DNA from: a virus
DNA: 29,936 nt
Strand: one strand, 5' to 3'
IMG/VR virus record: IMGVR_UViG_3300013372_002329
Span: 1 to 29,936 of that record
The notes beneath the pieces were generated by a model, which did no database searches, was not told the DNA's origin, and saw only the letters and a program-made list of their open reading frames with translations. The position numbers were made by a program, and so were the translations under genes. Positions 1 to 29,936 of the stretch are shown piece by piece; position 1 is the stretch's first letter; every line of letters begins with the position of its first letter.

Positions 1-537
1 AAAGCAACTTCATCCGTAAAGAACGAAAAAGAAGTTCGTCAGTTCAGGTGGCGCTCGTGGTTTTGTATTGAGAATCTATGGATTCTCGAAAACCCACAAG
101 AACTACAACCAGATGGTCTTGAGTTTGAAGTTTCAGGAAACATTGAAGGCGTTGTAATTAAGGGCTTCATTGACCGATACTCAAAACTTAGTGACGGGGA
201 GTCGCTTATTGTTAGTGACTACAAAACCGGCAAAACCCCCCGACCTCAGTATCAAGCAGACAAGTTCTTTCAGCTTTATATCTATGCGTACATGCTGGAA
301 AAGATGGGTGAAGGAACGGCAAAAGAACTAGAACTTCTTTACCTAAAAGACGGAGTAAGACTCAAGAAATATGTAACGAGCCGTGAATCAAAAAATATGA
401 TTGAACACGTTATTGATACAAAAAAACAAGTGGACGAATGCTGTCGCACGGGAGAATTTGAAGCAAGAAAATCGATACTCTGCAACTGGTGCAGTTATCA
501 GAAAATTTGCCCAATGTTTGGTGGAAAAAATGATTGA
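1..537 (+). CDS. RecB/Cas4-like PD-(D/E)XK nuclease (5' partial)
   Basis: The reading frame is open from base 1, so the N-terminus lies outside the window; 178 residues are visible. Counting from the first full codon there is an acidic residue at D58 (GFIDRYS), the core D73-Y-K75 (VSDYKTGK) and the QxxxY motif Q91-Y95 (QLYIY). Together these are the RecB/Cas4/AddB-type nuclease signature. The C-terminus has a cysteine cluster (C147/C148, C161, C164, C170) of the CxxC-x5-C kind that holds a 4Fe-4S cluster in Cas4 and AddB. In phages such enzymes resect DNA ends for recombination or replication. The next gene starts 8 bases before this stop, so the two are translationally coupled. No cas1 or cas2 neighbour is visible, so a CRISPR role is not implied. 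The family is clear; the exact substrate is not. Confidence 0.82.
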   Translation, partial: KATSSVKNEKEVRQFRWRSWFCIENLWILENPQELQPDGLEFEVSGNIEGVVIKGFIDRYSKLSDGESLIVSDYKTGKTPRPQYQADKFFQLYIYAYMLEKMGEGTAKELELLYLKDGVRLKKYVTSRESKNMIEHVIDTKKQVDECCRTGEFEARKSILCNWCSYQKICPMFGGKND

Positions 538-1048
538 TGAAATTACCTTTGCTCAGATGGTTGCCGAGGAGGTCAAAAATAAACTGTCTCCCATACAGAG
601 AGACATGCTTACTGACCCTGCAAACTGGAATAGATGGAAAGACCACCTGCAAGCCCTTGTGGACAATCTTGATGACCAAATAGGAGACATTGAGTTTGAC
701 AACCAGTCAGACATTGAGCGGTTTGAATCAATGGGTCGTGACGGAAGAATTCTTGCTCAGGAAGCATCCAAGGCTTATGAAGCTAGGAAAAAGAAAATTA
801 TTCGCTTTAGGTTTCATGTAAACAATCGCCTAGACGAAGTGTCTGCAATGATTGATACTGGAGAAACTCCAGAATCGAACGGCTGGCAAGAGATGGAAAC
901 GCTCAAAAAAGCAATTATTAAACATCGTGCTTTGCTTCGTGAGTTTGACCTAGAAGAGACATCTATCGATAGGGCTTTATGGGCCGTCTTGAACAACGAG
1001 TGGTTGTTTGACTCAATTGATGAGTCAAGCCTTTTCCCAGCAGAGTGA
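530..1048 (+). CDS. Hypothetical helical phage protein
   Basis: This 172-residue protein has no domain I recognise. I chose ATG 530, preceded by GGTGGA, rather than the upstream in-frame ATG at 401. The earlier start would overlap the nuclease gene by more than 130 bases, and its extra residues look like out-of-frame translation of that gene. The sequence is charged and largely helical: one stretch (MGRDGRILAQEASKAYEARK) and another around KKAIIKHRALLREFDLEETS could form coiled coil or a helical bundle. It has no cysteines, signal peptide or membrane segment. It lies between a RecB-like nuclease and an HNH endonuclease, and its last codon overlaps the next start (GTGA), so it probably belongs to the same DNA-processing operon. 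Function unknown. Confidence 0.72.
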   Translation: MIDEITFAQMVAEEVKNKLSPIQRDMLTDPANWNRWKDHLQALVDNLDDQIGDIEFDNQSDIERFESMGRDGRILAQEASKAYEARKKKIIRFRFHVNNRLDEVSAMIDTGETPESNGWQEMETLKKAIIKHRALLREFDLEETSIDRALWAVLNNEWLFDSIDESSLFPAE

Positions 1049-1419
1049 ATCGCAAACCCTTAAAGCGGTCGGACAAGCCGCTAAAAAGAACACCTCTCAA
1101 AAAGTCTTCAAAGAAGATAAATAATCGTTCTAAGAAGACTGAAGAAAAGTACAAACTTCGCAGGCCGTTAGTTGAAAAGCTTTTAGGAGAACGCCCGTGG
1201 TGTGAAGCCTGTCCTGTCTTTGCTCAATACGACGAACTTGCTGTCTATCAGCAAAGACCATCATCGGATGTTCACGAACTAGTGAGACGCTCGCAGGGTG
1301 GCTCCATTCTTGACGAATCAAACCTTATGTGTGTCTGTCGTCCTTGCCATACCCGCATAGGAAACTATCCTCAGCTTGCATTTGACCTTGGACTATCTAA
1401 GCATTCGTACGACGAATAA
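1045..1419 (+). CDS. HNH endonuclease
   Basis: A 124-residue protein starting at GTG 1045, which overlaps the previous stop as GTGA. The N-terminal ~40 residues are very basic (KPLKRSDKPLKRTPLKK) and suit DNA binding. The HNH core follows: zinc cysteines C53/C56 (CEAC), D75-V-H77, N93 (DESNLMC), and C98/C101 with H102 (CRPCH). This is the treble-clef (beta-beta-alpha metal) nuclease with its structural zinc. Small HNH proteins are common in phages; some assist terminase in packaging, others are homing enzymes. There is no intron or interrupted gene here, so a packaging or DNA-processing role is more likely. It ends 3 bases before the 3' end of the convergent ferredoxin gene. Confidence 0.88.
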   Translation: MNRKPLKRSDKPLKRTPLKKSSKKINNRSKKTEEKYKLRRPLVEKLLGERPWCEACPVFAQYDELAVYQQRPSSDVHELVRRSQGGSILDESNLMCVCRPCHTRIGNYPQLAFDLGLSKHSYDE

Positions 1420-1422
1420 GCC

Positions 1423-1668
1423 TTATGGCTCTATGAAGATGCACTCGCCAGGGCACTCTTCTGCTGACTCAATTACGTCATCAAGTCTGTCGTCCGCAAA
1501 AGATGCTAAACCGGCTGCTCCTTCTGGATTACCAACGGCGGCACAAAATATCTTGTCGCCTTCTTTTACGTAAGCCAGACCGTCGTCCATCATCGTAAAT
1601 ACATCTGGAGCTATTTCTGCGCACAGGCCATCTCCAGTACATAGGTCTTGGTCAATCCATACTCTCAT
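1423..1668 (-). CDS. 3Fe-4S-type ferredoxin (auxiliary metabolic gene)
   Basis: An 81-residue protein with cysteines C10, C16, C42, C72 and C76. The C10-x5-C16 spacing and the final ECPGECIFIEP block match short monocluster ferredoxins of actinobacteria (3Fe-4S or 4Fe-4S type), which pass electrons to cytochromes P450 and other oxidoreductases. C10, C16 and C72 are the expected cluster ligands; C76 follows in the CPGEC motif. The central part (residues ~40-62) is longer than in the usual ~65-residue members. No reductase or P450 partner is visible, so it presumably uses host partners. The start has no Shine-Dalgarno. Instead an extended -10 (TGGTAAAAT) ends 6 bases before the ATG, suggesting a leaderless transcript. 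It is the last gene of a reverse-strand island, 16 bases after its upstream neighbour. Confidence 0.85.
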   Translation of the reverse strand: MRVWIDQDLCTGDGLCAEIAPDVFTMMDDGLAYVKEGDKIFCAAVGNPEGAAGLASFADDRLDDVIESAEECPGECIFIEP

Positions 1669-1674
1669 TGATTC

Positions 1675-1683
1675 ATTTTACCA
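1675..1683 (-). promoter_or_regulatory. Extended -10 promoter of the ferredoxin gene (leaderless)
   Basis: On the reverse strand the sequence TGGTAAAAT is an extended -10 (TG-N-TAAAAT). Six bases separate it from the ATG at 1668, so transcription should begin at or next to the A of the start codon. No Shine-Dalgarno could fit. It partly overlaps the upstream gene's stop codon at 1685-1687. Confidence 0.5.
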
Positions 1684-1684
1684 T

Positions 1685-2278
1685 TTACTCGACAGACCCA
1701 ATACGCGGGGTAACTCTCGCAGATTCACTCCATGCTTTGCGCAGTTCTTCTCCGTCGGCAGTGGTGATGTCTCCGCCGTTCAGGTGCGGGCCGTAGTTGC
1801 CAGACATAACGACAACATCCGCCACACTAATCAGCACGGTAGATATACGCTTCCTGCGCCACATCTCACTTACCATCACTTGCTGAAGCCGTGAATCAGA
1901 ACGAAACCATCTAACGAAACCAACCCTGTCGGAAGCACTAATCTGCAACCCCACAACATCCTTAACCATGAGAACTGTGCCGTTAGGGAACATGCCACCA
2001 CCCATAGCATGAATAGTCACCATGTCTGTTGGGTGAGGGTTTTCTTCAAGGATGTACCAAAGGTCTGGGACGCCATTAAACTGCTCGTCAGTCAACCTAA
2101 CTACGAGGCGCTCGTGCTCGTCAGCCATAACAAACGAATGCGGCTCAGACTTCGTAGGACACACCTTGCTTTCAATTACAAAGGGGTGAGGATGCTCGTC
2201 CGTAGCATAAGTCGCTACAACTGACCATTTGCTATTTAGTGGTGGTCCTTTCCAGAACCAGACTGTCTTCATTGCCAT
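1685..2278 (-). CDS. Hypothetical protein, possibly GNAT-like
   Basis: A 197-residue protein of unknown function. The segment from about residue 125 (FVRWFRSDSRLQQVMVSEMW, then RRKRISTVLISVADVV) resembles the beta4-alpha3 region of GNAT acetyltransferases, where a V-x-x-x-(Q/R)-R-(K/R)-G-I-G signature binds acetyl-CoA. The key glycines are missing, so acetyltransferase activity is doubtful. An alternative start is the ATG at 2272; neither start has a clear Shine-Dalgarno. It begins 9 bases after the stop of the upstream reverse-strand gene and ends 16 bases before the ferredoxin start, so the three may be cotranscribed. There is no signal peptide or membrane segment. Confidence 0.6.
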   Translation of the reverse strand: MAMKTVWFWKGPPLNSKWSVVATYATDEHPHPFVIESKVCPTKSEPHSFVMADEHERLVVRLTDEQFNGVPDLWYILEENPHPTDMVTIHAMGGGMFPNGTVLMVKDVVGLQISASDRVGFVRWFRSDSRLQQVMVSEMWRRKRISTVLISVADVVVMSGNYGPHLNGGDITTADGEELRKAWSESARVTPRIGSVE

Positions 2279-2287
2279 ACGGCAAGA

Positions 2288-2992
2288 CTAGTCGTTCCAC
2301 CACTCTGTCCATGGCTTGGCTGTGGCTGATACTGCCTCTACGTCATGAATACCGGTGTAAGCAACCGAGATTGTGACTTTTCCTGAATCGTTGTAGTCCG
2401 TCCAGTCCCCATCGGCGTTGTAGACGAACAACTGCAACATCTCGTCAGTGTTCATAATTGCAACATCTGTGAGGTAGGTATTGGCGTTGTACTCGTTCTC
2501 GCTCCAACTGCTGTTTGTGGCTTGGGCTTTATCAATAGGTGCTACAGCGGTGCTGCGAAGACTTTGTGCGGAGCCCCATACACCACCAGATGTAGAGAAT
2601 GCGCCGAATTTGCCAATTCCTTCATCTGGGTTTCCAAGCCACATTGTTGGCTTGATGTCTTCGTCAATGTCGTTACCGTTCCAACCTGCATCGTTAAATA
2701 CAGACATTAAGTCTGTTGGGTTATCGTAAATTCCGTGCTGTGTCTTGGAGTTCTTAGACTTAAATGCCGCGAGACGCAGCAATCTTTCGGTTGTCTCAAT
2801 GTCTACGCTCGCGTCCCCGCCTTCACCGTTCAGGGTATGCCAAAGACCATATCCGTCGCTTAGTACCTGAGTGGTAAACCAGATTTTCTCAATCTTGACT
2901 CGAAACGGGAAAGACACATTCAAGAAAGAAGGGTCTGTTTGCTTGACTGTCCATTCGTAGTTGACGATTGATGGTGCGATAATTCCAGACAC
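2288..2992 (-). CDS. Hypothetical protein, probable virion-associated protein
   Basis: A 234-residue acidic protein rich in Asn, Asp, Trp, Thr and Ser, with many short beta-prone segments and no recognised domain. It starts with GTG at 2992, preceded by a good AGGAG at 7-base spacing, which decides the start. It ends in WTEWWND. There is no signal peptide or membrane segment. Composition and neighbourhood (next to another Ala/Thr-rich beta protein) suggest a virion decoration or receptor-contact protein, but this is inference only. It is separated from the upstream gene by a strong hairpin terminator, so it should have its own promoter in 3000-3033; I see only an AT-rich candidate there (ACAATATTAA on the reverse strand). 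Confidence 0.65.
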   Translation of the reverse strand: MSGIIAPSIVNYEWTVKQTDPSFLNVSFPFRVKIEKIWFTTQVLSDGYGLWHTLNGEGGDASVDIETTERLLRLAAFKSKNSKTQHGIYDNPTDLMSVFNDAGWNGNDIDEDIKPTMWLGNPDEGIGKFGAFSTSGGVWGSAQSLRSTAVAPIDKAQATNSSWSENEYNANTYLTDVAIMNTDEMLQLFVYNADGDWTDYNDSGKVTISVAYTGIHDVEAVSATAKPWTEWWND

Positions 2993-3033
2993 TTGTGTCT
3001 CCTGCTGTTAGGTAACGTTAATATTGTGACATA

Positions 3034-3072
3034 AAAAAACCACCCCGCCCATTAAGAACGAGGTGGTTTTTT
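3034..3072 (-). terminator. Rho-independent terminator (potentially bidirectional)
   Basis: A perfect 11-bp stem, AAAAAACCACC (3034-3044) with GGTGGTTTTTT (3062-3072), encloses a 17-base loop. Read on the reverse strand it lies just after the stop of the 3439-3089 gene and runs into a T tract, so it ends that transcript before the 2992-2288 gene. The A/T arms would also allow termination on the + strand. Confidence 0.8.
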
Positions 3073-3088
3073 GTTAAAAAAGTTTTAT

Positions 3089-3439
3089 TTAGCCTTCAAC
3101 AACCGTGAATGCTACTGTCATGTTTGAACCGGCAGTACCAGAACCAACGGCTGAAACGTCAAGGCTGACAAGAGCGCCTGCTGCGAAATCGCAATTAGCA
3201 GCGGTAAGCGTGCCTTCGTCTGAAGTTCCTGCGGCTGCGATTGAGAACGCTGCTGCTACATCAGAACCGACTTTGAGGTCTGCGGTAAGTGCTGAACCTG
3301 CTGGGGCTGTGGTCACTGCGACATAAGCGCCTGTGATTTTGCCAGCAAACGGCATAGCCATTGTGACGATACTGCTGGTGCTTAGTCCTCCAGCAATGTT
3401 CAATGTGATGGTTGTTGGGGCGAGGGCTGCTGTTGACAT
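3089..3439 (-). CDS. Small Ala/Thr-rich beta protein, probable virion decoration or fibre protein
   Basis: A 116-residue protein very rich in Ala, Thr, Ser, Gly and Val, with two lysines, no arginine and one cysteine. The pattern PFAGKITGAYVAVTTAPAGS, then ALTADLKVGSD, later GALVSLDVSAVGSGTAGSNM, matches the beta-sandwich modules common in phage head fibres and minor structural proteins (PxxGxI...TAPxGxxLxxDxxxxG...GdxvsvdvxxvGsxxxGsxLtv). It has its own AGGAG (start ATG 3439), an extended -10 upstream and a strong terminator downstream, so it looks like a stand-alone, well-expressed late gene. A structural role is inferred from composition and pattern; no enzyme motif is present. Confidence 0.72.
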   Translation of the reverse strand: MSTAALAPTTITLNIAGGLSTSSIVTMAMPFAGKITGAYVAVTTAPAGSALTADLKVGSDVAAAFSIAAAGTSDEGTLTAANCDFAAGALVSLDVSAVGSGTAGSNMTVAFTVVEG

Positions 3440-3469
3440 GTTTTCTCCTGTGAAAGTCGTTGTATGTAA

Positions 3470-3478
3470 ATAATAACA
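3470..3478 (-). promoter_or_regulatory. Extended -10 promoter for the reverse-strand structural gene
   Basis: On the reverse strand TGTTATTAT (TG-N-TATTAT) lies about 30 bases upstream of ATG 3439, with AGGAG in between. Transcription would start near 3463, giving a short leader. No convincing -35 is seen. Confidence 0.45.
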
Positions 3479-3600
3479 CGAAGTGATTTTCGTTTTTTGA
3501 ATTATTAAGAGAATTATTTATTGTTTGTTTATTATTAACTCATGTATTCTTGAACTTAGGTACCTACAACTCGCTGTCAGAAAGGAAAGGACGGTGGTCA

Positions 3601-3645
3601 ATGTCTAGTGGCCTAACCACGGCAATCCGGAGATTAATTTTTTAA
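3601..3645 (+). CDS. Possible 14-residue leader peptide
   Basis: ATG 3601 opens a short frame, MSSGLTTAIRRLIF, that stops at TAA 3643-3645. An AAGGA at 3587-3591 lies nine bases upstream. The stop is only 7 bases before a perfect 9-bp hairpin, the spacing expected of a leader peptide and attenuator. No run of a single regulatory amino acid is present, and a frame this short could arise by chance. Confidence 0.25.
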   Translation: MSSGLTTAIRRLIF

Positions 3646-3652
3646 CTTCTCT

Positions 3653-3685
3653 ACAACCGCCAGTCTCTGCAGGACAGGCGGTTGT
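3653..3685 (+). other. Perfect 9-bp RNA hairpin
   Basis: ACAACCGCC (3653-3661) pairs with GGCGGTTGT (3677-3685) across a 15-base loop that contains CTGCAG. The following bases are only moderately T-rich (TTGCTG), so it is a weak terminator at best; an attenuator or sRNA stem is possible. Confidence 0.5.
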
Positions 3686-3761
3686 TTGCTGTATGGGCAC
3701 TGTTTGTTGCTGTTGTACAATTGTTTTAACACAAGAGAATTGTGACCGTTATAGGTGAAGG

Positions 3762-3789
3762 TCGGGTGGGACGAGTCCTGCCCGATTTT
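3762..3789 (+). terminator. Hairpin with short T run upstream of the ruvC-like gene
   Basis: TCGGGTGGGA (3762-3771) pairs with the complementary arm ending CCCGA (3785), with two G-T wobbles and a 4-base loop, followed by TTTT. It lies about 20 bases before the GTG start at 3809. It could end a leader RNA or act as an attenuator. The gene downstream may have its own -10 (TAGGGT at 3797-3802, six bases before GTG). Confidence 0.45.
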
Positions 3790-3808
3790 CATGTAGTAGG
3801 GTCTTTTT

Positions 3809-4351
3809 GTGCCTGATATAAAGCTAATAGGACTAGACCTCTCCCTAACCTCTACCGGTGTATCAATAAATGGCAAAACGTCGATTGTTTCCACCAAGGC
3901 CAAGGGCCCTGAAAGACTTTCTTACGTAAACAAGACATTGCTTCAGATATGCCTAGACGAAGAAATCGATTGCGCCGTCATTGAGGGCTACTCGTTTGCG
4001 TCACGCAACTCACAGGCCCATAGTATTGGAGAACTTGGCGGGTGCATTAGGATGACCTTCTGGGAATGCGGGATTGCCTACGTAGAGGTCCCCCCAACCT
4101 CCAGAGCTAAATTTGCTACTGGAAAAGGCAACGCAGGAAAGACTGAAGTCATATCTGCAATCTCTTCTAAAACAGGAATGGTTTTTTCCGGCTCTGGTGC
4201 AGACGACGAATGCGATGCGTGGATTCTTGAACAGATGGGGCTTGCATATTTAGGAAAAAGCCAATACGATTGGACAGCAACACAACTATCTTCCCTAGAG
4301 AAGATAGATTGGTCGTCGATGGATAATATAAAGGATTCAAGTGCAAAATAG
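3809..4351 (+). CDS. RuvC-like Holliday junction resolvase
   Basis: A 180-residue protein of the RNase H-like/RuvC fold. The catalytic acids are visible: D10 in IGLDLSLTSTG, E59 in CAVIEGYSF, and D132/D133/D136 in GSGADDECDAW. The PPTSRAKFATGKGNAGKTEV segment (residues 95-114) matches the basic stretch before the last acidic cluster in RuvC. Phage RuvC relatives resolve branched DNA before packaging or during recombination. The start is GTG 3809; ATG is absent nearby and there is no strong Shine-Dalgarno, while TAGGGT lies 6 bases upstream, so the mRNA may be leaderless. The next gene starts inside its 3' end (4341). Confidence 0.87.
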   Translation: MPDIKLIGLDLSLTSTGVSINGKTSIVSTKAKGPERLSYVNKTLLQICLDEEIDCAVIEGYSFASRNSQAHSIGELGGCIRMTFWECGIAYVEVPPTSRAKFATGKGNAGKTEVISAISSKTGMVFSGSGADDECDAWILEQMGLAYLGKSQYDWTATQLSSLEKIDWSSMDNIKDSSAK

Positions 4352-4682
4352 AAATCAGCCAATTAGTCAAGTTGATATTGAAAACGAACTTCTTCGCCTA
4401 ATAGGAATGCTCGAAGAAGAGACGGAAGCTTTTGAGGTTCTTGCTATAGACAATGCTAAGAAAGAAGCGCTCCATAAATCAAACTGGGCCAAAGAATATC
4501 TTTCAGCAAAAGGCTCAATCAAGGAACGCGAAGCATGGGCTGACTACAAATTAGACGAATCTTCGTTTGATTACAAAATCTCTGAAGCCCTAGTTAAATC
4601 AAAAAGAGAAAAGCTGTTATCCCTGCGTACATCCATAGACGCAATGAGAACGCTCAACGCAAACGTGAGGCATCAAGTATGA
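4341..4682 (+). CDS. Conserved helical phage protein in the recombination cluster
   Basis: A 113-residue, almost entirely helical, charged protein. It starts at GTG 4341 with AAGGA just upstream and overlaps the ruvC-like gene by 11 bases. The end, LRTSIDAMRTLNANVRHQV, together with AKEYLSAKGSIKEREAWAD, resembles a family of small phage proteins of unknown function that sit beside recombination genes. I recognise the pattern but not a named activity. Its stop overlaps the next start as ATGA (4679-4682), so translation is coupled. A role as an accessory to the resolvase or ParB-like neighbour is possible but unproven. Confidence 0.7.
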   Translation: MQNRNQPISQVDIENELLRLIGMLEEETEAFEVLAIDNAKKEALHKSNWAKEYLSAKGSIKEREAWADYKLDESSFDYKISEALVKSKREKLLSLRTSIDAMRTLNANVRHQV

Positions 4683-5485
4683 GCAATGGTATCCACCCGT
4701 CACTTATGGGAATGGCTGTTGATATTGACACGCTTCTCCCACTTGAGAAGAACCCAAGAGTTGGGGACGTTGATGCCATTACTGCCTCCTATGCCGAGTT
4801 CGGGCAGGTAAAGCCAATCGTTGCCAAAAGAAACGACGATGGTACGGCGACCGTAATCGCTGGTAATCACCAACTAGAAGCCGCGAAGATTCTTGGCTGG
4901 GACCAGATTGCCGTTATCTATCTTGAGGGCGATGACTCTCGTGCTGTTGCCTTTGCGCTTGCCGACAACAGAACGGTTGAGCTTGGCTACTCTGAGCCAG
5001 AAATTCTTTACGAACTAATTAGTTCGGTTAGTGACTACTACCCAGAACTTTTGGAAGGACTCGGATGGGACGAATTCGAGATTGCAGAATATGAGCAAGA
5101 GGCTTACAGAAACAGCAGCGAGATGTCGACTAGTGGCAACTATGTTCCTCCAGTACTCATTGACAGAAACGCAGAGATTCAGGGATTCAATGACGTACCT
5201 GAATTGCGTCCACAAGAATTCACCGTTACCAGAGATAGCGAAGGAGAGAACAGAATTGTTGCACCTGCTTCTTCTGACCAAAACGACATAGCTATTCGTG
5301 GTTCAACAATGGCTGCAGGTGCAGGTCAACAAGCAGTAGTTCAGTTCACGCTCGTCTTTGACAACCCTGCCCAACAGTCTCGTTGGTACGATTTTATTCG
5401 CTGGCTAAGAAGCGATGTTTCAATTGTTGGAAATACAACCGCAGAACGGTTAATGGACTTCATCGGCCAACACTCGGAGATTTAA
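4679..5485 (+). CDS. ParB/Srx-like domain protein
   Basis: A 268-residue protein with an N-terminal ParB/sulfiredoxin-like domain (residues ~14-110): LEKNPRVGD, FGQVKPIVAK, the hallmark VIAGNHQLEAAKILGW (G62-N63-H64 in place of the usual G-x-R/E-R) and ALADNRT. A linker follows, then a C-terminal domain (~218-265, VVQFTLVFDNPAQQSRWYDF onward, ending TTAERLMDFIGQHS) of the sort found in phage ParB-like proteins that are often fused or adjacent to DNA methyltransferases. There is no HTH or ParA partner, so plasmid-style partition is unlikely; nuclease or CTP/ATP-binding regulatory activity is more plausible. Its last base is the first base of the next ATG (TAATG). Confidence 0.82.
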   Translation: MSNGIHPSLMGMAVDIDTLLPLEKNPRVGDVDAITASYAEFGQVKPIVAKRNDDGTATVIAGNHQLEAAKILGWDQIAVIYLEGDDSRAVAFALADNRTVELGYSEPEILYELISSVSDYYPELLEGLGWDEFEIAEYEQEAYRNSSEMSTSGNYVPPVLIDRNAEIQGFNDVPELRPQEFTVTRDSEGENRIVAPASSDQNDIAIRGSTMAAGAGQQAVVQFTLVFDNPAQQSRWYDFIRWLRSDVSIVGNTTAERLMDFIGQHSEI

Positions 5486-5706
5486 TGAGTATCTGGTCGT
5501 GGGTGCTTGGAACTCTTGGTGTTACTGGTCTTTTAATTGCCGGCAATAGAGTTTGGTGGGGCTGGTTAATAAACTTAGCCAATGAGATTCTTTGGGTTGT
5601 TTATGCAGTTAAAACAAAACAATATGGTTTTATTTTGATGGCTGGTGCATATGCTCTTGTGTATGCAAGAAATGCTAGAAACGGATGGAAGCATAATGAG
5701 TCCTGA
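5485..5706 (+). CDS. Small membrane protein, half-PnuC-like
   Basis: A 73-residue protein with three hydrophobic stretches (~4-20, ~25-42 and ~48-62) and a polar C-terminus. I chose ATG 5485 because it overlaps the preceding stop (TAATG). The pattern GNRVWWGWLINLANEILWVV, then YAVKTKQYGF, recalls one repeat of PnuC nicotinamide-riboside transporters (N-x-W-G-W ... LW), which are built from two three-helix repeats. It could therefore be a half-size, self-assembling transporter, as SemiSWEETs are. Phages do carry NAD-salvage genes, but no nadR or nadV is seen here. Membrane location is well supported; the transport role is inference. Confidence 0.66.
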   Translation: MSIWSWVLGTLGVTGLLIAGNRVWWGWLINLANEILWVVYAVKTKQYGFILMAGAYALVYARNARNGWKHNES

Positions 5707-5815
5707 AGAAACAAAAGAACTTGAAAAACTAATATCCGAACGCGATGAACTATTACGCATCGTAGATGAGCTACGCGCCGAGGTCAGTCGGCTTTCACAG
5801 ATTGCAAAATACTAA
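5696..5815 (+). CDS. 39-residue coiled-coil miniprotein
   Basis: ATG 5696 lies 11 bases before the end of the membrane-protein gene and follows GGATGGA. The frame runs 39 codons to TAA 5813-5815, whose last A is the first base of the next ATG. The peptide begins MSPEETKELEKLISERDELL and continues with heptad-spaced Leu/Ile/Val (RIVDELRAEVSRLSQ), so it should form a parallel coiled coil. Start and stop overlaps on both sides fit a translated gene. Function unknown; it might oligomerise or tether the flanking PP-loop protein. Confidence 0.62.
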   Translation: MSPEETKELEKLISERDELLRIVDELRAEVSRLSQIAKY

Positions 5816-6954
5816 TGACTAGACAAAGAATGTTTCTTGACATGAGTTGCATTGATGCTGCTCGCCAAAGAATCCGCCACGTATACGACACCTTCGACAC
5901 GGTATGTGTTCAGTTCTCTGGAGGCAAGGACTCGTCTGCTGTTATGTACCTTGCTAAAGAAGTTCATGAAGAGCGCGGTCTTGGTCCTGTAAAGGTCATC
6001 TTCAGAGACGAAGAAATGGTGAGCCCTAAGACTATTGAGTATGTTGAAAAAGTTCGCAACTACGACTGGGTTGACATGGAGTGGTACTGCCTTCCCTACC
6101 CAGCAGAGATATGGGTTCTTGGCCAAAGAGTTACCACCGTGCTGTGGAGCAATGTGCGAAAGAACCAGGGACGACTCGTAAGAGATATCCCGCCATGGGC
6201 TATCACCGGGGAAGACTTTGGATTAACACACGATGTTTCACTTCCTGAACAGACCGACTATTACACCATGCAGGGAAAGAAGGGGAACGTTGCCTTCATT
6301 ACCGGAGTAAGAGCAAGCGAGTCAATGGTTCGCTATAGGTCTTGTGTTCAAAAGCTTCACGAGAATTACATCGTTACCCCTTATAAACTGAAAACTGGAA
6401 TACCAATGAAGTTTGCCAAGGTCATTTACGACTGGAACACAAACGACGTATTTAAGTTTCTCATCGAAGAGCATGGTTCTGAGTACTGCGAGTACTATGA
6501 CCTTGCCGCCCAGACGCAAAGCAATACCAGAATCGGTATCCCACTTCACAGCATTGCTATCCGTAGGATTGGGGACGTAGTTGCTACGGAGCCAGAGTTC
6601 TACGACAGGCTTGTGGAGTGTTTTCCATACATAGACGCTCAGCGTAGATGGTGGCCTGAATTTGATATTGAAAAACTAATCAATGAATATTCTGGGCTTG
6701 GCCTAGAGGGTGCTTCAATGTTTATTGAGAACTACCTTATTGGGGAGCGCAGGCAAATGGAAGCAAAAGCTTACGTGTCTAAGTTCCGCAAGAAGCATCT
6801 AGAAGACCAACGTGCCTACCCAATCAGTCTGCTAATTAGAACTCTTGTTCTCAACGAAATAGATGGCGGTTCGCCTTCTCCTGTTGGGCCAAGAACCAGG
6901 GCGTACACAGTAAGAAACAATGACGAAGAAATGGATTTAACATATGAAGTATGA
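5815..6954 (+). CDS. PAPS-reductase-like PP-loop protein (IbrA-like)
   Basis: A 379-residue protein with the PP-loop SGGKDSS at residues 35-41 and the second family motif GVRASES-x3-R at ~164-173. These mark the adenylate/PAPS reductase superfamily, which includes CysH, DndC and IbrA. The CysH catalytic ECGIH motif is absent, so it is not an ordinary sulfate-assimilation enzyme. Length, motif spacing and the ParB-like gene directly downstream match the IbrA/IbrB-type pair known from enterobacteria and many phages. Substrate and product are unknown; nucleotide activation, sulfur or base modification, or regulation are all possible. The start overlaps the previous stop (TAATG) and the 3' end overlaps the next gene by 11 bases, so the cluster is translated as a unit. 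Confidence 0.85.
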   Translation: MTRQRMFLDMSCIDAARQRIRHVYDTFDTVCVQFSGGKDSSAVMYLAKEVHEERGLGPVKVIFRDEEMVSPKTIEYVEKVRNYDWVDMEWYCLPYPAEIWVLGQRVTTVLWSNVRKNQGRLVRDIPPWAITGEDFGLTHDVSLPEQTDYYTMQGKKGNVAFITGVRASESMVRYRSCVQKLHENYIVTPYKLKTGIPMKFAKVIYDWNTNDVFKFLIEEHGSEYCEYYDLAAQTQSNTRIGIPLHSIAIRRIGDVVATEPEFYDRLVECFPYIDAQRRWWPEFDIEKLINEYSGLGLEGASMFIENYLIGERRQMEAKAYVSKFRKKHLEDQRAYPISLLIRTLVLNEIDGGSPSPVGPRTRAYTVRNNDEEMDLTYEV

Positions 6955-7498
6955 AATTGAGGAAGTTGACCCGTCAACGCTTATCGTCCCATCATGGAGG
7001 GCAACATACATACTGAGACCAGACCTTTTGGTGCTTTCTGCGTCTCTTCTTGATTTTGGATTTATTCAACCAATCCATGTATCTTCAAGGACCGGAGAAA
7101 TAATTGATGGCTCTGAACGCTATTTGCTAGCCACAAACGTCAAACAGATAATGGAAACAATCGGAGGAACAATTCCGGTTGTAAAACACGATGTTGGGAC
7201 CATGGAAGCAATGGAGATGCACCTTCGCCTCAATAGGGGTAGAGGCTCAGTAGTTGCTAAGCCCATGTCTTCGATAATTAAAAAACTTGTTCGCAATAGG
7301 GCTGCTAATGAAAAAAGTCTGGAAAGAACATTGTGCATGAAGGGCAATGAATACTCTTTAATGATTGACGGAACAATACTGAAGTCAAGGAATATCAAAG
7401 AATATACATACTCAAGAGCATGGGTTCCAGTTGAGGCTCCTCCAGGAACACTTGATAAAGGTCCAATAATTGAATCACCCCCAAATAGCGACAGGTAG
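6944..7498 (+). CDS. ParB/Srx-like protein (IbrB-like)
   Basis: A 184-residue protein with a compact ParB/Srx domain: LLDFGFIQPIHVSS (35-48), the core GEIIDGSERYLLA (51-63) and HLRLNRGRGSVVAKPMSSII (93-112). The NRGRG stretch is close to the NRARG motif of IbrB-type ParB proteins. It overlaps the PP-loop gene by 11 bases, as in ibrA-ibrB pairs, so the two products probably act together. The C-terminal ~65 residues, including KGNEYSLMIDGTILKSRN, have no domain I recognise. It is the second ParB-like protein within 3 kb, but the two are not close copies. No HTH is evident. Confidence 0.8.
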   Translation: MKYEIEEVDPSTLIVPSWRATYILRPDLLVLSASLLDFGFIQPIHVSSRTGEIIDGSERYLLATNVKQIMETIGGTIPVVKHDVGTMEAMEMHLRLNRGRGSVVAKPMSSIIKKLVRNRAANEKSLERTLCMKGNEYSLMIDGTILKSRNIKEYTYSRAWVPVEAPPGTLDKGPIIESPPNSDR

Positions 7499-7535
7499 CT
7501 TTGGCGCGGGTATTTAATTCCCACTTAGCGCTATA

Positions 7536-7544
7536 TGGTAAACT
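7536..7544 (+). promoter_or_regulatory. Extended -10 promoter of the head-connector genes
   Basis: TGGTAAACT (TG-N-TAAACT) is followed eight bases later by the ATG of a seven-codon frame at 7553. It resembles the elements at 1675-1683 (reverse), 25989-25997 and 29015-29023. No matching -35 is seen. Confidence 0.45.
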
Positions 7545-7552
7545 TCTTTAAA

Positions 7553-7576
7553 ATGTTTCTCAAAGAAGTTGGTTAA
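7553..7576 (+). CDS. Possible 7-residue leader peptide (MFLKEVG)
   Basis: ATG 7553 opens MFLKEVG and stops at TAA 7574-7576, exactly 2 bases before ATG 7579. The start lies 8 bases after a putative -10, so it would be at or near the 5' end of the mRNA. The next gene has no good Shine-Dalgarno, so the peptide may deliver ribosomes to it. Very short; could be chance. Confidence 0.28.
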   Translation: MFLKEVG

Positions 7577-7578
7577 TT

Positions 7579-8223
7579 ATGCCTAGAGTAAGATACGGCC
7601 CGGACATTACGGACGACGCAGACTCTCTCATGCTTGACGATAGTCGGATAAAAAACCAAATGGCCGCCCTTAGAAAAAGTGGTGGTGAGGGTTCTGCAAA
7701 ATGGAAAAAGCTTCTCAAAGAGAAAGACTTGCTAAACAAAGCAATTAAAGAAGTTTTTGGTAATCGCAATAACGCTAGAGCACTAGCAAGAGAATCTACA
7801 AGACAACAGGGATACATGTCTCCTGCGGAAGTTAGAGCTCTTGGAGTCAAGAGAAACAAGAAAATTAGAGGCAAAGGACCACTTGGTCTTGCAGCAACCC
7901 CAGGTCGTGGCAGCCAGCAGATTGGCAGAAAAAAGGGCTACCAGGCTCGTGCCAAAGAAACCAACGAAGCCCTTTACAAGTCGGCAACACAGAGAGCAAA
8001 GTCTTCAGCCATTCTTAAGCAGGTAAGAAAACAGAAGACTGCTGCTGAATCAAAAAGAAAAGCATCCAAGTCTAAAGCCGCCAAGAAAGCCAGTGCAGTC
8101 AAAAAGGCTACACCAGTTAAGAAGGCAGCAGCTAAGAAGACTCCAGCTAAGAAGGCTCCAGCCAAGAAGGCTCCAGCTAAGAAGGCTCCAGCCAAGAAAG
8201 CCACACCAAGAAAAAAGCGTTAA
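7579..8223 (+). CDS. Basic protein with histone H1-like Lys/Ala/Pro tail
   Basis: A 214-residue, very basic protein. Residues 1-100 form a helical domain (e.g. RIKNQMAALRKS, then SAKWKKLLKEKDLLNKAIKE) of unknown fold. From ~150 on it becomes a disordered Lys/Ala tail with four perfect AKK(A/T)P pentads at 185-204 and a fifth interrupted one (AKKATP), ending TPRKKR. Such tails occur in eukaryotic H1 and in actinobacterial HU/Hlp, where they bind and condense DNA. Position at the head of the connector genes suggests a virion- or packaging-associated DNA-binding protein, perhaps ejected with the genome; this is inferred. Start ATG 7579 lies 2 bases after the possible leader-peptide stop and has no strong Shine-Dalgarno. 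Confidence 0.78.
   Translation: MPRVRYGPDITDDADSLMLDDSRIKNQMAALRKSGGEGSAKWKKLLKEKDLLNKAIKEVFGNRNNARALARESTRQQGYMSPAEVRALGVKRNKKIRGKGPLGLAATPGRGSQQIGRKKGYQARAKETNEALYKSATQRAKSSAILKQVRKQKTAAESKRKASKSKAAKKASAVKKATPVKKAAAKKTPAKKAPAKKAPAKKAPAKKATPRKKR
8131..8190 (+). repeat. Tandem 15-bp coding repeat (AKK[A/T]P)
   Basis: Four consecutive 15-base units of the form GCYAAGAAGRCTCCA encode AKKTP then three AKKAP, with a degenerate fifth unit after 8190. Units alternate GCT and GCC as the first codon, which suggests duplication of a 30-base block. Confidence 0.9.
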
Positions 8224-8264
8224 GTCGGTCCTCGTGACTGATTAACGCCCAATGGAGGTATCAA

Positions 8265-8915
8265 GTGCTACTAGCAACCCGAGCAGACCTTATCAACTAC
8301 ATGGACATCAAGCTGTCCCTGCGCCAGCAGGATGCAGCCGACATGATTCTCGCAGGACTTCAATCGGAGATGGAGGCGTATCTTCGCCGACCCGTTACGG
8401 TTGAAGAATTTGAAGAACAACATGTTATTGAGTCAATGTTTCACGGAGTACCGATGGGAACCTTTCTGAGTGCTCCATCTGGTGCCTACACTGACTCGTT
8501 TTCTGAATCAAGTATGGTCGACAGTACGACATGGGCAACTCCTCCAAACACTGTCTACTTACGCAACTCCCCGGTGGTTGAAGTTATCTCCGTTACGGTT
8601 AAGCCGGTAGACGGCACGCTCAGAACGCTTGTAGTTGACGACGAATACATAGTCCGTAGATTTGGAATCGATTACTTTTACGCCCTGGATGGCGACGTCG
8701 TTACCGTCACCTATACCGCAGGTTTGGATGGTTCAGCCATCCCAATGTTTAAGCTCCTCATCTTGAGGGCCGCATCCAGGGAAATGCAGAACATGCACGA
8801 CGATGTTGTTGGTCTCAAAGATATAACAACCCGAAATGTGGGTCCTCTTGTTACGGGATTTCTTGACACCGAACTCATGTCTCTTAGAAAATACAGACGA
8901 AGCAGAATAGCGTAA
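8265..8915 (+). CDS. Head-tail connector / adaptor protein (gp6-like)
   Basis: A 216-residue protein. The N-terminal helices (ATRADLINYMDIKLSLRQQD, later LQSEMEAYLRRPV) and the C-terminal beta/helix part (DGDVVTVTYTAGL ... LLILRAASREMQ) match the head-tail adaptor family of HK97 gp6 and SPP1 gp15, which forms a ring under the portal. The typical LRRPVT beginning of the variable region is clear. The start is GTG 8265, preceded by GGAGG at six bases, which decides it. A probable tail-completion gene follows two bases after the stop, as expected for a connector cassette. The portal gene itself is not in the window. Confidence 0.78.
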   Translation: MLLATRADLINYMDIKLSLRQQDAADMILAGLQSEMEAYLRRPVTVEEFEEQHVIESMFHGVPMGTFLSAPSGAYTDSFSESSMVDSTTWATPPNTVYLRNSPVVEVISVTVKPVDGTLRTLVVDDEYIVRRFGIDYFYALDGDVVTVTYTAGLDGSAIPMFKLLILRAASREMQNMHDDVVGLKDITTRNVGPLVTGFLDTELMSLRKYRRSRIA

Positions 8916-8917
8916 TC

Positions 8918-9391
8918 GTGGCAGGAGTAAGAATAGATGTTGAGGTCAGGATTGAAAAAGTCCAGAACCTAGTTGACGACATCAGGGATAGATGCACGGA
9001 CGCAAAACCAGTTTTTAGGTGGGCGCAACAGGTGCTAAAGAAGACATTTGCGGAAAACTTTACATCTCAAGGCCTTCCTGTCGGTGGATGGTCTCCTCTT
9101 GATGCCGAATACGCCGCATGGAAGGCCAGGAAACTTCCAGGCAGACCAACGCTCATCCGTAGCGGAGAACTGTTCAGAAGCCTCTCAGAGCTTTCTGACC
9201 CCTCTGTGAACGAGATAAACAACCTAAGCGCAACGTTTGGAACCGGATTAAGCTATGCACCGTTTCACCAGAACGGAACAACAAACATGCCAAAACGTCA
9301 AATTCTTTTTATCCCACAATCCTTTGTCGATGAGTTTGCAGAAAAGCTAGCAAACTACATTGTCGAAGGCAATGAAGGGTTAACGGCATAA
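8918..9391 (+). CDS. Virion morphogenesis / tail completion protein
   Basis: A 157-residue protein starting at GTG 8918, two bases after the previous stop. The run LIRSGELFRSLSELS, then ATFGTGLSYAPFHQNGTTNM and PKRQILFIP, is the hallmark of the phage virion morphogenesis family (P2 gpS/Mu gpG type; Phage_tail_S), which finishes the head-tail joining region. WSPLDAEYAAWKARKLPGRP is the typical upstream segment. Its stop shares a base with the next ATG (TAATG at 9389), so it is coupled to the tail-terminator-like gene. There are no membrane segments. Confidence 0.83.
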   Translation: MAGVRIDVEVRIEKVQNLVDDIRDRCTDAKPVFRWAQQVLKKTFAENFTSQGLPVGGWSPLDAEYAAWKARKLPGRPTLIRSGELFRSLSELSDPSVNEINNLSATFGTGLSYAPFHQNGTTNMPKRQILFIPQSFVDEFAEKLANYIVEGNEGLTA

Positions 9392-10011
9392 TGCCAACAG
9401 TTCCAGGATATCCACTCATGCATGGTGCCCAGTTCGCCAAGCAATATGTAAATAATTACCTTTCAGAAGATATTCCTGTAAGAATTATTGATTACCGCAA
9501 CGGATGGAACGTAGACGACATAACTCTTCCCACTCCTGAAGGTTTTACAATATACGAACCGTTTGCTATCGATACATGGCCCCTTGTTATTACTGTGGTT
9601 ATGTCTTCTAGTTCTTTTAACCGTATTGGTTTTGATGGCCCAGACCCTCTTTATAGGGTTTCTTACTCAATGCGCACTTATGTTTGGGTCAGGACAGAAG
9701 GTTCCGAAGAGTGCACCATTATGCGAGACAGGCTCACAACTGTTCTTAGGTCGGCTCTTCTTGACTATCCGTGCCTCAAGGCTTATGACGAAAGAACATC
9801 TTTTAGGGCAATGATTGACGAAGGTTCAATTCGTGAAGAGTTTTCTGATTTAACACTACTTAAAGGCGACAGAATTATGGCTGGAGCATATATTTCCTAC
9901 ACTATGGAGATAGACGAGGTTGTTTCTCGTAAACCAATCGGCACAGTGTCAAGCATTGATTTGGAAATAGATGGAAGCGGAGCCTTGTCCGCGCCACTTC
10001 CTGTTTTATAA
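9391..10011 (+). CDS. Probable tail terminator / minor tail protein
   Basis: A 206-residue protein between the tail-completion gene and the sheath gene, which is where the tail terminator of contractile phages normally lies. It has a mixed alpha/beta layout: an N-terminal helix, a strand pair (WPLVITVVMSSSSF and RVSYSMRTYVWVRT), a helix (CTIMRDRLTTVLRSALLD) and late strands (DRIMAGAYISYTMEID). This matches the overall pattern of gpU/R-type terminators, which cap the tail tube at the head end. I see no signature motif, so the call depends on order and fold pattern. A promoter region follows the stop. Confidence 0.6.
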   Translation: MPTVPGYPLMHGAQFAKQYVNNYLSEDIPVRIIDYRNGWNVDDITLPTPEGFTIYEPFAIDTWPLVITVVMSSSSFNRIGFDGPDPLYRVSYSMRTYVWVRTEGSEECTIMRDRLTTVLRSALLDYPCLKAYDERTSFRAMIDEGSIREEFSDLTLLKGDRIMAGAYISYTMEIDEVVSRKPIGTVSSIDLEIDGSGALSAPLPVL

Positions 10012-10031
10012 CCAGTTATGTCGTATTCTAT

Positions 10032-10116
10032 TTGTACAGCATTCTTTTGCAACAGTTGCAATAACCAACACGAAATCATCTGTACAATATAAACCGTTGG
10101 CAGCATTGCTCCCAAC
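10032..10116 (+). promoter_or_regulatory. Sheath-gene control region with nested dyads
   Basis: The 126-base gap before the sheath gene holds inverted copies TTGTACAG (10032-10039) and CTGTACAA (10080-10087), and between them the perfect dyad TTGCAAC-A-GTTGCAA (10047-10061). A possible -10, TACAAT, lies at 10083-10088. A hairpin GTTGG (10096-10100) / CCAAC (10112-10116) with inner AGC/GCT pairs sits in the leader, ahead of AGGAAGG. The TTGTACA element also occurs at 3713-3719 in the divergent region. Confidence 0.45.
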
Positions 10117-10137
10117 ACGAACCATTAGGAAGGTCTT

Positions 10138-11676
10138 ATGCCAGGCGTAGTTATCTCCACAGCAGTCAGAACAGGCCCATCTTCCGCAACAGTGCGCGAA
10201 TCTTCGCAGCTTTTTGTTGTCGGATTAGCAGAGCGCGGACCCGTAGGTGAAGCGGTTCTTGTTCAAAGTCTTGCAGAATTTGAAAATGTATTCGGAGGCT
10301 TTATTGCCCATTCGTACCTCCACTCAACGGTAGAGACGTTTTTTGAAGAGGGTGGCACACAAGCGTATGTATCCAGAGTTGCTGGCGCAGCAGCCACAAC
10401 AGGAACACTTGTTCTTGAAAACGAAGATGAAGATGAACTTCTCGTTCTTGACGCAAACGGCCCTGGTGCATGGAGTGCCGACATTACAGCAACGGTAACC
10501 AATCCAACAGTATCAACGTTTGCAGTAATCATTTCTTACGACGGCGAGCCTGTGTACAACACGGGAGTTGTTTCAACAGTGGCTCAAGCCGTTGGTCGCA
10601 TCAACTTGAGCCCCATCGCTTCCCGCTATGTGGTTGCCGAATTGGGTGCCGACGTAGGAGTTGCAGGAGTTAGTCAACTTCCAGCAGTACTTGCAGCAAC
10701 GGCGCTTTCAACAGGCGGGGAAGACCTTGCAGGCGTTGATGACGCTGTTTTGGCTTCTGGCCTTGACGTGTTTAACGATTCTCTCGGTGCCGGTGCCGTT
10801 TCAATACCAGACGGAGAAACGGCTACTCGTGTTACTGTCGGAGGAGGTCCAGCAACGGACTACGACGGAACATTAAAGGCAGATTTTGACATTTCTGCTG
10901 CGCTTATTGCTCATGCAAATGCAAACAATAGAATTGCAATCTTGCATTGTGGTGTCGCAGACACTGCTGAGTTTGCAATCGACAAGAGCGATGACCTCAA
11001 GCTTCTTGAAGACCTTGAGCATGCAGCCATTTATTTCCCATGGGTTAGTGTTCCAACATCAACTACCGGACTGACAAGAAGAATTCCACCAGATGGATAT
11101 GTTGCCGCAAAGCGCGCTCTTGCTCACAATCAAGGTGGAGCACACGTTCCAGCAGCTGGTTCGATTTCTAGCGCACGATTTGTTTCTGGAGTAGCATTAG
11201 ACATCAACAAGACTGTTGGTGACGAGCTCGATTCGGAAAACGTGAATGCAATCAGAATCATTCAAAACTCTGTCAGAGTTTATGGTGCTCGTTCGCTTTC
11301 TATCGATACGGAAAACTTCCGCCACATTACAACCCAGGAAATCATCAACCACATCGTTGTTGAATCACAAAGGTCCCTCGAAGACCTTATCTTTGGCGTA
11401 ATAGACGGCCGTGACACTATCTTCTCTGCAATCACATCAAGATTGATAGCAATCCTTGCTCCTATGCGCGAGCAGGGTGCTCTCTTCCAAGCATTTGATG
11501 CCAATGGTAAGAAAATTGACAACGGCTATACGGTCCGTTGCGATTCCTACCTAAACCCAGTCAGCCAACTAGCAGGCGGTACTGTAAAGGCAAAAGTTGG
11601 TGTCCGCACCAGCGGTGTCGGTGACAAAATTGAAGTCGACATCATCAAGTCTAACCTGACCGCTAGTGTCGTCTAA
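10138..11676 (+). CDS. Contractile tail sheath protein
   Basis: A 512-residue protein beginning MPGVVISTAVRTGPSSATVR, with the diagnostic early sheath pattern (FVVGLAERGPVGEAVLVQSL, then EFENVFGG and FFEEGGTQAYVSRV). The C-terminal third contains RRIPPDGYVAAKRA, later INAIRIIQNSVRVYGARSLS-like text (NVNAIRIIQNSVRVYGARSL) and the final YLNPVSQLAGGTVKAKVGVR strands that interlock neighbouring subunits. This fits the Phage_sheath_1 family. The protein surrounds the tail tube and contracts to drive it through the envelope. A clear AGGAAGG precedes ATG 10138. The tail tube gene follows 14 bases after the stop. Confidence 0.93.
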   Translation: MPGVVISTAVRTGPSSATVRESSQLFVVGLAERGPVGEAVLVQSLAEFENVFGGFIAHSYLHSTVETFFEEGGTQAYVSRVAGAAATTGTLVLENEDEDELLVLDANGPGAWSADITATVTNPTVSTFAVIISYDGEPVYNTGVVSTVAQAVGRINLSPIASRYVVAELGADVGVAGVSQLPAVLAATALSTGGEDLAGVDDAVLASGLDVFNDSLGAGAVSIPDGETATRVTVGGGPATDYDGTLKADFDISAALIAHANANNRIAILHCGVADTAEFAIDKSDDLKLLEDLEHAAIYFPWVSVPTSTTGLTRRIPPDGYVAAKRALAHNQGGAHVPAAGSISSARFVSGVALDINKTVGDELDSENVNAIRIIQNSVRVYGARSLSIDTENFRHITTQEIINHIVVESQRSLEDLIFGVIDGRDTIFSAITSRLIAILAPMREQGALFQAFDANGKKIDNGYTVRCDSYLNPVSQLAGGTVKAKVGVRTSGVGDKIEVDIIKSNLTASVV

Positions 11677-11690
11677 AGAAGGATATAAAC

Positions 11691-12170
11691 ATGTCAAAAG
11701 TATCTCAGCGCCAAGTACTTGCATCGATTGTGCCAGTATCGTCAGCCATTCACCCACTGTGGACAAATTTTAAATTTGCTCAGGTTTCTGGTGGAGAAAT
11801 CACTGCATCTGTTGAAAAGATTTACGAAGGCGGCAAGCTCCGTCCTACCGTTCTGTGTGCTCCATCTGAAGTTGGCGACATTACTTTGACCGCTCACTAC
11901 GATGACGACAGAATTGCAGCAGAAGGCGCAACAGGAATTGCAGAAAAAATCTCAACCCTTCGTCCATTGGTTGGTCGTGCTTCTTACAACATCACGATTG
12001 AGACCTTTGACTGCGACCTAAAAGTCCCAGGAACCGACCGCGTATACCCACAGGCTCTCTTGGTTGGAATTACAGAGCCAGACGGCGACTCATCTTCGGG
12101 AGCCCCTGCGACTTTCTCGCTAACATTTGCCATCTCGGACGTTGAGTCCGGTGCTGCAGCAGCTGGCTGA
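11691..12170 (+). CDS. Tail tube protein
   Basis: A 159-residue beta-rich protein directly after the sheath gene, in the invariant sheath-tube order. Segments such as WTNFKFAQVSGGEITASVEK, RPTVLCAPSEVGDITLTAHY and ATFSLTFAISDVESG fit the beta-barrel of the inner tail tube (T4 gp19-like). It stacks as hexameric rings inside the sheath and guides DNA. AAGGA lies 8 bases before ATG 11691. The acidic/Ala-rich C-terminus (SGAAAAG) is probably flexible. Confidence 0.85.
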   Translation: MSKVSQRQVLASIVPVSSAIHPLWTNFKFAQVSGGEITASVEKIYEGGKLRPTVLCAPSEVGDITLTAHYDDDRIAAEGATGIAEKISTLRPLVGRASYNITIETFDCDLKVPGTDRVYPQALLVGITEPDGDSSSGAPATFSLTFAISDVESGAAAAG

Positions 12171-12196
12171 TAAATCTTCTCTTCTGAGTTCCATCA

Positions 12197-12217
12197 CTAG
12201 CATAAATGATGTGCTAG
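12197..12217 (+). other. Inverted repeat before the chaperone gene
   Basis: CTAGCA (12197-12202) and TGCTAG (12212-12217) form a perfect 6-bp inverted repeat with 9-base spacing. CATCA/TGATG (12193-12197 and 12207-12211) is an alternative stem. The right arm overlaps the possible extended -10 TGCTAGGTT. Confidence 0.35.
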
Positions 12218-12220
12218 GTT
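12212..12220 (+). promoter_or_regulatory. Possible -10 element of the tail chaperone gene
   Basis: TGCTAGGTT (TG-N-TAGGTT) ends seven bases before ATG 12228. There is no standard Shine-Dalgarno apart from an AGG ten bases away, so the transcript may be leaderless. Confidence 0.3.
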
Positions 12221-12227
12221 TTCCGTT

Positions 12228-12767
12228 ATGACAGAAAACTCTGAACTCTATACAACATCCACAGAAGATTCTTCTCCAAGGGCCAAGCAGGCTAAAGCTG
12301 CTGTCGCCGTAGAAGAAACCCCACTTCAGAAGCTTACGAGCATCGTGAAGAAAAAGGTTGAGCGCCAGGTTGTGCTTATTCCTGTTCCAGAACGTCCTGG
12401 GGTAAAAATCAAAATTAGTCCAAACATTACCCAGAATCAAATGAAGAACTGGCGTAAGCAAGCTGGTGAAGACACCCGTAACGGCATGGACGGAACTCGT
12501 TTTGCTTGCTCAGTTATTGGTCACACAACTGTTGGAATTCTGTTTGATGACGAAGAAGTATTCGATGACTTCGGCAACGAGCTGACATTTGCTTCTCCTG
12601 CAATCCTTGAAATGACAAGTACGACTCGCCCACTTCCTGACTGTGTTAAGGAATTCTTTGGAGTTGACCCTCACATTGAGGCTGCTGCTCTTTCGATTCT
12701 TGACGCTGCTGGATATTCTGATTCGGTGGATGTTGAGGACCCTACGAAGGGGTCTTCGACGAACTAA
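12228..12767 (+). CDS. Tail assembly chaperone, short form (gpG-like)
   Basis: A 179-residue protein located between the tail tube and tape-measure genes, where tail assembly chaperones lie. The first ~40 residues are polar; a folded part follows (QVVLIPVPERPGVKIKISPN to TRPLPDCVKEFFGVDPHIEA) and an acidic end (SVDVEDPTKGSSTN). The chaperone binds the tape measure and is absent from mature virions. Near its end the mRNA reads AAG GGG TCT; slipping back one base on GGGG (12749-12752) bypasses the TAA and adds 59 residues, giving a G-T-type fusion (see the next entry). The ratio of the two products normally matters for tail assembly. Confidence 0.82.
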   Translation: MTENSELYTTSTEDSSPRAKQAKAAVAVEETPLQKLTSIVKKKVERQVVLIPVPERPGVKIKISPNITQNQMKNWRKQAGEDTRNGMDGTRFACSVIGHTTVGILFDDEEVFDDFGNELTFASPAILEMTSTTRPLPDCVKEFFGVDPHIEAAALSILDAAGYSDSVDVEDPTKGSSTN

Positions 12768-12931
12768 CCGAAGACCCTCTGGTCATATCGGCAGCAAGAC
12801 TAGGCGAACTGTTCGGGACAGACCCAATAAGACTTTTAGATTCAACAGAAATTGAATGGCTGATAAGGCTTGCTTGTGCTAAAGTAATAAGTAACGACCG
12901 CGAAGAGCAGGAACGTAAATCTAGGCAATAA
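12228..12931 (+). CDS. Tail assembly chaperone, -1 frameshift fusion (gpGT-like)
   Basis: After GGG 12750-12752 the -1 frame reads GTC TTC GAC (VFDELTEDPLVISAARLGEL, then FGTDPIRLLDSTEIEWLIRL, ending EERKSRQ-like text EEQERKSRQ) to TAA 12929-12931. This frame is open only from 12737, just after TGA 12734-12736, and has no ATG, GTG or TTG before its conserved-looking start. Independent translation is therefore unlikely and frameshifting is the simplest reading: 175 codons plus 59, about 234 residues. A perfect 9-bp stem, GGGTCTTCG (12750-12758) with CGAAGACCC (12769-12777), begins in the slip site and carries the zero-frame TAA in its loop. The T part would recruit the tape measure, as in lambda gpGT. 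Confidence 0.8.
12749..12777 (+). promoter_or_regulatory. Programmed -1 frameshift site with hairpin
   Basis: The slip run is GGGG (12749-12752). A P-site tRNA-Gly on GGG can re-pair perfectly after moving back one base. The perfect 9-bp stem 12750-12758/12769-12777 has a 10-base loop containing the zero-frame stop (12765-12767). There is no spacer between slip run and stem, unlike the usual 5-9 bases, so the stem would be partly open during decoding. Confidence 0.7.
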
Positions 12932-12951
12932 ACCAGATTTACACCTACACT

Positions 12952-12990
12952 CACGCGATTTTCCCAAAAATCGTAAATGAGCGTGTGAGG
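12952..12990 (+). other. Leader hairpin ahead of the tape measure gene
   Basis: CGATTTT (12956-12962) pairs perfectly with AAAATCG (12967-12973) across a 4-base loop. An outer stem CACG (12952-12955)/CGTG (12982-12985) closes it across an internal loop. The outer arm ends next to the GAGG Shine-Dalgarno (12987-12990) of GTG 12998, so the fold could limit tape-measure translation. Confidence 0.35.
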
Positions 12991-12997
12991 TCTAAAC

Positions 12998-15900
12998 GTG
13001 GCCAGGGCTGAAGGTACAGTCAATATTGAGGTTAAGGGTGCCCTACAGGGTGCTCTTGAAGTACGCACCCTCGCAAAATCTCTTGACAAACTTGATAGAG
13101 CAGGCAAAAAGCTAAGTAGCGGTGCTAAAACAATAGAGACTTACTCTCAAAACTTGTTGACCGCAAATGTAAAAACCCGTAAAGTTTTTGACTCCATGGA
13201 CAAGGGAATCAAAATGATGGGTATGGGCTTGACCAAGGGTCTTATGCTTGCCCTCAAGGCTACGGTTCTTCAGTTTGGTGTATTTTCACTTGCCTTAATG
13301 GGTGTTCATGCATTGTTTATAGCAGGGAAATGGCTACACAAAGCCTATTCATGGGGAATGACTGCCATGGCCGGCGCGGCCGCTAGCGCTGCAGTAGCAC
13401 TTGGAACAGCCGCCGCTGCTATCCGTGAACAACAAGCAGCAATGTATGCATTCACAAAGGGTGGAGCAGGGGAGTTTCTTACAGGAACAAACCAGGTTCG
13501 TGTTGCAATGCGGACCCTCCAGACTGACTCGCAGTTAGCAGGTCTCGGTGTGGCTGCTTTAAATAAAGCCTACGCAGCTATGGCCAAGTCCATGAAGTCT
13601 TCGCAGATTGCACAAAGCGGTGGGCTAATGAAAAACCTCATGGACTTTGGGGCTGCAGGACAAGACCCAGCAGCAGCAGCCGACAAGGTTGGCGCACTTA
13701 TTGAAGCTCTCAACAACTCCAAGACAAGCATGGCTGGCGTTAGGCAGGCAGCAAAAGCACTTGGCCCGCAGATGGAACAGGCTCTTAAAAAAGCAAAAGT
13801 AACCAGCAAAAAACAGATGAAAGAACTCATCATGTCTGGCGAGCTCGCCAAAGCTGGTGGTGTTGCAGGACAGTTTGAGGCCGTTAACTCAACACTAATA
13901 GGTCAAGCAAAATCTTTCTTTAATCAAATAAAAGCTCAATTTGCAGACTTTGGTCAAGAGTTTCTTGAACCAGCAAAAGTTGCAATGACAAAAATCTTTA
14001 GAATTATAAGAAACGACCTAAAGCGTGTCAGTGGTTCTATGGCCGATTTTGGAGAAAGTAAATTTTTTGATGGACTTGTTGCAACGTTTGAAAAAATATC
14101 AAACTTCTTTGTAAAACTGATTAGAGAATGGCTTCCCAAAACCGATGGATTTTTTCAGAACATGGGCAAAGGCTGGGAAAAGTTTGCTCGCTGGTTCAGG
14201 ACTTCTAGAGAACAATTGAGACCGTTCGTTGAAGGTGCCAAATCAATAGAAGGAATATTCAAACCTATTCTTGAGGCTTTGAAGGCCGGTTTCTTAGGTT
14301 CGTTTAAAGACTTCAACGCTGGTGCTATCAGCAACAAAGAGACGTTTGCTGAGATAGGACAGACCCTTGGCAGCTTAATCACCGAGCTATTTAAACTTTC
14401 AGACATATTCAGCACAGCGTTTAGGGATGCTTTGCCATTCCTCAGTGATGTAATTAAAGGCATAACTCAAGTAGTCGGCATGATGACTGGAATGCTTTCT
14501 AAGTTCAGTGGCATTCTTGGCGGGCCAATGGCCTACATGGCTCTTCTTATGATGGGTCGTCAAATGAAAAGCCATAAAGGTGGCTTTCTCGGTAAAGAGC
14601 GCGCACCTGTAAACACAATGAACGTCATAGCCAAGACCGTAGTCATTGGCGGCAAGCCAATACCCGGCAGCCCAGGAACTCCACCAGGTGGACCAGGGAC
14701 ACCACCTATCGGACCAGTTAAACCAATACCAGGCGGACCAGGCACTCCGCCAGTTACGCCAGGCACACCAAAGCCAATACCAGGAGTGCCCGTATCAATA
14801 AAACCAAGAGGCAAGCCGCTTTATGACCAACATGGCACCCCTTTGTATGGTGGTCGTAGGCATCCTTCTGATACAAGACAATTTGGAACCGACTCCGCGG
14901 GTCGCCTTGTTCGCTACAAAACCGATTACCCTAATCGTGACGCAAAGCTCGTAGGACGAGGCGCGTGGGTAACCAGAAACGGTAAAACTTACTGGAATAG
15001 CGGTGCTTTTAATAAAAAAACACCAGGAGCCGGTGATGTTGGCATAACAGGTCGAGGTGGTGCACCGTATCCAGCCTCACCAACTGCTGGAAGTAGCACT
15101 AGACCAATAATGATGGCCCATCAGCGTTATCAGATTATTAGCCCAACTGCACCTGGACCATCTTCTCCTATTGATGGACTAAGACTCTCGTCTGGTGCGA
15201 TGCCTGGACCGGGCGGTGGTGGTACTGGCGGTATGCCGGGTCCTGGCGGACCAGGAACAGCTCCTCCGGGGGCAGGTGGACCGGCAATGAGTGGCGCATA
15301 TTCTCGTCCAGGATTTTTTAGGCGTATATCTGAAGGTTCTAGACAACAAGCCCAAGGACAAACCGGCGTTGGTCAGGACCTGTTTCGTTCTAGCCTTACA
15401 GGAAGAATGCGTGCAAGAGCCGAGATTGCAACCAACCCTGACGGCACACCCGGTGACTACACAGGTCGTGTTATAGGTCTCAATAGAGGCATTGACCCGC
15501 TTACTGGTTTGCGTACTGGAAGACATGAAGCAAACTACGACCCTCAAACTGGATTTATATCCACAAAAGGCATAAAAATAATTGACGAAAAAACAGGGAA
15601 ACAAAGCTATAGCAAAACTATGGCAAACAAATTAAAGTACTCCGGCAGGACGGCGCGCTCAACAAGAAACAGTGCCCTTGGTTCCGCAGTTCTTGGTAAC
15701 GCAGAAAAAGGCATTGGCGGAATAAACAACAGCATGGGTGCAAAGATGGCTGTCGGTATGGGAATGTCAATGGCTTCTCAGTACATGCCTGAAGAAGCAC
15801 AAGGAGCAATGGCTCTTGGTGGAATGGTTGGTCAATTTAACCCGCTTGCTGGTCTTGCAGTTGGTCTTGGTGGTGCTGCACTTAACTCCAAAACAGCCGC

Positions 15901-18148
15901 AGGTGGAGCACTAACTGGTGCAGGTGCAGGTGCAGCAATAGGAACGATGATTGCTCCTGGAATTGGTACTGCTGTAGGTGCGGCGCTTGGTGCAATAACC
16001 GGTGCAATTGCCGGTTTTGCTGGAGGAATAAGACAAAGAGCCAAAGAGTCAAAAGAAGCAATGGGGTCATTTCTCGACGGAATATCTGCCCGTGCATTTA
16101 ATGACGCCCAAGGGGCAGCGTATCGACAACAGGCAGATGCAGACGCAGGTGTAGACATGTCTGGAAGAGAGGGAGCCTATAGCACTATTGCCGGAGAAAC
16201 TGCTGCAGCTTATGCAAAGCTAGATGAAAAACTTAAAAAAGGTAACTTCCGTGGTAAATACAGCGCAGAAACATCAACACAAGCAAAAAGGGGCGCTATT
16301 GGTGGTGGTTTAGCAGGTGCTGCAGGAGGCGCAGCATACGGCGCAGCTGTTGGCTCTCTTGGCGGGCCATTAGGAACACTGGCCGGAGCAGGACTAGGAG
16401 CGCTTATAGGCGGTATTGCTGGGTCGGGTCTTGGAGCTGCTGTTGGTGGAGTGTGGGGGAAGATGACTGGCAGTAAACGCAAAAAGCAGCAGAAGAAAGA
16501 CTTCAATCTTCTGAAAGAAATAAGCGAAGACCCAGCTTTTAGGGGAATCATTAGTCCTGAAGAAATGGCTTCCATAAACAAAGACAAAGGTGCTGCACTC
16601 ACAAAGCTTGCCAAAGAACTACCCGACAGAATGGAAGCAGCAACCGCAATCGCTGACCAGCAAAGCTCCCGCATGAAAGTGCTTCAAACCATGAGCGGAA
16701 AATCTGGAGCAGAACTAGAAGTCCTTGCCAAGAAGATGGGTGTAGACCTGTACGACGCAACAGCAAAGACGTCTGACATAGTTAAAAAACTTGCTTTAAC
16801 AATGGTTAAATCCGCAAGGCAAATGGAAGACGCCAACATAGATGCGTCCGTCAATGCCATATCTAGCGTCTTTGACGAAGCAATTAAAAGTATTAGAGCC
16901 CCAGAAATATACGACGAAGCAGGAGCGGCGTTAAGAAGCACAATCAAGGGTGGAGGGGACACAGTATCTGTTCTTGGTGCTCTAGAAAAATTTCAGACTG
17001 CATCTGTTGGGTTGACTGGGGATGGTGCGATATCTGACTTCTACAACCAAAAACGGCAATTAGGTACAGCTGAAGACCCTGGAAATATTTTTGGACCAGG
17101 TGGAGCATTCCACGATATGGACCCGGCAGATTTCTTTACCCCCAAAGTTACTGAAGTTCTTACCGCAAGCCAGACAAAAGCCGAAAAGGGCTTTATAGAT
17201 ACAGCGACTGGCCAAATACAAGGACAACTTGGCGAAGCAAACATGTACGGCAACAAGGGCAAGATGGCTGCAGCAATCAAAAGCATGCCAGAAGCCAGGA
17301 GGGAGCAATTCCTCAAGGACGTGACTGCTGGTACTTTCACAGTGGACGACCCGTTTAAAGACAAAACAAATGCAGAATCAAAAGCAATATATACAGCTGC
17401 GGGTTACACGAGCAAAGCAGAATACGTAGCTGCAAATCTTAATAACAAGTTCTCTGAATATGGCGCAACCACGACCACCCCTCTTAACGTTAAAACTATA
17501 GACAACAGGACAAACAACGCTGTTGCAAAAAAAATGTTGACAGCGTCAGATACGTTTAAAACAGCCGTTGACAATTTTAACAAAGACATGAAAACTTATT
17601 TTGGAGCAGACGCCAATAAGCCAGATTGGTGGTCAATAGAAGCCATGAAAGAAATCATGAAGGGCGACACCAGCACTCCTCGTGGAGGGACGGTGGGTGA
17701 CACGACTTCATCGCGCATTAGTCAGACTATGGCTAGACATGATGCTATTAACGGTTCAATTGCTGGGAGCAGGTCAATAACTTCAGGCTATAGAACTTAT
17801 GGTCTTGGTTCCCTTAACTCCGACCACATTACCGGTAGAGCGATAGACCTTGTTGGGCAGAACCTTGGCTCGTACGCAGTTGCTACTCGTAATGCTGGAG
17901 GATTTGCCGAGTTCCACGGAAGTGGTGGCGACAGACATCTTCACGCAGTTCCAGGACCAGGAGCAATCGGCGACACTTTAACTCCATCTTCTAACCAAAT
18001 GAGCACGACAACTAGCGCTACTGTTGCATCAGGAACAAGTTCTTATACTTTCCACATCAATGGTGGACAAAACAACCCAGAACAGATAGCAAACATGGTC
18101 ATGGCAAAGATAAAGAATTCTGAACAAAGAACAAGGGAGAGAATCTAA
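12998..18148 (+). CDS. Tape measure protein with C-terminal M15-type peptidase domain
   Basis: At 1716 residues this is the longest gene. It starts at GTG 12998 after GAGG. The tail-length ruler is recognised by position, size and helical composition. In order: a hydrophobic segment (~78-142); long helices; a Pro/Gly-rich linker with PGTPP-type repeats (~552-600); a second Gly/Pro linker (~734-765); two glycine-zipper hydrophobic regions (~966-1012 and ~1098-1157) that could insert into the host membrane; and a peptidase domain near the end. That domain shows SGYR (1596-1599), SDHITGRAIDL with H1610 and D1617, and H1647-L-H1649, the zinc-site pattern of M15 D-Ala-D-Ala peptidases. It would cut peptidoglycan cross-links during DNA entry. 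The stop overlaps the next ATG (TAATG). Confidence 0.92.
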   Translation: MARAEGTVNIEVKGALQGALEVRTLAKSLDKLDRAGKKLSSGAKTIETYSQNLLTANVKTRKVFDSMDKGIKMMGMGLTKGLMLALKATVLQFGVFSLALMGVHALFIAGKWLHKAYSWGMTAMAGAAASAAVALGTAAAAIREQQAAMYAFTKGGAGEFLTGTNQVRVAMRTLQTDSQLAGLGVAALNKAYAAMAKSMKSSQIAQSGGLMKNLMDFGAAGQDPAAAADKVGALIEALNNSKTSMAGVRQAAKALGPQMEQALKKAKVTSKKQMKELIMSGELAKAGGVAGQFEAVNSTLIGQAKSFFNQIKAQFADFGQEFLEPAKVAMTKIFRIIRNDLKRVSGSMADFGESKFFDGLVATFEKISNFFVKLIREWLPKTDGFFQNMGKGWEKFARWFRTSREQLRPFVEGAKSIEGIFKPILEALKAGFLGSFKDFNAGAISNKETFAEIGQTLGSLITELFKLSDIFSTAFRDALPFLSDVIKGITQVVGMMTGMLSKFSGILGGPMAYMALLMMGRQMKSHKGGFLGKERAPVNTMNVIAKTVVIGGKPIPGSPGTPPGGPGTPPIGPVKPIPGGPGTPPVTPGTPKPIPGVPVSIKPRGKPLYDQHGTPLYGGRRHPSDTRQFGTDSAGRLVRYKTDYPNRDAKLVGRGAWVTRNGKTYWNSGAFNKKTPGAGDVGITGRGGAPYPASPTAGSSTRPIMMAHQRYQIISPTAPGPSSPIDGLRLSSGAMPGPGGGGTGGMPGPGGPGTAPPGAGGPAMSGAYSRPGFFRRISEGSRQQAQGQTGVGQDLFRSSLTGRMRARAEIATNPDGTPGDYTGRVIGLNRGIDPLTGLRTGRHEANYDPQTGFISTKGIKIIDEKTGKQSYSKTMANKLKYSGRTARSTRNSALGSAVLGNAEKGIGGINNSMGAKMAVGMGMSMASQYMPEEAQGAMALGGMVGQFNPLAGLAVGLGGAALNSKTAAGGALTGAGAGAAIGTMIAPGIGTAVGAALGAITGAIAGFAGGIRQRAKESKEAMGSFLDGISARAFNDAQGAAYRQQADADAGVDMSGREGAYSTIAGETAAAYAKLDEKLKKGNFRGKYSAETSTQAKRGAIGGGLAGAAGGAAYGAAVGSLGGPLGTLAGAGLGALIGGIAGSGLGAAVGGVWGKMTGSKRKKQQKKDFNLLKEISEDPAFRGIISPEEMASINKDKGAALTKLAKELPDRMEAATAIADQQSSRMKVLQTMSGKSGAELEVLAKKMGVDLYDATAKTSDIVKKLALTMVKSARQMEDANIDASVNAISSVFDEAIKSIRAPEIYDEAGAALRSTIKGGGDTVSVLGALEKFQTASVGLTGDGAISDFYNQKRQLGTAEDPGNIFGPGGAFHDMDPADFFTPKVTEVLTASQTKAEKGFIDTATGQIQGQLGEANMYGNKGKMAAAIKSMPEARREQFLKDVTAGTFTVDDPFKDKTNAESKAIYTAAGYTSKAEYVAANLNNKFSEYGATTTTPLNVKTIDNRTNNAVAKKMLTASDTFKTAVDNFNKDMKTYFGADANKPDWWSIEAMKEIMKGDTSTPRGGTVGDTTSSRISQTMARHDAINGSIAGSRSITSGYRTYGLGSLNSDHITGRAIDLVGQNLGSYAVATRNAGGFAEFHGSGGDRHLHAVPGPGAIGDTLTPSSNQMSTTTSATVASGTSSYTFHINGGQNNPEQIANMVMAKIKNSEQRTRERI
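14660..14800 (+). repeat. Pro/Gly-rich degenerate repeats in the tape measure gene
   Basis: Near-repeats encode PGTPPGGPGTPP, PIPGGPGTPP and PIPGVP, with CCAATACC(C/A)GG recurring three times at the DNA level. A second, shorter Gly/Pro stretch lies near 15200-15290. They probably form an extended, flexible linker between the ruler and membrane/peptidase parts. Confidence 0.7.
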
Positions 18149-20046
18149 TGCCAGTAACACCTCAACCGACTCAAGAAACCTACTATTACAAAGAGGTTAG
18201 AAAAACGCAGCCTGGTGCCGGTGTTGTGTATGCTGGATATCCAATTTATCACTTATACAAACGTTTCTTAAGCGGCACTGACGCCAGAGAGGTCTCAACA
18301 AACAAAACAAAGACTATTACAAATGTTTCAAGAGTGGTTTCTCCAAGTCATATTGCAACCATAACAGTCGGTGCTGGCCACTTGTTTAAAACAGGAGAGA
18401 TGGTTACCGTTTCTGGCTTAACAAACACTTCTTACAATGGGACCTACGCAATAACAGCAATTGGTGCAACAACCATATCTTACGCAAATACCGGTAGCGT
18501 TCAATCTTCTACTGTTGACGCTGGAACCGCATCAATAGATATTGAATACTGGCTGCCGCTCCCTAATCTTACTTCATATAAAGAATATAACCCTGGAGAT
18601 GAAAACGTTCCTGCCGAAAGAACTAAATACGAACCGCGAGGCTTGGTAGGAGCAGGGAAAACCCGTAGGTACTATCCAGACAGGTTCAGTATATATACGC
18701 ATAAATATTATGGAACTAAATTATATGTTGCAACAGGCAGAACGAAGCCATACCCCGTTTCGTCAGCGCTTCTTCCAACGACAAACCCTTATTCTTATAC
18801 GAATATTCAAGTCTGGATTGAAAGTCCTCAAACGTATGTAAACACCTATGATAATTACGGTAATTTAATTGTTCCTTCTTACTGGTATCACCCGTTTGAA
18901 AATAGGTTTTATCCGTTTGGGAATTTAGCAACTTTTGGATTTACTGATAGCCAATACTTGATTGATAGTTTATTTACTAGAGACACATCGGGCCAAAGCA
19001 ATGAGTCCCTTATGGCTAATGCGGCAGATTCAATTAGGCTTGCCAAGATTGATGAATTAATTTCTAGAGGCATTACAAGAGCCGAGGCAATCGCTCTGAT
19101 AAACGCCAATGCAGCTGCTGCGCTTTCGACAAGAGCAGCAAATTCTTTGATTACGCCAAGTGCAAGAATTGCCATAAGACCACCTGCAGCTACTAGTGTC
19201 TCCGTAAACGTTAGAGGAACATCTCTTGCCAGAACGCTTTCTACTAGCTCTGTAACCATTGCTACTTCTCAAGCTCCCAAGCTTGTTCAGACAACTACTT
19301 CCGGACAGCCCAAACTTGAATACACGTTTCGTCATAGGCCAAACCAAATTACTTACTCAAGCATTGGTTCTGAATGGTCACCTATTGACCGTGCAGCAAA
19401 TAGACCGATGGTTGATTGGAAGTCTTATAAACTAATGAGCGTTACATTTAGTTTTATAGTTGCACCAGACGACAATGGAAGCCTTGATGGCGCTATTGAC
19501 AATGGCGTAATAACAACAAGTGTGGATAGTGAATTAAAAACGCTTAGACAAATGGCAATGAGTCCGTTTCCTGTTGTTTTTATGGGTTTTGACAAACTCT
19601 TAGAAGAACCTGTTAGGTACCCATTTAACAACGATGCAGGAAAAGGTTCGCTATTTGTTATAGCTGATTTTGGTGTTACGTCCATATATCGAAGTTCAAC
19701 CGGTGCAATAAGCAGGGCTTCGTGCGACATGACCTTGACCGAGTATCCCAAAGAACTAATAAAACTTGTTGAGTTTCCAAAACTTAAACCAATGAAGTTT
19801 ACACCAGTAGAAGAATCAAATGAAAAACCACTCTGTGACGGCAACCTGGCTACGAACACTTTTAACACAAAAGTGGGGCTTACCGTAGAACGCTTGAAAG
19901 AATTGGCAGCTAGAGGTTTTATAGAATATAGTGGCACATGTAAGTCTACTAGAGTACTTATGAGAGACGCTTACAACGCGGCTATAATAAACCCACTCAC
20001 CCCTCTTGACGGTATTAGAGACGACGGAACGTTTGTGAAGCCATGA
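18148..20046 (+). CDS. Baseplate/minor tail protein with inserted beta module
   Basis: A 632-residue protein between the tape measure and hub genes. Residues ~50-131 are a small beta module (HLFKTGEMVTVSGLTNTSYN, then GTYAITAIGATTISY) also present in the J-like wedge protein (22827-24263). The middle is Tyr/Pro-rich, and ~315-375 is Ala/Ser-rich and probably linker. The C-terminal part (~385-600), including SVTFSFIVAPDDNGSLDGAI, MSPFPVVFMGFDKLLEEPVR and SRASCDMTLTEYPKELIKL, has the look of LysM-adjacent gp53/gpU-like baseplate proteins that hold the tube end to the hub. The family call is by pattern and order. It overlaps both neighbours (TAATG and ATGA). Confidence 0.68.
   Translation: MPVTPQPTQETYYYKEVRKTQPGAGVVYAGYPIYHLYKRFLSGTDAREVSTNKTKTITNVSRVVSPSHIATITVGAGHLFKTGEMVTVSGLTNTSYNGTYAITAIGATTISYANTGSVQSSTVDAGTASIDIEYWLPLPNLTSYKEYNPGDENVPAERTKYEPRGLVGAGKTRRYYPDRFSIYTHKYYGTKLYVATGRTKPYPVSSALLPTTNPYSYTNIQVWIESPQTYVNTYDNYGNLIVPSYWYHPFENRFYPFGNLATFGFTDSQYLIDSLFTRDTSGQSNESLMANAADSIRLAKIDELISRGITRAEAIALINANAAAALSTRAANSLITPSARIAIRPPAATSVSVNVRGTSLARTLSTSSVTIATSQAPKLVQTTTSGQPKLEYTFRHRPNQITYSSIGSEWSPIDRAANRPMVDWKSYKLMSVTFSFIVAPDDNGSLDGAIDNGVITTSVDSELKTLRQMAMSPFPVVFMGFDKLLEEPVRYPFNNDAGKGSLFVIADFGVTSIYRSSTGAISRASCDMTLTEYPKELIKLVEFPKLKPMKFTPVEESNEKPLCDGNLATNTFNTKVGLTVERLKELAARGFIEYSGTCKSTRVLMRDAYNAAIINPLTPLDGIRDDGTFVKP
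18295..18540 (+). repeat. Copy 1 of a shared ~80-residue beta module
   Basis: Translates to residues ~50-131 of the minor tail protein. It is homologous to 23571-23798 in the wedge gene, with shared KTK.ITNV, ATIT.G..H.F..G..VTVSGLTNT..NGTY..TA.G.TTISY....S and VD.GT. DNA similarity is still visible across much of the module. Confidence 0.85.
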
Positions 20047-21680
20047 GCAACGTATATAACCCAATTCAAGTTACATTATCAAACGAGATTAAGAAAATTC
20101 CGCGTTCTCTTGAACGTCAATACGGTGGCATTATTTTTTTTACGGATGATAAAAAAGAAGAAATAGCCGAAGTAAGAGAAAGACTAGTTAGCGTTGACCT
20201 TAGCTACACCTCGGGCATGTCTAGTCAACTTAACTTTTCTGTTCTTGATGAAGAACTTAGAATGCTTTCTAATAATTATTTTAAAATAGGCCGAGTAATT
20301 GCTTACATGAGTGAAACTTTTGGAACAATTGAAAAAACAACACGCGCAGACATAGCCGAAAGACAGCTTCAGCTTTTTGAAATAGCAGATATTGGTGTTT
20401 CTCAAGGGGCTGGAGAAAATCCGTTAATAACTGTTGTTTGTTACTCCAGGGCTGTACAGCAGATGAAGAGAGATAGAACGCCAGGAACTATCGGTGGTTC
20501 CGGAACAGAGTTTGTAAAAAGAGCTGCAAAAAAATATGGGCTCAAGTTTTGGGGTGAAGCTACTTCTAAACCTAAAAAAATAAACAAGGCTTCGTCTGGA
20601 AATAAATCAGAATCACTGTGGGACGTAATTAATAGTCTTGCTACTGATGCCAAGTTTGTTGTATACGAAGTTGATGGATATTTAATCTTTGCATCGGAAA
20701 AGTTTATTCTTAAAAGGTGGGGAACACATGAAGCCCCCTTAACTGCCGCTCAAATAAAAAGCAAAGACAAAAAAGAAAAAACAAAAAATAAATACATTCC
20801 TCTTACATGGACAAATAAAAAACTTGGTTATTTATTTAATTCATCTGGAGAAATTAATAGAGAAGAACTTCAACTTATGGAGATTCCAAGTATTTCCATA
20901 TCTAGCAACAACCCATGGGAAGCTTCTGGGACGGCACGAATAGACAGATTTAATGCTGTGCGCCTAAGACCCGGAATGACAATAAAGCTTGGCGGCTTGT
21001 CTGAATATGACGGGTACTATTTAATATCTGAAGTTTCTTTTCCTGACATGTCGCCAGAACCGGTAACTATTACTTTTAAAAAACCGGACAAGCAACCGAA
21101 AGACATAAAAGATTTAGCAATCGGTGCAAAAGGGCCACAAGTTATCGACATAGGTGACCAGGTCGGGATGGATGGCAGAAACAGGGCGTACGACGCAACC
21201 GTTGTAGGGGCTAAGTTTTTTAAGAGAAGAACTGCAAAAGGAATATTTCCTCTACCTGATGCAGAAAATAGATTAAGATACCCAACCCCTTCTACTGGAG
21301 TTTTTGCTACAGGAAATATTGACCTGTTCGAAAGACCGGTGTTACCGTTTGAGTCTGACGTAGCAACAACCAGCGCAATAATATTTTACGGCAACGGTGC
21401 CGGAGAAAATAATCTTAAAAAATTTGCTCTCGTGCTTAGCACCATGTGGACGGTCGGCGGTCAGCCAACACAACTAAATATTGGACAAACTTTAACAAAG
21501 TACGAGAATGACGGAAAGTTTTTAGCAAAAGTAAGAGGGAAAACAGAAGAAGAGGCAAGGGCAAGGGCTCTTGTTTACATCAATGCTATTTATGAACAGC
21601 AGTTTGAGATACTTTTAAAGAAGTTTCCAAATGGCAAATACGTCTCCACCCCTGGGAGCGAGACATATGTTATTCCTTAA
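20043..21680 (+). CDS. Baseplate hub protein (gp27/gpD/XkdQ-like)
   Basis: A 545-residue protein. Residues ~1-350 follow the hub pattern: an early strand region (RLVSVDLSYTSGMSSQLNFS), GRVIAYMSE, a middle helical part (GTEFVKRAAKKYGLKFWGEA), SESLWDVINSLATDAKFVVY-E-VDGYLIFAS, and LRPGMTIKLGGLSEYDGYYL. This corresponds to gpD/gp27 hub proteins, whose beta-barrels join tube, spike and wedges. The C-terminal ~170 residues (from ~375) are an extension, ending in an alpha/beta segment (TEEEARARALVYINAIYEQQ) whose role I do not recognise. ATG 20043 overlaps the previous stop as ATGA. The spike gene follows 12 bases later. Confidence 0.82.
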   Translation: MSNVYNPIQVTLSNEIKKIPRSLERQYGGIIFFTDDKKEEIAEVRERLVSVDLSYTSGMSSQLNFSVLDEELRMLSNNYFKIGRVIAYMSETFGTIEKTTRADIAERQLQLFEIADIGVSQGAGENPLITVVCYSRAVQQMKRDRTPGTIGGSGTEFVKRAAKKYGLKFWGEATSKPKKINKASSGNKSESLWDVINSLATDAKFVVYEVDGYLIFASEKFILKRWGTHEAPLTAAQIKSKDKKEKTKNKYIPLTWTNKKLGYLFNSSGEINREELQLMEIPSISISSNNPWEASGTARIDRFNAVRLRPGMTIKLGGLSEYDGYYLISEVSFPDMSPEPVTITFKKPDKQPKDIKDLAIGAKGPQVIDIGDQVGMDGRNRAYDATVVGAKFFKRRTAKGIFPLPDAENRLRYPTPSTGVFATGNIDLFERPVLPFESDVATTSAIIFYGNGAGENNLKKFALVLSTMWTVGGQPTQLNIGQTLTKYENDGKFLAKVRGKTEEEARARALVYINAIYEQQFEILLKKFPNGKYVSTPGSETYVIP

Positions 21681-21692
21681 AGTAGACCCATA

Positions 21693-22478
21693 ATGCTTAC
21701 GTCTCCACAAGTACAGTCAATCCGTAGGGATAACGCATATTCCATACCTAAACAACCGGGTGAAATATACAACTGCGTTGTTACAAGAGCAGGCAATGAC
21801 GGTCGCGTTCATGTTCATGTCCCTGAACTTGGAAGCGACCTCGGACCAATCATACCCATTGATACCGACCTGACAAAAAAATATAAAGCTGGCGACACGC
21901 TTATTGGAACATTCTTGACCTCAGCAATGACTAGTTTTATTATTTTTGGCTCAACAAAAACAACCAACCGTTCTTCTATTCTTATTTTCCCAACAGAAGA
22001 TGAAAGAACTTCAGTCATGGGAGAAACCCCCAGTGTTGGAACATTTTCCTACATCGTCAATACTTCTGCTGTCGCATATTGGGATGGCACTGCATGGTCC
22101 CAAATAACCGGTACCCCAGGAGCAGAAGGACCATCGGGTCCTAGTGGACCTCCGGGCCCCCAAGGAGACTGGTCAACCGCACAAAGTATTATCACATACA
22201 CAACAGCCACAACTGCTGGGGTACTCCAATCGAGTGCTGCAGGTAAACTGGTTTATAACACTGGTGCGCAAACAATAAGTGTTACCAGTGCAACTGGTTT
22301 TTCCGTAGGACAATCTGTAGATTTTGCAAGACTGGACAGTAATACTTTTACAATTTCAGCAGGGTCAGGTGCCACGGTTAATAGCACCCCTGCTAATACC
22401 CTTCGCGCCCAATACTCAGCCGCAAGCCTAATCTGTACCGCTTCTAATGTATATTTGCTCATTGGTGATTTAGGGTAA
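21693..22478 (+). CDS. Baseplate spike/needle protein with collagen-like linker
   Basis: A 261-residue protein after the hub gene, where gpV/gp5-type spike proteins lie. Residues ~20-90 form an OB-fold-like unit (GEIYNCVVTRAGNDGRVHVH, GDTLIGTFLTSAMTSFIIFG) as at the base of gpV. A short YWDGTAW module follows (~108-138), then six collagen-like G-X-Y triplets (140-157, GPSGPSGPPGPQG), which imply a trimer, and a beta-rich tip (~160-261) with SVTSATGFSVGQSVDF and SLICTASNVYLLIGD. The tip resembles fibre-tip modules rather than a lysozyme; no muramidase motif is visible. No clear Shine-Dalgarno is present at ATG 21693. Confidence 0.75.
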   Translation: MLTSPQVQSIRRDNAYSIPKQPGEIYNCVVTRAGNDGRVHVHVPELGSDLGPIIPIDTDLTKKYKAGDTLIGTFLTSAMTSFIIFGSTKTTNRSSILIFPTEDERTSVMGETPSVGTFSYIVNTSAVAYWDGTAWSQITGTPGAEGPSGPSGPPGPQGDWSTAQSIITYTTATTAGVLQSSAAGKLVYNTGAQTISVTSATGFSVGQSVDFARLDSNTFTISAGSGATVNSTPANTLRAQYSAASLICTASNVYLLIGDLG

Positions 22479-22481
22479 AAT
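22476..22481 (+). promoter_or_regulatory. Putative -10 element within the spike gene 3' end
   Basis: TAAAAT, preceded by GGG, lies 6 bases before ATG 22488 of a tiny frame. This is the same spacing as before the ferredoxin and 29030 genes. The stop codon of the spike gene (22476-22478) is its first half. Confidence 0.4.
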
Positions 22482-22487
22482 ACAGCC

Positions 22488-22523
22488 ATGACCAGGAAAA
22501 ACTTAGATATGTGGAACAATTAA
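22488..22523 (+). CDS. Possible 11-residue leader peptide (MTRKNLDMWNN)
   Basis: ATG 22488 begins six bases after TAAAAT, so the mRNA could be leaderless. The frame ends at TAA 22521-22523, exactly 2 bases before ATG 22526 of the gp25-like gene, which has no good Shine-Dalgarno. The layout matches 7553-7576. Too short to judge by coding statistics. Confidence 0.3.
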   Translation: MTRKNLDMWNN

Positions 22524-22525
22524 AC

Positions 22526-22822
22526 ATGAATACAATTAAATTTCCAATTAAATTCGACGGAAGCGGTGTTCAAAAACTGATTGATGGTGAATACGACTAT
22601 TACTCACAACTGTTGACAATTGCTCTACTTACGGAGCCTGGCGTTCAGCCCTTTACTCCAAGATTTGGAGTAAACGACCCCACGTTTACGACCATCGATA
22701 AGGGTTTATTCGTTTTAAACGCTTCTCGTTTTGTGCCAGAAGTTGAAATAACATCATTAAACATAATAGAAGACAACGGAACAATAGATGTTCAGTTTTC
22801 TTTTGTAATAACGGAAGCATAA
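22526..22822 (+). CDS. Baseplate wedge protein (gp25/GPW-like)
   Basis: A 98-residue protein of the GPW/gp25 family, the lysozyme-like fold wedge subunit that starts sheath assembly. It is recognised by the compact FPIKFDGSGVQKL beginning, the ALLTEPGVQPFTPRFGVN segment with the conserved Thr-x-x-G-x-x-(P)-x-x-P-x-F-G pattern, the VPEVEITSL strand and the C-terminal DVQFSFVITEA strand. I chose ATG 22526; an in-frame GTG at 22511 would add five residues but overlaps the possible leader peptide. It precedes the gp47/J gene by four bases, the usual order. Confidence 0.85.
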   Translation: MNTIKFPIKFDGSGVQKLIDGEYDYYSQLLTIALLTEPGVQPFTPRFGVNDPTFTTIDKGLFVLNASRFVPEVEITSLNIIEDNGTIDVQFSFVITEA

Positions 22823-22826
22823 ATAT

Positions 22827-24263
22827 ATGGCAGCAGATTTTTCACAATACGTAGACCTTACTATTTACGATAAACAGCCTGGAGACATGTACCTGGAAGC
22901 CATAGAGATGGCTCGCTTAACCATGCCTGAGTTTACGCTTAGAGCGGGAACTGTAGAAGATGCAATATTTCAGGCCATGGCGTGGATTGGCTGGACAAAA
23001 GCCAGCGCTATGAACAGGGTTCCAGACAGACTAATGGCGGGCATTCTTTCAATGATGGGCGTAACAGCGCAAACTGCTTCTTCGGCAGAGGTGTCGGTTA
23101 CGGTTGTTGCAGACTCTTACGAAGGTGCGACAATACCTCCTGGAACAGTTTTTGGATACTCGGTTCCATTTGAAGATGAAATTCTTGATTACGTATTTTA
23201 CACTGTTGAAGCATTGGAAATTCCTTCTGATGAATCTCCATCCCCGGGCGACCCGTTTCCTTCTGGTCAAGTTCTTACCCAGTGTTTTACTCCTGGCGTT
23301 ATTCCTTATGTCGACCCAGGGACTCCTCTTTCCATCTTGACTCCGTCAACATCGATTCTTAGCGCACAGGCTTATACGGACTTTCAAAACGGAACAAACG
23401 ACGAAACGTCTGCAGGATTTTTATCTAGGTCCGTTTCTTATCTTTCCTCCCTTGCTTCAACCCTAGTCAAAGCAAGCCAGGTTGATGCTTTCGTATCAAA
23501 TGGGTATTCAGGATTAGTCGGCCGTGTTCGAACCTATGACTTAACAGACGGCACTGATACCGGAATTATTGCAACAAGCAAAACAAAAGCAATTACAAAC
23601 GTGACAATAACTAGCAGCGTTGCAACAATAACAATTGGCTCTAACCATCAGTTTGAAGTTGGGGACATAGTGACAGTTTCGGGATTGACAAACACTGTAT
23701 GTAATGGCACCTATACATTAACGGCAGTCGGTGGAACCACCATCTCCTATCCAAGAACTGGTTCTATCTCCAACCCTGTTGACTCAGGAACGGTTGCTAA
23801 GGGAGTTGACGTTGTTGGGTACATTACAGTGTTTGTATATGGAAATGGTAATTTTCTTACAGAAACACAGCTTGACGATATTCAATATGAAGTTGCCAAC
23901 AAAGCTATTCCGGGTCTTATTGTTAACGTACGTAACGTTGAACTTCTTTCATTAGGTATTACCGCCTCTGTTGTTCTTGACTCAAATTACGACCAAGAAC
24001 CACTGCAACAAACTGTAGAAAACTCTCTTATTGAATACCTAAGCCCAAATTCTTATCCAACATCAGAAGATGCAGTTAGGGTTAATCAATTAGTTGCAAT
24101 AATTAGCTCTATCCCTGGAGTTAGGTACGTTAGCTCTCTTTCATTAAGTCCAGGAACTGGAAATTGGCTTCCGCAAATTGACACAAACCTAGAACCCGCA
24201 AACAAGGGTTGGGCTCCAAGAATCACCCCTGATGATTTAACAATTTCATATACGGTGGTTTAG
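22827..24263 (+). CDS. Baseplate wedge protein (gp47/J-like) with inserted beta module
   Basis: A 478-residue protein of the Baseplate_J family. The N-terminal part has MYLEAIEMARLTMPEF and an early helical region; ATIPPGTVFGYSV is the conserved strand region; DAFVSNGYSGLVGRVRTYDL and GYITVFVYGNGN lead to the C-terminal domain with EDAVRVNQLVAIISSIPGVR. Between RTYDLTDG and GVDVVGYITVF, where relatives run straight on, an ~80-residue beta module (residues ~249-324) is inserted. The same module occurs in the 18148-20046 product. The protein forms the outer ring of the wedge with gp25 and the gpI-like protein. ATG 22827 follows GGAAG. Confidence 0.87.
   Translation: MAADFSQYVDLTIYDKQPGDMYLEAIEMARLTMPEFTLRAGTVEDAIFQAMAWIGWTKASAMNRVPDRLMAGILSMMGVTAQTASSAEVSVTVVADSYEGATIPPGTVFGYSVPFEDEILDYVFYTVEALEIPSDESPSPGDPFPSGQVLTQCFTPGVIPYVDPGTPLSILTPSTSILSAQAYTDFQNGTNDETSAGFLSRSVSYLSSLASTLVKASQVDAFVSNGYSGLVGRVRTYDLTDGTDTGIIATSKTKAITNVTITSSVATITIGSNHQFEVGDIVTVSGLTNTVCNGTYTLTAVGGTTISYPRTGSISNPVDSGTVAKGVDVVGYITVFVYGNGNFLTETQLDDIQYEVANKAIPGLIVNVRNVELLSLGITASVVLDSNYDQEPLQQTVENSLIEYLSPNSYPTSEDAVRVNQLVAIISSIPGVRYVSSLSLSPGTGNWLPQIDTNLEPANKGWAPRITPDDLTISYTVV
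23571..23798 (+). repeat. Copy 2 of the shared ~80-residue beta module
   Basis: Residues ~249-324 of the J-like wedge protein, homologous to 18295-18540. Shared text includes VTVSGLTNT, CNGTY/YNGTY and TTISY. The module interrupts an otherwise continuous J-family fold. Confidence 0.85.
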
Positions 24264-24265
24264 TC

Positions 24266-25969
24266 GTGGCAAAAACTTCCAATAGGCTCTCTCAATACAA
24301 CGCCCTAGAGTCAAAAGCAAGACTGACAAAAGCTGCGCTACCTCTAGCCAGCGATACGTACCCAGTTGTTCAATGGTCGACAAACGAAGATGTTCTTTAT
24401 GACCCTGGGGTAAGTCATTTGGTTTTAAAAGTTTCTAAAGCTTATTTGCCGAGTGTTGGTGACCCAATAAGAGTTACGGGAATAGTTTTCAGTACCGTTT
24501 TGGGAGAGCCAACTGACGTTACATATACTCCAATCGGAACAGACACTAACCCAGTCACGCTGAACAACTCATACAATATTGTTGAAATTACTAGCGACGC
24601 AACCTATCACTACCTGCATGTAGAAATAATAGGTTTTTCTTCATCAGTAGGGGAGCTAACTTCTACCAGCACTTCTGCCACTGTCTCCTATCCTTACCCA
24701 CACCAATGGACATGTACGGGTGGAACAATATCTACAATTTCTGAAATATTTGATGTTACTTCTAGGTATTCAATAAAAGTTAATCCAAGCGGAACAGAAC
24801 CGGTAACTTTAAAACTTTTTGGTAAATCCCCCATGCTTCTTGGAGACAACGGCAAAGATTTTTCTTTTAATGGAAAAATTTATTGCAATCGTCAAACATC
24901 CGTTGCATGCACTTTGGTTTACTCAGAATGGGTTGGACTTGAAAGCCAAGAGCCAGTTGTCTCGACTATTTATCCAGGACGATTTTCTTCTTTTAGAAGC
25001 AATGTAGAAATGCTTCCACTTTCTGAAGAAGAAACTTTTAACTTTGATATATCAATTACGCTTACAGGACACGGCGGTCTGCCTATTTACCTTACGTCTC
25101 CGCACTTGATAGAGGATTTTCTTTACTATTCAAGCCCTTATGTTTACAATGCTATTCCTTTTATGCCTGATTTTTATTGGGAGATAGATTTAGCACAGAC
25201 AAATCCTTCTGCTCCATTGCATAGGCTCATGGATTGCATGATGACTGGAGCCAGGGATGTGGACGAAGAGTATCTTCGTATTTATAGCTATGAACCTGCT
25301 GAACTTTCTGTTCTTTCCGACCAATATGTAACAAACAACACACATAGCACTTTGGTAAATCCGCAGTATGTTGATTCAAAAAACGCTCCTTGGTTGTCTC
25401 AGTTCAATGGTCACAAGCTAAAGAAAAATATTAAATATCTTTACAACGGGCTAACGGACGTAACATACGAAACTCCGCAAGACATGTTCACCTCTGTTGG
25501 GGCTATTGAGTCTTTTGTTAAATGGCAACTTTCTACCGGATACTACGGAAGAGCTGCTGGAACAAAAGACGCAATCAGAGAAGCAACCAGACAGGTTCTC
25601 CATTACACAAAAGATGGAGAAGATTCCTCATACTATATTTTCATAATTCCTCATTTTGATAGTGACCCATTTAAAATTATGATTGAGACACTTCTTAATG
25701 AAACCTTTGACTGTGAAAACGATGGTGACGAAAGTTATGCAATACTTGACGCTGTAGAAATGGCAAAACCTATGGGGTTCAAGATTTATCACCGGGCCGT
25801 GGCTGTGGTTGAGTTTAAGATTGGCGACACTCTTTCAGGCACGTTGCCAGACGGAACATTTGTGGCAGGAAACCCAATTGGAGACGCTGTTGACGGCATG
25901 TACCCACTAGGAAACGTCGTCCCCAATGACGCAACAGGAACCCCTGAAGACGGTATAAGTCTTACATAA
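24266..25969 (+). CDS. Tail protein, gpI-like with long N-terminal beta region
   Basis: A 567-residue protein starting at GTG 24266, two bases after the wedge stop. Residues ~1-285 are beta-rich and Thr/Ser-rich, perhaps adhesion or baseplate-arm domains. From ~290 on (NAIPFMPDFYWEIDLAQ, APLHRLMDCMMTGARDVDEE, LKKNIKYLYNGL, ESFVKWQLSTGYYGRAAGTK and DAIREATRQVL) the pattern matches P2 gpI-type tail proteins, which link the J-like wedge to the fibres. The C-terminal stretch MAKPMGFKIYHRAV is also typical of gpI. Its place after gp25 and gp47/J supports the call; the N-terminal extension is longer than in P2. Confidence 0.75.
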   Translation: MAKTSNRLSQYNALESKARLTKAALPLASDTYPVVQWSTNEDVLYDPGVSHLVLKVSKAYLPSVGDPIRVTGIVFSTVLGEPTDVTYTPIGTDTNPVTLNNSYNIVEITSDATYHYLHVEIIGFSSSVGELTSTSTSATVSYPYPHQWTCTGGTISTISEIFDVTSRYSIKVNPSGTEPVTLKLFGKSPMLLGDNGKDFSFNGKIYCNRQTSVACTLVYSEWVGLESQEPVVSTIYPGRFSSFRSNVEMLPLSEEETFNFDISITLTGHGGLPIYLTSPHLIEDFLYYSSPYVYNAIPFMPDFYWEIDLAQTNPSAPLHRLMDCMMTGARDVDEEYLRIYSYEPAELSVLSDQYVTNNTHSTLVNPQYVDSKNAPWLSQFNGHKLKKNIKYLYNGLTDVTYETPQDMFTSVGAIESFVKWQLSTGYYGRAAGTKDAIREATRQVLHYTKDGEDSSYYIFIIPHFDSDPFKIMIETLLNETFDCENDGDESYAILDAVEMAKPMGFKIYHRAVAVVEFKIGDTLSGTLPDGTFVAGNPIGDAVDGMYPLGNVVPNDATGTPEDGISLT

Positions 25970-25988
25970 CAGACACAATTGCCTTAGA

Positions 25989-25997
25989 TGGTAAAAT
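25989..25997 (+). promoter_or_regulatory. Extended -10 promoter of the fibre genes
   Basis: TGGTAAAAT (TG-N-TAAAAT) lies 21 bases before ATG 26019. Here a strong GGAGG (26010-26014) follows, so the transcript would have a short ordinary leader. This is the same nonamer that precedes the ferredoxin gene. Confidence 0.5.
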
Positions 25998-26018
25998 TAA
26001 AGCAATAACGGAGGAAAA

Positions 26019-26894
26019 ATGGCTGGCGCAGGAATAAAGAAATTTACGGTAGGGGAAGCACTATCGGACGTTGAGATTAATACGTATCTCATGGACCAAA
26101 CTGTCCCCGTTTTTGTAAACGCTGCCGCTAGAGACTCCGCCTTTGGTGGAGATGGAGAACCAACCCTTTCTGAGGGTCGTCTTTGCTACCTGCAAAGCAC
26201 CAAAGTTATTCAGTACTACAACGGCGTTACGTGGTCAGACTCTGGACAGTTTACTGTTGCCGACAACGGTATTACAGCAGCCAAGCTCAAAAGCGACGTT
26301 GTTGGCGAAGAGGCGGTCACTACCGCAAAAGTAAGGGCCGGAGCAATAACGACGGACAAGCTTGACGGAACTGCTCTTTCAGAAGCTGTGACCACGGCAA
26401 AGATTAGAAACGGTGCTGTTACATCAGGAAAGCTTGCATCCGATTTAACGCTTTCTGGAATAACAACACTTTCGGGTACTGGCAAAATACAACAACTAAT
26501 AGAAAAAGCCGTACATTCCAGTGGAGCTCTTAACGGCCAACAGACACTCAATGTTGACAATGGTGCAATATATTACTATTCAGGCACGCACACAGGTGAC
26601 TTTTCGTTCAAAATAACATCAACCAACTCTCTTGGCTCAGATATGTTAACGCATGAAACTATTACCGTTGTTGCCTTTTGTGTACAAGGAACTACAGCAA
26701 GAAAACTTGACGCCATCACTATTGATACATTGACCACTGGAGTAACGGTTCGATGGTTTGGTGGTTCTTCGTATCCTGTTGGCAACGCTTCAATAACTGG
26801 TGGTCCATCATCGATTGACGTTTATACAATAACGGTCATGAAAACATCAGCCGGATTTGACGTTTTTGCTAGCCAGTCCTCATTTAAGGGATAA
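26019..26894 (+). CDS. Tail fibre protein with repeated TTAKLxxGAIT segments
   Basis: A 291-residue protein with a strong GGAGG before ATG 26019. Residues ~30-75 hold the tail-associated pattern SEGRLCYLQSTKVIQYYNGV-TW, related to the YWDGTAW module in the spike. Residues ~78-148 are repeats of the type NGITAAKLKSDVVGEEAVTT / AKVRAGAITTDKLDG / AKIRNGAVTSGKLASDL, typical of trimeric fibre shafts. The C-terminal ~140 residues form a beta-rich tip (ALNGQQTLNVDNGAIYYYSG, later SIDVYTITVMKTSAGFDVFA) that may contact the receptor. It precedes the FN3 fibre by two bases; both probably belong to the same adhesion apparatus. Confidence 0.8.
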   Translation: MAGAGIKKFTVGEALSDVEINTYLMDQTVPVFVNAAARDSAFGGDGEPTLSEGRLCYLQSTKVIQYYNGVTWSDSGQFTVADNGITAAKLKSDVVGEEAVTTAKVRAGAITTDKLDGTALSEAVTTAKIRNGAVTSGKLASDLTLSGITTLSGTGKIQQLIEKAVHSSGALNGQQTLNVDNGAIYYYSGTHTGDFSFKITSTNSLGSDMLTHETITVVAFCVQGTTARKLDAITIDTLTTGVTVRWFGGSSYPVGNASITGGPSSIDVYTITVMKTSAGFDVFASQSSFKG

Positions 26895-26896
26895 TA

Positions 26897-29020
26897 ATGC
26901 CTCTTCTTGGAGCCAGGGCTACTGCATCTAGAGCCTATTTTGGTGAAAAACAAAAACCAGGAGCGCCAATAATCACCTCGTCAACGCCGGGTGTTTCTTC
27001 TCTTTCTATTGCCTTCACTGCTCCAGTATTTAACGGCGGGCTATCAATCACTAGATACGAGCAAGCTTACTCAACGGACAACTCAACATTTAGTCCGTGG
27101 GCGTTAGCTGGTTCGGCTACAACTCCACCAACATCTCCAGTAACAGTAAGCGGATTAACAAACGGTCAGCCTTATTTTGTAAAGATAAGAGCCGTCAATA
27201 ACTTGGGTGCTGGTCCAGAATCAAACGTCTGGAATACAACAACAACCCCAAGAACCACCCCTCCTCCTCCAACATTGACTTCCATAACACGCGGATACAG
27301 GGAGTTGACGCTTGCTTTTACGGCACCGGGATTTAACGGTGGAACCGCTATAACTAATTATGAGTTTTCAACTAACAATGGAGTTTCTTGGACCTCAATG
27401 GGACAATCAGGTACTGCGAACTATACAATAACAAGCCTTACGGATTTTACAAGTTACAACGTCCGTATCAGGGCTGTAAACGCTGTTGGTCCAGGAACTG
27501 ACAGCAATACAGTGATTGGTACCACGGCGGGTGTAACAAACGCTCCAATAAGTTTAAACGCCAACAGCGGAGTAGGCCAGTCACCACTTTCCTGGACTGC
27601 CCCAGACCCCAACGGTTCAGCAATATCTGACTACATAGTTCAGCGTTCTACTTCTTCTAACTTTTCTTCAGATGTTGTAACTTTTGCAGACGGCGTATCT
27701 GCCAGTACCTCTACTACGGTTACAGGACTAGCGGCATCAACCACTTACTACTTCAGGGTTGCTTCAGTTAACCAAGTAGGTCAGAGCGGATGGTCTTCCA
27801 TAGCCTCAGCAGCAACAGCTGGGGTTCCTTCTCAGATGACAGCTCCAACAAGTTCTGCCGGAGATAGGACCTTTACGATTTCCTGGTCTACTCCAGCAAA
27901 CAACGGAAGCGCTATAAGCAGCTACACGGTTCAGTATTCTTTAAACGGCGGCTCAAGTTGGTCCACTGCAGAAACGTTCTCGTCTGGCTCAACGGAATTT
28001 ACCAATCGTTCTAAATCGTGGGTCTTAAACAACGGTCCTGCGCACATCGGTCGAGTCTTGGCAACAAACGCTGTTGGCAGTGGAACATATAGCTCTGCAT
28101 CTGCTGGAAGCACTCCTACTTTTGCTATACCAGTATTTGTTTCAGTAAGTGCTAGTTACAACTCAGAATCCACCCCAAATGAGAGAAGGGTCGAATGGAC
28201 CATAAATCCAACTGATGTTAGGGATTCTACGTCTACTGCCGGAACAACAACAAGAATTTATCTTCAGCGTATGGTTGCAGATAATACGTGGCAAAACGCA
28301 GCACAGGGTGAAGTCCTTGTTGCTACGTACACTGGAAACCAAAACTATAGTGGCGGTGGTTCGAGTTTTGCAACCTCAGGTACTGTTACGGCCGGTCAAC
28401 AATACCGTATTCGGGCAGAGCAGTTTTCGACTCAAGATACTGATTATGTTCTTACGACAGGATGGACAAACCTTGCTGTCATAGGACAGCAGAGTCGTCA
28501 ACCAGATTCATACCTTGAATGGCAGGGTGCAATAACAGACACAGCCGAAATTGTCTACACGACTGGCGAATTTACGGTTACAGGAAACACTTTTACCCAG
28601 CTTTCAACAAGGTCTATTCCGGGAGTAAATACTGAAACCGAAGGCAGCGTACAATGGGCTGTTAGATATCTTATGGTAAATTCTATTAGCCAAGGAAACG
28701 GGTCTGCGTCAACTCCGTCGCGTCACTTTTTTATTGATTACAGTGGAACAAGCACTACGTTGCCGTCAAGCAGTAGCCCCCCCTCAGGAGATGGTCAGCG
28801 AAGCTCGCTTAGTTACAATTGGCCTGGTGCTTCAAACAACGAGATGAACTACCTCTTTGACGTTAGCCCCAATACGGACTTTGGAAACGCAGGAGCAGGA
28901 AGAGTTCGTGTATATGGTAACGGAAACTTTGACTTTTCAAGTGACCTTGACGTAATAATTCAGGCTTGGGGAAACAAGCGGACGCGCGTAAAGGTTACAC
29001 CACCACCCGTAACGTGGTAA
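26897..29020 (+). CDS. Tail fibre/adhesin with four fibronectin type III domains
   Basis: A 707-residue protein beginning MPLLGARATASRAYFGEKQK. Four FN3 domains follow at about residues 21-119, 122-212, 213-309 and 310-408. Each has the proline start, the central (S/T)W-or-F-TAP-x-x-NGG/NGS-AI-x-x-Y segment (e.g. AFTAPGFNGGTAITNYEF) and the LxxxTxYxxRVxAVNxxG strand (e.g. YNVRIRAVNAVG). The C-terminal ~300 residues are beta-rich, Ser/Asn-rich and unrecognised; they may be the receptor-binding tip. FN3 repeats in phage tails are thought to bind carbohydrate or the cell surface weakly and spread by horizontal transfer. The gene's own stop (29018-29020) lies in the putative -10 of the next gene. 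Confidence 0.85.
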   Translation: MPLLGARATASRAYFGEKQKPGAPIITSSTPGVSSLSIAFTAPVFNGGLSITRYEQAYSTDNSTFSPWALAGSATTPPTSPVTVSGLTNGQPYFVKIRAVNNLGAGPESNVWNTTTTPRTTPPPPTLTSITRGYRELTLAFTAPGFNGGTAITNYEFSTNNGVSWTSMGQSGTANYTITSLTDFTSYNVRIRAVNAVGPGTDSNTVIGTTAGVTNAPISLNANSGVGQSPLSWTAPDPNGSAISDYIVQRSTSSNFSSDVVTFADGVSASTSTTVTGLAASTTYYFRVASVNQVGQSGWSSIASAATAGVPSQMTAPTSSAGDRTFTISWSTPANNGSAISSYTVQYSLNGGSSWSTAETFSSGSTEFTNRSKSWVLNNGPAHIGRVLATNAVGSGTYSSASAGSTPTFAIPVFVSVSASYNSESTPNERRVEWTINPTDVRDSTSTAGTTTRIYLQRMVADNTWQNAAQGEVLVATYTGNQNYSGGGSSFATSGTVTAGQQYRIRAEQFSTQDTDYVLTTGWTNLAVIGQQSRQPDSYLEWQGAITDTAEIVYTTGEFTVTGNTFTQLSTRSIPGVNTETEGSVQWAVRYLMVNSISQGNGSASTPSRHFFIDYSGTSTTLPSSSSPPSGDGQRSSLSYNWPGASNNEMNYLFDVSPNTDFGNAGAGRVRVYGNGNFDFSSDLDVIIQAWGNKRTRVKVTPPPVTW

Positions 29021-29023
29021 TGT
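29015..29023 (+). promoter_or_regulatory. Extended -10 promoter of the Cys-rich small gene (leaderless)
   Basis: TGGTAATGT (TG-N-TAATGT) ends six bases before ATG 29030 and overlaps the stop of the fibre gene. There is no Shine-Dalgarno before 29030. The geometry equals that of the ferredoxin gene. Confidence 0.4.
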
Positions 29024-29029
29024 TTAAAC

Positions 29030-29248
29030 ATGCGTGAAGAAATTGGCAAAAACCAAAAATCTAGCCCTACTGACTTTTTGAAGTCTGACACCGAGTTTGC
29101 ACCGACCGCACTCCAGCGTGAGCGTTACTCAATTTGTAAAGAGTGCCCAGAACTTACAAAAGTTACAAAACAATGTAAGCAGTGTGGTTGTTTCATGAAC
29201 CTAAAGGTAAGACTCAATCACGCAGTGTGCCCACTAGACAAGTGGTGA
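29030..29248 (+). CDS. Small cysteine-rich zinc-ribbon-like protein (DUF6171-type)
   Basis: A 72-residue protein with cysteines C36, C39, C49, C52, C54 and C67 in the order C-x2-C-x9-C-x2-C-G-C-...-C-P-L-D-K-W. This is the pattern of a conserved phage family of small zinc-binding proteins found near tail genes in many marine and freshwater phages, including cyanophages. The function is not known to me; a structural or chaperone role is possible. ATG 29030 has no Shine-Dalgarno but sits six bases after a TANNNT-type -10. The gene's 3' end overlaps that of the convergent glycosyltransferase by 15 bases. Confidence 0.72.
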   Translation: MREEIGKNQKSSPTDFLKSDTEFAPTALQRERYSICKECPELTKVTKQCKQCGCFMNLKVRLNHAVCPLDKW

Positions 29249-29936
29249 TTCAAGCTCGTAGAAGCCCTTACCCCAAAGCGTCAGTAGACGGTTGAAGTAC
29301 TTTTCATAAAGAATAGCGTTTGTGTCTAATCCAAAACGGTCAACTGCGTAATCCCTAATTGCTTTACGGTCTAGGGTTGGTGCCGCTACAGCAGCATCAA
29401 TAAACTGTTGCAATGTGCGACAACGAAAACCGTTAACTCCCTGAATTACGTTTTCAGGAAAAGCACCCCAATCTGTCGTGATTACAGGAGTCCCACAGGC
29501 CATCGCCTCGGCTACAACCAAACCAAAAGGCTCGGTGTAAATAGTTGGGACAAACGAGGCAATTGCGCCACCCATGAGTTTTGCCCGTTCTTCGGTCCCC
29601 ACTACCCCAACGTACTCGCCGTAATCGGGCACGGTTCCCTGTCCAGCGACCACCAGACGCTTTCCTAGGTGTCTACAGACGTCTACGGCCACCTGATAGC
29701 CCTTACGGTCAATAAGGCGTCCTATGAAGAGATAGTAGTCATCGGGCGTCTCTCTGAAAGGAAAGTCCTTTATGTCCACATGGCCCGGGATTACATCATC
29801 ATAAAACTGGCCATCCACATCGTTGGGATTGCCGGCCGCCGCCCCATAACAGACATGCATCCAGGCGTAGGACTCAAAGACCTTGTACTTGGCAAAGGTT
29901 CCTCCGTATCCAACCTCGAACTCCACAGTCATATTC
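29234..29936 (-). CDS. GT4-family glycosyltransferase (N-terminus outside window)
   Basis: The reverse-strand frame remains open to the window edge; at least 232 residues are present, whereas GT4 enzymes usually have 330-400, so the N-terminal Rossmann half is probably missing. The visible part is the C-terminal GT-B domain: YYLFIGRLIDRKGYQVAVDV (the sugar-nucleotide R/K), KRLVVAGQGTVPDYGE, and the diagnostic EPFGLVVAEAMACGTPVITT with the E-x7-E motif. Such enzymes transfer an activated sugar to an acceptor. Phages use them to modify DNA, virion glycoproteins or host envelope. The target here cannot be read from sequence. A start codon at 29932 exists but is unlikely to be the real start. Confidence 0.82.
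   Translation of the reverse strand, partial: NMTVEFEVGYGGTFAKYKVFESYAWMHVCYGAAAGNPNDVDGQFYDDVIPGHVDIKDFPFRETPDDYYLFIGRLIDRKGYQVAVDVCRHLGKRLVVAGQGTVPDYGEYVGVVGTEERAKLMGGAIASFVPTIYTEPFGLVVAEAMACGTPVITTDWGAFPENVIQGVNGFRCRTLQQFIDAAVAAPTLDRKAIRDYAVDRFGLDTNAILYEKYFNRLLTLWGKGFYELESPLV

Follow-up and report, generated by a model that had tools for sequence, protein, structure and literature searches.

How a reading frame with no start codon of its own comes to be translated beyond the end of a phage tail assembly chaperone gene, and at which codon the ribosome would change frame to reach it, is the question raised by this locus. The window, which is the whole stretch of 29,936 nucleotides analysed here, is a 29.9-kb virus record, and the chaperone with its extension occupies positions 12228 to 12931.

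The gene lies on the + strand among other tail genes. A tail sheath (10138-11676; PHROG 23 tail sheath, E 2.6e-31) and a tail tube protein (11691-12170; PHROG 5102, E 2.1e-20) precede the G-like zero-frame chaperone product of 179 aa (12228-12767; PHROG 5088 'tail assembly chaperone', E 3.6e-12), which is directly followed by the tape measure protein (12998-18148; PHROG 167 tape measure, E 3.2e-7, and PHROG 1047 tail lysin). The order tail tube, chaperone, tape measure is given by the PHROG matches in the window and is also found in six annotated phages. The presence of sheath, tube, chaperone and tape measure around the site denotes a contractile-tailed phage (myophage). Homologues of the chaperone are annotated as tail assembly chaperones in phages of Gordonia, Arthrobacter and Brevibacterium, and the source phage is probably a virus of actinobacteria. 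A Pfam search with the fusion, the sheath and the tube gave no match, and no chaperone homologue was found in the bacterial genome collection searched for one.

Several other features of the window were noted on the way. In its C-terminal part the tape measure protein has a motif, read by eye, that resembles M15/VanY D,D-peptidases (SGYRTYGLGSLNSDHITGRAIDL...EFHGSGGDRHLH), and residues 1096-1230 of the protein match PHROG 1047 'tail associated lysin'. Two different proteins of the tail/baseplate region, encoded at 18148-20046 and 22827-24263, resemble each other in an inserted stretch (..TKTITNVS...HLFKTGEMVTVSGLTNTSYNGTYAITAIGATTISYANTG.. and ..TKAITNVT...HQFEVGDIVTVSGLTNTVCNGTYTLTAVGGTTISYPRTG.., respectively), as though one gene of this phage had received a copy of a domain from another. 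A protein whose tail of AKKAPAKKA repeats resembles histone H1 is encoded at 7579-8223, just before the head-tail connector genes, and a PAPS-reductase-like ORF with a SGGKDSSAVMYLA motif (5815-6954) is flanked by ParB-like ORFs at 4679-5485 and 6944-7498, as judged by eye.

The zero-frame ORF of the chaperone stops at the TAA at 12765-12767. The -1 frame is closed upstream by the TGA at 12734-12736, as the first-pass annotation had stated, so that any shift must come after it, and then stays open from 12737 to 12931. ATG, GTG and TTG are absent from this frame throughout. Its part after the shift (12743-12931, stop codon at 12929-12931) is a T-like extension of 62 codons, YEGVFDEL...RKSRQ. 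Past the zero-frame stop, dN/dS of the homologous ORFs against the window is about 0.03-0.33, which shows purifying, protein-level selection on the extension.

A homologue set of 78 distinct junctions was obtained from 258 loci, many of which repeat a contig already included; the 78 are related by descent, and the counts given below are not independent trials. The junctions span phages of Gordonia, Arthrobacter (Marthavirus, Klausavirus, Vibakivirus, Ayohtrevirus) and Brevibacterium together with several environmental phage groups, with identity down to 16-33% among the distant members. The -1 ORF is retained in all of them, and 38 of the 78 have no ATG, GTG or TTG in its first 35 codons. It is annotated as a joined gene in the Gordonia phages GMA6, DalanDe, UBSmoodge and ScarletRaider, recorded as a separate hypothetical gene in Abba, BarretLemon, Wyborn, Zartrosa, KBurrousTX, PrincessTrina, DrYang, Colucci, Cantare and Chidiebere, and unannotated in Brent, Beans, Vibaki, Hirko and ArV1. 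The annotated phages without a joined gene are loci L033, L034 and L094-L105 (Arthrobacter phages and Brevibacterium phage Cantare) and L106 (Gordonia phage Chidiebere). Some of these records (Abba, BarretLemon and others) place there a short gene with an internal start and the same stop as the -1 ORF, which would suit a product of its own that arises through coupled initiation or re-initiation with no frameshift. This is very improbable, given a window ORF with no start codon at all and so many homologues with none near the beginning; initiation would also offer no reason for the conserved C_CCN codon and the stem at fixed spacing described below. The separate and unannotated extensions are probable cases of missed frameshift annotation. 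A -1 frameshift from the tail chaperone into a start-less second ORF, the central claim of the first-pass annotation, agrees with the frames, with the conservation among homologues and with PHROG 5088.

Two slip-capable runs, C_CCT at 12740-12743 and GGGG at 12749-12752, are located in the permitted interval, though GGGG had been taken as the only good one. C_CCN is found at the homologous place in 78 of 78 distinct overlaps (CCCT 66, CCCC 9, CCCG 3 and CCCA 0, with CCCG performing poorly in E. coli) and is the sole slip-capable codon common to them all. Other Z_ZZN motifs are present in the overlap less often, with G in 22, T in 8 and A in 1 of the 78. For the 36 overlaps of at most 12 codons, the codon frequencies of these genes predict C_CCN in about 7; it is present in every one. 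Moreover, the codon before the proline codon always ends in C (GAC 76, AAC 1, AGC 1), whereas GAT accounts for 41% of Asp codons elsewhere in the genes, and CCA, the commonest Pro codon elsewhere in them, never occurs at the slip site. The proposed slip is thus one in which tRNA-Pro on CCT (12741-12743) re-pairs with CCC (12740-12742).

Slippage on GGGG (AAG GGG T) would instead place the beginning of the stem inside the slip run and leave no spacer. The window and its closest relatives do have the run, and re-pairing from GGG to GGG is possible; since those relatives (82-100% identity) retain the whole GGACCCTACGAAGGGGTCTTCGACGAA, some with A for G before ACCCT, C_CCT and GGGG are not separable by them. 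Relatives at 59-86% identity have AAG GAG, AAG GAA, AGG GAG or AAC GAA with the -1 ORF present, and one locus (L064) reads GAA AAC CCT ACG AAC TAG, which contains no G run and still has the -1 ORF. GGGG itself occurs in only 17 of the 78 junctions, being replaced elsewhere by GGAG, GGAA or CGAA or missing while the ORF is kept; any G_GGN is found in 22 and none in 56. The changes to GGAG and GGAA are matched by the 3' arm of the stem, which argues that these bases act as part of the stem. A ribosome slipping on GGGG would, in addition, have to open the stem at the moment of slipping, and the study that measured a G_GGG signal in E. coli explained it by Shine-Dalgarno-like initiation and not by slippage (PMC4066793). 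We therefore regard a slip on GGGG as very unlikely and keep C_CCT as the preferred site.

C_CCT belongs to the Z_ZZN tetramers, in which a single ZZN codon re-pairs with ZZZ, and such a tetramer (C_CCT, C_CCC or C_CCG) is present in all 78 junctions. The X_XXY_YYZ heptamer of tandem P- and A-site re-pairing is absent from the window, which reads C_CCU_ACG; A-site re-pairing is impossible on ACG, which leaves a single tRNA to re-pair, and the slip would not be of the classic tandem type. In relatives the codon after the slip codon is mostly ACG, TCG or ACC, and the heptamer is found only in Gordonia (C_CCU_UUG; three junctions read) and in Brevibacterium phage Cantare (C_CCU_UUA). A Shine-Dalgarno-like stimulator was sought by eye, and relatives do not preserve the GGTGG that the window has at about -15 to -11. 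Nothing specific on C_CCU in tail genes was found in the literature searched.

Downstream of the slip codon, GGGTCTTCG (12750-12758) pairs perfectly with CGAAGACCC (12769-12777) and carries the zero-frame TAA in the loop (12759-12768). This 9-bp stem had been described before and is borne out by our analysis. A G-U pair between 12749 and 12778 extends it to 10 bp, with a 5' arm GGGGTCTTCG (12749-12758) that includes GGGG and a 3' arm CGAAGACCCT (12769-12778). In relatives the stem reaches 12 bp (GGRRTCTTCGAC-GAACTA-GTTGAAGAYYCC), and that of the window is shorter because TAGTT is replaced by TAACC. Across 45 distinct segments 89.6% of cells pair and six of the twelve pairs have changes on both sides; when the partner was slid by 1 to 3 columns as a control, the paired cells dropped to 33-53%. 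Outside one subclade, named CCC-TCG after its slip codon and the codon that follows, column pair 12/37 is A-U in 34 and G-C in 9 segments with zero exceptions, and column pair 13/36 is solely A-U, G-C or G-U. The change at 12/37 couples a Gly/Glu change in the zero frame to a Pro/Ser change in the -1 frame. Such A-U/G-C covariation, partly coupled to amino-acid changes, denotes that the RNA pairing is selected. When the stretch after the slip codon was folded, the window gave z = -2.5 and most close relatives about -3 to -8, and the stem is beyond chance. An Rfam search of 12600-13000 returned no match. The alignment of homologous loci, which the first-pass annotation had proposed as a check for a conserved slip run and a conserved stem, thus upholds the stem as conserved and covarying but not GGGG.

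The geometry of the stem becomes ordinary when the slip is placed at CCCT. The slip codon lies seven to nine bases upstream of GGGG and the stem starts after a 5-nt spacer, ACGAA (12744-12748), which is constant throughout the close clade; a stem-loop of 10-12 bp is therefore present at ribosomal spacing, within the range of about 5-9 nt expected after a slip codon. The earlier claim of a stem without spacer does not hold, and with a normal spacer the special action once invoked for it, on an initiating polymerase or after partial unwinding, is unnecessary. Another hairpin, formed by 12731-12743 and 12749-12761, appears in the lowest-energy fold of 12725-12830 and could be proposed as the active RNA element. 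Relatives preserve just 68-69% of its pairs, versus 90-94% for the downstream stem, and since it shares bases with the slip codon, a ribosome positioned there would already have opened it; we give this hairpin hardly any chance of being the active element. Transcriptional slippage on the short runs, yielding mRNA in the other frame, is just as implausible. It has no specific support and leaves the conserved downstream RNA stem at ribosomal spacing unexplained. The runs used for transcriptional slippage are, besides, far longer than CCC or GGGG.

The downstream stem is not shared by the whole family. In the CCC-TCG subclade of eight junctions (members L121, for example L121:2013-2105, L150, L186, L168, L152, L146, L139 and L143) the 5' arm is kept and the local 3' arm is lost. 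The 5' arm GGGGTCT can pair there with AGACCCC about 70 nt downstream, and an alignment fold has this far helix begin at the same point, 5 nt past the slip codon. The Pro codon that takes part in the far pairing is CCC in 8 of 8 members and mostly other than CCC in other relatives. As the far helix is composed of invariant pairs, it is only a suggestion. A local stem was sought by folding in the Arthrobacter, Brevibacterium and Gordonia homologues and none was detectable (z near 0); the stimulator is lineage-specific or absent in them. The slip codon appears to be the old element and the stimulator the lineage-specific one. There is about an even chance that, in the whole actinobacterial myophage tail-gene family, a bare C_CCY serves as a natural -1 slip site fixed over deep divergence, with an exchange of stimulators around it: a local stem in the clade of the window, re-pairing over about 70 nt in the subclade, and an extended heptamer with no stem in Gordonia and Brevibacterium.

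The reading frames, the C_CCN conservation, the covariation of the stem, the purifying selection on the extension and the gene order are all observed directly and point to a programmed -1 ribosomal frameshift at C_CCT with a 3' stem, by which the myophage tail assembly chaperone gene would very probably yield two products. From them we infer the slippage itself and its rate. A ribosome on ...GAG GAC CCT ACG... would meet the 10-bp hairpin 5 nt beyond CCT, and in a minority of passes the tRNA-Pro on CCT would slip one base back onto CCC, a single-tRNA slip on C_CCU, with TAC as the codon read after it. The predicted fusion has 234 aa, 172 aa followed by YEGVFDEL...RKSRQ, and would be made alongside the 179-aa zero-frame chaperone. 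The fusion of about 234 residues proposed earlier stands, as any -1 shift in the interval gives this length, but its junction does not: VEDP-YEGVFDEL is predicted in place of TKG-VFDEL. A slip on CCCT would give the junction peptide SDSVDVEDPYEGVFDELTEDPLVISAAR, whereas one on GGGG would predict DPTKGVFDEL. If the two products act like lambda gpG and gpGT (PMC5009743), the shorter one may coat the tape measure, and the longer, rare one may recruit tail tube subunits.

The PRFect tool's described motif set contains no such tetramer for backward shifts (PMC10274946). With the claimed anomaly of a spacer-less stem removed, a testable family rule takes its place, namely GAC CCY at the chaperone end, which points to unannotated frameshifts in several sequenced Arthrobacter phages and in Brevibacterium phage Cantare. 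Its members further make up a natural series, alike in the slip codon and different in the stimulator.

The lambda-type frameshift of the tail chaperone genes G and GT was reportedly described by Levin in 1993 and by Xu in 2004. With the lambda G/GT system, as reviewed in PMC5009743, the locus has in common a gene that stands between those for tail tube and tape measure and an overlapping second ORF with no start of its own, which forms a short conserved extension; gene order, a start-less -1 ORF under selection and a conserved slip site in the overlap are all found here. The slip site in lambda is a G_GGA_AAG-like heptamer, whereas here it is a C_CCY tetramer, and the locus differs further in its strong covarying 3' stem-loop with a 5-nt spacer. 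The homologues of the Gordonia phages GMA6, DalanDe, UBSmoodge and ScarletRaider, with about 26-31% identity over the zero-frame part, show the same -1 arrangement, and the junctions of the first three have the GAC CCT codon pair in common with the window. Unlike the window, these joined-gene phages have the heptamer in full, C_CCU_UUG, and a local stem is not detectable in them. All Z_ZZN tetramers were measured in E. coli by Sharma et al. 2014, where C_CCU and C_CCC were among six that, given a stimulator, exceeded the background at least 4-fold (PMC4066793). The natural usage found here, CCT over CCC over CCG with no CCA, fits the reported hierarchy (PMC4066793). Note that the best tetramer in E. 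coli reached 5.6% with a strong pseudoknot and that C_CCU ranks lower (PMC4066793); C_CCU is weak in that host, and the tRNA-Pro of an actinobacterial host may behave differently. IS1/IS3-family elements mainly use A_AAG, U_UUU, U_UUC and A_AAA, compared with C_CCY in this phage tail gene family (PMC4066793). The locus is thus, with high probability on the sequence comparisons, a -1 frameshift of the lambda G/GT type on a C_CCY tetramer, a known kind of event on a less usual slip site.
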